DNA of 64,000 nt, from NCBI RefSeq assembly GCF_001592755.1, contig NZ_LUKF01000001.1, positions 410,029-474,028 on the forward strand. The letters run 5' to 3'. The DNA comes from Bdellovibrio bacteriovorus (GTDB lineage: Bacteria; Bdellovibrionota; Bdellovibrionia; Bdellovibrionales; Bdellovibrionaceae). The position numbers and the translations under genes were made by a program. Below are positions 1 through 64,000 of the stretch, one piece after another; position 1 is the first letter of the stretch; the number at the start of each line of letters is the position of its first letter. The notes beneath the pieces are model-generated. The model did no database searches. It saw only the letters and a list, made by a program, of their open reading frames with translations, and was not told the origin of the DNA.

Positions 1-12
1 GATTTTCTTCAT

Positions 13-1047
13 TTATTTTTGCAGTGCTAATTCCGCATCCGTGAAGAAAGACTCTTGGCTTTCTTTCACTTTATATCTTCGAGTCATCATCAAGAAGATA
101 CTGTCAGCAGCGACACCGATCGGTTCACCGTTATAATTTTTCTGCATACCCGCAAGACTTGATGGATCACGATCTAAAGCACCACGACCGGCACCGTCAG
201 CGCTCGCGTAAGCTCCGCCCCCTGTGCTGTCGTCTGTTGAATCCGAAGGCCCGGAGCCAGAAACACCTCCGCCACCGCCTTCTTCAAAGCCGTTCGCTGC
301 CGTTTTAGAACCGATTTTTAGCTTTTCCATTTTCTCTGCGGCTTTTTTCTCGATGGCACCTGCTAGTGACATCAAACCATCAATTGCGCCGGAAGGAATT
401 CCAGCTGCTGCCATAGACTCTTTGGAAGAGAAGTCAGAGAGTTTATAGGTTTTATCTCCGATCTTCGCCGTTCCTTTTTTGGCATCGATAATGCCCATGT
501 TTTCAAGTTTCTTAATGTTGTTTGCCGCTGCGGCAGTGTGAGGATCCTTAGCCGTTTCACCTAGATCACTCGGATCATAAGTTCCACCGCCGGTGTTTAA
601 ATCTCCAAGACCATCCGTATCAAAGCCTGTTAGACCGGCCATATTTGCAGAATTACCGTGGGACTTACCTTGCTTCATAGAAAGAAGACCCAACATCACT
701 TCCATCACACCTTTTGCAATTAAGGCGCTACAAGGAGATGGAGAACAAGCTGTACCCGCCTGAATATCGGCAGCTCCCATTGCGATAAACATACCGCCCG
801 TAAGGAAAGACATGGCCTTACCATCGCTGTTTGAATCCTTGGTCTGGTCGGCAGAATTATTTACGGAAGGCTGTCCACCACCCGTTGTTTCAATACCGTT
901 TGAAGCACCAGAGGTAGTTTTAGTTCCGGTACCTGGTCCCTTTTGCGTTGCCGCAGAGGGAGTTACAGTTGCCGCACCACCGAAGGCAAAATTCGACGAG
1001 AGCCCGACACTTAATGCACAGATGTATTTTAAGAATGTTTGAGTCAT
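13..1047 (-). CDS. Secreted low-complexity protein, third gene of Tad-associated cluster
   Basis: I do not recognise a family. The 344-residue product starts with a typical Sec signal peptide (hydrophobic residues about 5-22, ending near the FAFGGA sequence) and continues with Thr/Ser/Gly/Ala-rich low-complexity sequence. A short hydrophobic patch lies around residues 80-125 and contains a close Cys pair (ACSPSPCS). Residues 250-285 are Gly/Ser-rich. The tail (IGVAADSIFLMMTRRYKVKES) looks more ordered. The start is supported by a G-rich ribosome site about 7 bases upstream. The gene begins 10 bases after the stop of the preceding minus-strand gene, so the two are almost certainly co-transcribed with the TadG-like gene. 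An export-dependent surface or periplasmic role is inference. Confidence 0.75.
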   Translation of the reverse strand: MTQTFLKYICALSVGLSSNFAFGGAATVTPSAATQKGPGTGTKTTSGASNGIETTGGGQPSVNNSADQTKDSNSDGKAMSFLTGGMFIAMGAADIQAGTACSPSPCSALIAKGVMEVMLGLLSMKQGKSHGNSANMAGLTGFDTDGLGDLNTGGGTYDPSDLGETAKDPHTAAAANNIKKLENMGIIDAKKGTAKIGDKTYKLSDFSSKESMAAAGIPSGAIDGLMSLAGAIEKKAAEKMEKLKIGSKTAANGFEEGGGGGVSGSGPSDSTDDSTGGGAYASADGAGRGALDRDPSSLAGMQKNYNGEPIGVAADSIFLMMTRRYKVKESQESFFTDAELALQK

Positions 1048-1056
1048 TCGTGCCCC

Positions 1057-2661
1057 CTAGTTATTTAACAGAGTGTTTTTATTATCGCGGTAGCGCTCTT
1101 TGACTTTTTCCCAGTTGGATTTACCACCCTGGCCAGTCACTTCGTTTTTCCAAGCTTGCTGTTGCCCTGCAACACCTTTGCTTGGATCTTTCGCTCCACC
1201 TGGAAGGTAGGCGCGATATTTATCTCCGCCGCCACCACCGAAGCTGCCGAAGCCACCGCCTCCGCCGCCACCACCAGTGCCGCCAAGAATATTTGCATCA
1301 AGACCTTTTGCTGCCGCCTCAGAAGGTTTATCGCCGCTGGCACTGATACCACCGCCGCCACCTAAACCTGCGCCACCGCCTGAAGGTGCGCCAGGCATAC
1401 CACCACTGTCACCGCCGCTACCGCTTGCTCCACCTGTTGGTGAATCAAGACCTGGAATGCTTCCGCCGCCAAGACCGGCAACACTGCGGTCACCTGAGAT
1501 ATTTGATTTATCAGTCGAACCTGTTCCTACGCCACCCGCGACAGAACTTTCACCTGGCTTTTCGTAGTTGTTAGAACAACCCGGAGTTCTGGGATTTGCC
1601 AAACAAATACACTCTGGCAAATTTGCATTGGCAGCGACTTTACATTTTTCTTCAGTGGATGCTGTTGTGGTTGGAGTTGTACTACCACTTGTATCTTCGT
1701 CACACTTCTGACCTTGCTTCATTGAATTTGCAAGAGACATAATACCCGCTCCTGCTGAAGCTAAAAGCTGAGCGTACTTGCCAGTGCAAAGACTGACCTT
1801 TCCAGAGATCGAGCGTTTGTCACCCTTCTCTTGCTCTTGTTTCACATATTGCATGATATTTTTTAGGTCATTGTGATAAGAGGCTTTATACGATTCACAT
1901 AATTGAGTTTGTCCAGGATTAGGGTTGGGAGCACACTGCGCACTTTTTTCTGCAGCCGCCGCATACTTTTGCATATCCTCTAAGCCTGAACGGGCTTTTA
2001 CACACGAAACGCCGCAACCCGCTTTCATTACACCACAAGCAGATGTATAAGCAGTCAAACCCGCTTTTGCGATATCCATGGCTTTAGCAAAACCACTACA
2101 AGCATCGTTAACTGCCATCCCACCTAAAGTTGAAAGCAGAATGTTAATATTAGATGCGGTAGATGCAAGATCAGGACTGTACTCTTCAAGGCATACAGTT
2201 GAAGCACGAGAGTGATTGTTTAAACAGGATTGTCTCCATCCCGTGTACTGCTCAAAACCCTTTTTAATTTGCTCATATTGATCATTAACGAGGCCGCCCT
2301 GCTTGTAACCCTGAATATTGGCATTCAGGTTCTCCATCATACTTTTCATCTGGTTGCAGGTTTCTTTTTTGCCTTTACCGGCTAAGTCTTTATCTGGAGT
2401 TGAACCTGTAACACCACCTGAGGTGACCCCGGATCCAGCCGGTGCCGCATTTGCTTTATCATCATCGGTGTCAGCGCAAGGGTCACCGCCGCCACCACCT
2501 GCACTTGCTTCAGCAGGCTTAGCTGCTGCTGCTTCATTTTTTGCAAAAGTCGGGTGACCTGCAACTACGCCTGGAGCATCCCAAAGCTCTGCTGCAAAAG
2601 AATGAGGAGTATAGAGACTCATCGAGCCCAATAATATATAGGTGATAAATAGACTTTTCAT
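1057..2661 (-). CDS. Secreted Cys-rich, Gly-rich protein with WDAPGV motif
   Basis: Function unknown. The 534 residues begin with a signal peptide (about residues 1-23, SFA-A cleavage). Immediately after the predicted cleavage comes LWDAPGVVAGHPTF (residues 26-39), which recurs almost unchanged in the TadG-like product upstream. Residues 50-370 hold many cysteines, including a CxxxxxCxxxC cluster near 210, which suggests a disulfide-bonded periplasmic or extracellular domain. Residues 370-490 are almost pure Gly/Ser/Pro low complexity, followed by a charged C-terminus. A ribosome site (AGGGGA) precedes the ATG. It lies between the TadG-like gene (93-base gap) and the gene for another secreted protein (10-base gap). 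Partnership with the TadG-like protein is inferred from the shared motif and co-orientation. Confidence 0.75.
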   Translation of the reverse strand: MKSLFITYILLGSMSLYTPHSFAAELWDAPGVVAGHPTFAKNEAAAAKPAEASAGGGGGDPCADTDDDKANAAPAGSGVTSGGVTGSTPDKDLAGKGKKETCNQMKSMMENLNANIQGYKQGGLVNDQYEQIKKGFEQYTGWRQSCLNNHSRASTVCLEEYSPDLASTASNINILLSTLGGMAVNDACSGFAKAMDIAKAGLTAYTSACGVMKAGCGVSCVKARSGLEDMQKYAAAAEKSAQCAPNPNPGQTQLCESYKASYHNDLKNIMQYVKQEQEKGDKRSISGKVSLCTGKYAQLLASAGAGIMSLANSMKQGQKCDEDTSGSTTPTTTASTEEKCKVAANANLPECICLANPRTPGCSNNYEKPGESSVAGGVGTGSTDKSNISGDRSVAGLGGGSIPGLDSPTGGASGSGGDSGGMPGAPSGGGAGLGGGGGISASGDKPSEAAAKGLDANILGGTGGGGGGGGFGSFGGGGGDKYRAYLPGGAKDPSKGVAGQQQAWKNEVTGQGGKSNWEKVKERYRDNKNTLLNN

Positions 2662-2754
2662 GAGATTCCCCTATGTCTCACTTTTCGGACAAAGGTCTAC
2701 CGTTCTTGAGTATTTTCTTGGCGTATCAGAATGAGACGCTCTAGCTAAATTTAT

Positions 2755-4983
2755 TTAGAATTCGTCGTCGCCAGGAGGCGGATTTAACAAGGGTCCTGCA
2801 CCTGCGGCTTCACCGCCCAGCTTTAGATCTGCTGAACGCAAATAGTCTGAAGAGACCATTTTAACGGCGTATCCCGTCGTCCCACCAATAATACAGTTGC
2901 CCGGAGTGGGTGGATTCGGAGAATTATTATCAGCACCTTTAGGAAGATCCGTGCACTTTCCGAACTTATTTGTATCCAACGAGTAATTATTCAACCCTAC
3001 AGGAGCCCACGAAGTCAGAACATGCTTCCAATCACTGAGCGTAAATGTGAATTGATCTTTCACTAGGCCCCTAGTGTTCACGAGGTCTCCGGGGTCATTG
3101 ATAACCTGAAACTGATCCTTAACACTAAACTTCTCATAGTCGTAGGAGCCCTGCTTGTATCCTCTGCGATATCCAAGATCGGGTCGCAAATCTTGGCTAC
3201 TGCTGAAAGCAGTTCCTGGGCCTGCGAAGAAACCATTTTTTAAACGGAGATAATAGTTATGATAAAAATCCGGCTCTATCGAATAGTAAGCGGTATCAAA
3301 AGTGTCTGGAAGAATCGCGGCCATTTCCAAAATTCTCATCGGTGACGGACGGTTCGCGACTCTATCAAAGGCCATCACGTCACCAGATCCGCCTCTATTG
3401 ATAAAATCAAATGGAAGATCATCCCAGTGAGCAAAGTTAGGAGCGTCCACACCGTCATAAACAGAGTTACCACTCGAATCGTCACTCGGAGCCGTACCGT
3501 TTCTCCAGCCTGAATCCAATTCGTAGATGGCTTTACCATAATGACCAAGCATTTTATAAGTTTTAAGGCCAAACTTATCGCCCACAAAACGACTGAAGTT
3601 CGCTGCACGAGTTTCAACACCTTCAGAACTTTCACTGATAGTTGAAAGAGCCGCCGTGTCTGTCACACGAGGAGCCATATTCGGGTCCGTTTTATCGTTA
3701 GGATTTCCCTCTGACCAACGTGAACCCCGATTCCAATTTTTGTAATACCACGGACCGACTCGGCCCCCGAACGGTTTATAGAAAGCGCGCGCTTTTAGCG
3801 TGATAGCACCTAAAGGAGAAAAAGGAATTTTAGGCTGAGTCGTCGCCGACACGCCTGTATAGGCCATACACCAAGGGTTCTTTTCAACACCGATTGAAAA
3901 GTTGAAATTGTCATTCAGGTCAGTACGATACCCGATCCACTCTGCCATCTTATCAATAGAGCCACTCATCTCGGTGTTTCCTTTGTGGTGGGGGAAACTA
4001 TACGGATTGTTAGAATGCTCTTTAGCTACGATTTTAATTTCGTTATTCACACCACAAATGGTGTCGATGTATCGAAAGCCGGGATAAATGCGAATAGGCG
4101 TTAACCACTTCGCGGGTGCTCCATCTGCTAAGCCTTCGGCATTGCACTCGCCGGAGCCTAAAGAGTTGAACATATCCATACGGACTGTAGAACGATTCGC
4201 CGCCGTCAAATTATTTGCCAACGTTTTTTCAACACCCGTCTTTACGCTTTGTCCATCAATATCATAGAAGTCCGACTTCGTCCCACTTGTCGCTCTAGAA
4301 AGATGCTTGATAGCTTCCATACGGTTGTTCTGATCCAGATTGTAACCGACCACGAACTTCGCCAGCATCAAATAGTTATAGGAACCAAAGTACATGCAAC
4401 GTTGAATCGCATTATTTTTTAAGACGTTACTGGCATTGTTAATCTGTCGCGAGAAAGCTTGGTGGCCCGCGATAACGCCAGGAGCGTCCCACAGGCGAGT
4501 CGATCTCATCGAAGCCATGTTACGGCAAGTATTCTCTCCCGGTGGCATCGGCTTAAACGGAATATAGGTAATACAAAATGGTGGTGCTATTTGATAATCA
4601 CGAGCGATCGGATTCGTCGTATTGACAATATCATCAAGCATTCCCGATTTTAGCTGTCGAGTTGTTTTATCGTAGGGATGCTGATACCACTCCCCCGCAC
4701 TGCCCAGCATACGATAGCGCCAAGCTAGAAGTTTCCAGCTTTGACGAATCTGATAATTCATGTGCGCTATCGAGTTCATGTTCTCTGCTTGTTTTGAAGC
4801 TGCGTAGTAGGCAGCAAGATCCACAGAGTTTTGCAGATTGATTTTGTGATGAACTAAAAGGCCCACGTTGATGACCATCGCGAAGAATAAAAACAGAATT
4901 TGAAAGATCAACGCGACGAAAAGTGCGACCTGACCTTTGCGGTTTTTTAAATTCTGATTAAAAGTGCTTCGTCTGTTCAACAT
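2755..4983 (-). CDS. TadG-like anchored protein (Tad/Flp pilus-associated)
   Basis: The N-terminus matches the TadE/TadG-type membrane anchor: basic residues, then GQVALFVALIFQILFLFFAM (residues 17-36) and the following residues to about 45, then the family-typical LQNSVDLAAYYAASK stretch (50-64). The remaining roughly 680 residues would be extracytoplasmic and match no family I recognise. At 742 residues it is long for a TadG. LWDAPGVIAGHQAF sits at 164-177 and is shared with the next gene's product. The region beyond is rich in Asn, Tyr and Gly with scattered cysteines. Tad proteins of this class are minor or accessory pilus subunits in the Flp pilus system. No tadA, rcpA or flp gene lies next to it in this window, so the assignment rests on the N-terminal domain only. 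Confidence 0.7.
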   Translation of the reverse strand: MLNRRSTFNQNLKNRKGQVALFVALIFQILFLFFAMVINVGLLVHHKINLQNSVDLAAYYAASKQAENMNSIAHMNYQIRQSWKLLAWRYRMLGSAGEWYQHPYDKTTRQLKSGMLDDIVNTTNPIARDYQIAPPFCITYIPFKPMPPGENTCRNMASMRSTRLWDAPGVIAGHQAFSRQINNASNVLKNNAIQRCMYFGSYNYLMLAKFVVGYNLDQNNRMEAIKHLSRATSGTKSDFYDIDGQSVKTGVEKTLANNLTAANRSTVRMDMFNSLGSGECNAEGLADGAPAKWLTPIRIYPGFRYIDTICGVNNEIKIVAKEHSNNPYSFPHHKGNTEMSGSIDKMAEWIGYRTDLNDNFNFSIGVEKNPWCMAYTGVSATTQPKIPFSPLGAITLKARAFYKPFGGRVGPWYYKNWNRGSRWSEGNPNDKTDPNMAPRVTDTAALSTISESSEGVETRAANFSRFVGDKFGLKTYKMLGHYGKAIYELDSGWRNGTAPSDDSSGNSVYDGVDAPNFAHWDDLPFDFINRGGSGDVMAFDRVANRPSPMRILEMAAILPDTFDTAYYSIEPDFYHNYYLRLKNGFFAGPGTAFSSSQDLRPDLGYRRGYKQGSYDYEKFSVKDQFQVINDPGDLVNTRGLVKDQFTFTLSDWKHVLTSWAPVGLNNYSLDTNKFGKCTDLPKGADNNSPNPPTPGNCIIGGTTGYAVKMVSSDYLRSADLKLGGEAAGAGPLLNPPPGDDEF

Positions 4984-5104
4984 TGTGTTTAAACATTGTC
5001 TCTTAGTCGGCGTCTCGAAGCAATAACTCGACCTCTAAAACTTTGACTTGTTCTATAGTGAGATGACAGACTTTTGGACATAGTTCTATGGAGGGAACTC
5101 GACG

Positions 5105-5983
5105 ATGGTCCGATCCATTCTCCTTGCCGTTGCGGTGTCCGTTTTTTCTTTAGCGGCACGAGCAGAAATTCTGTTTGAAGGTTACTCGAAAATTCTTTCG
5201 AACGATCAGCATATTGGGTATGTGATCAGCCGTTACGAGTTCGACGCTAAAAAGAAGCACTTTATTTCTACCTATTTCCTGAAAACAGGAAAAGGACCGA
5301 CAGAAGTCACTGAAAGTTTGAAGGCCGTAGCGGACTCCGAACTAGCACCTATTTCTTACGAGTACACAAATCTTGCCGGCAAAGAAAGTAAGACTATTGA
5401 TGCCAAGTTCAAGAACGGCACGATGAGCGGAGTCATCCTTTCCGGAGGAAAAACCCAGCGAATTGAAAAGAAAATTCCCAAAGGAACCTTTCTTTCCACT
5501 TTCCTGGTCTATTTGATGTTAAAAAGTAAAGAAGGTCTTCGTTCGGAAACCAACTATGAGTACCAAGCCATTGCCGAAGAGGACGCCGCGATCACTAAAG
5601 GACAAGCTTTGGTTGGCAAAGAAGAAACTTTTAATGGATTTAAAGTATTTAAAATCCTGAACACGTTTAAGGACATGAAGTTTCTAAGCTATGTGAATGA
5701 CCGTGGAGAAGTTCTGGGAACAAACGCTATGGGACAAGGGATCACTACAGAGTTAGTTGCGAATCCTTCTGAGGCCACAGCAAATCTTCCTTACAGCGCC
5801 ACATTATTAAAAACTTTGTTTGGCAATGTACCGGTGGGTCAGGCTAATGTTGTTTATAGATCCTTGAAGCTCAAAGAGGCTGAAGCCAACGCGCCAGCTC
5901 CTTCCAAACAAATGGGTGTTCCTCAGGGACAAGGAATTATTATTAAGGCTCAGCCCGAGAAAGCGGAAAATAAAGGAAACTAG
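5105..5983 (+). CDS. Secreted periplasmic protein of unknown function
   Basis: The 292-residue protein has a signal peptide (residues 1-20, ending ARA) and then a beta-rich, Lys-rich sequence without cysteine motifs or catalytic signatures that I can recognise. The opening LFEGYSKIL...HIGYVISRYEF suggests a family that begins with antiparallel strands, but I cannot name it. The C-terminus (about 265-292) is low-complexity Pro/Gln/Lys. A good ribosome site (GGAGGG) precedes the ATG. It is divergent from the TadG-like gene with a 121-base gap that must hold both promoters. It ends 3 bases before nagZ, so the two probably share a transcript. A role in envelope processing alongside NagZ is only a guess from position. 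Confidence 0.7.
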   Translation: MVRSILLAVAVSVFSLAARAEILFEGYSKILSNDQHIGYVISRYEFDAKKKHFISTYFLKTGKGPTEVTESLKAVADSELAPISYEYTNLAGKESKTIDAKFKNGTMSGVILSGGKTQRIEKKIPKGTFLSTFLVYLMLKSKEGLRSETNYEYQAIAEEDAAITKGQALVGKEETFNGFKVFKILNTFKDMKFLSYVNDRGEVLGTNAMGQGITTELVANPSEATANLPYSATLLKTLFGNVPVGQANVVYRSLKLKEAEANAPAPSKQMGVPQGQGIIIKAQPEKAENKGN

Positions 5984-5986
5984 TTC

Positions 5987-7102
5987 ATGAGCAGCATCAG
6001 TCATATCATTGGTCAGCACTTTTTTATTGGAATCTCCGGACATGCTCTGACTGCAGAAGAAAAAAAGTTTATCGTCGAGAACAATATTGGTGGCGTGTGC
6101 CTTTTCGGGCGAAACGTAGCAGAACCAAAACAAGTTCGTGAACTCTGTGCCGAGATTCAATCTTTGCGTCACCAGCAAGCCGAAAAAGCACCGTTATTCA
6201 TCGGCATTGATATGGAAGGTGGACGCGTTCACCGTCTGAAGTCACCTTTCACAGTTTGGCCTCCCCTTCGTAAGCTAGGTGATCTTGATGCGCCCACCGT
6301 TTCTTTTCATTTCGCCAACCGCATGGGTCAAGAAATGAAGGCCGTCGGCATTAATTTAGACTTCGCCCCGTGTGTAGATATCTTCACAAACCAAGCAAAC
6401 ACCGTCATCGGAGACCGCTCTATCAGCAGTGATCCTGAGCTCGTGGCAAAACATGCTTCCGCTTTGGTGCGTGGCTATATCAAATCTGAGATTATCACTT
6501 GCGCAAAACATTTCCCAGGTCATGGCAACACGATCGTGGACAGCCATGAAGATCTCCCGGTAGAAAATTTAGACCTAGAAAGATTAGAGGCTTGCGAACT
6601 TATTCCATTCAGAAAAAGCTTCAAAGCCCGCGTCGACATGGTGATGACTTCGCATATTAAGTTCCCAAAAATTGATCCAGATTGGCCCGTGACTTTGTCT
6701 GAAACTTTCATTCAAAAAATCATTCGTGATGAGTGCCGATATAGAGGTTTGATCATCACTGATGACTTAGGCATGAAGGCCATGACGAAGCACTATGGAA
6801 TCACTGAGGTTCCAGTGCGTGCTTTACAAGCTGGTGTCGACTTACTTCTTTATTGCAATGACCCAGAAGTTCCTCCTCAAGCTTACGAAGCCGTGCTAGA
6901 AGCGACAGCTCAAGGTTCTTTATCTAAGGAACGTCTTGAGGATAGTTATCGTCGTATTATGGATTTGAAAAAAACCAAAATCCCAAATCCAGAACCTTTG
7001 CCACTTAACGAAGTGGTGAACATCGTAGGACACCCAGACCATCTTAAAATTGCAAAAGCGATCGCAAATGGCCAGGTTCCTGACGGACTTCTTCCTGAAT
7101 AA
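5987..7102 (+). CDS. nagZ: Beta-N-acetylhexosaminidase NagZ (GH3)
   Basis: NagZ removes N-acetylglucosamine from anhydromuropeptides during cytoplasmic peptidoglycan recycling. The 371 residues carry the glycoside hydrolase family 3 hallmarks: GIDMEGGRVHRL (73-84), KHFPGHGNT (174-182) with the catalytic-loop His at 187 (DSHEDLP), and IITDDLGMKAM (256-266), which holds the Asp nucleophile. No signal peptide is present, which fits a cytoplasmic enzyme. The family is usually near 340 residues; the extra length is a C-terminal tail of roughly 30 residues. The ATG has an AAGGAA ribosome site. It follows the secreted protein gene by 3 bases and is closed by an intrinsic terminator. In a predator that digests prey peptidoglycan, it could also serve feeding (inference). 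Confidence 0.93.
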   Translation: MSSISHIIGQHFFIGISGHALTAEEKKFIVENNIGGVCLFGRNVAEPKQVRELCAEIQSLRHQQAEKAPLFIGIDMEGGRVHRLKSPFTVWPPLRKLGDLDAPTVSFHFANRMGQEMKAVGINLDFAPCVDIFTNQANTVIGDRSISSDPELVAKHASALVRGYIKSEIITCAKHFPGHGNTIVDSHEDLPVENLDLERLEACELIPFRKSFKARVDMVMTSHIKFPKIDPDWPVTLSETFIQKIIRDECRYRGLIITDDLGMKAMTKHYGITEVPVRALQAGVDLLLYCNDPEVPPQAYEAVLEATAQGSLSKERLEDSYRRIMDLKKTKIPNPEPLPLNEVVNIVGHPDHLKIAKAIANGQVPDGLLPE

Positions 7103-7123
7103 ATACTGCTGCTAAAACACAGG

Positions 7124-7147
7124 CGTCCTTCCTTAGGACGTTTTCTT
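7124..7147 (+). terminator. Intrinsic terminator after nagZ
   Basis: A 6-bp perfect stem CGTCCT/AGGACG with a 5-base loop is followed by TTTTCTTT, 21 bases after the nagZ stop. It separates nagZ from the DNA-repair cassette. Confidence 0.75.
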
Positions 7148-7168
7148 TGACGATGTTACGCTTAATGA

Positions 7169-8161
7169 ATGGATCTTATTCGCGTAACACCCGAAGGACT
7201 TTATTGTGATTTAGGCGAGTTCTATATAGACCCCTGGCGCCCTGTGCGCCATGCACTGATTACGCATGCACATTCCGATCATGCTCGCTGGGGCTCAAAG
7301 ATCTATTACGCTCCGGAACGAGGCCTCGCTTTACTCAAATCCAGATTGGGTGAAGGTCTGCACGTCGCTGGAAAAAAATGGGGAGAAAAGTTTCGCATGG
7401 GCTCTGTCTGGGTGAGCTTCCATCCGGCGGGACACATCTTAGGCTCTGCTCAAGTGCGCATAGAATACAAAGATCATGTTTGGGTCGCTTCCGGGGATTA
7501 TAAACGAACACCTGATCCCTCTTGCGATGCTTTCGAAGTACAACAATGTGACACTTTTATTTCTGAAGCCACTTTCGCCTTACCCGTTTATAAATGGGAT
7601 CAAGGAGAAGTCACCGCAAAGAAAATCTATAACTGGTGGCAAGCGGATCTAGATCGTCCGACACTGATTTTTTGTTATGCCTTAGGAAAGGCGCAAAGAA
7701 TTCTGGCGGAACTTAAAAGATTCACCGATCAACCCGTCTATCTTCACGGTGCGGTGGAAGGTCTGACTCAGATTTATCGGGATGCCGGAATCGATATGCT
7801 GCCGACACTTTCGGTTATGTCTAAAGAAAAAGGATATAACTTCAAAGGGGATCTTATCATTGCGCCGCCCTCGGCACATCGTTCACCTTGGATGAAAAGA
7901 TTTAAAGAACCACAAACCGCATTCCTGTCTGGATGGATGCAAGTGCGTGGAACGCGCAGAAGAAAAGGGTACGAAAAAGGTTTTGCGCTTTCTGATCACG
8001 CTGACTGGAATGAACTCAATCAAACAATTGAAGAAACCGGAGCATCAGATATCTTCCTAACTCATGGAAGAACCGACGTCCTTGCACGCTACCTAGAAGA
8101 AAAAGGTAAGAGCGTTCGCTTCTTCGAAACACAATTCACCGCCGAAGAGGAGGCTTCATGA
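7169..8161 (+). CDS. Ligase-associated DNA exonuclease (metallo-beta-lactamase fold)
   Basis: This is an MBL/beta-CASP-like nuclease of the kind encoded with LigB/LigC-like ATP-dependent ligases, often annotated as an mRNA 3'-end processing factor but assigned to DNA repair by context. The metal-binding HAHSDHARWGS motif is at residues 33-43. Other metal-ligand regions are FHPAGHILGS (about 88-97), ASGDYKRT, the FALSDHADW segment near residue 275, and LTHG near 293. At 330 residues it has the expected length. It is the first gene of a four-gene cassette, and its stop overlaps the ligase start (ATGA). No convincing ribosome site is visible; another ATG lies 4 bases upstream out of frame. Substrate details for this family are inferred. 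Confidence 0.9.
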   Translation: MDLIRVTPEGLYCDLGEFYIDPWRPVRHALITHAHSDHARWGSKIYYAPERGLALLKSRLGEGLHVAGKKWGEKFRMGSVWVSFHPAGHILGSAQVRIEYKDHVWVASGDYKRTPDPSCDAFEVQQCDTFISEATFALPVYKWDQGEVTAKKIYNWWQADLDRPTLIFCYALGKAQRILAELKRFTDQPVYLHGAVEGLTQIYRDAGIDMLPTLSVMSKEKGYNFKGDLIIAPPSAHRSPWMKRFKEPQTAFLSGWMQVRGTRRRKGYEKGFALSDHADWNELNQTIEETGASDIFLTHGRTDVLARYLEEKGKSVRFFETQFTAEEEAS

Positions 8162-9780
8162 AAGCTTTCGCGCAACTTTACGATGAATTGGACTCAACGA
8201 CTTCGACGAACGAAAAAGTTTCTGCTCTTAAAAAATATTTCGAAAAGGCCAAAGCGGATGATGCGATGTGGGCCATTCTGGTTCTTACCGGAAAAATTTC
8301 AAAACGTGTTCTGACTTCGCGAGATTTAAGAAATCTTTTTCTACAAGCCACGCGGTACCCTGAATGGCTTTATGATGAAAGTTACCATCACGTGGGGGAT
8401 ACTGCCGAAACATTAAGTTTGTTGGCTCATTCGCTCAACCTGTGCAGAGAAGAATCGTCTTCAAAGGAAAAATCCTTAACCAAGTGGCTAGAAAAAGAAA
8501 TTCCGAATTTAGCGGCACTCAAAGACGATCCGGCGCAAACAGAAAAACTGCTGGAATGGTGGCAAGATCTAACCTACCAAGAAGTTTTCATTCTAAATAA
8601 ACTTATCACTGGCGCTTTTCGAGTCGGTGTCAGTGACAAGCTTGTGATCCGTTCCATAGCCGAAGTATATTCCCTACCTACGGATCAAGTAGCGCATCGA
8701 CTGACCGGTGATATAAAACCGGGAAAGGACACGTTTGCGCAGTTGATTTCTGCAGAACCCACCGAATTAAACTTTTCTCAACCTTATCCGTTTTGTTTGG
8801 CGCACGCATGGAGTGATCGAAGTGAGAGCTCATACAATGCTGAAGATTGGTGTTTAGAATGGAAATATGATGGCATCCGCGCTCAAGTCATTCGTCGCGA
8901 AGACAAATTGTGGATCTGGTCGCGAGGTGAAGAGCAAATCACCCACACTTTTCCCGACGTCGCCTTGGAACTACAAAAGCTTGAGCCAGGAACAGTTCTT
9001 GATGGAGAAATACTTGTCTTTGCCGAAGGGCGCATCATGCCTTTTCAGGATTTACAAAAAAGACTGGGACGAAAAAAAGTCAGTCCTACTTTGTTGAAAG
9101 AAAAACCAGCTGGTTACATCGTTTATGACTGCCTTGAATATGAGGGCGTGGATCTTAGGAATCGCCCCCTAAAAGAAAGAAAAGAATTCATAAAAAAAGC
9201 CTTGGCCAAAATCAATCATCCGAATATTCGCATATCTTCCGTACTGCACGCAGAAGACGTATCGGCCTTAGATCAGCTGCGCGCCAATGCCCGAGAAAAC
9301 GATGCTGAAGGTTTGATGATTAAGCATTGGAACGGCTCTTACACTGTAGGAAGAAAAACAGGAAACTGGTGGAAGTACAAAGTGGATCCTTTGACTTTGG
9401 ATGCAGTCTTGCTTTACGCCCAAGCAGGAACAGGCCGCAGATCCAATCTTTACACGGACTATACTTTCGCACTTTGGAATGAACAACATGAACTCACTCC
9501 CTTCGCCAAAGCATACTCTGGATTAGATCAAACCGAGATTGATGAATTGGATAACTGGATTCGTCGACATACCGTTGAAAAATTCGGGCCCGTACGATCT
9601 GTCCAACCGTTTCATGTTTTTGAGATTGCTTTCGAAGGAATATCCGAATCCACTCGGCATAAATCTGGTTTAGCGGTGCGCTTTCCGCGTATCTTAAGAT
9701 GGCGTAAAGATAAAAAGCCAGATGATGCCGACACACTAAAAACAGCGCGAGAACTTTTAGATGCGGCAGGAAGATCATGA
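8158..9780 (+). CDS. ATP-dependent DNA ligase (repair-cassette type)
   Basis: The enzyme seals nicks in DNA using ATP. The adenylation motif EWKYDGIRAQ (residues 234-243) carries the nucleophilic Lys at 236. DGEILVF near 283 and MIKHWNGSYTVGRKTGNWWKYK (about 382-403) supply the downstream nucleotidyltransferase motifs, and an OB-fold domain follows with the late conserved FPRILRWRKDK segment. The roughly 200 N-terminal residues form the alpha-helical DNA-binding domain seen in this ligase type. The 540-residue length is typical of the cisplatin-response ligase family that travels with an MBL exonuclease, an Lhr-like helicase and PdeM. Both ends overlap neighbours by ATGA, which implies translational coupling. 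The housekeeping NAD-dependent ligase is expected elsewhere. Confidence 0.93.
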   Translation: MKAFAQLYDELDSTTSTNEKVSALKKYFEKAKADDAMWAILVLTGKISKRVLTSRDLRNLFLQATRYPEWLYDESYHHVGDTAETLSLLAHSLNLCREESSSKEKSLTKWLEKEIPNLAALKDDPAQTEKLLEWWQDLTYQEVFILNKLITGAFRVGVSDKLVIRSIAEVYSLPTDQVAHRLTGDIKPGKDTFAQLISAEPTELNFSQPYPFCLAHAWSDRSESSYNAEDWCLEWKYDGIRAQVIRREDKLWIWSRGEEQITHTFPDVALELQKLEPGTVLDGEILVFAEGRIMPFQDLQKRLGRKKVSPTLLKEKPAGYIVYDCLEYEGVDLRNRPLKERKEFIKKALAKINHPNIRISSVLHAEDVSALDQLRANARENDAEGLMIKHWNGSYTVGRKTGNWWKYKVDPLTLDAVLLYAQAGTGRRSNLYTDYTFALWNEQHELTPFAKAYSGLDQTEIDELDNWIRRHTVEKFGPVRSVQPFHVFEIAFEGISESTRHKSGLAVRFPRILRWRKDKKPDDADTLKTARELLDAAGRS

Positions 9781-12218
9781 AGGAACTAAAACCCATCAAT
9801 GATTTTTTTAAAAACCGCAAATGGAAGCCTTTTCCCTTTCAGGTGCAAGCCTGGGAAGCCTTCTTAAAAGGGGAATCGGGACTTTTGCACATTCCTACAG
9901 GTTCCGGAAAAACTTACGCCGCCACCATGGGGCCCTTCGCAAAATTTTTAAACAAACCGCGCAAAGGTTTAAAGGCACTCTATATCACACCGCTTCGCGC
10001 TCTCACTCGCGATTTAGAACTTGCGCTATTAGAACCCATTCAACAAGAGCAATGGCCCTTGAAAATTGCTTCACGAACCGGGGACACCTCCCTCTCTTTA
10101 AAGAAAAAACAATTGCGAGATCCTTCGGATTTAATGCTGACCACACCCGAATCCCTGGCGGTACTTATTTCTCAGCTGGATGCCGAAGAAATTCTGAAGA
10201 ACGTCGAAGTCGTCATCCTGGATGAGTGGCATGAACTAATGTCCAGCAAACGTGGAAGTCTTATTGAACTCTCACTTTCATATCTAAGAAGTCTGAACCC
10301 AGAAGTTCAGACGTGGGCCATGTCGGCTTCAATTTCCAATCTTAGTGAAGCGGCCCAAGTTGCCGTCGGCCGCGGACAAGAGCCCGTCATCATTTCTGGA
10401 GGCTCTGATCGCAACTTAGATTTAGATACGCTTTTGCCTAAAAAAATCGACCGCTTTCCGTGGGCAGGGCACTTGGGTTTAAGTTTGAAAGAATCTCTTT
10501 TAGAGGAGCTTGATCCCGATGTTTCGACTCTGATTTTTACAAACACTCGCTCACAAGCGGAAAAGTGGTTTGAAACAATTCTTTCCATGAAACCCGAAAT
10601 GGAGCCTTTAATGGCTTTGCACCACAGCTCTTTAGAAAGAGAAGAGCGCGAGGCCGTTGAAGAAGGCATTAAAGAAGGAATTTTAAAGTGGGTGATCTGT
10701 ACTTCGTCCTTAGACCTGGGCGTCGACTTCCAACCCGTTGAACGCGTCGTACAGATCGGAAGTCCCAAGATGGTCGCTCGCATGATTCAAAGAGCGGGTC
10801 GCTCTGCACACCGGCCCGGGGGAAAAAGTCGACTTCTTTTTGTTCCTACGAACTCTTGGGAAATTCTTGAATTAGAAGCGGTAAAAAAAGCCCTGAAAGA
10901 CAAGCGCATTGAACCAAGAAGGCCTTTAAAGAAACCAATCGACGTTTTGTTGCAACATATGATGACTCTGGCATGCGGACCCGGACTTAGACTAGATGAA
11001 CTCTGGCTGTCATTGAAAGAAACCTATTCTTTCTCGGACATCACACCTGAGGAACTCAACTGGTGTCGCCAGTTTCTTACGAAAGGCGGCGAAACACTTC
11101 AGTCCTATCAGCAGTTTCATAAACTTGTTTACGAGGAAGAGACCGGCAAATACCGGCCCGCAAATTCTCGCGTCGCAAGCCACCACCGAATGAGTATTGG
11201 AACTATTGTCTCTAGAGAGTCCGTAAGAGTCTCATACACCAATAGATCGCGCATCGGATCTGTCGAGGAAAATTTTATTTCTAAACTCAAAAAAGGCGAC
11301 GTCTTTCAGTTTGCCGGCAAAAAACTCGAGTTCGTCTTACTGAAAGACATGACGGCGTATGTGAAAGCCAGTAAGGCGACAACAAATGTCATTCCTTCTT
11401 GGGATGGAGGACGCTTTCCAATTTCAGAAACTTTGGGCCAAGCTCTTCGCGAAGTTTTAACGATGAAGCATCCCGGTTTAGATCGCTTATTACAACCCTT
11501 GTTAGGAACACAAAAAGATCTATCGATTCTTCCAGACGCAGATACCTTTCTAATTGAACATTGGCATTCAAAAGAAGGGGAACATCTTTTCGTTTATCCT
11601 TTCGAAGGAAAATCCGTACATGAAGGTCTGGCGCAACTTTGGGGATATAGATTCGCGCAAAGAAAACCCACGACGTTTTCTTTTTCAGTGAACGACTATG
11701 GATTTGAAATTGTCGGCCCTGTTGATTATGGATTCCAAGATCTATTCGATGATGATTTTTATAGTGAAGATCAACTCATCGAAGAAATTGGCCAGTCTCT
11801 TCAGATTGGACAGTTGTCTCAGCGACAATTTCGAGAAATCGCGCAAATCGCAGGTCTTGTCTTTACGGGATTTCCGGGCTCTCCAAAAACAGGAAGACAG
11901 CTTCAGATCAGCTCGTCCCTTCTGTATGAAGTATTTAAAAAACACGAGCCGAACAATCTTCTTATTAAGCAAAGCCTGGACGAAGTACTTTCAAATTCGT
12001 TAGAAAGCAGCCGGATTAAGAAAACTTTGCGGCGACTACAATCGATGAAAACAGTATGGGTGCGCTTAGAGTCTCCGTCACCTCTCGCATTTCCGTTGAT
12101 TGTGGAAAATCTGGCAATCGGAAAGTTATCGAACGAAAGTCTTGAAGCAAAAATTGCGCGACTAAAAAAATCCTGGGAAAAGAAAAATGAAGATTCAACT
12201 CACGAACGAAGAAATTGA
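9777..12218 (+). CDS. Ligase-associated DEXH-box helicase (Lhr-core type)
   Basis: A superfamily 2 DNA helicase expected to unwind DNA for the adjacent ligase and nuclease. Visible motifs: PTGSGKT (40-46, Walker A), TPLRAL (motif Ia), TTPESL (motif Ic), LDEWHEL (148-154, the DEXH box), MSAS (motif III), and QRAGRSAHRPGG in the second RecA domain (motif VI). A winged-helix/Lhr-core C-terminal half follows, giving 813 residues, normal for the short Lhr family. It overlaps the ligase gene by 4 bases and the pdeM gene by 32 bases, so the cassette is tightly coupled. Its Lhr-core architecture and gene partners distinguish it from RecQ- or UvrB-type helicases. Confidence 0.92.
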   Translation: MKELKPINDFFKNRKWKPFPFQVQAWEAFLKGESGLLHIPTGSGKTYAATMGPFAKFLNKPRKGLKALYITPLRALTRDLELALLEPIQQEQWPLKIASRTGDTSLSLKKKQLRDPSDLMLTTPESLAVLISQLDAEEILKNVEVVILDEWHELMSSKRGSLIELSLSYLRSLNPEVQTWAMSASISNLSEAAQVAVGRGQEPVIISGGSDRNLDLDTLLPKKIDRFPWAGHLGLSLKESLLEELDPDVSTLIFTNTRSQAEKWFETILSMKPEMEPLMALHHSSLEREEREAVEEGIKEGILKWVICTSSLDLGVDFQPVERVVQIGSPKMVARMIQRAGRSAHRPGGKSRLLFVPTNSWEILELEAVKKALKDKRIEPRRPLKKPIDVLLQHMMTLACGPGLRLDELWLSLKETYSFSDITPEELNWCRQFLTKGGETLQSYQQFHKLVYEEETGKYRPANSRVASHHRMSIGTIVSRESVRVSYTNRSRIGSVEENFISKLKKGDVFQFAGKKLEFVLLKDMTAYVKASKATTNVIPSWDGGRFPISETLGQALREVLTMKHPGLDRLLQPLLGTQKDLSILPDADTFLIEHWHSKEGEHLFVYPFEGKSVHEGLAQLWGYRFAQRKPTTFSFSVNDYGFEIVGPVDYGFQDLFDDDFYSEDQLIEEIGQSLQIGQLSQRQFREIAQIAGLVFTGFPGSPKTGRQLQISSSLLYEVFKKHEPNNLLIKQSLDEVLSNSLESSRIKKTLRRLQSMKTVWVRLESPSPLAFPLIVENLAIGKLSNESLEAKIARLKKSWEKKNEDSTHERRN

Positions 12219-12840
12219 GCTTCTTCCAGAGAAAGCGTTTCACTGGCACAAAGAAAGACTTTTAGGACTTTCAGATATCCACATTGGTAAAGCCGAAAGT
12301 TACCAGCACGCGGGCGTACCTTTACCATCCGGTGCCCACCGTGAAGACTTAGAAAAAATGACTTTCTTGATTGAAAAACATCGCATTGAAAAAGTCGTTA
12401 TTCTGGGTGATTGGATTCACACTCAACACAGTATTAGCGAACTTGTTTTTAGAGATCTTCACAGATTTTTCCACAGGCACAGCCATGTGCATTGGACACT
12501 GCTTCTTGGTAATCACGAAGGAAATGCCTTTGAGCTTTTAAAAGAGTTCCCCTTCCACATAGTGAGTGAGGATTTGGAATATCCACCCTTTCTTTTTACG
12601 CACGGGCATAAATATCGAAGCTCTGCCTTCTTTCAAATTCAAGGGCACACTCACCCGCTTGTCTCGATTCATGAAGGTCCTTTACGAATGAAACTTCCCT
12701 GCTTTCACCTTGAAAAAGAGTGTCTGACTATTCCTGCCTTCGGTAGCCTTACTGGAGGCTACGTCATTCGTCCTAAAAAGTCAGACCGCATTTTTGCTGT
12801 TGCCGAAAATGAAATTTTTGAAGTACGGACGAGACCTTAG
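12187..12840 (+). CDS. pdeM: Ligase-associated metallophosphoesterase PdeM
   Basis: A calcineurin-like phosphoesterase: SDIHIGKAE (about 29-37), LGDWIHTQ (about 75-82), LLGNHEG (about 100-106), THGHKY and QGHTHP provide the usual Asp/His/Asn metal ligands. PdeM proteins are encoded with the ligase/helicase/exonuclease set and are named as DNA damage response endonucleases. The 217-residue length fits. The ATG lies inside the end of the helicase gene with a 32-base overlap, preceded by a purine-rich AAAAGAAAA. This is the last gene of the repair cassette. The next gene starts about 90 bases on with its own ribosome site. Confidence 0.9.
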   Translation: MKIQLTNEEIELLPEKAFHWHKERLLGLSDIHIGKAESYQHAGVPLPSGAHREDLEKMTFLIEKHRIEKVVILGDWIHTQHSISELVFRDLHRFFHRHSHVHWTLLLGNHEGNAFELLKEFPFHIVSEDLEYPPFLFTHGHKYRSSAFFQIQGHTHPLVSIHEGPLRMKLPCFHLEKECLTIPAFGSLTGGYVIRPKKSDRIFAVAENEIFEVRTRP

Positions 12841-12931
12841 AAAGAGTCAGCATTGCTTGTAGGCAAGGAAATGCATCTTCTCCGCCACACCTTTATTAAA
12901 GGAGTAGTCTTTGAAGCTGAGGGGGTGCTTC

Positions 12932-13906
12932 ATGAAACTCAAAGATTTCAAACCAAAACCACTCAACCAACAGACCATCGTTATTACGGGTGCGACGAGC
13001 GGTATCGGTCTTGCGACTGCCGAAATGGCTGCTAAACGCGGCGCTCGTGTCGCCCTTTCATCACGCAACACAGATGATCTAGAGAAAATCTGTCGTCGAC
13101 TGCAAGAACAGGGTTACAACGTTATCGGAGTTAAGGCCGACGTTCGCAGAATCGAAGAATTAAAAGAACTGTGTGAACAAACGAAGATGGCCTTCGGTTC
13201 AATCGACACATGGATTAACAATGCAGGTGGATCTATCTACGGACCTCTTTTAGAAATCCCGGAACGAGAAGAGCGAGAACTCTTTGAGATGAATTTCTGG
13301 GGTGTTCGTCACGGCTGTCACGTCGCGGTTGAAGCCCTCAAGGAAAATGGTGGCGTGCTTATCAATCTTGGCAGCGAAGTTTCCCTAAGATCTATTCCCC
13401 TTCAAGGTATGTATTCCGCAAGTAAACATGCGGTGAAAGCTTATACCGATGCTTTACGGATGGAATTAGAGCACGATGAAATTCCGATTCAAGTTTGCTT
13501 GGTACGACCAACGGCAATTGATACCCCATTCCCCGATCATGCAATAAATCATTTGAAATCCGGCGAGCCTTCATTGCCCGATCCTGTTTATCATCCCGAT
13601 TATGCAGCAGAAGCTATTTTGAAATGCTGTGAAAAGCCTGAGCGAGATGTGTGGGTCGGAGCTCCATCTAAGATCCGAGCCATCATGGAATTTATGGCTC
13701 CCGAAATGGCCGATAAGATGATGGAAAAATCTGCATTCAAAGATCAATCCCAAGGAACCTCTGTTCCGCACAGTGCAGAGAACGAAGGTCTTTTTGCAGC
13801 TCCCGTGCAAGAGGGGGAAATTCAAGGACACCATAAAAAGAAAATCAAAGCGACTGACGAGATGAAGAAACCCCATATCTCGGATCCTCGCCCCTCGCAC
13901 CACTGA
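12932..13906 (+). CDS. Short-chain dehydrogenase/reductase with C-terminal extension
   Basis: An NAD(P)-dependent oxidoreductase of the SDR superfamily. From the chosen start, the Rossmann motif TGATSGIG is at 19-26, NNAGG at 96-100, the catalytic Ser at 148 (LGSEV), and YSASK at 161-165. The family core is about 250 residues; here 324 residues are present, and the last 75 or so form a charged extension with several Lys/His and no recognised domain. I chose the ATG at 12932, preceded by TGAGGGGG, over a TTG 21 bases upstream. The substrate cannot be read from sequence. A G/C-rich hairpin without a U-tract follows the stop. Confidence 0.85.
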   Translation: MKLKDFKPKPLNQQTIVITGATSGIGLATAEMAAKRGARVALSSRNTDDLEKICRRLQEQGYNVIGVKADVRRIEELKELCEQTKMAFGSIDTWINNAGGSIYGPLLEIPEREERELFEMNFWGVRHGCHVAVEALKENGGVLINLGSEVSLRSIPLQGMYSASKHAVKAYTDALRMELEHDEIPIQVCLVRPTAIDTPFPDHAINHLKSGEPSLPDPVYHPDYAAEAILKCCEKPERDVWVGAPSKIRAIMEFMAPEMADKMMEKSAFKDQSQGTSVPHSAENEGLFAAPVQEGEIQGHHKKKIKATDEMKKPHISDPRPSHH

Positions 13907-13916
13907 TCCTAATTTG

Positions 13917-13935
13917 GGCCCTCTCTACGAGGGCC
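13917..13935 (+). other. GC-rich hairpin downstream of SDR gene
   Basis: A 7-bp perfect stem (GGCCCTC/GAGGGCC) with a 5-base loop starts 11 bases after the SDR stop. It lacks a T-tract on either strand, so it is not a clear intrinsic terminator. It may be a 3'-end stabiliser or a Rho-assisted end. Confidence 0.4.
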
Positions 13936-14054
13936 TGACAATCGCCCGTACAGCCCTGAAAAATATTCCTGCTGGGACCTCTCCAGGTGGCACTGGATAG
14001 TTCTGAGGTGGCCTGGGAATTGATAGTGCACTCCTTGATAGGACAGGAGTTTTT

Positions 14055-15404
14055 ATGGGTTTTAACTTTGATAATGATAAGTCAAAAAAGGCTGATGATC
14101 AGCTAAGTCTCTTTGACTTTCAAATGCCGAAGGCGGACTTCGCAAATGAAACTCCGAAAACATCTCGCAGCGAAAATACGGCTGTCGACTTCGACATGTG
14201 GATGCTCGCACATAAAGAGCCTGAAGTTAGCAAAACACCGAAGTTCGTGACTTTGTCTGCGGCCGTTCACGCCGCTGCGATCTTAGCCATCGCCGTGATG
14301 ACAGTACCACTTGTTGAAACCGCAAAAACAGAAACCATCACAATTGAAATTGAAGACGTTCCAACTCCGGTGATGAAAGCTCCTCGTGGGGCGCGTGTTC
14401 CTCCTACTCAAGGCGGAACTCCAGTTCATCAAGACACTCCCCGTGTTGAAAAAATGGAAGAGGCTGGAAGCCCCGGTGATATCGTCGTTGCAAAACCGGC
14501 AGCTCCCGCTAAAGCAAAAGCAGCCGCAAAATCCGTTGCTAAATCTTTACCCGCAAAAGCTCCAAAAGCGGCTCGCAGCATCGCACCTAAGACAACCTTC
14601 AAAGCTGTCCCAATGACAATCGATGATATTGAAGCTCCGGAGCTAGATCAGGGTGAATTATCAAAAGCCGCTGTCGCTTCAAACCTTAACGAAGACTTCA
14701 ACGAAGATTTCGAAAACATCGACCGTTCGCAAAGATCTGCAATCGAAGGCGAAAAGCGTTCTATGGAAGCTATGGCGGCGGCACTGGCAGCAGAGCAGGA
14801 TGAAGACCTTAACGCTTTAGCGGATGCAAATCAGGAAGAGGCCGATCGTTTGGCGGCAGCTCAAAATTCTTTGCGTGAACGAAATGCAAAATCGATCGCT
14901 TCGGCTTTGGCAGCTGAAAGAGCGGCAGCAGCAGCGGCCGCTGCCAAACAAGCCGCAGCTCGCGAAGCAGCCGCAAAAAAAGGTGGACTTGGTGGTAATG
15001 GCAACGGCCTTGGAATGAAAGATGGCGAAGGTGCTGGGAACTCGGGTTCAAAAGGACCGGGCACACAGCTTTCAGGAATGCCATCGGGTGTTCGTAGTCT
15101 TGATCAACTTCGTCAAATGCCAGGCAACCCAAGACCTCAATACGATCGTGAAGAACGTCGTCGCGGTGACCAAGGCGAAATTGCTTTCGTCGCTTATATC
15201 AATAAGCAAGGTTACGTTTCCCAATTCAAAATGTTGAAATCGACAGGATTTAGAAACCTAGATTCGAAAACCTTAGCGGCATTGAAAAAATGGCGCTTTT
15301 ATCCGGGCCAAGAAGGTTGGGTTGAGCTTCCATTCCGCTGGGACCTTAAAGGCGGAGTTCAGGAAGACGGTGGTCTGCTTCGTCGAAGCGTAAGCCGCAG
15401 ATAA
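14055..15404 (+). CDS. TonB-family energy transducer-like protein
   Basis: This 449-residue protein has a cytoplasmic N-terminus of about 63 residues, one membrane span (64-86), a proline/alanine-rich periplasmic segment, and a long Ala/Glu/Lys-rich coiled-coil (about 230-310). A Gly-rich hinge and a C-terminal TonB-like domain (about 378-438) follow, ending with the typical LAALKKWRFYP and FRWDLKG strands. TonB proteins transmit proton-motive force to outer-membrane receptors. Unlike classical TonB, the anchor is internal and a coiled-coil intervenes, as in the AgmX/gliding-associated TonB-like proteins, so adhesion or motility is an alternative role. No ExbB/ExbD gene is adjacent. The ATG has a GGACAGGAG site and the gene is closed by a strong terminator. 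Confidence 0.8.
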   Translation: MGFNFDNDKSKKADDQLSLFDFQMPKADFANETPKTSRSENTAVDFDMWMLAHKEPEVSKTPKFVTLSAAVHAAAILAIAVMTVPLVETAKTETITIEIEDVPTPVMKAPRGARVPPTQGGTPVHQDTPRVEKMEEAGSPGDIVVAKPAAPAKAKAAAKSVAKSLPAKAPKAARSIAPKTTFKAVPMTIDDIEAPELDQGELSKAAVASNLNEDFNEDFENIDRSQRSAIEGEKRSMEAMAAALAAEQDEDLNALADANQEEADRLAAAQNSLRERNAKSIASALAAERAAAAAAAAKQAAAREAAAKKGGLGGNGNGLGMKDGEGAGNSGSKGPGTQLSGMPSGVRSLDQLRQMPGNPRPQYDREERRRGDQGEIAFVAYINKQGYVSQFKMLKSTGFRNLDSKTLAALKKWRFYPGQEGWVELPFRWDLKGGVQEDGGLLRRSVSRR

Positions 15405-15423
15405 GATTTGATCTTAGAACGAA

Positions 15424-15452
15424 AAAAAGGGCCTTGAAAGGGCCCTTTTTCT
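15424..15452 (+). terminator. Intrinsic terminator after TonB-like gene
   Basis: Stem AAAAAGGGCC/GGCCCTTTTT with a 7-base loop, followed by further T residues, 20 bases after the stop codon. The A-run on the left would let it act in reverse as well. Confidence 0.85.
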
Positions 15453-15470
15453 TTTTCCGCAGTCGACAGA

Positions 15471-15505
15471 AAAACGAAAAGCCCTTTGGAGTTCCCGCAG
15501 GGCTT
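15471..15505 (-). terminator. Intrinsic terminator of the 42-residue protein gene
   Basis: Stem AAGCCCT/AGGGCTT (15479-15485 with 15499-15505). Read on the minus strand it is followed by TTTTCGTTTT. It lies 30 bases after the stop of the small basic protein gene and supports that gene being a real monocistronic unit. Confidence 0.75.
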
Positions 15506-15534
15506 AAATCTAACTACTTGAAATAACTAAGCAA

Positions 15535-15663
15535 CTAGTCTTTGAAAAGAGCTTTAGCTGATTTTGTCGTACCTTTAGTGCGAACAGAAGCTTTACGCTT
15601 TTTGCCGCTTGTCGTTTTTTTCTTTTCGCGAATGTACTCAGTACGTTTTGTTTTAGAAGCCAT
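15535..15663 (-). CDS. Small basic protein, 42 residues
   Basis: A short gene on the minus strand encoding 42 residues that begin MASKTKRTEYIREKKK and end AKALFKD. About a third of the residues are Lys or Arg and there is no hydrophobic segment, so it is probably cytosolic and binds nucleic acid or ribosomes (inference). Evidence for a real gene: a strong ribosome site (AGGAG, 5 bases before the ATG), a clean stop, and its own intrinsic terminator. The composition and the patterned tail (RTKGTTKSAKALF) recall small ribosome-associated basic proteins, but I cannot assign a family. Confidence 0.8.
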   Translation of the reverse strand: MASKTKRTEYIREKKKTTSGKKRKASVRTKGTTKSAKALFKD

Positions 15664-15699
15664 GGTATCTCCTGCGTTTTTAACGGAACGAGTTAATTA

Positions 15700-16524
15700 T
15701 CAAAACGGAATCTCCAAGTCAACCGAATGGCGATAATCTCCCGAGAATTTCTGATTTCCTTGATAAGCATAGCTTAAAGCGAATCTAGGGCCTTTAAAAC
15801 CAAATCCGGCCGTTAAAAGCTCTCTTTCGTCGTCCGTATCGTTAGAATAACCAATGCGGGTAATTAGAAAGCGGTTCACGTAAGTCTCAAGCCCGGCGCC
15901 AAAAACAGACTCTGACGTAGCATCCACGCGGAACCTCATAGCCTCTTTGTAGATATAGTTGAAACCTCCGCCCACAGAGGTTTTTTGGCGAATGTTTTCT
16001 GGCGCGTCTTTGTTTTCACCGAACACATTATAAACCACCAAACCCCACCCGATATTGGATTTCGGCGTGTACATCATTCCGATGTCGGCATTGGGCTGAC
16101 GGTAGGAAGATTCTGGGAGTTTTTGTTCGATGTAGTGCCCTGTGATTCCGAAAGCCCATTTGTCGACGATGAATTCTGCAAGCGACAACATGATATCACT
16201 TTGTTTCAGTTCACCTTGTGCAACGTCAGAGGTTCTTTGCACGTAGCCTAATGTTGCAGGGAACATACTCTCTTCCGTATTGTCACTTAACGTGATTGCA
16301 AATTCGTCTTCAGCACCCGAAGCAAAGAAGTAATGTCCTCTAAGATGCACTTGGGATGCGGGATTCAAGAAAGTAGAATCACCGGCTTCTACCGTCGCAC
16401 GTCCAGTTCCTCCCGTTGCTGCGGAAATTGATGAATTATAAACTTGGGCTGCGGCCAGGTTCGCGATAAGCTGGACAAGCAAGAAAACAGAAAGTTTTTT
16501 TAAGCTCAAAGGATGGGGCAACAT
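15700..16524 (-). CDS. Predicted outer-membrane beta-barrel protein
   Basis: The 274-residue product has a signal peptide (about 1-26, ending AAAQ), a following ATGGTGRATVEAGDSTFLNPA segment typical of FadL/PorV-like barrels, then alternating amphipathic strands and a C-terminal Phe (DLEIPF), the usual outer-membrane insertion signal. The Asn-Pro-Ala motif after the signal peptide is shared with long-chain fatty-acid transporter and PorV-type proteins, but substrate or role is not readable. Its ATG overlaps the start codon of the divergent M23 peptidase gene (shared CATG at 16522-16525). The ribosome site GAGGTG lies inside the peptidase coding region. Confidence 0.75.
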   Translation of the reverse strand: MLPHPLSLKKLSVFLLVQLIANLAAAQVYNSSISAATGGTGRATVEAGDSTFLNPASQVHLRGHYFFASGAEDEFAITLSDNTEESMFPATLGYVQRTSDVAQGELKQSDIMLSLAEFIVDKWAFGITGHYIEQKLPESSYRQPNADIGMMYTPKSNIGWGLVVYNVFGENKDAPENIRQKTSVGGGFNYIYKEAMRFRVDATSESVFGAGLETYVNRFLITRIGYSNDTDDERELLTAGFGFKGPRFALSYAYQGNQKFSGDYRHSVDLEIPF

Positions 16525-17629
16525 GATTTTTCACCTCGCAAGCATCGTGAGTGCGTTCGTTTTAGCATTCACATCCTATCAATCGGTCCAGGCTGCCGCC
16601 AACACATTTACTGCAAAACCTGTTCGTCTTGGCGACAACTTACTTTCAATTCTTCGTCAAAACGGATTTTCTGAAAAAGAGCGCGAGCAAGTTCTTGCTT
16701 CACACAAAGGACTGCGCCACCTTTTCCTAACCTTAGATACGAAATACTTAGTGCGCCGTACGGCGGGCGAAACTGAGTTGCGCATGTTCGACTCGCAAAC
16801 TTCAGATGCCTTTCGTATTCTAAAATCAGGCAAGAAAGTGACGGCTCTTCCCTACAATCCAGAGTATAAAACTTCTTTGATTCGCATTGACGGCCGCGTG
16901 TACGGTTCTTTGCTGGGAAGTATCTTAGCGAAAATCAATTCCAACTGGGTGGCGACCCGCTTTATGGACGCTTATGTTTTTGATATGGAAAACTCACGCG
17001 ACGTGGCCCGCGGTGCGCGTTTTTGGTTTACAGTTGAAAAGAAATTTGAAGCCGGTCAGTTTGTAAAATATGGAGAAGTTCTGCAGACTTCGCTAGAGAT
17101 TGATGGCGCCCCAGTTCAAAAAAAGTTTGTTCGTTATAAAGACGGCGGGGTTTTCTTCAATGCCCAAGATCTTTTGGAAGATCGCCCTTTTTATGCCCCT
17201 GTTGAGTACATCAAAGTTGCAAGTCGCTTTAAACCCAATCGCCTTCACCCGATTACGAAACGTCTTCAACCTCACTTGGGGATTGATTTTGAACTTCCGG
17301 TGGGTGAACCGATCTTTGCGCCACGCAAAGGTATCGTGGTTCGCTACGGTCACAATCGCGCCGCTGGAAATTATATAATTCTTTTGCACTCAAACGGCAT
17401 GGAGACGGCTTACAATCATCTTCATCGCATTGATAAGCGCATTCGTCGTGGCTTGTCGGTAAAGGCTGGCGAAAGAATCGGAGAGGTCGGTTGCACTGGG
17501 TACTGCACGCGTGCTCACTTGCACTTCGCAGTAAAGAAAAAGGGCCGAATGGTCGACCCTGTGAAATACATTAAACCTTTTCCACCCCAAATGGAGCAGC
17601 TGTTAGAAGCGCGCGTTGCTAGTAACTAG
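16523..17629 (+). CDS. M23-family peptidoglycan metallopeptidase
   Basis: A secreted zinc endopeptidase expected to cut peptide cross-links in peptidoglycan. A signal peptide covers about residues 1-26, an OapA/LysM-like N-terminal domain about 28-100, and a beta-rich middle part about 110-235. The M23 domain (about 245-355) has HLGID (His251, Asp255), the YNHLH segment (His299) and AHLHF (His332, His334). The usual serines before the final motif are replaced by cysteines: GCTGYCT (Cys324, Cys328). The gene overlaps the divergent outer-membrane protein gene at its start (CATG) and the convergent lipoprotein gene at its stop (CTAG), leaving no intergenic DNA on either side. A role in self-wall or prey-wall remodelling is plausible but not shown. 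Confidence 0.87.
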   Translation: MIFHLASIVSAFVLAFTSYQSVQAAANTFTAKPVRLGDNLLSILRQNGFSEKEREQVLASHKGLRHLFLTLDTKYLVRRTAGETELRMFDSQTSDAFRILKSGKKVTALPYNPEYKTSLIRIDGRVYGSLLGSILAKINSNWVATRFMDAYVFDMENSRDVARGARFWFTVEKKFEAGQFVKYGEVLQTSLEIDGAPVQKKFVRYKDGGVFFNAQDLLEDRPFYAPVEYIKVASRFKPNRLHPITKRLQPHLGIDFELPVGEPIFAPRKGIVVRYGHNRAAGNYIILLHSNGMETAYNHLHRIDKRIRRGLSVKAGERIGEVGCTGYCTRAHLHFAVKKKGRMVDPVKYIKPFPPQMEQLLEARVASN

Positions 17630-18885
17630 TCACGCGTACACACAGTTACGTAGTGCATGCACTTACTGCTGGGAATAGCACCACTGTAAGTGCCGTTGGT
17701 TCTGAAGCACTCTTTTGTCGTATCGTACTCAACTTCCGCAAAGCCTTTAGCCGCCATGTTTTCTTCTTTGTAGCAAGACGTGGCTCCCTTAGGAACTACA
17801 CAACGGTAAGAGACGTTCACATCCCATTGGTCCGCGCGAAGATGACGGCGCATGACTGCTAGTTCATCCCTAATTGCCTTTACGGAAAGATCGTTAAATG
17901 AATGCTCTGGGCAATACGAAGCACGGTCTTCTTTACGAACCACGCGATAGGCGCGGCTGCAATTCCAGTTCTTCGCACCAACACCCGAACCAGAAAGATC
18001 TGTTTCCAAAACAGAAGCTAGGACGCGATTTGGATTTCCCGAGTGAACACCCGCAGCCGAAGAGCCCGGCACGAATGCCAATGAATAACCCTTACCGTAA
18101 GCAGATTTCACTGGATAAGCATCTGTCGCTGCACGCACTTTATAAATTTCGGCGTTGTCTGCCATGTAAGTTAAAGCGAGCACACCTGAAGACATGAAAA
18201 TATTGCGGTACTCTTCCGCCAATTCTTCGCTCGTGTTGAAGTTCAAAGCCGCTTCCATAACACGCGCTTCTGGAGAGAATGGGAAATAGTTCGCCGTCAC
18301 TCCTTTAGTGCCGTAAGCATCCATCACCAAGCTGTCTGTCAAATTTCCTACTAAAGGAACGATGTCAGTCCACAAAACAACGTTGTTTGTTGCTGTGTAA
18401 ACATCCGTCAGACTGTTTTTCACACGGATCGCCATATTCGCCACAGCACCGTTGTTTGCTGGAGAATCCGCCAAATATTCTTTGTACTGATTTTCAGTCA
18501 AAGTAGGTTCTGGATAAACGGGTTTAAAGTTTTGATCTGCGTAATTAAAAAACTCATCCTTAATTTTGATACCACCGGAAGTAAACGCACCGACTTTGAG
18601 GGAAGAAAAAGCCGTGTTATTGCGTAAACTCGTATCCGCACAGGAATTGTATGTGATTGTGTCGATCGTCGATTCAAAGGCAAAAGGAATCGCCTGAACC
18701 TTCGCCGCTGTGGATTCACCATATTTTGCAGCAAGAGCCGCATCTGACATTCCAGAATCCAGAGTACTATCTAGTTCTGCATCAAAGCCCGCTTTACCGC
18801 AGTTTTGAAACGACACTACGAGCACAAATGAGGCAAGAATGCCACCTGCTGCACGCCACGCCGTTTTATTCAAACGTACTTTCAT
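17626..18885 (-). CDS. Predicted lipoprotein with FQNC box, function unknown
   Basis: A 419-residue protein starting with a basic/hydrophobic signal and SFQNCGKAGF, a variant lipobox (Cys about residue 29) with Asn before the Cys instead of the usual Gly/Ala/Ser. The mature protein has several Cys residues (a C-x-y pattern near the C-terminus: NCSRAYR, SYCPEH, YRCVVPKG, TSCYKEE, ECFRTN, SKCMHY, VCTRD), which suggests a disulfide-rich C-terminal domain. I recognise no family. The stop codon shares CTAG with the M23 peptidase stop. The lipoprotein assignment is inferred from the N-terminus. Confidence 0.7.
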   Translation of the reverse strand: MKVRLNKTAWRAAGGILASFVLVVSFQNCGKAGFDAELDSTLDSGMSDAALAAKYGESTAAKVQAIPFAFESTIDTITYNSCADTSLRNNTAFSSLKVGAFTSGGIKIKDEFFNYADQNFKPVYPEPTLTENQYKEYLADSPANNGAVANMAIRVKNSLTDVYTATNNVVLWTDIVPLVGNLTDSLVMDAYGTKGVTANYFPFSPEARVMEAALNFNTSEELAEEYRNIFMSSGVLALTYMADNAEIYKVRAATDAYPVKSAYGKGYSLAFVPGSSAAGVHSGNPNRVLASVLETDLSGSGVGAKNWNCSRAYRVVRKEDRASYCPEHSFNDLSVKAIRDELAVMRRHLRADQWDVNVSYRCVVPKGATSCYKEENMAAKGFAEVEYDTTKECFRTNGTYSGAIPSSKCMHYVTVCTRD

Positions 18886-18995
18886 GGATTACTCCCCCAA
18901 ACACAAGGCTATCACACAACTTTTCGGCAGATTTACTAAAATTAACAAGGATTCTCACTCTGGAACGGACATTGTTTTAATGAAGCCGGGCCCCG

Positions 18996-19011
18996 TTAAG
19001 ACTTGTCTTAA
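18996..19011. promoter_or_regulatory. Perfect palindrome upstream of galU
   Basis: TTAAGACTTGTCTTAA is a 7-bp perfect inverted repeat with a 2-base centre, ending 26 bases before the galU start codon, within the 152-base divergent region shared with the lipoprotein gene. It has the look of a small homodimeric repressor site, but no regulator is identified. It could instead be chance or a leader hairpin. Confidence 0.35.
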
Positions 19012-19037
19012 ATTGAAACGTTTGAGATCAATTAAGC

Positions 19038-19922
19038 ATGTCTAAAATTAAAAAAGCCATCATACCAGCTGCCGGACTTGGAACACGTTTTCTTCCCGCG
19101 ACGAAAACAGTTCCTAAAGAGATGCTTACCATCGTAGACGCTCCCATCATTCTGTATGTCGTCGAAGAAGCTGTGCAGGCAGGCATTGAAGACATCGTTT
19201 TGATTGCGGGTCGCTATAAATATGCGATCGAAGATTTCTTCGATACATCTTATGAGCTTGAAGACAAGCTTCACAAAGACGGAAAAGAAAAGCTTCTTGA
19301 ACGCGTGATAAAAATCCGCGACAAAGCCAACATCATCAGCATCCGCCAAAAACACGCGCTGGGTTTAGGTCACGCCGTTCATTGCGGCTTACCGATTATC
19401 GGGAAAGAGCCTTTCGCCGTACTACTAGGCGATGAAATTACTATGGGGTTTCACGGACAGCCGAACGTGACTTCTCAACTTGTAAAGTCTTTTGAAGAAA
19501 CTGGGACATCCACAATTTCTGTGATGAAAGTTTCAGACAAAGATGTTTCAAAATACGGTATTGCCGAAGTTGAAGACACGAACAAAGGTTATTTCCAGGT
19601 GACTTCTCTGATGGAAAAGCCAAAACCCACCGAAACGAAAAGCCGCTGGGCTTTGCCGGGTCGTTATGTCTTTGATAATCACATTATGGATATTCTTCAC
19701 AATGCGAAGCCTTCTTTAAATGGCGAAATTCAGCTGACAGACAGCATGAAGGTGCTTTGCAATGACAAAGGGCTTAACGCCATGACGTTTACGGCTGAAC
19801 GCTACGACGCAGGCGATAAGTTGGGCTATCTTCAGGCAAATATTGAGCTGGCCTTGCAAAACCCGGAGCTTGGGCCTGAGATGAAGCACTATATTTTGCA
19901 ACTCGCGCAAAAATTGAATTAG
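19038..19922 (+). CDS. galU: UTP-glucose-1-phosphate uridylyltransferase GalU
   Basis: Makes UDP-glucose from UTP and glucose-1-phosphate for envelope polysaccharide and LPS synthesis. The N-terminal nucleotide-binding motif AAGLGTRFLPATKTVPKEM is at 11-29, LLGDEI near 134 binds the metal, and the MEKPK segment near 195 is typical. The 294-residue length is standard. No signal peptide is present. It lies 10 bases before a secreted-protein gene, which may be co-transcribed with it. Confidence 0.93.
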   Translation: MSKIKKAIIPAAGLGTRFLPATKTVPKEMLTIVDAPIILYVVEEAVQAGIEDIVLIAGRYKYAIEDFFDTSYELEDKLHKDGKEKLLERVIKIRDKANIISIRQKHALGLGHAVHCGLPIIGKEPFAVLLGDEITMGFHGQPNVTSQLVKSFEETGTSTISVMKVSDKDVSKYGIAEVEDTNKGYFQVTSLMEKPKPTETKSRWALPGRYVFDNHIMDILHNAKPSLNGEIQLTDSMKVLCNDKGLNAMTFTAERYDAGDKLGYLQANIELALQNPELGPEMKHYILQLAQKLN

Positions 19923-19931
19923 GATCAAGAC

Positions 19932-20780
19932 ATGAAAAAGTTCATCCTTTTGTTGTCCGTTTTAGTTTCAGCTCAAGCTTGGGCTTACATTCCACCCACT
20001 CGCACTATTCTGCAAAAAACTGTGGAAAACGCGGGATCGGGTATTTACGCCATCGAACAGGAAGTTCAGTTTTCAAACGGTGACGACACTTTATCTGTAA
20101 AAGAAACTTGGTTGATCGACAGCGATCGCACTATGCGCCTGACGGTGACCGGTGGAAAAGATTTGCAGAACAGCTTTCGCTTGCAGTTTCTTTATAACGG
20201 CGGGCAAAAGTGGAGCATGGTCGGCAACAATCGCAAGAGTGAAAAGTCTCCCGATGATTTCCTTGAAAAGTATCTGAACTTCCGCAACGCAGAGATTTTC
20301 GCCAACACCTTAGCGCATTTCAAAATTATTCCGACAACGGCTTACAATAAAAAGCCCTTGGCTCGCACGGGCGCTGAAATCAAGTACGAACCTGAAACTT
20401 GGGTTCGTTATTCTCGCACAGGGGGCGTGGTAAATTACGCCTTGGGAATCCCGACTCCGGTTGAAAAAGAAATCAACTATCCTGGATTGTGGATTGAGCA
20501 AGATCAGTTCGTGGTTCGCAAGCTCCGCCTGCCTAGCCAGGTTGAAATGAGTGCAGATAACTACAATCAATTTGCCAAGAATCTTTCTTATCCTCGTGCG
20601 CGCACCATTCGCTGGGGAAACAACACTGTCACCATTCGTTTGATCAGTGCTTCGGCTCGTCCACAAACGGCCGTCAGCTTGTTTCAGCCTTCTTCACTAG
20701 ATACAAACCTGAAGTGGGATGGCATTAACGGCCTTCCCGCCAAAGATGTCGTTACGGAGTTCTACACGAGGTTTAGATGA
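19932..20780 (+). CDS. Secreted protein of unknown function, possible LolA-like fold
   Basis: 282 residues with a clear signal peptide (1-18, ending AWA). The mature sequence (YAIEQEVQFSNGDDTLSVKETW...MRLTVTGG) is beta-rich and resembles the unclosed barrel of periplasmic lipoprotein-carrier proteins, but this is weak pattern matching, not a family match. The gene overlaps the priA start (ATGA), so it is co-translated with a cytosolic replication-restart helicase, an odd pairing. A ribosome site (AGGATC) precedes the ATG. Confidence 0.7.
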   Translation: MKKFILLLSVLVSAQAWAYIPPTRTILQKTVENAGSGIYAIEQEVQFSNGDDTLSVKETWLIDSDRTMRLTVTGGKDLQNSFRLQFLYNGGQKWSMVGNNRKSEKSPDDFLEKYLNFRNAEIFANTLAHFKIIPTTAYNKKPLARTGAEIKYEPETWVRYSRTGGVVNYALGIPTPVEKEINYPGLWIEQDQFVVRKLRLPSQVEMSADNYNQFAKNLSYPRARTIRWGNNTVTIRLISASARPQTAVSLFQPSSLDTNLKWDGINGLPAKDVVTEFYTRFR

Positions 20781-22816
20781 GTGATGCTCAACTGTGGAGA
20801 GTGGCCGTCGACGCTCCTCTCCCAGAGGCTTTGACGTACAGCTTTGCACATCCTTTAAAACGCGGCCAGCTTGTGAATGTTCCCCTCGGCCGTCGAAAAG
20901 TTAAAGGCCTTGTTCTAGGTCCAACGGATAAAGTTCCTGACTTTGAAATCAAAAGCATAGATTCGATTGACGAAGAGTACTCTCCCCTTCCAGAACCCTT
21001 TATGAAGTGGTTAGAGTGGCTGGCGCAGTACTATATCCATCCCATTGGACAAGTTGTGCAGTCCGCTTTTCCTCCTCTGAAAAAGACAGATAAACAACGT
21101 CAGTCAAAGCGCCCACCCGTTATTCCAAAGTTGGAAAGTGATACCAATTTAAACTTAACGGAAGAGCAAAGCGCTTGCTTCGAAAGTATTTCGCAACATC
21201 ATAATTTTTCAACGCATCTTCTGTTTGGCGTGACGGGCTCGGGAAAAACCGAAGTCTATTTGCGCTTGCTGGAAAAAGTTCTTAGTGAAGGAAAGCGCGG
21301 CCTTGTGCTGGTGCCCGAGATTTCTTTGACGCCACAATTGATTCAACGTTTTGCTCGACGCTTTGGTGATAAGATTGCAGCTCTTCATTCTCAACTGACG
21401 GATCGCGAACGCACAAATCAGTGGTGGGATATTGTCGAGGGCAGAAAATCTATTCTGATCGGCGCTCGATCGGCCTTGTTCTGTCCGATTGAAGACTTGG
21501 GACTTATTATTGTCGATGAAGAGCACGAGCCCAGCTTTAAACAAGATGAAAAATTAAAGTACAACGGACGTGATGCCGCCGTGATGATGGGTAAAATGAT
21601 GAATTGCCCCGTCGTTCTAGGTTCTGCAACGCCAAGCCTTGAAACTTGGAAGAACGCAGTGGACGGGAAATACCATCTGCACACTCTTCGTCATCGTGTC
21701 GCTAATCGCGCTTTACCTGAAATTGAAGTCATTGATCTTCGTAAGCAAAAAGATGACAGCGATGAACAGAAAAAAATCATCGAAAAGTATTCGCACCTTC
21801 CGTTTTGGTTAAGTCCAAAACTTTATGAGCGCATGCACGAAGTTTTAGATCGTGGTGATCAAGCAGCTCTTTTCTTAAATCGTCGTGGAATCGCGCAAAT
21901 GGTGGTGTGCCCAGCCTGTGGTCACACTCGAGAATGTCCTAATTGTGATATTTCACTGACCTTGCATGCGCATTCTCATTTGATCTGTCACTATTGCGAC
22001 TATCACGAAAATTTTAAAACGAAATGTCCTGACTGCAAAGAAGGACAACTAGAAGCCATCGGCCTTGGCACCGAACTTGTTGAAACAGATCTGACTCGTC
22101 TATTCCCTGGTAAAACCATTGCCCGTGCCGATCGCGATGAGATTCAAAGCCGCGCCGATCTTGAAGACCTAGTTCAAAAAATGGAAACAGGAGAGATCGA
22201 CATTTTAGTCGGAACTCAAATGATCGCAAAAGGCTTAGACTTTCCAAAATTGAAGTTGGTGGGACTTGTCCTGGCTGATGTGGGATTTAATCTTCCCGAT
22301 TTTCGTGCGACCGAACGAAGCTTTCAGTTGATCACGCAGATGAGTGGTCGCGCGGGTCGCCACGTTCAAGAAGGTGAAGCTCCGGGAATGGTGATTATTC
22401 AAACATTCAATGCGGAACATGACAGCATCACTTTCGCCCGAAATCACGACTTCGAAGGCTTCGCCAAACATGAGCTCGATATTCGCGGGCAGCTTAGCTA
22501 TCCACCTGTTGGACGTTTGGTGAGTTTTAGAATTCAAGGCACGCATTTAGGAAAAGTGGAAGACACAGCCGGACTTTTAGCGAGACGAGCGCATGCTTTG
22601 AAAGCTCAGTTTCCGCAGTACAACTCCATTGAGATTTTAGGGCCTGCCGAGGCGCCGCTTTCGAAATTAAGAGGACAATTCCGATTTCATCTGCTCATAA
22701 AAACGACTCAGGTCGCAGCGGCCAATCCCTTTTCAAGACAACTTTTGGGCGACCAAGAGTGGATTCCCTCCGGCATAAAAATTTTGATCGATATCGACCC
22801 AATGAGTTTGCTTTAA
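20777..22816 (+). CDS. priA: Primosomal protein N' (PriA helicase)
   Basis: Restarts stalled replication forks by loading the replicative helicase. The 679 residues show the N-terminal 3'-end-binding domain, Walker A GVTGSGKTEV (151-160), DEEH (247-250), GSATPS, and the zinc-binding cluster with paired cysteines: CPACG, CPNCD, CHYC and CPDC (about residues 377-418). The helicase C-half has GTQMIAKGLDFP and QMSGRAGR. Length is slightly below the E. coli enzyme. It overlaps the upstream gene by 4 bases. Confidence 0.94.
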   Translation: MSDAQLWRVAVDAPLPEALTYSFAHPLKRGQLVNVPLGRRKVKGLVLGPTDKVPDFEIKSIDSIDEEYSPLPEPFMKWLEWLAQYYIHPIGQVVQSAFPPLKKTDKQRQSKRPPVIPKLESDTNLNLTEEQSACFESISQHHNFSTHLLFGVTGSGKTEVYLRLLEKVLSEGKRGLVLVPEISLTPQLIQRFARRFGDKIAALHSQLTDRERTNQWWDIVEGRKSILIGARSALFCPIEDLGLIIVDEEHEPSFKQDEKLKYNGRDAAVMMGKMMNCPVVLGSATPSLETWKNAVDGKYHLHTLRHRVANRALPEIEVIDLRKQKDDSDEQKKIIEKYSHLPFWLSPKLYERMHEVLDRGDQAALFLNRRGIAQMVVCPACGHTRECPNCDISLTLHAHSHLICHYCDYHENFKTKCPDCKEGQLEAIGLGTELVETDLTRLFPGKTIARADRDEIQSRADLEDLVQKMETGEIDILVGTQMIAKGLDFPKLKLVGLVLADVGFNLPDFRATERSFQLITQMSGRAGRHVQEGEAPGMVIIQTFNAEHDSITFARNHDFEGFAKHELDIRGQLSYPPVGRLVSFRIQGTHLGKVEDTAGLLARRAHALKAQFPQYNSIEILGPAEAPLSKLRGQFRFHLLIKTTQVAAANPFSRQLLGDQEWIPSGIKILIDIDPMSLL

Positions 22817-22860
22817 TTCCCTTACTTTCCTAAAATGGGAAGTTAAGGAAACCTTGATTC

Positions 22861-23697
22861 ATGATCCAATGTCCCCGCTGTGGAATACAAGTTACTGAAC
22901 TTCATCCGGTAGATGCTGACCTCATCACGAAGTTGCAATCTATTGGTGAAGCTAATTTACCTCCACAAGTCTGCGCAGGATGTATTTCCGATTTACGCCG
23001 CACAGTCGCCTCAAGCAGCGGCGGTATTCTTATGGCGCAAGAACGCGCCAAAGAACAACATCGTCTTCAGCTTTGGAAAAGTCGCGTGATGCTGATTAAG
23101 AAAGCGCGCCTGTGCATGACTCAAAAGCTTTATTCTGAAGCGGCGATGTCGTACGAAAAGTATTTAAAAATTCTCGACATCGTTTTCGATATCAAAAAAG
23201 GCGAACGTCTTAAGCCCGAAGCTTTCAAAGACAGTGCTCGTACGACAGAACTGACCGTAGTGGCCTCTGTGTACTGGGACTTAATGCGTATTTACGATAC
23301 CCACGAAAAATACGCGGACCGTATGACGAATGCCGCAAAACAACTGGCGATGTTTATTCAATTCACGCCGATCTACCCAGACATCATTCGTAAGGCAGAG
23401 TCCTTCCAAAAAACCGCACGCAATCCGCATATCGTGAAACAGTTCTTGAAGATGTCCGATAAAGAACGTCCTCGCTGTTTCATCGCCACGGCGGCCTTTG
23501 AAAATTCTCAGGCACCTGAGGTGATGAGTTTGCGAGCTTTCCGTGACTTCACTCTTCGTCAGTCAGCATGGGGACGTAAATTTATTGCCATTTACTATAA
23601 GTTCTCTCCTCACATTGCTTGCTTACTCGATAAGCAACCGCGCATGAAACCCGCAGTCAGAGCACTTCTCCGTCTTTTGATTAAATGCGTTAGCTAA
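22861..23697 (+). CDS. Zinc-ribbon protein with C-terminal CFI-box domain
   Basis: The 278-residue product starts with two CxxC pairs (Cys4/Cys7 and Cys38/Cys41), a likely zinc ribbon. A helical, TPR-like middle part follows (LYSEAAMSYEKYLKI and so on). The C-terminal module begins at CFIATAAF (Cys206) and runs through the conserved LRAFRDFTLRQSAWGRKF and YYKFSP elements. This C-terminal module is the CFI-box found at the ends of many otherwise unrelated bacterial proteins; its biochemical role is not established as far as I know. No signal peptide is visible, so the protein is probably cytosolic. The ATG is preceded by AAGGAA. Confidence 0.8.
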   Translation: MIQCPRCGIQVTELHPVDADLITKLQSIGEANLPPQVCAGCISDLRRTVASSSGGILMAQERAKEQHRLQLWKSRVMLIKKARLCMTQKLYSEAAMSYEKYLKILDIVFDIKKGERLKPEAFKDSARTTELTVVASVYWDLMRIYDTHEKYADRMTNAAKQLAMFIQFTPIYPDIIRKAESFQKTARNPHIVKQFLKMSDKERPRCFIATAAFENSQAPEVMSLRAFRDFTLRQSAWGRKFIAIYYKFSPHIACLLDKQPRMKPAVRALLRLLIKCVS

Positions 23698-23752
23698 GTT
23701 TCCCACGCTTTGATGCTTGCAAAGCGGCTACGTTTTAAGGGAAGGTATTTGC

Positions 23753-24877
23753 ATGGCTCATATCTACGACTATGCAATTATTGGTAGCGGTTTAACTGGT
23801 CTCAGCATCGCAGCGGCTCTTAGCCGTGAAACAAAAAACATCGCGCTTATTGAAGGTGCGGATGTTCCGTTTGGCGTGAACAAGAAAGTCAACTTCCCTA
23901 CAGGCCCGATGAACAATGGCCTGCGTTTTGTTCCTGATTCAGTGTTGTCCGAAAAAGCTTTGCGCTTTTTAGAAAATCTTTTGAATACAAAAGTTGTCGA
24001 CACAGTTTCTGAGGAAGCTCCGATCACGTACGAATCTGGCGGCTTTAAAACTTTCTTAGGTTTCGGAGATACCCCTCCGGCATTCTACGAAGAGCTTGCT
24101 TACTTCACATCGAGCAAGCGTTTGGATCTAGCGATGGAGCCTTACGAGTGGACTCAAGCTTTGTTTGAAAAATTTCAAGGCGAGTTCATGCAACGCTCTT
24201 ACGTGACGAAGTTTCATCAAGAAGGTGAAAAGGTCACTCACGTGACGATCAATGGTTCTAAAACATTGCATGCTCACAACTTTATTTTTGCAGGCACTGT
24301 GAAAGACTTGGCGATTCTTCTTCCAGATGACGCCATCTCTATTCGCGCTCGTTCAAAACTTTCTAAGAATACTTACTGGACGGCTTTATGCCTGGACATC
24401 TGTCACGCAAAACCGGTGACCGAATCTACAGCGATGCACATCTTGAATGGAACCACACAAGATGAAATCGGCCCATGCGCAGGTCGTTTCCTGCCTTCGG
24501 TAGAAACAGAAAATGGTCCACTTCAAGCTTCACAATGGATGACTTTCATCGAGCAAGAAGTGACTGAAGATTCTGAAGTCGTTGGTATGGCTTTGAAAAA
24601 AATCAAACGTCAAATCAAACGCGCCTACCCTGAAGCTTTGGACAATTTGAAATTGGAAAGAATTTTCGTCGCTCCGATCATCGCTGGCAACGGCGATATC
24701 AAGTTGAGCGCGAATATGACAATTCCAGAGCTTGAAAACCTTTGGATTGCTTCATCAACAGTGAATGAACAAAAGAATCTTGTCGGTTCTTTGCTTCAAG
24801 CGGAGATGATCGTCGCGTCTTTAGGATTTAAAGTCGAAGCTTCGGAAGAAGCACCAACGACAGAAGCTACAATTTAA
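23753..24877 (+). CDS. FAD/NAD(P)-dependent oxidoreductase-like protein
   Basis: The N-terminus (YDYAIIGSGLTGLSIAAAL) is a Rossmann dinucleotide-binding motif of the amine oxidase/NAD(P)-binding superfamily, followed by an acidic ALIEG that would bind the ribose. The remainder, about 374 residues, does not show a subclass signature I trust. I chose ATG at 23753 over an in-frame codon 36 bases upstream because AAGGGAAGG sits before it and the Rossmann fold then begins at the N-terminus, as usual. A bidirectional terminator separates it from a convergent histidine kinase gene. Confidence 0.75.
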   Translation: MAHIYDYAIIGSGLTGLSIAAALSRETKNIALIEGADVPFGVNKKVNFPTGPMNNGLRFVPDSVLSEKALRFLENLLNTKVVDTVSEEAPITYESGGFKTFLGFGDTPPAFYEELAYFTSSKRLDLAMEPYEWTQALFEKFQGEFMQRSYVTKFHQEGEKVTHVTINGSKTLHAHNFIFAGTVKDLAILLPDDAISIRARSKLSKNTYWTALCLDICHAKPVTESTAMHILNGTTQDEIGPCAGRFLPSVETENGPLQASQWMTFIEQEVTEDSEVVGMALKKIKRQIKRAYPEALDNLKLERIFVAPIIAGNGDIKLSANMTIPELENLWIASSTVNEQKNLVGSLLQAEMIVASLGFKVEASEEAPTTEATI

Positions 24878-24885
24878 AATACAAA

Positions 24886-24906
24886 AAGGGTGCGCAAAGC
24901 ACCCTT
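24886..24906. terminator. Bidirectional terminator between oxidoreductase and histidine kinase
   Basis: 8-bp stem AAGGGTGC/GCACCCTT with a 5-base loop. An A-run on the left gives a T-tract for the minus-strand kinase gene, and a weaker T-rich stretch serves the plus-strand gene. The genes converge here. Confidence 0.75.
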
Positions 24907-24926
24907 CTTCACTCTTACTTAAAAAA

Positions 24927-26339
24927 TTAAATTTCTTCTAAGGGAAGTGAAAATGAAAAGGTCGTTCCTTCACCGTAATTGCTGGTGACGGAAATCTGCC
25001 CGCCCATAATCTCTACCAAGTTCTTTGAGATCATAAGGCCTAAACCGGTACCACCATACTGACGGGCGATGGAGGGATCTTCTTGATAGAAACTGCGGAA
25101 AAGCTTTTTGATATTTTCCCGTTTAATGCCGCGACCTGTATCAATAATGTGCCATGAATAAGTCTTCGCAATAGAATCTTTCTTTACTTCAATCCGCACT
25201 TTGCCTTTTTCAGTAAACTTCACAGCATTGCCGACAAGGTTCATCAAAACTTGGCGCAAACGATGCGAATCACCTTTGGCTTTCGATGGGATGTCTTCAT
25301 CCATGTGTAACTCTAGCGATAGACCTTTTTCCTGACACTTGATTGAAAACATTTTTTGAATATCGCTATGAAGTTCTTTGAGATCAAAGGGATGACTATC
25401 GACCTGTAAAAGTCCATTTTCGATTTTTGAAACATCTAAAATGTCATTCACAAGATGCAGCAGAGACTCCGAACAACGATGGATAGTGTTCACGTACTCT
25501 TGTTGTTCTTCATCGAGCTTCGTGTCGCGAAGAATATCTGAAAATCCCATGATACTGTTCAAAGGTGTGCGAATTTCATGGCTGACATTGCTTAAGAAGC
25601 TGGATTTCACCGAAGCCAGGCGCAAAGCCTCTTCCCGAGCGTGCATCATTTGCACTTTTGAATTTGCAACTTCGCGCAGTTCTTTTCGATGGCGTTGAAT
25701 TCCCAGAATTAAAACGAAGTTTTCGAAGATGACCCAAGCCGTGTGCTCAATCCACCGCCACTCAACCCCGGCAGAGACTCCATATATAGACATTGGAATA
25801 TAAAAACCGCGCAGAAGATGATCCACGATAACGATGGAAGCTCCCACCCATAGGACGGAAATATCCATATAAAAAGCCAACGCCGCCAACGAGACGAAGA
25901 TATGGAAATGCGATTCGATTCTTCCGCCGGTAAGGTAGACGATAAGGGTCGAAAACAACATCTGACCAAGAGCGATCAGACAACGAGTGACCTTTTCTCC
26001 AGGAAACATCCAAGCCGCATAGATAGGAGGAGCCGCGAAAAGAGCGCCAAAGATAAGGCCGATGAAGGCGTTTTCCTTTGAGCCGCTCATCTGTCCCAGC
26101 CAAGTCGACGGAGTGACAAAAGCCCCTAAGAGCACGCAGCCAACCCATTGAAATAACATGAGATATGCAAAACCGCGATCTACGCGGACGCAGATATCCT
26201 GGGCCTGATTTTTAAAGATTTTCTCCACCTCAGAGTGGAATCTTGGGTCGTCCTGTACTGTCATTCCCTCACGCTCACGTTCATAAATATTGGGATTGGC
26301 TAGACTATTTATCGGAGTCAATCCATCGCGTCTAAACAT
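24927..26339 (-). CDS. Orphan membrane sensor histidine kinase
   Basis: An autophosphorylating sensor. Five or six membrane segments lie between about residues 56 and 212. HFHIF (144-148), VDHLLRG (172-178) and IEHTAWV (197-203) put several His residues in or next to membrane helices. The kinase core has the H-box SNVSHEIRTPLNSIMGF (250-266, phospho-His 254), the N-box LMNLVGNAVKFTEKG, and GTGLGL with the final G box. No receiver domain is fused and no response regulator gene is adjacent. Two starts are possible: ATG at 26339, or an in-frame ATG at 26264 (MTVQDDPRF). I keep the longer form. The signal it senses is unknown. Confidence 0.88.
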   Translation of the reverse strand: MFRRDGLTPINSLANPNIYEREREGMTVQDDPRFHSEVEKIFKNQAQDICVRVDRGFAYLMLFQWVGCVLLGAFVTPSTWLGQMSGSKENAFIGLIFGALFAAPPIYAAWMFPGEKVTRCLIALGQMLFSTLIVYLTGGRIESHFHIFVSLAALAFYMDISVLWVGASIVIVDHLLRGFYIPMSIYGVSAGVEWRWIEHTAWVIFENFVLILGIQRHRKELREVANSKVQMMHAREEALRLASVKSSFLSNVSHEIRTPLNSIMGFSDILRDTKLDEEQQEYVNTIHRCSESLLHLVNDILDVSKIENGLLQVDSHPFDLKELHSDIQKMFSIKCQEKGLSLELHMDEDIPSKAKGDSHRLRQVLMNLVGNAVKFTEKGKVRIEVKKDSIAKTYSWHIIDTGRGIKRENIKKLFRSFYQEDPSIARQYGGTGLGLMISKNLVEIMGGQISVTSNYGEGTTFSFSLPLEEI

Positions 26340-26562
26340 TTCTTAATACGCGAGGTTTCTAATGTAATCCTGATGTATCAAAGGGGGAGTCCACGAAAGA
26401 CTGCTTGCGTGCCATGTCACCCTGTGATATCCCCAAACTCCAAACAATAAGCACTCGTAGGCACTAACTGGTCCCCCAAGTACTGAAAAAGGGGGTCTTC
26501 CGGCGAATCAAAAAAAGCTGGCTCTACCTGCGGGGACGATTAACCAGAAAGGAAGTACTACC
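26340..26562 (+). promoter_or_regulatory. rpsB leader region
   Basis: A 223-base gap shared by the divergent kinase gene and rpsB. It holds a run of C (26472-26476) and a matching run of G (26491-26495) that could pair around a 14-base loop containing AAAAA, and a GAAAGGAAG ribosome site just before the rpsB ATG. In many bacteria rpsB is autoregulated by S2 through its leader, but I cannot identify a known element here, and no promoter matches consensus well enough to mark. Confidence 0.3.
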
Positions 26563-27495
26563 ATGGCACAAGTGACCATGAAAGAAATGTTAGACGCTGG
26601 CGTCCACTTCGGACATCAAACTCAGCGTTGGAACCCAAAAATGAAACCTTATGTTTACACAGCTCGCGGAGGCATTCATATCATTGACCTTCAAAAGACT
26701 GTTGTACGCGCTAACAAAGCTGCTGATTTCGTAAAAGAAGTTGCTGCTAACGGTGGTCGTTTGATCTTCGTTGGAACGAAAAAGCAAGCTATTGAGCCTA
26801 TCCAAGAAGCGGCTCAAAAATGCGGTCAGTACTACGTAACTAAGCGTTGGTTGGGTGGTATGATGACGAATTTCGAAACGATCAAATCTTCTATCGATCG
26901 TCTTCGCAAAATCGACACAATGAAAGAAAAAGGCGAATTCAACTACTTGACTAAGAAAGAGCGCGCGAAGCTTGAAAAAGAATACCTTCGTTTGACTGAG
27001 TTCTTGTCTGGTATCCGTGAAATGAAGGAAATGCCATCTGCTATGTTCGTAGTAGACCTTCCTAAAGAACACATCGCTGTTGCTGAAGCTAAACGCTTGG
27101 GCATCCCAGTTGTTGCTATCGCTGATACAAACTCTGATCCAGAGTCTGTTGAGTACGCGATTCCAGGTAACGACGATGCGATCCGTTCAATCAAATTGTT
27201 CGCAAACCTAGTTGCTGAAGCTTACCTAGAAGGTGCTAAAACTTGGGAACAAAAACTTCGCACAATGACAGACAAACAATCTGACGTTGCTAAAGAAGCT
27301 TCTGAAGGTAAAGAAGAAGCTCCTAAGCGTCGTGGCGCAGGCCCTCGTGGTGGCGCGAAAGATGCTCCTAAGAAATCAGCGGGTCCTGCAGTTGTTAAAG
27401 CAACTAAAGGTCGTAAACTTGTTGCTGCTGGTACAGCAGAAGAAGTTGAAATCCAAGCTGAGCTTGAGAACAAAGAAGACGATTCAGCGGAGTAA
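26563..27495 (+). CDS. rpsB: 30S ribosomal protein uS2
   Basis: Small-subunit protein S2. The opening TMKEMLDAGVHFGHQTQRWNPKM is the family signature, and GTKKQA, RWLGGMMTN and VDLPKEHIAVAEAKRLGIPVVAIADTN are all recognisable. Standard S2 is about 240 residues; here the product is 310. The last 75 or so residues (from about 235) are Lys/Ala/Glu/Gly-rich and probably disordered, an extension seen in some lineages. Codon choice is strongly biased, which fits high expression. The next gene, tsf, follows after an intrinsic terminator. Confidence 0.96.
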   Translation: MAQVTMKEMLDAGVHFGHQTQRWNPKMKPYVYTARGGIHIIDLQKTVVRANKAADFVKEVAANGGRLIFVGTKKQAIEPIQEAAQKCGQYYVTKRWLGGMMTNFETIKSSIDRLRKIDTMKEKGEFNYLTKKERAKLEKEYLRLTEFLSGIREMKEMPSAMFVVDLPKEHIAVAEAKRLGIPVVAIADTNSDPESVEYAIPGNDDAIRSIKLFANLVAEAYLEGAKTWEQKLRTMTDKQSDVAKEASEGKEEAPKRRGAGPRGGAKDAPKKSAGPAVVKATKGRKLVAAGTAEEVEIQAELENKEDDSAE

Positions 27496-27513
27496 TTCCT
27501 CTGTAATTGAAAT

Positions 27514-27540
27514 GAAAAAGGTGGCCTAGCCACCTTTTTC
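27514..27540. terminator. Intrinsic terminator between rpsB and tsf
   Basis: A 12-bp perfect stem (27514-27525 with 27529-27540) and a 3-base loop. It begins 18 bases after the rpsB stop and has A-run/T-run ends, so it works in both directions. It would reduce read-through into tsf or set the S2/EF-Ts ratio; tsf then needs its own promoter in the remaining 90 bases, which I cannot place. Confidence 0.8.
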
Positions 27541-27629
27541 ATAAGTAGCCGCTCTCGCTTTTCCGCAACGGCGGTTTCTTCGTGTCTGATCGAATTCGTT
27601 TTTAAAATCTATTGTAAGGAGACTTCCTA

Positions 27630-29271
<1,642 letters not shown>

Positions 29272-29301
29272 AACCCCGCATAGAGCAAAAAGGAGACAAC
29301 T

Positions 29302-29862
29302 ATGTCAGTAGCAGATGTAAAAAAGAATGCTCAAGCAAAAATGGAAAAGACTTTGGCGGCTTTAGGCGAAGAGCTTAAAAAAATCCGTACAGGTCGTGCT
29401 CAAGTGTCTATGCTTGATAATATCCGCGTAAACTACTACGGCACTCCATCTCCTCTTTCTCAGGTAGCGTCTATCTCTACTCCGGATGCAAAATCATTCT
29501 TGATCGCTCCTTGGGAAGTTTCAATTCTTAAAGATATCGAACAAGCTATCATCAAGTCTGAGTTGGGCATGGCTCCAATGAACGACGGTAAAGTGATCCG
29601 CTTGAAAGTTCCAGATTTAACAGAAGAGCGTCGTAAAGACCTCGCAAAACAAGTTAAGAAAATCGCTGAAGAAGCACGTGTGGCTGTTCGTATGGCTCGT
29701 CGTGATGCCAATGACGAAGTTAAAAAACTTCAAAAAGATAAAGCTATCAGCGAAGACGAAGGCAAAAAAGCAGAAGCAGATGTTCAAAAAGTGACTGACG
29801 ATTTCATCAAAAAAGTAGACCAAGTGGCTGATGAAAAAGAAAAGTCCATTTTGACTATCTAA
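29302..29862 (+). CDS. frr: Ribosome recycling factor
   Basis: Splits post-termination ribosomes together with EF-G. At 186 residues it is the standard length. KIRTGRAQVSMLDNIRV is the hinge/domain 2 entry, and the long helix RKDLAKQVKKIAEEARVAVRMARRDANDEVKKL forms the characteristic three-helix bundle. A strong AAGGAG site precedes the ATG. It stands in the conserved pyrH-frr-uppS order. Confidence 0.96.
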   Translation: MSVADVKKNAQAKMEKTLAALGEELKKIRTGRAQVSMLDNIRVNYYGTPSPLSQVASISTPDAKSFLIAPWEVSILKDIEQAIIKSELGMAPMNDGKVIRLKVPDLTEERRKDLAKQVKKIAEEARVAVRMARRDANDEVKKLQKDKAISEDEGKKAEADVQKVTDDFIKKVDQVADEKEKSILTI

Positions 29863-29880
29863 GCCTTTGTATTGGTTGCG

Positions 29881-30612
29881 ATGACTCTACCGAAACACAT
29901 AGCTATTATTATGGATGGTAACGGTCGTTGGGCTCAGCTCAAACGTCGTCCTCGCACGTTCGGACATATCAAAGGAACTCGTGTCGCGAAAAAAATCATC
30001 ACCGATTGTTCGCGACGCGGAATCAAAAATCTAACATTGTATGCATTCAGCACTGAAAACTGGTTTCGCCCTCAGGCTGAAGTCAGTTTGCTGATGCAAA
30101 TTCTTCGTCGTTACCTTAAGCGCGAGACCGAAAACCTAGTTAAAGAGAATATCCGTTTCTCTGTCATTGGTGATATGTCGCGCATTCCTTCGGACGTTGC
30201 TGAAGCCATTGGTAAATCTATCGAAGCTACAGCTCAGTGCACAGGCCTTAACCTGGTCTTTGCGTTGAGCTATGGTTCTCGACAAGAGATCACAGAAGCC
30301 GTTCGCGATATTGCTGCACGTGTGGCGGCCGGTGAAATCAACCCCGAAGATATTGACGAGTCTGTTATCAATTCAGCGCTCAGCACGTATCCTACTCCGG
30401 ATCCGGATTTGATCATTCGCACAAGTGGCGAACAAAGACTGTCAAATTTCTTGTTGTGGCAAGCGGCCTATTCAGAGTTTTATTTTACTGATGTGTTATG
30501 GCCCAACTTCACTGAGTCTCATTTAGAGGAAGCTTTGAACGCTTTTTCGATGAGACAACGCCGCTTTGGCAAGGTTACAGCGAATGACAACGTGGAAAAG
30601 CTTTCAAACTAG
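29881..30612 (+). CDS. uppS: Undecaprenyl diphosphate synthase
   Basis: Condenses isopentenyl diphosphate onto farnesyl diphosphate to make the C55 carrier lipid for peptidoglycan and O-antigen. HIAIIMDGNGRWA holds the catalytic Asp, FGHIKG the second motif, FSTENWFRP the third, and RTSGEQRLSNFLLWQ the last. I chose ATG at 29881 because the conserved motif then begins at residue 6; an in-frame TTG at 29872 is an alternative, and neither has a clear ribosome site. The 3' end overlaps cdsA by 29 bases. Confidence 0.94.
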   Translation: MTLPKHIAIIMDGNGRWAQLKRRPRTFGHIKGTRVAKKIITDCSRRGIKNLTLYAFSTENWFRPQAEVSLLMQILRRYLKRETENLVKENIRFSVIGDMSRIPSDVAEAIGKSIEATAQCTGLNLVFALSYGSRQEITEAVRDIAARVAAGEINPEDIDESVINSALSTYPTPDPDLIIRTSGEQRLSNFLLWQAAYSEFYFTDVLWPNFTESHLEEALNAFSMRQRRFGKVTANDNVEKLSN

Positions 30613-31417
30613 AGCTGTTTCGGCTGCAGTGGCTCTGGCACTGATTATCGGCCTTTATATTACTTTAAATGTTCAAGGGCTGAAAATCGCGATCGCTTTC
30701 GTTGTTGCTGTTGGCACTTGGGAATTGATCACGATTCTTTTTAAGAACGAAAAATCAATTCTATTAAAAGGCCTTTTTTATTTTCTGACGCTTGCGATTT
30801 TCGGTGCGACTTTAACTTCTTTAAGCACCGGTGGAATTATTTATTCAATCGCTTTGATCATTATGATTATAGCCGTTCTTTTGTCAGCGCACAAAGAAGG
30901 TAATTTGAGTTACATGGCGGACGCTCAAGCTAAAGCTGCTTTGGGATTCTTTTACATGGGACTTCTGCCAGCATTTGCGTTTCGCATTTTAGATCAAGCG
31001 CATGGCATTGCTTGGTTTGTCTATTTGTTAGCGGTTGTTTTTGCCGGCGACACAATGGCTTACGTCTTTGGTGTCTTGATCGGAAAACATAAAGTCATGC
31101 CTTCAGTTTCCCCGAAGAAAACCTGGCAAGGCTCTGTGGGTGGTATCATCGGTTCGATGATTGCGGGATATATTTGCTGGCAATTTCTCTTTTCAGAACA
31201 GCCTTTGGGTCTCTTTTTGATACTTGCAGGCATTTCTGGATTCGTGGGACAGTTTGGTGATTTCTTTGAATCTCTCTTAAAACGAGTCGCCGATGTTAAG
31301 GACTCTGGGAAAATTATGCCGGGTCACGGCGGTGTCCTCGATCGTATTGATGGTGTCCTATTCGCAAGTCCTGTTGTTCTTGCGGGAATTTTGATTTTGT
31401 CTCATCTTTTGTCGTAA
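30584..31417 (+). CDS. cdsA: Phosphatidate cytidylyltransferase
   Basis: Membrane enzyme that makes CDP-diacylglycerol from phosphatidate and CTP. It has about seven to eight hydrophobic helices. The signature lies in the C-terminal part: SPKKTWQGSVGGIIGSM and KDSGKIMPGHGGVLDRIDG. I chose ATG at 30584, preceded by AAGG, over a TTG 18 bases upstream; the gene then overlaps uppS by 29 bases. The length of 277 residues is usual. Confidence 0.94.
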   Translation: MTTWKSFQTRAVSAAVALALIIGLYITLNVQGLKIAIAFVVAVGTWELITILFKNEKSILLKGLFYFLTLAIFGATLTSLSTGGIIYSIALIIMIIAVLLSAHKEGNLSYMADAQAKAALGFFYMGLLPAFAFRILDQAHGIAWFVYLLAVVFAGDTMAYVFGVLIGKHKVMPSVSPKKTWQGSVGGIIGSMIAGYICWQFLFSEQPLGLFLILAGISGFVGQFGDFFESLLKRVADVKDSGKIMPGHGGVLDRIDGVLFASPVVLAGILILSHLLS

Positions 31418-31492
31418 TCGGAAGGTCGAGCCCTCGAGCATTAACATTTTTATTTCCTAGCTCACGACTCATCGAAACTCTAGAATATTCGA

Positions 31493-33166
31493 ATGAATAT
31501 CTTTTCTTATCTTCAATCAGGTTTATCAGCAATCATCCCCTTCGTTATCTTGCTCGGAATTTTGATTTTCGTGCATGAGCTTGGACACTTCCTTGTCGCT
31601 CGTTGGTGTGGCGTTCGTGTTGAAGTTTTCAGTTTGGGATTTGGCAAAAAGCTTTTGAAATATAAAAAAGGCGACACGACTTATGCGCTTTCACTGATCC
31701 CACTAGGCGGCTACGTGAAAATGTTTGGCGAGCAGCCGGGCGATAATATTTCTGAAGAAGATAAGAAGCACTCATTCACTCACAAAAATGTGTGGCAAAG
31801 AATCGCGGTTGTGATCGCGGGTCCTTTGATGAACTTTTTCTTTGCAGTCCTGATCTTCTTTGCGGTGGCTTTGATTGGTGAAGACGCTAAGACGCCAGTG
31901 GTTGGTGACGTTGCTCAGAATACTCCCGCTTACGCGGCAGGTTTCCGTTCGGGCGATAAAATCGTTTCTATCAATGAAACTCAAGTGAACACTTGGGAAG
32001 ATTTGCAACGCGCTTTAAGCCTTAAAGAAAATCACAATCTTCACATCGACGTTGTCGTTCAACGTGAGGGTTCTGAAGAAACTACGAAAATTGCGACGGA
32101 TGCGAAAGCAGAGCCAAACCCGAATGTCCTCAGTTCATATGAATATGTGGCAAATGTTGATGGACTGACTCCGTACTCTGCGGGAACAACTATTGGTGTG
32201 CTTCAAGGTTCGCCACTAGCCGCCTTGGGTGTGCAAACAGGTGACTCCATCACTTCAATCAATGGCCAAAAAGTCGCTTACTGGCGTCAGCTGGAAGATA
32301 CTTTGGCTAAGCAAAATTCCAAGGAAGCTTTGACGTTAGAAGTTCTGGGGATGCGTGAAGGTGATAAGGAAGCAAAACCTATCACGGTGACTTTGGCCCC
32401 AACGGAATCAATCAAAACTTATTCGATGGCGAGCCTGGGTTTTGAAAGCTCTGAGCTTTACCTAAGCAAAGTGATGGATAACTCTCCAGCGAAAGCAGCC
32501 GGTCTGCATGCGATGGATCGTTTGGTCTCCATCAACAATGTGACACTGAAAAAGTGGGAAGATGTTATCAACAACATCAAGTCCTTCGACGGCAAAAACC
32601 CGGTTGCAGTAACGGTTTTGCGTGATGGTCAGAATTTGAATTTGAACATCACCCCTAAGATGACGACTCAGATGCTTCCAACAGGTACTGAAGAAAAACG
32701 CTATACGATCGGAATTGCACCGATCGCAAATATCGCGGCACCTGAGTTGATGGTGGTTCGTTCAGAGAATCTTGGACAAGCCTTCGTTCGCGGAGTGGAA
32801 AAAACTTGGGACGTGTCGGTAATGACCGTGATGAGTTTCGTTCGTTTGTTCCAAGCGAAGATCTCTCCAAAAAACATCGGTGGCGTGATCTCTATCGGTC
32901 AAGCGGCTAGCGAAACTTTCAAGATCGGTTTGACTCAGTTCTTGCAAATGATGGCGATTATTTCCGTCAATCTTTTCATCCTGAACTTGTTGCCGATTCC
33001 AGTTTTGGATGGTGGACACTTGGTGTTCTATGCCATCGAAGTTGTGAAAGGTGCGCCGCTGAGCATGCGTAAGATGGAGCTTGCTCAACAAGTGGGTCTT
33101 GCGTTACTGATGAGCCTCATGATCTTTGCTCTATTTAACGACTTCACTCGTATTCTTGGTCTATGA
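31493..33166 (+). CDS. rseP: RIP intramembrane zinc metalloprotease RseP, three PDZ domains
   Basis: A site-2-type protease that cleaves membrane anchors such as anti-sigma factors. HELGH (28-32) and PIPVLDGGHL (501-510) form the active site in membrane helices. Three PDZ-like domains are visible: about 135-192 (PAYAAGFRSGDKI), 225-302 (PLAALGVQTGDSI) and 318-388 (PAKAAGLHAMDRL). E. coli RseP, at about 450 residues, has two; this one has 557. Conserved position after cdsA. Its stop overlaps tsaB (ATGA). The substrate is not identifiable; no anti-sigma gene is adjacent. Confidence 0.93.
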   Translation: MNIFSYLQSGLSAIIPFVILLGILIFVHELGHFLVARWCGVRVEVFSLGFGKKLLKYKKGDTTYALSLIPLGGYVKMFGEQPGDNISEEDKKHSFTHKNVWQRIAVVIAGPLMNFFFAVLIFFAVALIGEDAKTPVVGDVAQNTPAYAAGFRSGDKIVSINETQVNTWEDLQRALSLKENHNLHIDVVVQREGSEETTKIATDAKAEPNPNVLSSYEYVANVDGLTPYSAGTTIGVLQGSPLAALGVQTGDSITSINGQKVAYWRQLEDTLAKQNSKEALTLEVLGMREGDKEAKPITVTLAPTESIKTYSMASLGFESSELYLSKVMDNSPAKAAGLHAMDRLVSINNVTLKKWEDVINNIKSFDGKNPVAVTVLRDGQNLNLNITPKMTTQMLPTGTEEKRYTIGIAPIANIAAPELMVVRSENLGQAFVRGVEKTWDVSVMTVMSFVRLFQAKISPKNIGGVISIGQAASETFKIGLTQFLQMMAIISVNLFILNLLPIPVLDGGHLVFYAIEVVKGAPLSMRKMELAQQVGLALLMSLMIFALFNDFTRILGL

Positions 33167-33867
33167 AGGTTTTAGCTATGGAAACCAGCACTCTGCTTGG
33201 CGGAGTTGCTGTTGTCATCGATGGACAAGTGGTTGCAGAGGAATCTTCCTTGCGCCAGAAAACCCATAGCGAAAACATCAGTCCTTTTGTTGATCATTGT
33301 CTAAAAAAAGCCCACTTAAAACTTGAAGATATCGACGTCTTTGCCGTGGGCCAGGGGCCTGGCAGCTTCACTGGAATTCGTGTCGCCGCCAATGCCGGAA
33401 AAACTTTTGCCTATAGCTTTAATAAACCCATGGTCACTATCGACACCTTGATGTTGTTAGCGGCTCAGGTGAAAGACAAAAGCAAACCCGTTCTTTCCAT
33501 TATCAACGCTTATAAAAACATGGTGTACATGGGTCTTTTCGATATCACCGGTGCTGAGCCGACTTATATCAAAGGTCCAGACGCTGTTCCCGTGCGTGAA
33601 CTTAAGAACCACATCCATTCAGATTGTTTGGTTGTTGGCGACGGGTGGGAAGCCTACAGCGAATACTTCCCTGAAGAATTAATGAAAAAGTTTTCTCGCG
33701 ATCCGCAACTTCCCGATCACGCTTTGGCGTCGACACTGGGATTGATGGCGGAACGCCGTGCTTTATCGGGCCAAACCTTGGACTGGAAATCTTTTGTTCC
33801 CCTTTATATCCGTGCCTCCGAAGCCGAAGAGACAAAAAAAGGAATTTTAATCTCGCCGCTTAAGTAG
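33163..33867 (+). CDS. tsaB: tRNA threonylcarbamoyladenosine complex subunit TsaB
   Basis: TsaB partners TsaD in the t6A37 modification of tRNAs reading ANN codons. The N-terminal MKVLAMETSTLLGGVAVV strand and AVGQGPGSFTGIRVAA motif are diagnostic. 234 residues is normal. The start overlaps the rseP stop (ATGA), so the two are coupled. The later half lacks the ATP/Fe site of TsaD, as expected. Confidence 0.92.
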   Translation: MKVLAMETSTLLGGVAVVIDGQVVAEESSLRQKTHSENISPFVDHCLKKAHLKLEDIDVFAVGQGPGSFTGIRVAANAGKTFAYSFNKPMVTIDTLMLLAAQVKDKSKPVLSIINAYKNMVYMGLFDITGAEPTYIKGPDAVPVRELKNHIHSDCLVVGDGWEAYSEYFPEELMKKFSRDPQLPDHALASTLGLMAERRALSGQTLDWKSFVPLYIRASEAEETKKGILISPLK

Positions 33868-33877
33868 AGGATGCATC

Positions 33878-34849
33878 ATGGAAAGAGATCTTCATAAGGC
33901 CTATTTGGAATCTTTGGAGTTTCAAAAAACTTCGAGTGAAAACACAGACACCAAATTATGGGTTGTTGCTTCCGGTAAAGGTGGCGTAGGTAAAACCTTT
34001 GTTTCTTCCAGTTTGGGAATCACTCTTTCAAAACTTGGTCACTCGGTTGTCATCGTTGATCTTGACTTGAGTGGCGCCAATATTCACACTTCTTTGGGTC
34101 TTCCACCTTCACACATGAATGTTCGCCATTTTTTTGAAGGCGTTAAAACGCTTCAAGAGCTGGTGATTCCAACACCTTTCCCGCATCTTTCTTATGTTCA
34201 GGGTTTTTGGGATTCTTGGACTCCGACAGATTTTTCTTATGCCCAAGTTCAAAATCTTTTGCCTGAGCTTAAGAAATTGCGCGCTGATTACGTGATCGTT
34301 GACATGGGTGCCGGTGCTTTAGAAGCGCACTTGGAACTTTTCAAAGCCGCTGATGAAAAATTTCTGATTACGACTCCTGAACCGACAAGCATCGAAAAGA
34401 CGTATCGTTTTATCGAAGCTTTTGTCTGCCATTCATTGCGCCAAAGTTCGACTCCGGATGCTTACGGCAATATGATTTCCACTTTAAGAAATCACCGCCA
34501 AAGAACTTTGGAAAAACCTTTTTCGTTTAGATCTTATTTGAAAGAGCAAACGGGTTTTCAATATGACTTCTTTGAAGCTCTTTCATCGACTCCCGTTCGC
34601 TTGATTGTGAACTCTGCTCGCAGCCAATCTAATGCGGATTTGGGTCATTCCATTAAGAGTGTCTGCAATAAGTACTACGACTTAGGTATTGATTTTGCGG
34701 GTGCGATCGACTTCGACAACGCTGTGTGGCAGTCGATTCGTTCACGCGAACATGTCTTGGTAGCTCAGCCTTTCACTGCTTTAGCGGGACAATTTTTAAC
34801 TACCTGCAAACAACTTATTGATCCCGAGGAGCTTCGCGCCGTAGTATAA
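33878..34849 (+). CDS. MinD/ParA-type P-loop ATPase
   Basis: The deviant Walker A SGKGGVGKT is at 32-40, followed by the VIVDLDLSGANIHTSLG Walker A'-like strand, placing it in the MinD/Mrp/FlhG group of deviant ParA-like ATPases. The 323 residues include a middle segment (about 175-230) with no motif I recognise. The C-terminal tail is hydrophobic (PFTALAGQFLTTC) but not an obvious amphipathic MinD helix. It lies 8 bases before a J-like/HTH protein, suggesting a functional pair. FlhG would be expected in a flagellar operon; none is visible here, so polar or cell-division placement is open. Confidence 0.82.
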   Translation: MERDLHKAYLESLEFQKTSSENTDTKLWVVASGKGGVGKTFVSSSLGITLSKLGHSVVIVDLDLSGANIHTSLGLPPSHMNVRHFFEGVKTLQELVIPTPFPHLSYVQGFWDSWTPTDFSYAQVQNLLPELKKLRADYVIVDMGAGALEAHLELFKAADEKFLITTPEPTSIEKTYRFIEAFVCHSLRQSSTPDAYGNMISTLRNHRQRTLEKPFSFRSYLKEQTGFQYDFFEALSSTPVRLIVNSARSQSNADLGHSIKSVCNKYYDLGIDFAGAIDFDNAVWQSIRSREHVLVAQPFTALAGQFLTTCKQLIDPEELRAVV

Positions 34850-34857
34850 TAGCTACG

Positions 34858-35484
34858 ATGCAAGCGACGTCACGGTATAACTACTACGAGATTCTAGAGC
34901 TGACAGCAAATGCACCTCAACACGAGGTGAGTGCTGCCTATGAACGCGCGCGCACAACGTACTCCGGTGAAAATCCTGCGATCTATACAATCTTCTCTGA
35001 ACAAGAAGCCCGTGAGCTTTTGGTTTTGATCGAGGAAGCTTACCAAGTTCTTGGAAATAAAATTCTTAGAAACATCTACGATCAACGCCTGCTCAGTGGT
35101 CGAGCTTCATTGAACGATCTGACTTACGCTTCGATTATTGAAGCGAGCAAACAAGTCTTCCCCGAGCAAAAAGTTGAAAAGCCTATTCCTACTTTCAAAA
35201 AAGACGAAGCTTTTGAAAAAGAGATCGCTGCGAAAGAAAACTGGGACGGAGCTTTCTTACAAAAAGTACGTGAGTACAAACAGATCTCTGTGCAACGCAT
35301 GAGCGAGATCACAAAGATCAATTCTTACTATGTTACCGCTGTAGAAAGTATGGATCCATCGGGTCTTCCAGCTGTTGTGTTCGTTCGTGGTTACGTAGTT
35401 CAAATCGCTAAAGCTTTGGGTTTGGACGATAAAAAAGTCGCCGACTCGTACATGAAGAACTTCAAGAACGGTCTTGGAAAGTAA
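34858..35484 (+). CDS. J-like/RodZ-type HTH fusion protein
   Basis: The 208-residue protein has a J-domain-like N-terminus (NYYEILELTANAPQHEVSAAY, residues 8-28, then helices to about 77) that lacks the HPD motif needed to stimulate Hsp70 ATPase. A charged linker follows (about 95-125) and then a RodZ-type helix-turn-helix (about 130-200, FLQKVREYKQISVQRMSEIT and FVRGYVVQIAKALG). No membrane span or signal is visible, so it is cytosolic. It sits 8 bases after the MinD-like gene and overlaps rluD slightly. Role unknown; cell-cycle or transcription-linked adaptor is inference. Confidence 0.8.
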   Translation: MQATSRYNYYEILELTANAPQHEVSAAYERARTTYSGENPAIYTIFSEQEARELLVLIEEAYQVLGNKILRNIYDQRLLSGRASLNDLTYASIIEASKQVFPEQKVEKPIPTFKKDEAFEKEIAAKENWDGAFLQKVREYKQISVQRMSEITKINSYYVTAVESMDPSGLPAVVFVRGYVVQIAKALGLDDKKVADSYMKNFKNGLGK

Positions 35485-36487
35485 ATCCACTTTGCAAAAA
35501 ATCAATGTCACCGCGACATCGGACATGCATGGGCTTCGCCTGGATAAGGCATTGGCACTTATTGAGGATGTTGGAACACGCTCGCGCGCTTCTCACTTAA
35601 TTGATGCTTCTGCCGTCTTGCTCAATGGAAAGACCGCCAAAGCTTCTGCTTCAGTTAAAGAAGGTGATGAAATTGAAATCACCTTACCCGAGCCCGTCCC
35701 TACCGAACTTCAGCCTTACGATCTTAAATTGGACATCCTTTTTGAAGACGAAGATCTGATCGTCATCAATAAACCCGCAGGTCTTGTGGTTCACCCGGCT
35801 GCGGGACACGCTCATGATACTTTAGTAAATGCTTTGATTGCGCACACCGAAGACTTATCTATGAAGTTTGGGGAAGAGCGTCCCGGAATCGTCCATCGTC
35901 TCGATAAAGAAACCAGCGGCGTGATCGTCATTGCAAAAAACGATAAAGCTCATGAATCTTTGACCGCGCAATTCAAAGAACGCAGCACTCATCGCATTTA
36001 CTATGCAGTGGCTATTGGAACTGCAAGAACATTGTCATCTGGAACAATCAAGAGCTTCTTGGCCCGTCATCCAACAGATCGAAAACGTTATGCTTCCGTT
36101 TTAGATGATGAAAGAAAACCTTACACCGATAAAGACGATCCACCCACTGTCGGAAAGTGGGCCGTCACTCATTACGAAGTTTTAAATCGCAAAAGTGGCC
36201 TCAGTTATCTAAAACTAAAACTAGAAACTGGAAGAACACACCAAATTCGTGTGCATCTTTCTGAAAATGGTCTGCCGATTGCGGGCGATATTCTTTACGG
36301 TGCGGATAAGAAGACAAAAAATATCGAAGCTCGTGAAACGCAAGAATCTATTCGCAGTTTGAATAGGTTCTTGCTGCACGCTGCAGAGTTAGGGTTTACT
36401 CACCCTCGCACTCAAGAACGAATGTTCTTTCAACAAGACTGGCCAGAGGATGTTTTAGTTTTAATTAATAAATGGGGATTGCGATGA
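35474..36487 (+). CDS. rluD: RluD-family 23S rRNA pseudouridine synthase
   Basis: Isomerises uridines in 23S rRNA. An S4-like RNA-binding domain (about 18-75) precedes the catalytic domain with HRLDKETSGVIV (141-152; catalytic Asp144). KLKLETGRTHQIRVH is the other family motif. 337 residues fits the RluC/RluD group; which uridines are targeted is not certain. The start is TTG at 35474, overlapping the upstream gene by 11 bases; a start at 35492 (TTG) is also possible. Confidence 0.9.
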   Translation: MESKSTLQKINVTATSDMHGLRLDKALALIEDVGTRSRASHLIDASAVLLNGKTAKASASVKEGDEIEITLPEPVPTELQPYDLKLDILFEDEDLIVINKPAGLVVHPAAGHAHDTLVNALIAHTEDLSMKFGEERPGIVHRLDKETSGVIVIAKNDKAHESLTAQFKERSTHRIYYAVAIGTARTLSSGTIKSFLARHPTDRKRYASVLDDERKPYTDKDDPPTVGKWAVTHYEVLNRKSGLSYLKLKLETGRTHQIRVHLSENGLPIAGDILYGADKKTKNIEARETQESIRSLNRFLLHAAELGFTHPRTQERMFFQQDWPEDVLVLINKWGLR

Positions 36488-37182
36488 ATCTAGAACAAAC
36501 CGAACTTGGATATGAAATGCGCACCCCGCATTTCACGGTTTTTCTAGGTGGCGTTAATGCCCAGCTAACTCAGCTCAAAGCGGCGTATCCTCAATACAAC
36601 TTCGTGCGCGTTAAGCAAATTCACAGCGATGCCGTTGTCGAAAGTAAAGATGTTCAGCTTGACTATCAGACCATCGCGGATGCGCACTTCACTCGCGAAA
36701 AGAACTTGGCGTTGTGTGTGATCACCGCTGACTGTGTGCCGGCCCTTATATTTGATCCAACGACAAACTTAATTGCGGGCATTCATGCCGGTTGGCGCGG
36801 AGTCGCCTCCCGCATTATCCCTAAAACCATTGAAAAGTTAATCGCTGCCGGAGCAAAAGCTCAAAATCTTCACGTCGTGGTGGGGCCTCACATTCAAAAA
36901 CCCAGCTTCGAAGTGGGTATCGATGTTCGTGACCAAATTCTTTCTAGCTTAGGGCCTTTAAGTCCTGAAGAGCGCGCGGTTTATTTTGAAACTCTTCCTG
37001 ATAATAAAGCTCTTGTAGACCTTAACCAAGTTGTCCGAACGCAGCTTCAGCAAGAAGGTGTTCCTGCCGACAATGTATTCCTTTTACACATCGACACGGT
37101 GACCGATTCAAGATTTCACTCTTATCGTCGCGATAAAGATAAATCGGGAAGACAAATTAGTTTTATCTGCCGAACATCATGA
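36484..37182 (+). CDS. pgeF: Multicopper polyphenol oxidase/PgeF-family protein
   Basis: Also called YfiH/laccase-domain protein; bacterial members cleave purine nucleosides or edit peptidoglycan precursors. VRVKQIHSDAVVES, CVITADCVPALIF and IHAGWRGVASRI carry the conserved metal ligands. I chose ATG at 36484 with GGGGA before it and ATGA overlap with rluD; an ATG 12 bases upstream is in frame. 232 residues, normal. It overlaps mpg by ATGA downstream. Confidence 0.88.
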   Translation: MNLEQTELGYEMRTPHFTVFLGGVNAQLTQLKAAYPQYNFVRVKQIHSDAVVESKDVQLDYQTIADAHFTREKNLALCVITADCVPALIFDPTTNLIAGIHAGWRGVASRIIPKTIEKLIAAGAKAQNLHVVVGPHIQKPSFEVGIDVRDQILSSLGPLSPEERAVYFETLPDNKALVDLNQVVRTQLQQEGVPADNVFLLHIDTVTDSRFHSYRRDKDKSGRQISFICRTS

Positions 37183-37760
37183 AAATCCTGCCACAAGAAT
37201 TTTACATGGAAGACACTACGACTGTAGCTAAGGCTCTGTTGGGAAAAATCTTGCATGTCAAAAAAGGCAAAGAAGAATTTAAAGCGCGTATCGTGGAAGT
37301 CGAAGCCTACTTAGGAATTGAAGATCCTGCCTGCCACACTTTCGGAGATCGAAAAACTCCCCGCACAAAATCAATGTATCTCGACGGAGGACATAGCTAC
37401 GTTTACATGATCTATGGCATGTACTATTGCTTAAACTTCGTCACTCGCACAGAAGAATTTCCAGAAGCCGTTTTGATTCGCGGTGTGCAGCCTCTTAACG
37501 CCGACACACACGTAAAGAAAAAAGATATTAAAACGAATGGACCCGGAAAGCTTTGTAAGCACTATGAAATTACTAAAGAGCATGACGGTTTAAAGCTCTG
37601 GAAGAACACATCTCCCCTTTTTGTGAGTGAAGATGATCATATCGTAAAATCCAAACAGATTATCGCACGACCCCGTATCGGAGTCGACTATGCGGGAGAA
37701 GCCGCCCAGTGGCCGCTTCGCTTCTATCTTAAAGATAATCTTTTTATTTCACGCCCCTAA
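37179..37760 (+). CDS. mpg: 3-methyladenine DNA glycosylase (AAG/Mpg family)
   Basis: Removes alkylated purines in base excision repair. RIVEVEAYLGIEDPACHTFG (about 39-58) holds the catalytic Glu/Tyr region; the following KTKSMYLDGGHSYVYMIYGMYYCLN is the other signature. 193 residues is standard. ATG overlaps the pgeF stop (ATGA), making it the last coupled gene of the run. The next gene has its own 137-base upstream gap. Confidence 0.93.
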   Translation: MKILPQEFYMEDTTTVAKALLGKILHVKKGKEEFKARIVEVEAYLGIEDPACHTFGDRKTPRTKSMYLDGGHSYVYMIYGMYYCLNFVTRTEEFPEAVLIRGVQPLNADTHVKKKDIKTNGPGKLCKHYEITKEHDGLKLWKNTSPLFVSEDDHIVKSKQIIARPRIGVDYAGEAAQWPLRFYLKDNLFISRP

Positions 37761-37897
37761 TTCAGGATGACACTCTGACCGCTTGTTTCATTTCGAAGCA
37801 AATAGCAGGACCAATGTTTGAAAGCGTAGTGATAAGTGCGCGCCGAAAATAAAGTTTTCTTTGGTCCTCATTTCTGAACAATGCTAATATTGTAAGC

Positions 37898-38533
37898 ATG
37901 AAGGTCTTACAGCAAGTTGAATATGGGGAACGTTTCAATACTTTTTCGCACGCTTTGGGTGCGTTTCTTGCCCTTCTTGGTTCTGTTCTTTTAATCGGAC
38001 TTGCCGCTTCAAAACAAGATACGTGGCGACTGTTTTCTTTCTCGGTGTATGCCTTTACAACCGTGGGTCTTTACTGCATTTCGACGATGTATCACGGATC
38101 CCAGGGACAGAAGAAAGACTTCTATCGCAAGCTTGATTACATCGGCATTTATTTAAAGATCGCCGGCAATTATACTCCCTACGCGATTTTAGCTTTGCGA
38201 GGAAATACCGGCTGGATTGTTCTAGGTGTCGTGTGGGCACTGGCAGTCTTAGGAATTATGTGGGAGCTTGTTGCCACTTCGAAGAATCGCAATTTTTCTT
38301 TCGCGCTTTATGGGATTATGAGTGTCACAGTTTTACCTGCTTTGAAACAACTGATGGATGCAATTCCTCCAATGGGTTTTGCGATGATCATGGCGGGTTT
38401 TATTTCTTACGCTGTCGGCGTTTATTTCTTTTTCAATGATACTAAAATCAAACACGGTCACGGAATGTGGCACCTGTGCGTGATGGCTGGAACAGCCTTT
38501 CAATATCTCTGCGTTTTAATCTATCTGACCTAG
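37898..38533 (+). CDS. Hemolysin III/TrhA-family membrane protein
   Basis: A seven-span membrane protein of the PAQR-like hemolysin III family: FSHALGAFLALLGS near the N-terminus, CISTMYHGSQG, KLDYIGIYLKIAGNYTP and HGHGMWHLCVMAGTAFQY with the conserved His residues. In B. subtilis and E. coli such proteins affect membrane fluidity homeostasis; a true hemolytic role is uncertain. 211 residues is normal. Single gene with gaps on both sides. Confidence 0.9.
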   Translation: MKVLQQVEYGERFNTFSHALGAFLALLGSVLLIGLAASKQDTWRLFSFSVYAFTTVGLYCISTMYHGSQGQKKDFYRKLDYIGIYLKIAGNYTPYAILALRGNTGWIVLGVVWALAVLGIMWELVATSKNRNFSFALYGIMSVTVLPALKQLMDAIPPMGFAMIMAGFISYAVGVYFFFNDTKIKHGHGMWHLCVMAGTAFQYLCVLIYLT

Positions 38534-38625
38534 CCTTTTTGTCATTAGTAAGTGACAGTTCCTTCGCATTCCATACAATTTAATCATACAACTGAATTCA
38601 GGTCGATGTCTGGAAGGGTATGATG

Positions 38626-39720
38626 ATGCAACTGAGATATTTCTTCGCTGTTTCCATTATTGGTTCTTTGCTTGTTTTAAATCTTTCGTGCGCAGAAAAA
38701 AGTCAGGCTCCAGAATCAATGAACTTGAAGCTTCTTAGAATGCAAGCCGAAGCAAATTATCAAACAGACATCGTTCAAAATCCTGCGTCCGTAAAGAGTG
38801 TGCAAAGAGTCGCCTTGGTTTCAGGTATTGATCAATCTGCTGATCAAAGTTTTTGGAATTCCATCGCATCTCACAAACCCGACTTGGTCATCGCAACAGG
38901 AAATACTGTTCATTCTACGAAAGCTTTCGAAAAACCTTTGCTTTCCCAATACAAGAAATTGGATGAAAACGAAGACTATCGCAAAATCCGTCAGAGCGTT
39001 CCATTCATGGCAACGTGGGATGAGCTTGATTTCGGAATACGCCATGGAGACTCTTCTTTTCAAAGTAAGAACGAAAGCCGTGATGCTTTTCTTAAGTACT
39101 GGAATTACATCCCGAAGCTTCAACCAAAATCCGCAAAAGGCATTGAGCATTCTATCATTCTGGGCCCAGCTGGAAAACGTGTGCAAATCATCGTGCTCGA
39201 CACTCGTTACTATGCAACACCATGGACCGAAAACGGTTCTGATGGAAAGTTCAAAAAGAATTGGTCTAAATCCGCAAGCTTGTTAGGTGCTCAACAATGG
39301 AATTGGTTAGCGAACGAGCTTAGAAAAGATTCCGACTTCAAAGTGATTGTTTCATCCCTTCAACTTGCTGCAAACACCGATGAAGGAGAGCGCTGGGGAC
39401 TTTATCCTCACGATCGCCAAAAACTTTTTGATACGATTCGCAATGCCGGAGCAAAAAAAGTCGTTGTCGTCAGTGGCAATCGTAACTTTGGTGCTTTAGG
39501 TAAAGTCGATATGGAAAACTATGGTCCTCTGTATGATTTAACTGTGGGACCTTTCAATGAATCCGTTATGAGTTCTGAAAAAGATCGCCACTACATCGGC
39601 GATTCTGTGGCCTCGGGAAATTTTGGAATGCTGGAATGGGATTGGAAACGTCAGACACTGCACTTAAAAATCTTTGATCGCGACAACAAGCTCGCTAAAG
39701 ACCTTCGTATCAATATTTAA
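38626..39720 (+). CDS. PhoD-like lipoprotein with degenerate active site
   Basis: The protein follows the alkaline phosphatase D (PhoD) pattern: a lipobox (LVLNLSC), a DTRYY segment (194-198), LLGAQQWNWL and VIVSSLQ, then ERWGLYPHDRQKLF. The metal-ligand positions look altered: ATGNTVH replaces the usual GDN-Y, WDELDFG replaces WDDHD, and VSGNRNFG replaces SGDxH (residue numbers counted from the first of three consecutive ATGs). It may therefore be a non-catalytic binding protein. Three ATGs in a row occur at 38620, 38623 and 38626; the GGAAGGG site favours the last, giving 364 residues. Confidence 0.75.
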   Translation: MQLRYFFAVSIIGSLLVLNLSCAEKSQAPESMNLKLLRMQAEANYQTDIVQNPASVKSVQRVALVSGIDQSADQSFWNSIASHKPDLVIATGNTVHSTKAFEKPLLSQYKKLDENEDYRKIRQSVPFMATWDELDFGIRHGDSSFQSKNESRDAFLKYWNYIPKLQPKSAKGIEHSIILGPAGKRVQIIVLDTRYYATPWTENGSDGKFKKNWSKSASLLGAQQWNWLANELRKDSDFKVIVSSLQLAANTDEGERWGLYPHDRQKLFDTIRNAGAKKVVVVSGNRNFGALGKVDMENYGPLYDLTVGPFNESVMSSEKDRHYIGDSVASGNFGMLEWDWKRQTLHLKIFDRDNKLAKDLRINI

Positions 39721-39730
39721 CTAGAAAGAA

Positions 39731-39770
39731 CCTGGTTCCTTTTCCCAACGATGGGAAGCAGGTACCTTTT
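39731..39770 (+). terminator. Probable terminator after PhoD-like gene
   Basis: A hairpin with inner stem TTCCCA/TGGGAA and outer stem GGTTCCT/AGGTACC (one mismatch, small bulge), followed by TTTT, begins 11 bases after the stop. Confidence 0.5.
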
Positions 39771-39773
39771 AGG

Positions 39774-39803
39774 CAAAAAAAATCCCGCTGAAGAAGCGGG
39801 ATT
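39774..39803 (-). terminator. Intrinsic terminator of tRNA-Phe
   Basis: 9-bp stem AATCCCGCT/AGCGGGATT with a 5-base loop, and on the minus strand a run of T. It lies 19 bases after the tRNA 3' end. Confidence 0.85.
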
Positions 39804-39821
39804 GAAGATTCGAAAGAAAAA

Positions 39822-39897
<76 letters not shown>

Positions 39898-39903
39898 ACG
39901 GAA

Positions 39904-39942
39904 ATCAAAGAGACCAAATGTGTATCTTTTGGCCTCTTTGAT
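39904..39942. repeat. 15-base inverted repeat between tRNA-Phe and transsulfuration gene
   Basis: Arms 39904-39918 and 39928-39942 pair at 14 of 15 positions around a 9-base loop. It sits 6 bases from the tRNA 5' end and 8 bases after the stop of the cystathionine lyase/synthase gene. On the minus strand a TTGACA box (39942-39947) abuts it, so the would-be -10 region falls in the loop. It could end the upstream transcript, protect a 3' end, or control tRNA transcription; none is established. Confidence 0.6.
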
Positions 39943-39950
39943 GTCAACAA

Positions 39951-41114
39951 CTAGGCTTTATCGAAGGCGTTTTTTAAGTCGTTTAGTAGATCGTTCAAGT
40001 CTTCCACCCCTACAGAGAGGCGAATCAACGAATCATCGATCCCTAAAGCCTTGCGGTTTTCTGCTGGAACGGAGGCATGCGTCATAATCGCCGGATGCTC
40101 GATAAGGCTCTCTACGCCCCCCAAGCTCTCTGCCAAAGAGAAAACATTCACATTTTCAAGGAACTTGCGGGCAGAATCCATGCCTCCCTTGATGTAGAAA
40201 GTAATCATTCCGCCAAAACCGTGCATCTGTTCTTTGGCCAAAGCATGTTGAGGATGGCTCTCAAGACCTGGATAGATGACTTTGTCCACTTTGGGATGGT
40301 TTTCCAAAAACTTCGCAATCGCCATCGCATTTTCCTGATGGGCCTTCATACGCAATGGCAAAGTTTTCAAACTTCTTAAACACATAAACGAATCAAAAGG
40401 TCCTTGAATCGCGCCCATACCGTTGCTTAAGAAAGCCAATTTTTCTGCCAAGTCATCACGAGAGGTCACCGCAATCCCACCAACCACGTCACTGTGGCCA
40501 CCGATATACTTCGTTGCAGAGTGAACGACGATGTCAGCTCCCAACTCTAAAGGACGTTGGAAGTACGGGCTCATAAACGTATTATCGACCGCAACGATGA
40601 TACCTTTAGATTTCGCAATCGCAGAGATGCGTTTGATATCAACAAGTTTCAAAGTAGGATTCGTCGGAGTTTCCAACCACACCATTTTCGTAGTGGCTTT
40701 GATCGCCTTTTCGAAATTTTCTACCTTCGTCAAATCCGTATAAGAAAAGTCGATTCCATCATGCTTAAGGACTTTGTCGAACAGACGGAAAGTACCGCCG
40801 TACATGTCATCCATAGCGATCACATGATCGCCACCTTTTAGGATGTGCAGGATGGTTGTTGTCGCTGCACAACCGGAAGCAAAGGCGAATCCGTACTTAC
40901 CACTTTCAAGGCTCGCCATACAATTTTCGTAAGCGCGACGAGTGGGATTGTGTGTGCGTGAATATTCCCACCCCTTATGCACACCCGGAGATTCTTGTAC
41001 ATAAGTCGAGGTCAAATAAACAGGCGTCATGATGGCACCGGTTGTTGGATCCGGCGATTGACCGGCATGAATAGCTCTTGTTGCAAAACCCAAGTTCTCT
41101 GTTGTCTTTTTCAT
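39951..41114 (-). CDS. Cystathionine gamma-synthase/lyase family enzyme
   Basis: A PLP enzyme of the Cys/Met metabolism family. YSRTHNPTR (51-59), MDDMYGGTFRLF (101-112), LETPTNPTLKL (147-157), and SATKYIGGHSDVVGG (199-213) with the PLP Lys at 202 are all present. 387 residues is standard. Next to a cystathionine beta-synthase-like gene, the likely use is gamma-lyase in reverse transsulfuration (homocysteine to cysteine), but family members with gamma-synthase activity look the same by motif. Eight bases separate it from the upstream gene. Ribosome site AGGTG. Confidence 0.9.
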   Translation of the reverse strand: MKKTTENLGFATRAIHAGQSPDPTTGAIMTPVYLTSTYVQESPGVHKGWEYSRTHNPTRRAYENCMASLESGKYGFAFASGCAATTTILHILKGGDHVIAMDDMYGGTFRLFDKVLKHDGIDFSYTDLTKVENFEKAIKATTKMVWLETPTNPTLKLVDIKRISAIAKSKGIIVAVDNTFMSPYFQRPLELGADIVVHSATKYIGGHSDVVGGIAVTSRDDLAEKLAFLSNGMGAIQGPFDSFMCLRSLKTLPLRMKAHQENAMAIAKFLENHPKVDKVIYPGLESHPQHALAKEQMHGFGGMITFYIKGGMDSARKFLENVNVFSLAESLGGVESLIEHPAIMTHASVPAENRKALGIDDSLIRLSVGVEDLNDLLNDLKNAFDKA

Positions 41115-41122
41115 AGCGACAC

Positions 41123-42169
41123 CTATTTTTTTAGATTCTTCAATGCCTCTTCAGCACTGATCACGCGATTAAATGCAGTTTTCACATCAGCTTCTTTAAG
41201 GAAACCGTTTTCAATCATCCATTTGTCGTTGAAGGCTTTGCTCAGATATTGGCGACCGCTATCTGGGAAGATCACGACGATGTTCGAAGGTTTCTCAAGC
41301 TTTTCAGAGGCTTTCAACGCGCCGACAAGGGCTGTGGCACTGGAAGGTCCGACTAACAAACCTTCTTCAGAGACCAAACGACGTGTCATATCAAAAGCTT
41401 CAGGGTCACTGACGCGAACAAACCCATCATAAATATCCAAGTGCACGTTTCCTGGAAGCATATCTTCGCCGATACCTTCCACTTTGTACGATCCTGGCGG
41501 ATCCACGATCTTTTTATGATAGAAAAGATCGTAAAGAATGCTTCCGATCGGGTCCGCGCATATCACTTTTACATCAGACTTCTTCTCTTTAAGGAATTTC
41601 GCACAACCTGAAAGAGTTCCACCCGTGCCAGCTCCGCCGACTAACATATCAATTTTTCCATCCATCTGTTCCCAGATTTCTGGACCTGTTGTTTTGTAAT
41701 GGCGAGTTGGATTATCCGGATTGAAGAACTGATTCGCCAGGAAAGCTCCCGGAGTCTGTTCTGCGATCTTTTTTGAGACAGAGTAATGACTGAGGGGATC
41801 TTCTGGCTCAACCATCGGAGTAATTACAACTTGAGCTCCGTAAGCACGCAACAAGGCGCGTTTTTCTTCGCTCATCTTTTCAGGCATCACGAAAATACAC
41901 TTATAACCTTTAACTGCCGCCGCTAAAGCCAGGCCCACACCGGTGTTCCCGGAAGTTGCTTCCACGATGGTGCCACCTGGTTTTAGATCGCCACGTTTTT
42001 CGGCTTCTTCAATCATCGCAACCGCAACGCGGTCCTTAATGCTGCCGCCTGGATTGAAATATTCCACTTTCGCGAAGAATTTATGCTTAGAACCCTTCGT
42101 AACGTTGTGAAGAGCCACTATCGGCGTGTCGCCGACAGTATCCAAAATCGAATTATAGATGTGTGACAT
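41123..42169 (-). CDS. Cystathionine beta-synthase/cysteine synthase-like enzyme
   Basis: A fold-type II PLP enzyme: NPGGSIKDRVAV (39-50, PLP Lys45), EATSGNTGVGLALAA, and GAGTGGTLSG. The EGIGEDMLPGN segment and the longer C-terminal region resemble cystathionine beta-synthase more than CysK; no regulatory CBS domains are appended. With the next gene it would carry homocysteine to cysteine (reverse transsulfuration). It starts 6 bases after the preceding small ORF. Confidence 0.9.
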   Translation of the reverse strand: MSHIYNSILDTVGDTPIVALHNVTKGSKHKFFAKVEYFNPGGSIKDRVAVAMIEEAEKRGDLKPGGTIVEATSGNTGVGLALAAAVKGYKCIFVMPEKMSEEKRALLRAYGAQVVITPMVEPEDPLSHYSVSKKIAEQTPGAFLANQFFNPDNPTRHYKTTGPEIWEQMDGKIDMLVGGAGTGGTLSGCAKFLKEKKSDVKVICADPIGSILYDLFYHKKIVDPPGSYKVEGIGEDMLPGNVHLDIYDGFVRVSDPEAFDMTRRLVSEEGLLVGPSSATALVGALKASEKLEKPSNIVVIFPDSGRQYLSKAFNDKWMIENGFLKEADVKTAFNRVISAEEALKNLKK

Positions 42170-42175
42170 GATTTA

Positions 42176-42388
42176 CTATCTTTCTAAGTCATTTCTTCTT
42201 CTGTTGGGACGAAGAAGGACTGAATTCATCGACTGCAAAACTGTATTCATTTGAGTCAAAGGATCTACGGAATAGTCCATGCCAAGCTCAGTCGTCAGTT
42301 GCTTTACAAGTTGACGGCTCGGTTGATCTTTCATCAATTCGTCCACCAATTTTTCTAAAGCAGCCTGTTTTTTGTCTGATTGTGCCAT
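42176..42388 (-). CDS. Small hypothetical protein, 70 residues
   Basis: No family recognised. The 70 residues are helical and charged (MAQSDKKQAALEKLVDELMK...) with no signal or membrane segment, so probably cytosolic. GGAGGAAA directly upstream of the ATG and close spacing to the beta-synthase gene (6 bases) support translation. It lies between that gene and the TadC-like gene. Confidence 0.65.
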   Translation of the reverse strand: MAQSDKKQAALEKLVDELMKDQPSRQLVKQLTTELGMDYSVDPLTQMNTVLQSMNSVLLRPNRRRNDLER

Positions 42389-42415
42389 GGGCTTTCCTCC
42401 AACACGGCCACTCTA

Positions 42416-42853
42416 TCACCCCCCTCCTAAAGAGTGAAAAAAATTTTGCAGAAGCGGTCCAAAAAGGAGCATCAAAAATGCGGGAAATTGGAAGATTAAG
42501 AGGGGCACCAGCATTATAAATGGCAATCGCGCAATTTTATTTGTGATTTCTTCGTTACAGGCTTCGATCAGCTCCTCTTCTAAGCGAACAAGGACACCGT
42601 GGATGGCCTCACCGCGCAGTCCGCGCTCTAAAATCTGCAAAAGTGTGCGCCGATGCAGGGAAGAAAGGCCTTGAATGCACTCTTTAGGATCTTGTCCCTG
42701 CTGTAAAAGAGCCAGCCATTGCGTCACGATCAGCGGAAATTCCCCGTCGTGCTTTTTAATATAATGCAAAACACCTTGTTTGACCGATTGTCCCTTTTCG
42801 ATAGCTCGTTTAACGGAACTTAAAAGCTCCAACGGCGGCGCTAAACCTTCCAT
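42416..42853 (-). CDS. TadC-like T2SF-domain protein (short)
   Basis: A 145-residue protein with an amphipathic helical part (about 1-100) and a C-terminal hydrophobic span (LPFIMLVPLLIFQFPAFLML), the pattern of the GspF/TadB/TadC (T2SF) platform domain. I start it at ATG 42853, with AAGGAG seven bases before it, rather than at 42910; it then overlaps the upstream gene by 13 bases. As a Tad component it would be the inner-membrane partner of TadB. No other tad genes are adjacent. Confidence 0.7.
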   Translation of the reverse strand: MEGLAPPLELLSSVKRAIEKGQSVKQGVLHYIKKHDGEFPLIVTQWLALLQQGQDPKECIQGLSSLHRRTLLQILERGLRGEAIHGVLVRLEEELIEACNEEITNKIARLPFIMLVPLLIFQFPAFLMLLFGPLLQNFFHSLGGG

Positions 42854-43578
42854 TTCAATCTCCTTCCCATCGCAAATATCCAAATTAGTCCGCTTAAAAA
42901 GATTAAACACGACATTAAGATAAGTTTTCCGTGCTCTTTGAATCCAAATTGCATGATCACAAAGAAAAGAAGCGCGACATAAAGAGCGGTGACAATTATC
43001 GCCTGCATCTTCAGTTGCTGACTCACCTGTCCAGACCTACGTCGAAAATCTTCGTGCATTTTTAATTCTCGTCGAAGCGCCCTTACTTGATCGATGCAAC
43101 GACTTTGCGAACGATCAATTTCTAAAATCTCATCCCGGAAATCCTGTAGCAGAGCGGATTTCATGGCGATGACATTTTCCGACATCGCCAACGATTGATA
43201 CAGCTCCATCAGTTGATGGCGCATCCAACCTGATTGATTTTCGATGGCTGCATACAACGATGAGCGGAAAGATTTTCCCGTTTGCAGACCCAAAATCACC
43301 GCATCCAACAGTGGAATCAGTGCGCTTCGCATTCGTTTCATCAGGAAAAAACGCAAAATTCGCGGAAAAAACTTTAAAGTTATCAAAAGAATGCCGATGA
43401 AAAGCCACAGTGAAGGTGCGGTTGGCATGTTCGCGGTGAAAAAGCAGATCACAACAAGGTTCAAGATCGAAAGATTTCGAACAAGTCGTTGAGAGAAAGC
43501 GAATTCACGCGCCATCGATGAAAGAATTCGATGAACGAGCACATGTCCGATCAGCGAAATCATAAAAATGATGAGCAA
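42841..43578 (-). CDS. TadB-like inner-membrane protein (T2SF family)
   Basis: 245 residues with an N-terminal membrane segment, a second near 35-75, a central cytoplasmic helical domain (LIPLLDAVILGLQTGKSFRSSLYAA) of the type II secretion F family, and two C-terminal spans (about 190-240). The start is TTG at 43578, supported by GGAGGTG five bases upstream; an ATG 15 bases inside is the alternative. It is the first of a two-gene unit with the TadC-like gene. An orphan pair like this may serve another Tad locus on the chromosome. Confidence 0.72.
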   Translation of the reverse strand: MLIIFMISLIGHVLVHRILSSMAREFAFSQRLVRNLSILNLVVICFFTANMPTAPSLWLFIGILLITLKFFPRILRFFLMKRMRSALIPLLDAVILGLQTGKSFRSSLYAAIENQSGWMRHQLMELYQSLAMSENVIAMKSALLQDFRDEILEIDRSQSRCIDQVRALRRELKMHEDFRRRSGQVSQQLKMQAIIVTALYVALLFFVIMQFGFKEHGKLILMSCLIFLSGLIWIFAMGRRLKWKV

Positions 43579-43725
43579 AGGGCACCTCCACCGGATCTTG
43601 ATGTTCGCAAAAAATATGCAAGGTAAATTTTTTGTTGACGAGGCTGGTCTAATTGTTGAAGACTTAAGTTAAGAAAAGTTTTTATGTTAGAAACAACAAC
43701 AACGTTTGCATCCTAGGAGGAGCAC

Positions 43726-43836
43726 ATGGCAAAGAAAGCAGCAAAAAAAGCTACAAAAAAAGCAGCTAAAAAAACTACTAAGAAAGCCGCTAAGAAAACT
43801 ACAAAGAAAGCTACTAAAAAAGCTTCTAAGAAGTAA
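43726..43836 (+). CDS. Lys/Ala-repeat mini-histone H1-like protein, 36 residues
   Basis: The 36-residue product is MAKK followed by AAKK, ATKK, TTKK and ASKK repeats, with almost nothing but Lys, Ala and Thr. This resembles the DNA-binding tails of histone H1-like bacterial proteins (HctB/AlgP type), but without their other parts. TAGGAGG lies 5 bases before the ATG and a strong terminator follows the stop by about 30 bases, so it is a genuine monocistronic gene. Nucleoid or RNA binding is inferred from composition. It would be missed by most length cutoffs. Confidence 0.82.
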   Translation: MAKKAAKKATKKAAKKTTKKAAKKTTKKATKKASKK

Positions 43837-43867
43837 TTCTTACGGAACTAGTTTAGTTCTTAACGGA

Positions 43868-43896
43868 AACCCCAGAGGAAACTCTGGGGTTTTTTT
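43868..43896 (+). terminator. Intrinsic terminator of the Lys/Ala-repeat gene
   Basis: 10-bp perfect stem AACCCCAGAG/CTCTGGGGTT with a GAAA loop and a run of T residues. Confidence 0.92.
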
Positions 43897-43962
43897 ATGC
43901 CCTGAAACCCGCTCTGGACGCGCATTTCCGGTCGACGGATATTTTCTATAAACTCCGCAAAT

Positions 43963-43997
43963 AAAAAATCCCGAAAGCTTTCACCTTCAGGATTTTT
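43963..43997 (-). terminator. Terminator of the outer-membrane protein gene
   Basis: A stem formed by AAAATCC/GGATTTT with a further partly paired inner segment (one mismatch), flanked by A-run and T-run, so it can act on either strand. It lies 37 bases past the stop of the minus-strand Mla-locus gene. Confidence 0.65.
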
Positions 43998-44033
43998 CTA
44001 AGAAACACATTTTAAATTTTCAAATTTCGCGGA

Positions 44034-44867
44034 CTAGAAATAGTAGATGGCGCCAACTGAACCGTTCGGCAAAATCATTGAACGTTTTACTTCCCACATA
44101 CCGGTCAACTCACCAAAGAAAGACAATCCGGCGAACTCTCCGTTTAACTGATTGTATTGAAGACCTGCTGACGCATTAACAAAATCCGTGCCAAAACGAC
44201 CGGTTTTTTTCTCGCTTTCGGTCAAAACACGGTCCAGGATGTCAGAGTTTTCGTAGTCGCTGGATCTTCCGCGCGAGTTGTACCAGCGCGAATAGCCCAC
44301 TGTTGTGTAAGGCGCCAAGAAATCTCCATCAAAAGCATGTTTCCACGCTACTTGAAAGGTGTTGTAACCAGGTCCTGTGCCAAATCCCGCAACAACTCCA
44401 TCTGCTTCTTCAAAATTAAGTTCCATGTTGAAGCCGGCAACTCCTAATGTGCCGCCGATAGCAACTCCTGCCCCCACTTTTCTTTCCGCACGCATCTTTA
44501 ACGTCGTGTCGTAAGAATAACCGTTTGAGCCTGAGTAATAAGTGTTCGCGGCTCCTGGAATTGAATGGATCACGTCACTTGAAGTGGATCTTTGCGGGAC
44601 TGAGTGCATCGTCGGCGCTGTTGCGACGGGCGCTTCTTCCTCTTCCACATTTCCCTGTTCGATCACCAAAGCCCCTTGTTGCGGGCGTTCTTCGAAGGCA
44701 TTGGATTGATGTTGCATGCGAATGTCGCGCGCATATTCCGCTTCGATAGATTTTGATTTGGATTTAATAGTTGCGGCATCAGAGCCTAGATTCAACGGCG
44801 CCGCATGGGCCTGAACAAAGCTCAAGAAAAGGAGTGCTCCCAAGGAACACACTGAAACTTTTAACAT
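44034..44867 (-). CDS. Predicted outer-membrane/secreted protein at the end of the Mla locus
   Basis: 277 residues with a signal peptide (about 1-23, ending AHA), a variable acidic stretch (about 30-95), and then beta-strand-rich sequence (YSYDTTLKMRAERKVGAGVAI, GVAGFNMELNFEE) ending in aromatic-rich IYYF, which suits an outer-membrane barrel or lipid-associated protein. I do not recognise a family. A perfect AAGGAGGT site is before the ATG. It follows the MCE gene by 21 bases, in the place where an outer-membrane partner of a lipid transport system might sit (inference). Confidence 0.72.
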   Translation of the reverse strand: MLKVSVCSLGALLFLSFVQAHAAPLNLGSDAATIKSKSKSIEAEYARDIRMQHQSNAFEERPQQGALVIEQGNVEEEEAPVATAPTMHSVPQRSTSSDVIHSIPGAANTYYSGSNGYSYDTTLKMRAERKVGAGVAIGGTLGVAGFNMELNFEEADGVVAGFGTGPGYNTFQVAWKHAFDGDFLAPYTTVGYSRWYNSRGRSSDYENSDILDRVLTESEKKTGRFGTDFVNASAGLQYNQLNGEFAGLSFFGELTGMWEVKRSMILPNGSVGAIYYF

Positions 44868-44888
44868 AGGACCTCCTTATTGGGAGAT

Positions 44889-45665
44889 CTAAAAAATACG
44901 GGCTCTTACGCCTTCTTCCTGAAAGAACTTTTTAATCGCGGGACCATCTAATGGTTCCAATCTAAAAAGGAGCTTATGAACAAGGTCATAAGTTTCTTCC
45001 GCTTTCTTAGATCTCATATTGTGAGTAAAATATGCCATGTCATCGCTGATTTTGACCGCGTTATCAAGCAATCTTGCCACATCTTGATTCTTGGTGGTTT
45101 TATCCAAAAGAACCAGCGTTTTGTTGAAGTTTGTCGTCAGTCTATCCAACTGCTGAATCATATTGCTGACCGAACCTTCATTTTTTTCTACAAGATCAAT
45201 TAACTTTCCCGCTAAACCATAGCTTTGCGAGATCAACTGATCGATACGCGGAGGATCTTCTCCACGAACATAGTCACCCGAAGAAAATTCAGCCGCTTCA
45301 CCACTTCCCGGAGAGATTTCTAAAAATTTTTCCCCGATCACACCTGCAAGGTTGATGAAAAACTTGGAATCTTTACGGACGCTAGTCCAGGCTTTTTTAT
45401 CCACGGTGATCGTCAAACGCAGTTTCACTTCTTCACCGTTCGCCATTTTATAAGAAGGGTCGAAGTGGATTGATTTTACCTTGCCCACTTTAATACCCAT
45501 CACGCGGACCGGAGATCCTTCTTCGATTCCGCCAGCATAGTTGTACATGACATTGAGTTCTTTAGCGTTTGAGAAAGGAGAAATGAAACCCATAAAGTAA
45601 GCGAACACCACAATGAGCGCTACAGAGACAAGAGCCAGCAAACCTACCTTGGTTTCAACCTTCAT
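44889..45665 (-). CDS. mlaD: MCE-domain protein, MlaD-type
   Basis: The periplasmic lipid-binding component of an Mla-type ABC transport system. An N-terminal membrane anchor (about 7-27) is followed by the MCE domain (about 35-115) with NYAGGIEEGSPVRVMGIKVGKVKSI. The rest (about 130-258) is helical, probably coiled-coil. It is last but one in the minus-strand locus with two permeases and two ATPases. Single-MCE form, 258 residues, slightly longer than E. coli MlaD. Confidence 0.9.
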   Translation of the reverse strand: MKVETKVGLLALVSVALIVVFAYFMGFISPFSNAKELNVMYNYAGGIEEGSPVRVMGIKVGKVKSIHFDPSYKMANGEEVKLRLTITVDKKAWTSVRKDSKFFINLAGVIGEKFLEISPGSGEAAEFSSGDYVRGEDPPRIDQLISQSYGLAGKLIDLVEKNEGSVSNMIQQLDRLTTNFNKTLVLLDKTTKNQDVARLLDNAVKISDDMAYFTHNMRSKKAEETYDLVHKLLFRLEPLDGPAIKKFFQEEGVRARIF

Positions 45666-45673
45666 ACGTTCTC

Positions 45674-46393
45674 CTAATAAAGATAACTAAAAGTATAGGA
45701 TAAAATAAAATCAATCACAATAATTGCGATCGAAGCCACGACCACGGTGTTCGTCGTCGCTCGCCCGACACCTTCGGCACCTTGTTGACACCGGAACCCG
45801 AAGTAACAAGCTACAATTGGAATCACTCCACCGAAGCAAGCACCTTTTATGGCGGCAAAAACCAAATCCTGAAATTGCACGAAGCGATCCATCGAAGCTA
45901 GAAACATGGAAGGTGTGTAGCCTAAGTATTGCTGGCTGACGATGATAGCAGAAAAAATGCACGTCATATTCGCGATGATCGTCAACATCATACAACCCAG
46001 CACGCACGCCAGAAATCTCGGTACAACAAGATAGTTCACGGGATCAATACCCAGCATTTTAAATGCATCCACCTGCTCAGTGATTTGCATTGAACCTACT
46101 TCCGAGGCGTAACCCGCACCCACTCGCGATGTCAGAAGAAGCGCGGTAAGGATAGCTCCCAGTTCACGCAGAATAAGCAGTGCTGCGAAGCCTGGCACCA
46201 TCGAGTCATTTTGGATAACTAGCTTCATGTGGAATGATGATTCCAAAATAGTTACGATGGCGGCAAAAGAAACGCAAAAAAGAATGATGATCAAACTTTT
46301 GTTCGCTACGAAATAAAGCTGTTGAAAGAACTCTTTTCTGCGGAAAGGAGGACTAAAAACACCTGTCATGGTTTCGGCGATTAAAGTAATCAT
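45674..46393 (-). CDS. mlaE: MlaE-family permease, second copy
   Basis: Inner-membrane permease of an Mla-type transporter (about 239 residues, five to six spans). The ELGAILTALLLTSRVGAGYASEVGSM segment and the AFKMLGIDPVNYLVVPRFLA motif are family-typical. I start it at ATG 46393, which gives the ATGA overlap with the preceding permease; a longer frame to 46468 reads through the end of that gene. It differs from the first permease in most loop positions. Confidence 0.9.
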   Translation of the reverse strand: MITLIAETMTGVFSPPFRRKEFFQQLYFVANKSLIIILFCVSFAAIVTILESSFHMKLVIQNDSMVPGFAALLILRELGAILTALLLTSRVGAGYASEVGSMQITEQVDAFKMLGIDPVNYLVVPRFLACVLGCMMLTIIANMTCIFSAIIVSQQYLGYTPSMFLASMDRFVQFQDLVFAAIKGACFGGVIPIVACYFGFRCQQGAEGVGRATTNTVVVASIAIIVIDFILSYTFSYLY

Positions 46394-47169
46394 GAGCGAT
46401 ATCCTCGAACCATTTGCAAGATCACTTCGCCTAAAAAGCTTGTCATCCAATCCACAACGACGATGCAAATCATGGTGCTAACGGATGTTGCGACCACCGC
46501 GCGACCCACACCTTTGGCTCCGCCCGCAGTAGTGAACCCCTTGAAAGTACAGATGGTTGCTAAAACAAGGGCAAAGGCGCCGCACTTAATCACACCACTT
46601 AAAATAGAAACCGGACTGACGATCATGGGAACATGACGAAGATATTCTTCAAAGTTCACACCAGCAAACGCGTAACCCATCAACATTCCACCGAACACGG
46701 ACATAATAAGACCGCCGCCCAGCAGGAAGAAACTGGAGATGATGATCCCTAAAAATCTGGGTGCGATGATTTCTTGCATGGGATCAGCGCCCAAACAGCG
46801 AACCGCATCGATTTGTTCGGTAACACGCATGGTTCCTAACTCTGCGGAAGTAAAGGCTCCCACTTTTCCGCTCAACATAAAGGCGATAAGTAACGGCCCG
46901 ACTTCACGGAATGTTCCACTGGTTGCAAGTCCACCCAGATATCCTAAAGCGCCGAACTCTTTCATCTGCAAGGCAAACTGGACAGTCATAATTGCGCCGA
47001 CGAAAAATCCCGCCATCGCTGTTGTGAAAAAACTTTCGGCCGTGACTTTCCATATTTGTTCGAAAACTTCATGGGTTTTAATCTTTTTATAAAAAAGAGA
47101 TCTGAGAATTTTCTGTAGGAAAAGAAGGGCTCCCCCGACTTCATCCAAAATAGAAATGAAGACCGTCAT
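46390..47169 (-). CDS. mlaE: MlaE-family permease, first copy
   Basis: 259 residues, MlaE/YrbE family. EVGPLLIAFMLSGKVGAFTSAELGTMRVTEQIDAVRCLGADP and YLRHVPMIVSPVSILSGVIKCGAFAL are recognisable. The ATGA overlap with the ATPase gene upstream and with the second permease downstream indicates a coupled unit. Two non-identical permeases in tandem suggest a heterodimer. Confidence 0.9.
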   Translation of the reverse strand: MTVFISILDEVGGALLFLQKILRSLFYKKIKTHEVFEQIWKVTAESFFTTAMAGFFVGAIMTVQFALQMKEFGALGYLGGLATSGTFREVGPLLIAFMLSGKVGAFTSAELGTMRVTEQIDAVRCLGADPMQEIIAPRFLGIIISSFFLLGGGLIMSVFGGMLMGYAFAGVNFEEYLRHVPMIVSPVSILSGVIKCGAFALVLATICTFKGFTTAGGAKGVGRAVVATSVSTMICIVVVDWMTSFLGEVILQMVRGYRS

Positions 47170-47897
47170 GCGCTTAAAACCTCAGACAAGAAATCTTTGA
47201 CGAGGGGGATTTCGGATTTTTTTAGTTCATCCGGCGTTCCTTGCGCAACAATCTGCCCTTTATCTAAAACCACAATACGGTCGGCGATGGAAAGCGCACA
47301 ATTCATATCGTGACTGACCACTAAGGACGTTGTTTTTAAAGTTCGGGAAAGATCCAAGATCAGTTGGTTCACGGCCGTTGTCGTTACCGGATCTAGTCCC
47401 GTGGTAGGTTCGTCAAAAAGAAGAATGCGCGGCTCTAAAGCGACGGTGCGAGCGAGGCTCACGCGTTTTTGCATTCCATAAGAAATTTGCGCTGGAGTTT
47501 TTTGTTCGATTCCCTGCAAGTTTACAAGACGTAAAGCCTTCGTTACTTTTTCCTGTATCGTCGCTTCATCAAAGTTGTAGTGGCGACGAAGCCCGAAGGC
47601 CACGTTCTCGAAGACAGTCAACGAATCAAAAAGAGCAGGATGTTGAAAAACCATGCCGCATTTTTTGCGAATCGGCAGATATTGTTCCTCAGTGAATTTA
47701 GAAACCTCTTGATCGTCGATCCAGATTTCACCTTCGTCGGGAGTTAAAAGACCTACGAGATTTTTCAATAGAACTGATTTTCCTGTCCCGGATGTCCCCA
47801 GAATGAAGATGATCTCGCCCTCGCGGATTTTCAAGCTTAATCCGTTGAGCACCGTTCTTGTTCCAAATCTCTTAACGAGGTTCTTAAATTCGATCAC
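47166..47897 (-). CDS. mlaF: MlaF-family ABC ATPase, first copy
   Basis: The ATPase of the Mla-type transporter. Walker A GTSGTGKS (34-41), Q-loop HPALFDS, signature SYGMQKR (in place of the common SGGMQKR), Walker B LLFDEPTTGLDP, switch His in VVSHDM. 243 residues. The start is GTG at 47897. It overlaps the first permease by ATGA. Confidence 0.92.
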   Translation of the reverse strand: MIEFKNLVKRFGTRTVLNGLSLKIREGEIIFILGTSGTGKSVLLKNLVGLLTPDEGEIWIDDQEVSKFTEEQYLPIRKKCGMVFQHPALFDSLTVFENVAFGLRRHYNFDEATIQEKVTKALRLVNLQGIEQKTPAQISYGMQKRVSLARTVALEPRILLFDEPTTGLDPVTTTAVNQLILDLSRTLKTTSLVVSHDMNCALSIADRIVVLDKGQIVAQGTPDELKKSEIPLVKDFLSEVLSA

Positions 47898-47940
47898 AAC
47901 TCAATGTTAGTTGTCGGAAACTTAGCGGGTCAACCTGCAT

Positions 47941-48336
47941 TTAGTATTGGGGCTTTTGCGGAGGAACTTTTAAGTAGAGTCCAGCTATCACTGCGGCTCC
48001 CACTAAGTACATAACTATGAACACCCATGGTTCAAAATCCTGAAACAGAATTTTTGAAATCCATTCCGCGATAAATCCAGAAGGATAAGACACTTCAGCG
48101 CCGGTTCCCTGTCTTAAATGCTCTTCCCACACAGTCAATGGGCACGCAATTCCAAAAACAGATTCGATAACGACGATTCCTATCATCGCAAGATGCAAGC
48201 GACGAAGCCACAGATTGCGAACCCAACGCCAATCAAGCCATCCACCTATAAGAATGAGCGGAATAGGCACAAGCACTCCTAGAACATAAAGAAAATGGCA
48301 ATAAAGAACGAAGTCGGCACTGTATTCTTGAATCAT
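47941..48336 (-). CDS. DUF2784 membrane protein
   Basis: 131 residues with four hydrophobic helices and a conserved N-terminal FLYVLGVLVPIPLILIGGWLDW pattern typical of DUF2784. The GIACPLTVWEEHLRQ segment also fits. Function unknown in the family. It is inserted between the two Mla ATPase genes, which may be incidental. Confidence 0.82.
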   Translation of the reverse strand: MIQEYSADFVLYCHFLYVLGVLVPIPLILIGGWLDWRWVRNLWLRRLHLAMIGIVVIESVFGIACPLTVWEEHLRQGTGAEVSYPSGFIAEWISKILFQDFEPWVFIVMYLVGAAVIAGLYLKVPPQKPQY

Positions 48337-48409
48337 GATTTTAGAATACGCACTCGTACGAAACGCAAAAGATCCAGTGAATGAATACAGATTGTTACGA
48401 AAAAGAAAA

Positions 48410-49165
48410 TCAGTTCATCGCTGTCAAAGGCCCGTCCAGCAAGCCTCTGACAAATTGATGCACACGTGGATCTGAATGCTTCTGTGTTTCTTCAGGCGTT
48501 CCCGTAATGATGAGCTCCTGATCAACAACGACTCCGATTCGATCGGCCATTTGATAAGCGCGATTCATGTCGTTTGTAATTGCAACGACTGTCGAGTTTT
48601 TTTCTTTTTTCAGTTTTAGAATCAGTTCGATGATTTTTTTTGACGTGATGGGATCCAGCCCCGCCGTTGGGTCATCATAGAAAATGATCTCGGGGTCTAG
48701 AGCGAGCGCTCTAGCAATTCCGAGGCGTTTTTGCATCCCGCCGCTGATTTCGTCGGGGTACAAATCACGCGCGTGAGGAATCCCCACGGCATCCAAGAAA
48801 TACTCTGCTTTCTTTGTAATTTCCCAATCCGTCAGTTTCGTTGTTTCGCGCAAAGGAAAGCAGATGTTTTCAACACAAGTCAGGGAGTCAAAAAGAGCAT
48901 TCTTTTGAAACAAGATTCCCATGCGCTTCAGCAGCGGGAGCTTTTCTTTGTTGCTTAGCGTTAACCAGTCCTTTTGTTCAATAAAAACTTTGCCATTCTG
49001 AGGGGTTACAAGTCCTGACATGGTTTTTAATAAGGTGGTCTTCCCCTGCCCGCTGGGACCCACAATGACGAAGCACTCACCGATTGCGATATCAAGACTG
49101 ACACTTTTTAGCACCACGTGATTGTCGAACGCGACCTTGATGTCTTGCAGGCGGATCATACTCAT
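48410..49165 (-). CDS. mlaF: MlaF-family ABC ATPase, second copy
   Basis: 251 residues with Walker A GPSGQGKTT (36-44), signature SGGMQKR, Walker B IFYDDPTAGLDP (Asp/Asp rather than Asp/Glu at the catalytic pair), and a switch region VAITNDMNRAYQ in which the usual His is Asn (TND instead of SHD). These substitutions could make this the non-hydrolysing half of a heterodimer. It is the first gene of the minus-strand locus. Confidence 0.88.
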   Translation of the reverse strand: MSMIRLQDIKVAFDNHVVLKSVSLDIAIGECFVIVGPSGQGKTTLLKTMSGLVTPQNGKVFIEQKDWLTLSNKEKLPLLKRMGILFQKNALFDSLTCVENICFPLRETTKLTDWEITKKAEYFLDAVGIPHARDLYPDEISGGMQKRLGIARALALDPEIIFYDDPTAGLDPITSKKIIELILKLKKEKNSTVVAITNDMNRAYQMADRIGVVVDQELIITGTPEETQKHSDPRVHQFVRGLLDGPLTAMN

Positions 49166-49301
49166 GCTTCGTCCAGTTCTTCTGCCGACGCCTCTGCGCC
49201 GAGCGGTAAGTGTTGTCTCTAAATACGATTTGATATTGAATGTGTGATCGAACGCAAGTTTAAATTTTTTCCATTCGTTTTGAAGCCTTAAGGAGATTTA
49301 C

Positions 49302-50246
49302 ATGGCTCACAAAAGAAATAAAATTGCCGTTATCGGCGCGGGTTTCGTTGGTTCAACTACTGCTCACTGGGCAGCACAAAAAGAACTTGGCGATGTTGTT
49401 ATCTTGGACATCAATGAAGGTGCAGCCATCGGTAAAGCTTTGGATCTAGCTCAAGCAGGTCCTATCGAAATGTTCGATACTAAAATCAAAGGCACAAACA
49501 AGTACGAAGATATCGCAGACTCTGACGTTGTTATCATCACTGCAGGTATGCCACGTAAACCAGGCATGAGCCGCGATGAGCTTGTTGGTATCAACGCGAA
49601 AATCGTAAAAGATGTTTGTGAAGGCGTAAAAAAATACGCTCCAAATTCTTTCGTGATCGTAGTTTGTAACCCAATGGACGTTATGGCCGTTTACGCAAAA
49701 CAAATCTTGGGCTTCCCTCGTGAGCGCGTTATCGGAATGGGCGGTTGCTTGGATTCAGCTCGCTTCCGCGAATTCATCGCTGAAGAGTTGAACGTGTCTG
49801 TTAAAGACGTCAACGGTATCGTTATCGGTAACCACGGTGATGCGATGATGCCTCTAGTTCGTCACGCTTCAGTTTCTGGTATTCCTCTGACAGAGCTTCT
49901 TCCTGCTGACAAAATCGCAGCCATCGTAGCTCGTACGAAACAAGCGGGTGCTGAAATCGGCGGCCACTTGAAAACAGGTTCTGCATACTACGCTCCTTCA
50001 CGTGGTGCGATCGAAATGGCTGAAGCTATCTTGAAAGACCAAAAACGCGTTCTTCCAGTGGCTGTTGAGTTGACTGGTGAGTTCGGTGTGAACGAAGGTT
50101 TGATGGTTGGTGTTCTTGCTACTATCGGTGGCAAAGGTATCGAAAAAGTTCACAAGTTCGAAATGAACCCAGCGGAACAAGAAGAATTCAAAAAGTCAGT
50201 AGACGCCGTTCGCGCGCTTGTGTCTGCTCTTAAAAACGTACAGTAA
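49302..50246 (+). CDS. mdh: Malate dehydrogenase (LDH-like type)
   Basis: Interconverts malate and oxaloacetate with NAD in the TCA cycle. VIGAGFVGSTTA (10-21) is the nucleotide motif, GMPRKPGMSRDEL the substrate loop with Arg residues, and IGNHGDAMMPL carries the catalytic His. 314 residues is normal for the LDH-like malate dehydrogenase group. Strong codon bias. AAGGAGA lies 9 bases before the ATG; a terminator separates it from sucC. Confidence 0.95.
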   Translation: MAHKRNKIAVIGAGFVGSTTAHWAAQKELGDVVILDINEGAAIGKALDLAQAGPIEMFDTKIKGTNKYEDIADSDVVIITAGMPRKPGMSRDELVGINAKIVKDVCEGVKKYAPNSFVIVVCNPMDVMAVYAKQILGFPRERVIGMGGCLDSARFREFIAEELNVSVKDVNGIVIGNHGDAMMPLVRHASVSGIPLTELLPADKIAAIVARTKQAGAEIGGHLKTGSAYYAPSRGAIEMAEAILKDQKRVLPVAVELTGEFGVNEGLMVGVLATIGGKGIEKVHKFEMNPAEQEEFKKSVDAVRALVSALKNVQ

Positions 50247-50266
50247 TCGGGCTTCAGCCCAAGATT

Positions 50267-50291
50267 AAAGGCCTCCAAAAGAGGCCTTTTC
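50267..50291 (+). terminator. Intrinsic terminator after mdh
   Basis: 9-bp stem AAAGGCCTC/GAGGCCTTT with a 5-base loop and trailing T residues, 21 bases after the mdh stop. Confidence 0.88.
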
Positions 50292-50312
50292 TGAATTAGA
50301 ATTGGAGATAAA

Positions 50313-51476
50313 ATGAATATTCATGAGTATCAGGCCAAAGAGATTCTCAGAAAATTTGGCGTAGCGACGTTAAAAGGTAAAGTCGCGCACTCACCTGAAG
50401 AGGCAGTGGCTGCTGCAAAAGAAATCGGTGGAAATATTTGGGTTGTAAAAGCTCAGATTCACGCTGGTGGCCGCGGTAAAGGCGGCGGTGTTAAGATTGC
50501 TAAGACTTTGCAAGAAGTTGAAGATCTAACTAAAAAAATGATCGGCATGACTTTGGTGACTCACCAAACAGGTCCTGAAGGTAAAGTAGTTCAAAAAGTT
50601 TTCATCGAGCAAGGTTGCAACATCGCTAAAGAATACTACGTTGCATGCTTGATCGACCGTGCTACAGGAAGAGCTGCAATGATGGCTTCTTCTGAAGGTG
50701 GTATGGATATCGAGGAAGTTGCTGAACACAATCCAAACGCGATCAAAAAAGTCGACATCGACCCTACTGTAGGTTTGATGCCTTTCCAAGCTCGCCAGTT
50801 GGCTTTCCAAATTGGTATGTCTCCAGAGATCGTAAATAAAGCGGTTAAGTTCTTCCAAGGTCTTTACAACGCATTCATCACAACAGATTGTTCGATCGCA
50901 GAGATCAATCCGCTTGTTGTGACTAAAGAAGGCGAAGTTCTTTGCTTGGATGCGAAAATGAACTTCGATTCCAACGCTCTTTTCAGACACCAAGACATCG
51001 TCGAACTTCGTGACCTGAACGAAGAAGAACCTTCTGAAATTGAAGCTTCTAAGTACGATCTTGCGTTCATCAAGCTTGATGGAAACATCGGTTGCTTGGT
51101 TAACGGTGCGGGTCTTGCGATGGCAACTCTAGACATCATCAAACTTCACGGAGCTTCTCCGGCGAACTTCTTGGATGTTGGCGGCGGCGCCAATAAAGAA
51201 AAAGTAACTGCGGCTTTCAAAATCATCCTTAAAGATCCAAACGTAAAAGGGATCTTGGTGAACATCTTCGGTGGTATCATGAAATGTGACATCATCGCGG
51301 AAGGTGTGATCGCGGCTTCTAAAGAGTTGGGCTTGAAAGTTCCTCTTGTGTGCCGTCTTGAAGGTACAAACGTAGAACTTGGTAAAAAAATGTTGAGAGA
51401 AAGCGGATTGAACATCACTCCTGCTGACGACCTCACAGATGCAGCTAAAAAGATCGTTGCTGCGGTAAAAGGATAA
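50313..51476 (+). CDS. sucC: Succinyl-CoA synthetase beta subunit
   Basis: ATP-grasp subunit of succinate-CoA ligase. [17 protein letters not shown] is the family start; [17 protein letters not shown] and [13 protein letters not shown] are conserved. 387 residues is standard. It precedes sucD by 5 bases. Strong codon bias. Confidence 0.96.
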
Positions 51477-51481
51477 TCGAC

Positions 51482-52351
51482 ATGGCAATTCTTATTAACA
51501 AAGACACTAAAGTTATCTGCCAAGGTTTCACTGGTGCTCAAGGTACTTTCCACTCTGAGCAAGCTATTGCTTACGGAACAAAAATGGTGGGTGGTGTGAC
51601 TCCGGGTAAAGGTGGCACAACTCATATCGGTCTTCCTGTGTTCAACACAGTGGCGGATGCGAAAGAAAAAACAGGCTGTAATGCGTCTGTGATTTTCGTT
51701 CCGCCTCCATTTGCAGCGGACTCTATCATGGAAGCCGTTGATGCTGAATTGGACCTTGTGATCTGTATCACTGAAGGCATTCCTGTTCTAGACATGGTGA
51801 AAGTGAAAAAATTCATGCAAGGTAAAAAGACTCGCTTGGTGGGTCCGAACTGCCCGGGCGTGATCACTCCAGGTGAATGTAAAATCGGTATCATGCCTGG
51901 TCACATTCACAAACCAGGTCGTATCGGCGTTCTTTCACGCTCTGGCACATTGACTTACGAAGCTGTTGGTCAATTGACGGCGTTGGGCCTTGGCCAATCT
52001 ACTTGCGTAGGTATCGGTGGTGACCCAGTGAATGGAACAAACTTTATCGACGTTCTAGAGATGTACAACAAAGACAAAGACACTGACGCCGTGATCATGA
52101 TCGGTGAAATCGGTGGATCTGCAGAAGAAGAAGCTGCAGAGTACATCAAACGTGAATTCAAAAAGCCAGTGACAGCGTTCATCGCAGGTGCAGCAGCTCC
52201 AGCAGGTAAACGTATGGGTCACGCTGGTGCAATCATCAGCGGCGGCAAAGGCACAGCAGAAGCGAAGTTCGAAGCTTTGATGTCTGCAGGCTGTAAGATT
52301 TCTCGCTCTCCAGCAGAGATGGGAATCACTTTGAAATCTATGTTGAAGTAA
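51482..52351 (+). CDS. sucD: Succinyl-CoA synthetase alpha subunit
   Basis: CoA-binding subunit. Opens with [27 protein letters not shown]; the phospho-His lies in [14 protein letters not shown]. 289 residues is standard. Translated with sucC and closed by a strong terminator. Confidence 0.96.
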
Positions 52352-52377
52352 TTTCTTCGCGATTAGGTTTAAAAATC

Positions 52378-52410
52378 AAAACCCACGGTGAAAACATCGT
52401 GGGTTTTTTT
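52378..52410 (+). terminator. Intrinsic terminator after sucD
   Basis: A stem of about ten pairs (AACCCACGGTG with CATCGTGGGTT, including one G-T) around an AAAA loop, followed by eight T residues. Confidence 0.92.
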
Positions 52411-52560
52411 TCTTCCAAATAGAACCTACTTCTTAAGAGCCCATCTTAACCAAATCTAAACCAAATCCAGCATGTAATCTTGACAGGCTGCTCTTTCAAT
52501 TTCCAGGAAGTATTGGTACACCCTTCCCCGTCCATATAACTAATTAGACGGAGGTCTTTT

Positions 52561-52941
52561 GTGAAATCGGTGGCTTTCCTTTTCTTGGCAGTTTTGGTTT
52601 CTTTTTCTCAAGTTTCTTTGGCTGAACAGCTTGAGCTTCCTCTTGAGCCTAGAGCGTGTATTAGCCTGCAAGACGCGCAATCTTCTTTAGCAAAATATAT
52701 GAATCCGCTTGTGGGTACAGTGCCTGTTGATGATTTTAACTGGTTGAAAGAAGACGACGTTCCTCTAACAGCGAGAGACGTCGCTCACGCAGTTAAATCC
52801 CTCGAGTGGGACGCTCGTGGTTTAGTCTATCAATCTTCCGCAGTCTATGACGGTTACTGCGCAGCGGGTGCTTCTTGCTGGGGTTGGTACGTTGTTGATT
52901 GCGCTGGTAAAATCGAAGCGCGTATGGATGGTGAAGAATAA
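52561..52941 (+). CDS. Small secreted protein, paralogue A
   Basis: 126 residues with a signal peptide (1-21). The mature part starts QLELPLEP and ends with GYCAAGASCWGWYVVDCAG, giving four cysteines (33, 100, 106, 114) that probably form two disulfides. A second gene 0.9 kb downstream encodes a protein aligned end to end with this one. Start is GTG with GGAGG upstream. The family is not recognised. A TTGACA box lies about 75 bases upstream, but I found no well-spaced -10. Confidence 0.78.
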   Translation: MKSVAFLFLAVLVSFSQVSLAEQLELPLEPRACISLQDAQSSLAKYMNPLVGTVPVDDFNWLKEDDVPLTARDVAHAVKSLEWDARGLVYQSSAVYDGYCAAGASCWGWYVVDCAGKIEARMDGEE

Positions 52942-52956
52942 ATCCTTCGTCAGGAT

Positions 52957-53694
52957 TTATCTTAATGTCGCTCCATATTTTTTAAAGATCGTCTGTAGAG
53001 TGCCGTCGGATTTTATTTTATCAACGGCGGCATTCACTTCTTTTTCTTTCACCCGCCCCTTGCGACTGACCGCACACGAAATCGGATATTCCTGCATAAA
53101 AAAGCGCTGGCGATTGCGATCGATTTTTGGATGCTTTAACTTAAAATAGTCCACAAAAATTTCATCGGTGACAATATAGTCGATACGACCGTTGAGGAGC
53201 TTTTTTAAATTCGCCTCTTCACTGAGGCTGTCTTCCCGAAAAAGTTGTTTAGACTGAAACAAAGGATCTAACTTCGGGTACACGTACTGAAGCATGGTCC
53301 CGATAGTTTTCCCTTTTAGATCCGAAACCTTTTTCGGCATAGTCTCGGGCCCAAGAATAATTTCTCGTTTTATAAACAAAGTTTTAGAGAAATCCATTTG
53401 ATCTTGATTACTCGCCCACACCTTACTGGTGTAGCACATCATATCCACTTGGCCCTTCAGCAAATAGCTGTCCAGACGATAACGCGTGATAATGCTAAAG
53501 GTGCTGGTTCGCCCCATAGCCTGCGCCAAGGCCGCCGCGTATTCAGCCACGAGTCCTTTTGTTTCGGGGGACTTTTCATCAAAAAGCAAAGGCGGAGCTA
53601 GTCCCGCAGGAATTCCGATTCGAACTTCCTGAACATCGAAGGCAAAAGCTTTTGCCGCTGCGAAAAGTATGGATGCAATTATAAATAGGCGCAT
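52957..53694 (-). CDS. Periplasmic solute-binding protein (family 3)
   Basis: 245 residues with a signal peptide (about 1-18) and the type-II solute-binding fold of the amino-acid/ligand family 3 (VRIGIPAGLAPPLLFDE..., GLVAEYAAALAQAMG, GKTIGTMLQYVYPKL, LLNGRIDYIVTDEI). No transporter permease or ATPase gene lies next to it, so it may feed a distant ABC system, or be a receptor or enzyme partner. Lacks a clear ribosome site. It lies between the two small paralogue genes on the opposite strand. Confidence 0.82.
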   Translation of the reverse strand: MRLFIIASILFAAAKAFAFDVQEVRIGIPAGLAPPLLFDEKSPETKGLVAEYAAALAQAMGRTSTFSIITRYRLDSYLLKGQVDMMCYTSKVWASNQDQMDFSKTLFIKREIILGPETMPKKVSDLKGKTIGTMLQYVYPKLDPLFQSKQLFREDSLSEEANLKKLLNGRIDYIVTDEIFVDYFKLKHPKIDRNRQRFFMQEYPISCAVSRKGRVKEKEVNAAVDKIKSDGTLQTIFKKYGATLR

Positions 53695-53853
53695 TTAGTT
53701 TGAGCTTGCTGCAAAACAGGGTGTTTATCAAAAGCATACTGCAGCTGGCGTTGAAATATTTCACTGTTCTTTAAGATTCCATTAAGGCTTCGATAAAGAC
53801 TAGGTTGCACCTAAAGGTCATGATAGAAGCCTCTGAAAATTAAGGAGTCTTTC

Positions 53854-54216
53854 ATGAAAAAGTTGGTTTTCACGGCATTAGTATCTCTTTTTTCAACTAC
53901 AAGCTTTGCCCAACAATTGGAACTTCCTCTTCAACCTATACAATGCATTTCAGTTCAAGAAGCCGCAGTTGCTTTGAACAACTACCTAACTCCCCTCATT
54001 GGCACTGTGCCCTCTGACGACTTCGAGTGGGCTGACGAAGAAGTTACACAAGAAGACGTGACTCGCGCACTTCGCTCATTGAAATGGAATCAAAAAGCCT
54101 TCAACTACCAGTCTACGGCAGTGACCGAAGGCTATTGTGCCGCGGGAGCAAGTTGCTGGGGCTATTACGAAATTGATTGCGCAGGAAATGTAACTGCGAA
54201 CTATGACGGCGAATAG
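53854..54216 (+). CDS. Small secreted protein, paralogue B
   Basis: 120 residues, signal peptide (1-19), then QLELPLQPIQCIS and the same spacing of four cysteines (31, 95, 101, 109) and the same GYCAAGASCWG core as paralogue A. Roughly half of the positions are identical by eye. AAGGAG lies before the ATG. Function unknown; secretion and disulfide bonding are inferred. Confidence 0.78.
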   Translation: MKKLVFTALVSLFSTTSFAQQLELPLQPIQCISVQEAAVALNNYLTPLIGTVPSDDFEWADEEVTQEDVTRALRSLKWNQKAFNYQSTAVTEGYCAAGASCWGYYEIDCAGNVTANYDGE

Positions 54217-54320
54217 GTCGTCCTCACCCTGAAGTATTTTCAAAAAAGCGTCCGCTAATCTTTGTAAAAGCTCAGAATATTATTGTCTTGTAATGGTCCC
54301 CAAGGAATAAACTTGGGGCC

Positions 54321-55991
54321 ATGAAGTTCATTACGATCTTGTTATTGATTCTTTCTTCCCATTCATTCGCGTCTTCTCCAGATTGGTCCGCCGGCGTGGC
54401 CATCCCGACAAATGGACGCCACAACATCTATCAATGGCCGGATGAAGATTTTGTCCAAATTAAAAACCGTGGAAAACTCCATACGCAGATCTATCCCGTG
54501 ACAGTGACTGGGATGCTACCGCCCTATTGGCCGACGGTGCGGTTGATTGAAGAGGATAGTAAGAATCCATTTAAAAAATGGGTGCAGTCCATTCTTCACG
54601 GAGTCAGTGGCTTTGATTCTTTTAACGACGTTCTAAAAAACCTTGGCCTGCATCCCTATCCAAAAAAGACGGATGAAGGAGTCTACGCCGTTCCTTATCC
54701 AGACAACATCGGCCCTGATGATCTGATGGGTTTGGGACTAATTCAGCGAAATGGAGCTGAAGGATTCACTTTCAGTTGCGCCGCCTGCCACTCGAGCAAT
54801 CTTTTTGGTAAAACAGTTTTAGGAATGACCAATCGTTTTCCAAAAGCGAATGAGTTTTTCATCAAAGCTAAAAAGTTGATGGCCGTGACAGATCCGTATC
54901 TTTTCCAAGCCTATACTGGAGCGACGAACGCCGAGCGCGAATTACTATCTGAGGCGCAAGATCATCTGCGTTTTGTCTCTTTAAAGCAGCCTGTTGCTTT
55001 GGGGCTAGATACGTCTTTGGCGCAAGTGGCTTTGTCATTAAATCGTCGATCTAAAGATGCTTATGCAAGCTATAGCGAGTGGTATGCCCGCTTTCCTCGT
55101 CATGATGCGATCTTAGATAATAATCCAGCCGATTCGAAGCCCGCTGTGTGGTGGAATTTAAAATACAAAAATCGCTGGCTTTCCGACGGAAGTGTTTTAA
55201 GTGGAAATCCTATTTTCACTAATATCATCTGGAATGAGGTAGGCCGTGGTGCAGATCTCGTTCAATTAGAAAAATGGCTTGCAGAAAACAGCGCCGTTAT
55301 CGAAGAGCTAACAACAGCTGTGTTTTCTTCAGAAGCACCTTTGATTACTGATTTCATTCCTGCAGAGAAAATTGATCTTGGCCGCGCGAAATTGGGAGAA
55401 CAAATCTTCAATACGAACTGCGCAAAATGCCATGGAAATTACGATAAAGCCTGGAGCCTTGCAGGCTCAGAAAACTTGCCGCTTAAAGAGCAGCTTAAAA
55501 CGGTGCAAGTTCGCTACAAACAATCCACACCTGTTGTCGATGTGGGAACAGATCCCTATCGTCGTCTGGGGATGAAGTCTTTAGAGCAACTCAATGACCT
55601 TGCGATTTCAAAAAAGAACGGCATCGTGATTAAAGCCCAAGAAGGATATGTACCGCCACCGCTTGTAGGTATCTGGGCTCGTTGGCCGTACCTGCATAAC
55701 AACTCGGTTCCGAACCTTTGTGCTCTTTTGACTCCGTCGGATCGTCGTCCGGTCGCTTACTATTCCGGAGACGCTCTGAATCCTGCCATAGACTTCGATT
55801 TAGAGTGCAATGGCTATCCTTTGGGAGATAAAACTCCGAAGTCATGGCAAACGCGTGACCATTATTTTGACACTCGAAAAAAGGGCATGAGTAACAAAGG
55901 TCATGACGAGCGCATTTTCCTTAAAGACGGAAAAGAAATTCTGTCTAGTGCGGATAAGCGCAATTTGATCCTTTTCTTGCAAACTCTCTAG
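54321..55991 (+). CDS. RoxA/cytochrome-peroxidase-like dihaem c-type cytochrome
   Basis: 556 residues with a short signal peptide (1-17) and two haem c motifs, CAACH (153-157) and CAKCH (367-371). The C-terminal PPLVGIWARWPYLHNNSVP block and the FDTRKKGMSNKGHDERIF segment resemble the rubber oxygenase A/di-haem cytochrome c peroxidase superfamily. I cannot say which activity it has. The axial ligand residues beyond the CXXCH His are not confirmed. It stands alone between accessory genes; a hairpin follows. Confidence 0.75.
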   Translation: MKFITILLLILSSHSFASSPDWSAGVAIPTNGRHNIYQWPDEDFVQIKNRGKLHTQIYPVTVTGMLPPYWPTVRLIEEDSKNPFKKWVQSILHGVSGFDSFNDVLKNLGLHPYPKKTDEGVYAVPYPDNIGPDDLMGLGLIQRNGAEGFTFSCAACHSSNLFGKTVLGMTNRFPKANEFFIKAKKLMAVTDPYLFQAYTGATNAERELLSEAQDHLRFVSLKQPVALGLDTSLAQVALSLNRRSKDAYASYSEWYARFPRHDAILDNNPADSKPAVWWNLKYKNRWLSDGSVLSGNPIFTNIIWNEVGRGADLVQLEKWLAENSAVIEELTTAVFSSEAPLITDFIPAEKIDLGRAKLGEQIFNTNCAKCHGNYDKAWSLAGSENLPLKEQLKTVQVRYKQSTPVVDVGTDPYRRLGMKSLEQLNDLAISKKNGIVIKAQEGYVPPPLVGIWARWPYLHNNSVPNLCALLTPSDRRPVAYYSGDALNPAIDFDLECNGYPLGDKTPKSWQTRDHYFDTRKKGMSNKGHDERIFLKDGKEILSSADKRNLILFLQTL

Positions 55992-56026
55992 TGGTCGCGA
56001 ATTCCACGGGGTTATCCACATTCAAG

Positions 56027-56057
56027 GCTGTCGATACTTTCGACAGCTTCAGAATTC
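56027..56057 (+). terminator. Hairpin after the dihaem cytochrome gene
   Basis: 8-bp perfect stem GCTGTCGA/TCGACAGC with a 5-base loop, 36 bases after the stop; the tract that follows is T-rich but interrupted, so termination efficiency is uncertain. Confidence 0.5.
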
Positions 56058-56114
56058 TTTTCTGAAAACATTTCGGGGCCCACATGAGCACCTGGCTTAT
56101 GTTAAAAAGACCTC

Positions 56115-56864
56115 ATGAAAAGAACGTGCATTTTAATTATTAGTGCTATCGTCCTTTGCGCCTTCAACTCATTTGCAAATTCTGAAGAGTCGTTTGCCCG
56201 AGGCTTCCTTATTGCTGTCGACACCCGCGATCACAAAGCGTGTGAACAAGCCTTCTTAAGAGTTTCTGGCGCCACCGGCCTGAAAATCTCAAGCTTGTGT
56301 GCTCAAGACGGCCGTAATCCTTTTGCCGTGGCGGTGATCACCGTTCCTATTGATGAATTCGAATTTCTTTCTGAAGTCACAAATAAACACGGCTCGAATG
56401 CGCGCGCGGCTCGCTCTGACAGGTCCGTGATTATGACTCTGCCGCATGATCGCGACACGGAAACATACTTTCGCATTTCTGCACGCCGCGATCGCATGTC
56501 GATCACGGTCTTCCGCGAAAGTGATTTTGGTGCGATGGATGAGCGTCGCGAACGCTTTCTTATCATGTCTTTCGTGATGAAAAATACGGGCTCTCAGGGA
56601 TTGCAGGATCAGCGCGTGGCTTCTTCCATTGATCGTCGCTTGGTCTACAATCGTGGTGCGACGGAATTAACTCAGTCACAGTACAAATCCATCGCCACCA
56701 AAGCCTCGAACATTATTGATGCCATCAATGGTGCCGTTCAAAATATCACTTCGCCGCGTGTTTCCTTAGATGTCTTCGTTCCTCCAGATGCTTGCGATGC
56801 CAATCGCTTCTGTCCTAATGAAGATGTTATTCGCCTCGGTTTAAGCGTCGTGATTCGCTTTTAA
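56115..56864 (+). CDS. Secreted protein of unknown function
   Basis: 249 residues with a signal peptide (about 1-21, ending FANS). The mature protein has Cys residues near the start (KACEQAF, SLCAQDG) and near the end (DACDANRFCPNED), suggesting two disulfides. No family recognised; the rest is mixed alpha/beta and Arg-rich in the middle. A terminator follows, then a strong-looking promoter. Confidence 0.7.
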   Translation: MKRTCILIISAIVLCAFNSFANSEESFARGFLIAVDTRDHKACEQAFLRVSGATGLKISSLCAQDGRNPFAVAVITVPIDEFEFLSEVTNKHGSNARAARSDRSVIMTLPHDRDTETYFRISARRDRMSITVFRESDFGAMDERRERFLIMSFVMKNTGSQGLQDQRVASSIDRRLVYNRGATELTQSQYKSIATKASNIIDAINGAVQNITSPRVSLDVFVPPDACDANRFCPNEDVIRLGLSVVIRF

Positions 56865-56876
56865 AATCAAGCAGAG

Positions 56877-56904
56877 GGCGGGATTATTTCCGCCCAATTT
56901 TCGT
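56877..56904 (+). terminator. Intrinsic terminator after the 249-residue protein gene
   Basis: 6-bp stem GGGCGG/CCGCCC with a 7-base AT-rich loop, followed by AATTTTCGTTT, 13 bases after the stop. Confidence 0.7.
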
Positions 56905-56933
56905 TTGACTATTTGCAGCAAAAATCCTATTAA
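56905..56933 (+). promoter_or_regulatory. Sigma-70-type promoter for the 100-residue secreted protein
   Basis: TTGACT (56905-56910), a 17-base spacer, and TATTAA (56928-56933), which places a transcription start about 15-20 bases before the ATG at 56957. It is the cleanest consensus-like promoter I found in the window. Confidence 0.6.
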
Positions 56934-56956
56934 AAGCCCCAACTCTGGGAGCTAAG

Positions 56957-57259
56957 ATGAAGAAACTATTAATTTTTATTCTGTTGGCAGCAAGCCCTGC
57001 TTTCGCCGGCCGTATTGATGAAATCGTGATCATGACGACTGAAAGCGTGGAAGAGACTTTGGATCTTTGGAACGCTGATAAAACGTATGAAATCACTTAT
57101 CAGGATTTCACAACGCCGGACCAAGGATTTGACCTTGCGGTGAAAACCAAGCTCAACGTAAAGAATGTCCGCGAGAGCCAAAACCAAGAGTGGACATGTG
57201 TCACTCAATTCGTTAAAACTCCTAGGTTCTTTGACGTTTCTAAAACAGATTGTAAATAA
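56957..57259 (+). CDS. Small secreted protein, 100 residues
   Basis: Signal peptide about 1-17 (ending AFA), then a beta-rich mature part of about 83 residues with a Cys pair (WTCVTQF, KTDCK) near the C-terminus. Not recognised. It lies just upstream of ndk and may be co-transcribed with it; 13 bases separate its stop from the ndk start. Confidence 0.7.
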
Positions 57260-57272
57260 ACAAGGAGATACC

Positions 57273-57698
57273 ATGGCTATCGAGCAAACATTCTCAATCA
57301 TCAAGCCAAATGCAATGAAGAAAAACGCTATCGGCGACATCATCAGCATGTTTGAAGCAAACGGCTTGAAAATCGCTGCTGCGAAAATCACTATTCTTTC
57401 TAAAGCTAAAGCTGAAGAGTTCTATGCTGAACACAAAGAACGTCCTTTCTTTGGCGAACTAGTTTCTTTCATGACTTCAGGCCCCGTTTGCTTGATGTGT
57501 TTGCAAGGCGAAAACGCAGTTTTGAAAAACCGCGAAATCATGGGTGCTACTGATCCTAAAAAAGCTAACGCTGGAACAGTTCGCGCTAAATTCGGCGACA
57601 ACGTTGGTGAAAACGCAGTTCACGGTTCTGACTCTGCAGCTTCTGCAGCTCGCGAACTTGCTTTGTTCTTCGAAAAACAAGAAATCTGCAACGTTTAA
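57273..57698 (+). CDS. ndk: Nucleoside diphosphate kinase
   Basis: Transfers phosphate between nucleoside tri- and diphosphates. From the chosen start the product is 141 residues, the standard size. [20 protein letters not shown] opens the fold, and NAVHGSDS carries the phospho-His at 117. I use ATG 57273 with AAGGAGA before it; a longer reading frame from 57165 overlaps the upstream gene and adds 36 non-conserved residues. Strong codon bias. Confidence 0.95.
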
Positions 57699-57725
57699 TT
57701 ATTTAAACTGAAATTGCGATTTTAA

Positions 57726-58907
57726 ATGTCTGCAAAATCAAACAAGGGGGGAGCGCAAGCTCCCCTTCTTGGTTCAAAGATCAGATTGAATATTGAAAAG
57801 CTTGCCATTGGCGGTGCTGGAGTCGCTCGACACGAGGGCATGGTTGTCTTCGTTCCTCAAGCAGCGCCTAATGAAGAAGTTTTGGCCGAAGTCACTTTGG
57901 TCAAAAAGAATTTTGTCGAAGCAAAAATCCTGGAAGTTCTAAATCCGGGAGCATCTCGCCGAACGCCTCCTTGCCCGGTTGCCAACGTTTGTGGTGGCTG
58001 TAACTGGCAGCACATCACCGAAGAAGAACAGCTCGCACAAAAAGAGAAATTGGTTTTTGAAACTCTAAAAAAGTTCAATCCCTCTTTGGAATTTGAATAT
58101 CTGCCAATTCAAAAAAGTCCCCGTTCTTTAAGATATCGCAACCGCATTCAACCAAAGTTCCAACACGGTCGTTTTGGTTTCTTTGCACGAAACTCTCACG
58201 ATATTGTTGAAATCACCGACTGTCCGATTACTGAAGAGGCCTTGACCGAAAAGTTCGCGGAAGTGAAAGCTTGGGCTCAGCAAAAGAATACCAAAGAACT
58301 GCTTCGTCTTGAAATGTACATCTCGGAGGAAGGTCTAGTTCGCCACGGCCTTATCACGGATGAGGACGACGGCATTGGCTTTTCTCAAGTGAATCGCTTT
58401 CAGAACGAAGACCTGGTTCGCACCGCCCTAGACTGGGCTGGTGATTATGAATTCAAAAATGTTTTCGATCTTTATGCCGGCGCGGGAAATTTCACATTTC
58501 CTTTGGCACAAAAGTATTCGTCTTCCATGATCACCGGAGTGGAGCTAAATCCCAAGCTCGTTGAACGCGCGAAAAGCAAAATCAAAGAAAAACGTATGAA
58601 GTACTTCCTTTCCGACGTTGAAAACTACATGCGACGCGCTCAAATCGGGACTGAAGACTTGGTTTTACTGGATCCTCCTCGTGCGGGAGCCAGTGAATAC
58701 ATCATGCGAGCCCTGGCCTCGGCGGCTCCGAAAAGAATCATCTACATCAGCTGTCATCCGGTGTCTTTGGCCCGCGATCTTAACTGGTTCTTTGCTTGGG
58801 CGCAGAAGCTAGGAAAATCGGCGAAGTTAGCAAGGGTGCAAACCTTTGAAATGTTCCCTCAGACCGACCATGTTGAGACTATTGCAGAGCTCAGGGTTGA
58901 CTCTTAG
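57726..58907 (+). CDS. rlmD: RlmD-family 23S rRNA uracil-C5 methyltransferase
   Basis: TRAM domain (about 16-75), iron-sulfur cysteines 83, 89 and 92 (CPVANVCGGC) with a fourth near TDCPI, and the SAM-dependent domain with FDLYAGAGNF, LLDPPRAG and YISCHPVSLARDL (catalytic Cys). The RlmD/RumA/TrmA group modifies U1939 or U54-type sites; the exact target is by family only. 393 residues. ATG is only 27 bases after ndk. Confidence 0.9.
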   Translation: MSAKSNKGGAQAPLLGSKIRLNIEKLAIGGAGVARHEGMVVFVPQAAPNEEVLAEVTLVKKNFVEAKILEVLNPGASRRTPPCPVANVCGGCNWQHITEEEQLAQKEKLVFETLKKFNPSLEFEYLPIQKSPRSLRYRNRIQPKFQHGRFGFFARNSHDIVEITDCPITEEALTEKFAEVKAWAQQKNTKELLRLEMYISEEGLVRHGLITDEDDGIGFSQVNRFQNEDLVRTALDWAGDYEFKNVFDLYAGAGNFTFPLAQKYSSSMITGVELNPKLVERAKSKIKEKRMKYFLSDVENYMRRAQIGTEDLVLLDPPRAGASEYIMRALASAAPKRIIYISCHPVSLARDLNWFFAWAQKLGKSAKLARVQTFEMFPQTDHVETIAELRVDS

Positions 58908-58930
58908 TCTTCAAATGATACCTTTTTAAC

Positions 58931-59677
58931 ATGCGTAAATGGATTCTCGCACTGACTCTTTTATCTGCACTTGGATGTGCCAGTCAGGACAAGCAAAAAG
59001 CTGATTTGTACTTGCGAATGGGTGCTGCTCAAATGGAAAGCGGTAACTATCCGTATGCGCTTCGCGACCTTCTTAAAGCAGAAGAACTTGATCCTAAAAA
59101 TGCGGCGACTCAGAACAACTTGGGTCTCGTCTACTTTTTCCGTGAACGTTATGATTTAGCCGAAAAACATTTGCACCAAGCTTTAGAGCTTGAGCCCAAG
59201 TACACTGAAGCCCGCAACAATCTTTCTCGCGTCTTAATTGAACAAGGAAAATATGCGGATGCGGAAAAAGAACTTCGCGTTGTTTTAGCAGATCTCACTT
59301 ACCCGACACCAGAAAAAGCCTACATTAATTTGGGTCTGGCGAAATTCAATCAAAAGGACTTCACTGGTTCGCGCAGTGCTTTCACAAAAGTACTCAACGT
59401 AAATCCCGATGACTGCATTGGGAACACTTACTTCGGCCGTACGTTCTTTGAAACTGAAGATTATGCTCGCGCGGCAGAAACTTTGGATCGCGCGATCGGC
59501 TTCTGTCAAAAAAGCCTTTATGATGAACCTCACTACTACAGTGCTTTGGCTTACTACCGCCTTGGAGACAAATCCAAATCGGTGGCTCGCTTTGAAGAGC
59601 TTATAAAGTATTACCCTACTGGGAAATACCGTGAAAAAGCCAAAGGCATGCTCAGCTTGATTCGAAAGGGACATTAA
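58931..59677 (+). CDS. TPR lipoprotein, PilF/PilW-like
   Basis: A lipobox SALGCAS with Cys near residue 16, then about five tetratricopeptide repeats ([28 protein letters not shown] and following). PilF/PilW-type lipoproteins help secretin assembly in type IV pili. No pilus gene is adjacent, so the name is by architecture. 248 residues. Overlaps the next gene by one base (TAATG). Confidence 0.82.
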
Positions 59678-60786
59678 TGAAAAAAACCGGTGAAATTTTA
59701 AAGAAAGCCCGTGAGCAAAAAGGCCTGTCTCTGCATGAAATTGGTCTTTCTTTGAAAATCAACAGCAAGGTTTTAAAAGCCATCGAAGAAGGTGATGATT
59801 CTCAATTGCCTGCGAAAACTTTCTTGCGCGGTTTCGTACAAAGTTACGCAAATTTCCTGCAACTGGATTCAGACAAGGTTTTGGAAGTGTTCTATGAAGA
59901 GATGGGTTCAACAAAACCAAAACCTTATATCCGTGAAGTAGAAACTCCTAAATCTGAAGTTACGGAAACACGTACTAGTTCAAGTGTTACAAGCACTGAG
60001 AAACCAGCAGAGACGGATGCCGAAGCCACGGTCACGCCGATTCGTCGTACCGCGCCTGCTTCGTCTGGAAAATCGGATTTAAAATCCCTTCAAGAAAATA
60101 AGTCCACGAAGACCATCGCTATTATTGGCGTAGGGGTCGTGCTTATCGGTCTTATTCTTTTCACAAAAAAGATGATCGACAAGTATTCAAAAGAAGCTGA
60201 AGTTCCAAGCGGTGAAGTTGCGCAAACAATGGAAGGTGCAACACCGGTAACGGCTGAAACGCCGACAGTGACTGATGTTGATACCAATGGAGATGCAAGT
60301 CCCCTGACGAACTTAACGGCAAGCCCAACTCCAGCAGCGCCATCAAGCCAAGCTTCTCCAACACCAACAGCCTCGCCTCTTGTGTCGACGCCAACTCCAA
60401 CGCCTTCACCAACACCGGTTGCTGCGGCATCACCAACTCCAACAGCGACTCCGAAGGCAAGTCCTACGCCAAGCCCGACGGCTACTCCGGTAGCGACGGC
60501 AAGTCCAACACCAAGTCCTTCGCCGACTCCGTCGCCCACACCGAAAGAGACGAATAAACCCGTCGAACTTATCGTAGAAGCTTTGGATACAGTGGAAATT
60601 GAGTACTCTGCTCCAAACGGCAAGCCGCAAAAGATCCGTCTATCTGCTGAGCAAGTTCATACTTTTAAAAGCAAAAGTGGCCTTCGCATCAGCTTTTCTA
60701 ACGGTGGCGCTGTCAACTTGATCCACAATGGAAGAGAAATCGGCATCCCAGGTGATTTGGGTAAGCCCATTAAGTTGAGCTACTAA
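59677..60786 (+). CDS. RodZ-like HTH membrane protein
   Basis: 369 residues: an HTH of the RodZ/HTH_25 type (about 6-70, [34 protein letters not shown]), a charged linker, one membrane span (about 147-163), a long Ser/Thr/Pro low-complexity stretch (about 205-290, repeated PTPSP units), and a C-terminal DUF4115-like beta domain (about 295-369). RodZ links MreB to the envelope. Shares its HTH type with the protein at 34858. It lies between the TPR lipoprotein and the glycosyltransferase. Confidence 0.88.
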
Positions 60787-60788
60787 AC

Positions 60789-62102
60789 TTGAAAGACTTC
60801 CGCCGCATTTGGGCTATCAGCCTTATTGTAAAACTGATTCTGGCGGCACTTATTCCGCTAAGTGCCGACGAAGCCTATTACTGGGTTTGGTCACAAAGAC
60901 TTCAGCTAAGTTATTTCGATCATCCGCCGATGGTCGCTTGGCTATTTTATCTAGGTCAAATTTTTGAACCTTTCATGCACGCCGTTCGTTGGCCCGCCGT
61001 GATTTTAGGTCATGGAATGTTGGCGGTTTGGTATTACATCCTGAAAGATCATGTTCCGTTTGAAAAGATCAAGGTGTGGGTTTATCTGGCCTTATTCTCT
61101 CCCCTTTTAGGATTTGGATCTTTGATCGTTACGCCCGACTTGCCGGTGATGTTCTTTTGGTCGCTATCGATTTTATTGGCACTCAAAGCACTTCAAGGAA
61201 AATCACTGGGAATTTACGCCGCCTTAGGGGCAAGTTTAGGCTTAGGCTTCTGCGCAAAATATCACATCGTTCTCTTTGTACCCTGCCTTTTAGTTTATCT
61301 CTTTGCCGAAAGAAAATGGAAAGACGTGCGCATTTCAGGTGTGGTACTTACGGTCATCACGGGTTTAATTTTCTGTGCACCAGTGATTCTTTGGAACGTT
61401 CAAAACAACTTCGCCTCTTTTGAATTTCAGTTGAAACACGGCTTAGAAAAAAGCAGCTATAATCCTGAATGGACGCTTTCTTACGTCCTTGGCCAAATAC
61501 TGATTCTTTTCCCGTTAGTATTCTGGGCGGCTTTGCGTTCAAAAGTTCCTGCAAGTTTGCGTTGGCTTTATTACTTCGGTTGGGGACCTCTTTTGTTCTT
61601 CTTTCTGACTTCTTTCCGCGCCCTTGTGGAAGCCAATTGGCCGATCATCGGTTATCCTGCGGTTTTAGGCCTAGCCTTGTTTCACGAAAAAATTCAGAAG
61701 TGGCTTAAGTATTATGTCATTTTTTGGGGAAGCATTATCGCTATTGTGCTTGCAACACTTTTTACACCCACACTTCGCAAGATGAATGATAAAGTTAACG
61801 AACCTTATGAGTTTCAAGAACTCAGTGCCGTGGCTCGCGAATACAGCCCGCTGTACGCAAGCTCCTATCAAATGGCGGCTTCATTATGGTATTTCAGCAA
61901 AGTTCCAACATTTAAATTAAAAGACATCAGTCGTTTTGATTTTTTTGACACTCTTCCTGAAGCGCAACCCACATCAGGCAGATTTTATTTAGTGAAGCGC
62001 GAGAGAAATGGTTTACCTTCTTGGATTTCCGAACAACAATGGCAGATGAAAGAGATTAAAAAGATATCTCCAGATTTTGTCTTGTTGGAATTCACAAAAT
62101 GA
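60789..62102 (+). CDS. GT39-type membrane glycosyltransferase (ArnT/PMT-like)
   Basis: A multi-span integral membrane enzyme of about 437 residues. The first-loop ADEAYYWVWSQRLQLSYFDHPPMVAWL (acidic pair D/E and HPP) is the family signature; ten or more hydrophobic segments follow. Members use lipid-linked sugars to modify lipid A or proteins; the substrate is unknown. Starts with TTG directly after the rodZ-like gene and overlaps the PHP-like gene by ATGA. Confidence 0.85.
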   Translation: MKDFRRIWAISLIVKLILAALIPLSADEAYYWVWSQRLQLSYFDHPPMVAWLFYLGQIFEPFMHAVRWPAVILGHGMLAVWYYILKDHVPFEKIKVWVYLALFSPLLGFGSLIVTPDLPVMFFWSLSILLALKALQGKSLGIYAALGASLGLGFCAKYHIVLFVPCLLVYLFAERKWKDVRISGVVLTVITGLIFCAPVILWNVQNNFASFEFQLKHGLEKSSYNPEWTLSYVLGQILILFPLVFWAALRSKVPASLRWLYYFGWGPLLFFFLTSFRALVEANWPIIGYPAVLGLALFHEKIQKWLKYYVIFWGSIIAIVLATLFTPTLRKMNDKVNEPYEFQELSAVAREYSPLYASSYQMAASLWYFSKVPTFKLKDISRFDFFDTLPEAQPTSGRFYLVKRERNGLPSWISEQQWQMKEIKKISPDFVLLEFTK

Positions 62103-63310
62103 TCAAACTCTTTGGTGCTTTTTCATTCTTGCTTGTTACTTACTTCCTTTACGGATTTTATATAAATCAGTACGAAGTTTCCGTCGTGCCCCAACAGATC
62201 ACGCGTGAGCACGCCAAGAATTTAAATGACTACAAAGGCGTGATGAATGTTCACACAGATTTAAGCAGTGGTTCAGCCCCGGCAAGTTTCGTTATCGCCT
62301 CTGCAAAATTAGCGAACTTGGATTTTTTGATGTTCACCGACTTGAACATCTTCAATATGCCGACGACGTTTGAATCCTATCACGGAAATCTTTTGGTTTT
62401 TTCTGCTGGTAAGTACAGTTATCTTGATTCTCGTTTAATTTATTATTCGTTAAATCAAGAAAGCATCGGAAGTAATTTGGGCGAAGCTCAAGTAAAACTT
62501 GCCGATCTGCTTTCGCAAAAAACGGGCGCCAGCAAAGAATCATTAACGATTCTCACTCATCCCTACAAAGCCGGCTATTCTTGGAGTGGTGAAATTCCCG
62601 AAGGCCTTGATGGTTTTGAACTTCTAAATATGAAGAGCTTGGTGAATCGTGCCTGGGAAGAATCAAAAATTTCCACGATCTGGAGTTTATTGATCTATCC
62701 ATTTAATCCACGCTTGTCATTCCTTCGGCTTTACACTGAGCCCACAGATGAAATCGCGTTGTTAGATAAAATGAGTCAGCAACGTCGCATTATCGTCTAT
62801 GGCGGAACCGAAGCTTCAGCCCGAGTTATTCCACTCGCGAATTATTTCATTCGCTTTCCTAGCTACAAGCGCTCTTTTGAATTTATGAGCAATCACGTTT
62901 TAATGAAGTCGGAGCTCACCGGTAGCTTCAACAGTGATCGCACGAAAATTTTCAATGCTTTAAAAAGCGGGAATTTTTATATCGCTCTTGATATGCTTGG
63001 AGATCCCAAAGGATTCGTCGCTACCATCGAGAGCGAAAACAAATCTCACTTAATGGGTTCGGAAATAAAGTTTTCAAAAAACATGTCTTTGAAAGTGAGC
63101 TTGCCGGTCAAACCCAAAGATTTTTTTGAAATCATCATAATTAAGAACGGCGAAGTGGCGGCACGAATCAACGATCCCGAAACTGTTTATCAGATCCCCG
63201 AGCCGGGAGTTTACCGAGTGCAGGTGCGTGTCAGCCCGATGCTACCACTTCCTGACGCCAAAAAATGGATCACTTGGATTTACACGAATCCTTTTTACGT
63301 TACTCCTTAA
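62099..63310 (+). CDS. Membrane-anchored PHP-like protein with altered metal site
   Basis: 403 residues: an N-terminal span (about 5-22), then a PHP-fold-like pattern: VMNVHTDLSSGS (48-59), LDFLMFTDLN (74-83), LTHPY (152-156) and GGTEAS (235-240), and a C-terminal beta domain (about 310-403). In active PHP enzymes the corresponding positions are HxH, TDHN and GxDxH; here they are NVH, TDL and GTEA, so several metal ligands appear lost. It may be a non-catalytic protein. It is translationally coupled to the glycosyltransferase and converges with the ferredoxin gene (11-base overlap). Confidence 0.72.
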   Translation: MIKLFGAFSFLLVTYFLYGFYINQYEVSVVPQQITREHAKNLNDYKGVMNVHTDLSSGSAPASFVIASAKLANLDFLMFTDLNIFNMPTTFESYHGNLLVFSAGKYSYLDSRLIYYSLNQESIGSNLGEAQVKLADLLSQKTGASKESLTILTHPYKAGYSWSGEIPEGLDGFELLNMKSLVNRAWEESKISTIWSLLIYPFNPRLSFLRLYTEPTDEIALLDKMSQQRRIIVYGGTEASARVIPLANYFIRFPSYKRSFEFMSNHVLMKSELTGSFNSDRTKIFNALKSGNFYIALDMLGDPKGFVATIESENKSHLMGSEIKFSKNMSLKVSLPVKPKDFFEIIIIKNGEVAARINDPETVYQIPEPGVYRVQVRVSPMLPLPDAKKWITWIYTNPFYVTP

Positions 63311-63611
63311 GTCTTATTTCAACTTCCAAACCCTGAATCGGTGGAGTTTGGCAGGCTAAGCGCTCCTCATCTAAAAATTTTCGGTCTTCCGCCATTTCGC
63401 TTTCTATTTCGTTACGAGGACCGACGTCCGAAAGACCTTTACGGACATGGACTAAACATGTTCCACAAGTTCCATTGCCGCCACAGGTATGGCTGATCTT
63501 AATTCCCGCGCGCAAAGCGACTTCCAGGACGGTTTCATCCTTATGACTCACCGGGACATCTGGGTGGTCTGGTAAAAAGGTTATATATATTCCAGACTTA
63601 GTGCCTTTCAC
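63300..63611 (-). CDS. 2Fe-2S ferredoxin
   Basis: Plant-type [2Fe-2S] fold: SHTCGGNGTCGTC (cysteines 49, 55, 58 in the longest frame) and ACQTPP (93) match the CxxxxxCxxC...C pattern. I start it at GTG 63611, with AAGGAG nine bases upstream, rather than a TTG at 63629 without a ribosome site; the product is then about 103 residues. Its electron donor and acceptor are not visible in the neighbourhood. Ends inside the convergent PHP-like gene. Confidence 0.88.
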   Translation of the reverse strand: MKGTKSGIYITFLPDHPDVPVSHKDETVLEVALRAGIKISHTCGGNGTCGTCLVHVRKGLSDVGPRNEIESEMAEDRKFLDEERLACQTPPIQGLEVEIRLKE

Positions 63612-63680
63612 GGCTAGGAACTCCTTCAAAGAACGACTCTTTTGTTGAAACCGCTCTCTCCATTTTGTATCAATAAATCC

Positions 63681-64000
63681 ATGAGATTCATAGCTTTTGA
63701 CTTAGAGACCACTGGAACTGTTCCTGGCGTAGACCAAATCGTTGAAATCGGGGCTGTTCGCTTCATTGACGGCCAACCTGAGGCGATCTTCGCAACACTT
63801 GTAGACCCACAACGTCCTATTCCTCCAGGCGCTTCGGCGGTGAATGGTATTAGTGACGACATGGTTAAAGGTAAGCCTTTCATTGAAAGTCTTTTGCCGA
63901 TGTTTGCAGAATTCTGTGGTGACGATATTCTTGTCGCGCACAATGCGCCGTTTGACTCTCAGTTTTTAACTGCGGATATCAAAAAGTATGAAGCTGCGGC
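63681..64000 (+). CDS. DnaQ-like 3'-5' exonuclease (5' part, runs off window)
   Basis: The first 106 codons of an open frame continue past the window end. FIAFDLETTGTVPGVDQIVEIGA carries the exonuclease I motif (Asp/Glu), and VAHNAPFDSQFL the second motif. This is the DEDD family of DnaQ-type exonucleases, such as the epsilon subunit of DNA polymerase III or a stand-alone exonuclease. No strong ribosome site is visible; the promoter would share the 69-base gap with the ferredoxin gene. Confidence 0.85.
   Translation, partial: MRFIAFDLETTGTVPGVDQIVEIGAVRFIDGQPEAIFATLVDPQRPIPPGASAVNGISDDMVKGKPFIESLLPMFAEFCGDDILVAHNAPFDSQFLTADIKKYEAA

Follow-up and report, generated by a model that had tools for sequence, protein, structure and literature searches.

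What kind of gene, if any, is formed by the run of Lys, Ala and Thr codons at positions 43726-43836 of the 64,000-nucleotide stretch of Bdellovibrio bacteriovorus DNA analysed here (the window), and what could its product do in the cell? Translation of the forward strand gives MAKKAAKKATKKAAKKTTKKAAKKTTKKATKKASKK followed by a stop codon, a protein of 36 residues composed of nine tetrapeptides (MAKK-AAKK-ATKK and so on), each of which ends in a pair of Lys. This product, which we call the KKAT peptide, contains 18 Lys, 10 Ala, 6 Thr, 1 Ser and 1 Met; it has no acidic residue, and its net charge is +18. Its Lys fraction of 0.50 is the highest among the 447 open reading frames of at least 20 residues in the window (counted from the first ATG to the stop), the runner-up reaching 0.41. 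No tandem array in the window scores higher than this repeat (43730-43832, score 129 in Tandem Repeats Finder, TRF); a 42-bp tandem repeat of about two copies lies at 60452-60531 (TRF score 104). The sequence-only reading of this locus had described a free-standing protein made almost only of Lys/Ala/Thr tetrapeptides from start to stop and similar to the tail of histone H1-like proteins, and the translation bears this out, the whole protein being the repeat. The features of the locus are collected in Table 1.

Table 1. Positions of the KKAT gene, its transcription signals and its neighbours in the window
Feature	Position	Strand	Evidence
TadC-like protein, conserved flank	42416..42910	-	T2SSF E 8.6e-5, below Pfam cut-off
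TadB-like membrane protein (T2SSF match E 0.09), divergent neighbour, conserved flank	42841..43578	-	Pfam, weak
Upstream block CGCAAAAAATATGCAAG, probable regulator or promoter element	43606..43622	+	22/22 genus genomes having the gene
TTTTTTGTTGACG, probable upstream promoter part (-35-like TTGACG)	43628..43640	+	TTGAC in 22/22
mRNA leader AACAACAACAACGTTTGCATCCTAGGAGGAGCAC	43692..43725	+	Identical in 21/22 genus genomes
Shine-Dalgarno AGGAGG	43715..43720	+	Sequence; 5 nt ahead of ATG
KKAT microprotein gene, 36 aa	43726..43836	+	ORF, translation, kept in relatives
Small 3'-UTR hairpin GGAACTAGTTTAGTTC	43844..43859	+	Covarying pairs
Intrinsic terminator ACCCCAGAGGAAACTCTGGGGTTTTTTT	43869..43896	+	Folds as 13-bp hairpin; covariation
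277-aa protein without Pfam match, convergent neighbour, conserved flank	44034..44867	-	Outer-membrane location inferred
MlaD/MCE-family protein	44889..45665	-	Used for finding the locus in other genera

By comparing the locus among relatives, the question of whether the frame is a gene can be answered. It is found in the same place in 22 of the 24 genomes of the genus, 20 of them recovered by tblastn and two more (G002 and G011) through the neighbour gene. It was not found in G016 and G018, two draft assemblies broken into about 510 and 550 contigs, respectively; in G018 the neighbour gene lies on a contig of 3,085 bases that is cut at base 1. Peptide length within the genus varies from 28 to 55 residues, and the frame is kept through these changes, with the MAKK start in all 22 genomes and no acidic residue in any of the 43 copies compared. 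Eight genomes, our own included, encode the identical 36-residue protein in four DNA versions, which differ at five bases, all of them at third codon positions. In the five more distant of these eight genomes, the convergent neighbour is 64-68% and the TadB-like protein 66-77% identical to the window's proteins; across the 22 genomes these identities fall to 52% and 50%, respectively, some of the alignments being partial. Since every change is at a third position while the neighbours fall to 64-77% identity, a constraint on the peptide itself is indicated. The earlier reading had relied on a strong ribosome site and a terminator in calling this a real gene, and had named loss of the frame in relatives as evidence to the contrary. 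Such loss was looked for, and the frame proved to be conserved, in the genus as well as in 30 of 33 other genomes of the family. The stretch 43726-43836 is a real, conserved and free-standing gene. In G021, a second KKAT gene of 30 residues with a different leader is located on a separate contig of 209 kb (G021:C2:71484-71573); this is perhaps a plasmid copy, and a search of a plasmid collection with it returned no match.

The same place is kept well beyond the genus. In the family, we followed up 33 of the 42 genomes outside the genus (the nine omitted are all less than 90% complete) by way of MCE loci, a second profile run on 22 genomes and sequence patterns; an MCE match at E<=1e-10 was obtained in 28 of the 33, covering 16 of 17 genera. 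The related genes encode 23-44 residues, and 27 copies adjoin a homologue of the 277-residue neighbour confirmed by tblastn, while that of G029 adjoins a TadB homologue, so that 28 genomes, spanning 14 of the 17 other genera, carry the gene beside a confirmed neighbour, which is just 24-54% identical. The presence beside the same neighbours for which the sequence-only reading had asked is seen in the family as in the genus. The remaining cases are less regular: the copy of G030 has a Tad-like context without tblastn confirmation, that of G027 lies only elsewhere in the genome (L241), in G058 another ORF intervenes and the KKAT gene is farther out, and G035 has an additional copy of 25 residues elsewhere. 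The gene was not found in G040, G047 and G049 among the 33, and pattern matches in G016 and G049 turned out to be other proteins. In the sister genus g17, empty profile searches at first indicated absence, which we rejected, as a pattern search with translation recovered the gene at the corresponding locus in nine of 11 genomes searched (of 14); profile searches with so low-complexity a protein yield false absences. The g17 flanks are homologous, on both sides in two genomes and at the 277-residue neighbour in all nine. The KKAT gene is old within the Bdellovibrionaceae. If G043 is the B. exovorus JSS genome, as we take it to be, g17 includes this species, and the gene is then not tied to growth inside the periplasm. 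B. exovorus is epibiotic (PMC5941755).

Selection acts on the RNA as well. The leader deviates only in G023, with three changes in AACAACAACAACGTTTGCATCCTAGGAGGAGCAC, and its last 29 bases are unique in our genome even when up to three mismatches are allowed. A leader element, AACAACAACAAC, recurs in some other genera (G034, G025 and g17). In g17, an AAC element is followed by a leader hairpin with a GNRA-type loop (nine sequences), in which 98.8% of the cells are paired, a value reached by 0 of 500 shuffles; its covariation score is 0.660 vs 0.246 (0 of 500 shuffles reach 0.660), and double changes occur in 5 of 9 pairs, a count that 39 of 500 shuffles also reach. In Bdellovibrio itself, a leader hairpin masking the ribosome site was considered and set aside as weak, with the Shine-Dalgarno sequence about 0.64 unpaired and z between -0.1 and -1.6 across the genus; the invariance of the leader there rules out a covariation test of this hairpin. 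Downstream of the frame, the small hairpin and the terminator covary, with 98.8% pairing and double changes in 6 of 15 pairs (0 of 500 shuffles), in a set of 17 loci chosen from 43. The set comprises G034 and 16 of the 22 loci of the genus, after exclusion of near-duplicates, of genera that could not be aligned and of G002 with its differently folding spacer. When each of the 43 loci is folded separately, p for the 3' hairpin is 0.05 or lower in no more than 20, the row of G033 having a misassigned terminator. The mRNA of the KKAT gene is under selection besides the protein.

The signals upstream of the leader are less clear. A variable sequence separates CGCAAAAAATATGCAAG and TTGAC from the invariant leader in the genus, and the invariant block with TTGACG (43606-43640) sits in the divergent promoter region common to the Tad-like genes. 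There is no clear -10 hexamer behind the TTGACG block, and a mechanical scan of 43000-44600 gave no sigma-70-like promoter (mean in shuffles, 2.1); the terminator is likewise missing from the mechanical scan's list, although the hairpin folds. In our genome, CGCAAAAAATATGCAAG has one exact copy and one with two mismatches, and its reversed control matches once, so that no regulon is proposed around it.

With a conserved leader and 3' hairpins, the whole transcription unit is compact, at about 200 nt, and it could be argued that the main product is a small regulatory RNA enclosing a short frame. We consider this very unlikely, for the five differences among the eight same-protein genomes are all synonymous and the frame survives length changes from 28 to 55 residues in the genus. 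A scan of 43500-44050 against Rfam at E<=1 found no match at gathering score; the best, PsrR1 over the terminator, was rejected (E 0.0033, 28 bits vs a gathering score of 42). In G001, presumably the genome of strain HD100, the gene encodes a form of 43 residues and lies at 3.67 Mb. None of the eight attack-phase sRNAs given in Table 2 of Karunker 2013 (PMC3627812) lies near this position. The near-invariant leader and the covarying hairpin of g17 also fit a second alternative, that the peptide is a polycation associated with RNA or ribosomes, comparable to a hibernation-type factor or to the tail of a ribosomal protein on its own; it would bind rRNA or mRNA and perhaps its own leader for autoregulation. 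This appears unlikely to us; a structured leader may merely stabilise the mRNA, and the fusions considered below bear on the point from both sides.

Codon usage points to the level of expression. Over the 22 genomes, Ala is encoded by GCT or GCA in 222 of 241 cases (0.54 in the window, 0.70 in a ribosomal-gene stretch of the same genome), Thr by ACT or ACA in 124 of 124 (0.59 and 0.81) and Val by GTA in 23 of 31 (0.11 and 0.23); Lys remains close to background, with AAA in 313 of 417 vs 0.71 in the window. The background was taken from 51 long ORFs of the window, and the ribosomal-gene stretch comprises mechanical ORFs of one strand with some other genes included. The Ala, Thr and Val codons of the KKAT gene are thus more extreme than those of the ribosomal-gene stretch. 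This bias suggests strong expression and an abundant peptide, as either the main reading or an RNA- or ribosome-bound polycation would have it, and avoidance of RNA structure could contribute to it. Such a peptide would be difficult to see by proteomics. Complete trypsin digestion in silico leaves pieces of 3-4 residues, and among 23 copies none yields a piece longer than four; with two missed cleavages the pieces grow to about seven residues, and these are repeated within the protein. With tryptic pieces this short, two trypsin-based Bdellovibrio proteomes could easily miss it. The nucleoid proteome in which the histone HBb was found used LysC/trypsin digestion, and section 7 of that paper names HBb and a few others and no KKAT-type protein (PMC10627809). 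For the life-cycle proteome, trypsin was used and as many as two missed cleavages were allowed; its authors state that small proteins were under-represented (PMC12546842).

What the peptide would bind can be approached from its charge and shape. AlphaFold2 predicts one helix of 34 residues (2-35, pLDDT 91), a weak prediction from single-sequence input. The helical hydrophobic moment is 0.01 over the whole length and 0.48 for the best 18-mer; with so low a whole-helix moment, the peptide is unlike an amphipathic membrane peptide or an antimicrobial one, and no hydrophobic signal-like stretch was found in the 36 residues. The family is predatory and the positive charge is strong, as would suit a secreted cationic peptide aimed at the prey envelope or prey DNA. 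The absent signal stretch and the whole-helix moment, despite the best 18-mer, make this explanation highly improbable, and the free-standing lookalikes described below, in contigs of phyla that are not known as predators, tell against it too. Overall, a chain with 18 positive charges and none negative, and with neither a signal-like stretch nor a lasting amphipathic face, is expected to have a polyanion as its partner.

Based on the results presented above, we propose, at a probability of about one half, that the KKAT gene encodes an abundant, free-standing polycation resembling an H1 tail or a protamine, which would bind nucleic acid, with chromosomal DNA as its most likely target. In solution the peptide would be disordered or form a helix only transiently. 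It would make Lys-phosphate contacts without sequence specificity, and its 18 charges per molecule could neutralise and bridge phosphates, adding condensation beside that due to the histone HBb (Bd0055) and HU. The chromosome is the largest polyanion available and, in the sampled fusions, the one most often served by fused forms of the repeat. Nucleoid compaction by the KKAT peptide is plausible. On the other hand, a large share of the selection falls on the mRNA, for which a function of the protein by itself gives no explanation, and this counts against the proposal, as does the failure of the scan to recognise a promoter.

It is worth comparing the KKAT peptide with known systems. No match beyond chance was found in Pfam at E<=10 and none in NCBIfam at E<=0.1, and a search of the PDB gave no relative, the one match having E 0.72; paper searches in an open-licence library showed no description of a protein or gene of this type. 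The chlamydial HctB protein of the HC2 family has repeats that are rich in Lys, Ala and Thr and similar in chemistry to an H1 tail. However, the Pfam model of HC2 (PF07382) is 194 positions long, and four KKAT proteins, the 36-residue form included, gave no match to it at E<=10. Protamines are likewise free-standing, very short, about half basic and free of acidic residues, and the KKAT peptide agrees with them in being short and basic (18 Lys in 36 residues), without Asp or Glu and without any other domain; it differs in having Lys and no Arg and in being bacterial and not germ-line. The same MAKKxxKK repeat occurs in bacterial SWIB proteins, topoisomerase I and HU, where it is appended to a folded domain, whereas here it is the whole protein. 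HBb is a small basic nucleoid protein from the same kind of organism (PMC10627809) and has a histone fold, whereas the KKAT peptide is one 36-residue repeat, for which a single sequence yields one predicted helix of 34 residues and not three. The Pseudomonas proteins AlgP and PhaF carry tandem Lys tetrapeptides of H1-like character, and association of AlgP with both DNA and polyphosphate is reported (PMC9239181); the same paper gives it an N-terminal domain of 124 residues and mostly KPAA repeats, unlike the Pro-free KKAT peptide, which has no other domain. Membership in HC2 or in the AlgP/PhaF type therefore fails, and the suggestion that the peptide may work like an H1 tail stands.

The comparison with AlgP raises the further possibility that the KKAT peptide, like an AlgP/PhaF tail standing alone, binds polyphosphate or tethers its granules to the nucleoid. 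AlgP, with its C-terminal tail of KPAA repeats, binds DNA and associates with such granules, and polycations are reported to form condensates with polyphosphate (PMC9239181). The lack of both proline repeats and an N-terminal domain in the KKAT peptide makes this distinctly unlikely.

A wider sample, from a pattern scan of a species-genome collection that gave at least 117 stretches, bears both on the DNA target and on the argument from predation. Among the 118 matches listed, 69 are proteins of no more than 60 residues with at least 95% K, R, A, T, S, V, M, P and G, although some of these sit in frames that stay open further upstream and are perhaps not free-standing. A further 12 are repeat proteins of other kinds with up to 110 residues, another 30 are longer or of mixed type, and the remaining 7 extend past the end of their stretch. 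By record title, the short matches listed come from Bacteriovoracaceae, Planctomycetes, Acidobacteria, Bacteroidetes, Verrucomicrobia, Alphaproteobacteria and others, and several of these phyla are not known as predators. Sequences as simple as these decide neither for homology nor for convergence across phyla. The sequence-only reading had held that nucleoid compaction would be fitting in a predator with a dense attack-phase nucleoid. The H1-like composition is compatible with this, but the link to the attack-phase nucleoid is weakened by the free-standing peptides in several other phyla and by the retention of the gene in g17, which presumably includes the epibiotic B. exovorus.

Longer proteins with the repeat at the N-terminus were also scanned (a sample of 32). 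Fourteen of them carry SWIB (10), topoisomerase/Toprim (3) or HU (1) domains, four are AhpC/TSA proteins, nine have other matches, two below the Pfam cut-off, and five have none; the other matches include SHMT (1), glyoxalase-like domains (2), RsfS (1) and, below the cut-off, EF-Tu domain 2 (1). The SWIB proteins further include two from g17 whose tail is related and contains Pro. DNA and chromatin domains being the commonest partners in these sampled fusions, DNA is favoured as the target, although the evidence is circumstantial and takes in enzymes without DNA roles. The fusions to RsfS and EF-Tu domain 2 in other taxa can be cited for the RNA- or ribosome-associated polycation considered above; they are outnumbered by those to DNA and chromatin domains.

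Returning to the proposal of a DNA-binding polycation, we suggest tentatively, as somewhat less than an even chance, that the KKAT peptide belongs to a widespread and undescribed class of bacterial mini-protamines, free-standing Lys/Ala/Thr repeats of 17-60 residues. In the Bdellovibrionota, these would form independent, highly expressed units with a conserved leader and terminator, in the same place in most Bdellovibrionaceae genera tested, perhaps as a chromatin component beside HBb and HU; the class would have been overlooked as short, low in complexity and nearly without useful tryptic peptides. If confirmed, this would mean that a stripped-down H1-tail peptide manages nucleic acid in these bacteria and, by the wider sample, in many others, and that trypsin-based nucleoid proteomes hardly see it. 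In addition, a 36-residue protein of nearly three letters would allow the number of repeats, which naturally ranges from about 7 to 13 units, to be related directly to DNA condensation, with a concrete gene at hand in the genus where the bacterial histone HBb was studied.

Several further loci were seen in the wider sample. In Bacteriovoracaceae and one Bdellovibrio-titled MAG, free-standing KKAT genes of 30-57 residues lie, by eye, 3' of a clpA-like gene (L081, L097, L111, L123, L090 and others); these clpA-linked genes share a nearly constant leader of their own around TTTCCTGGGAGGAAAT, end in a terminator and form a second syntenic family. Repeats of 17 residues such as MAKKAAKKAAKKAAKKR, perhaps the smallest members, are found mainly in acidobacterial contigs (L127, L135, L138, L147, L150, L071), three of the genes being preceded by a GGGGGGGAT leader. 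At L153, L151 and L160, a KKTT or KTTAKKK tail precedes a topoisomerase/Toprim protein at its N-terminus, and the tail of L153 matches Pfam HC2 below the cut-off. Finally, AhpC/TSA peroxiredoxins with an N-terminal KKAT tail are encoded at L085, L140, L141 and L143; the contigs of three belong to Bdellovibrionaceae or Bacteriovoracaceae, and such a tail could place a peroxidase beside DNA.
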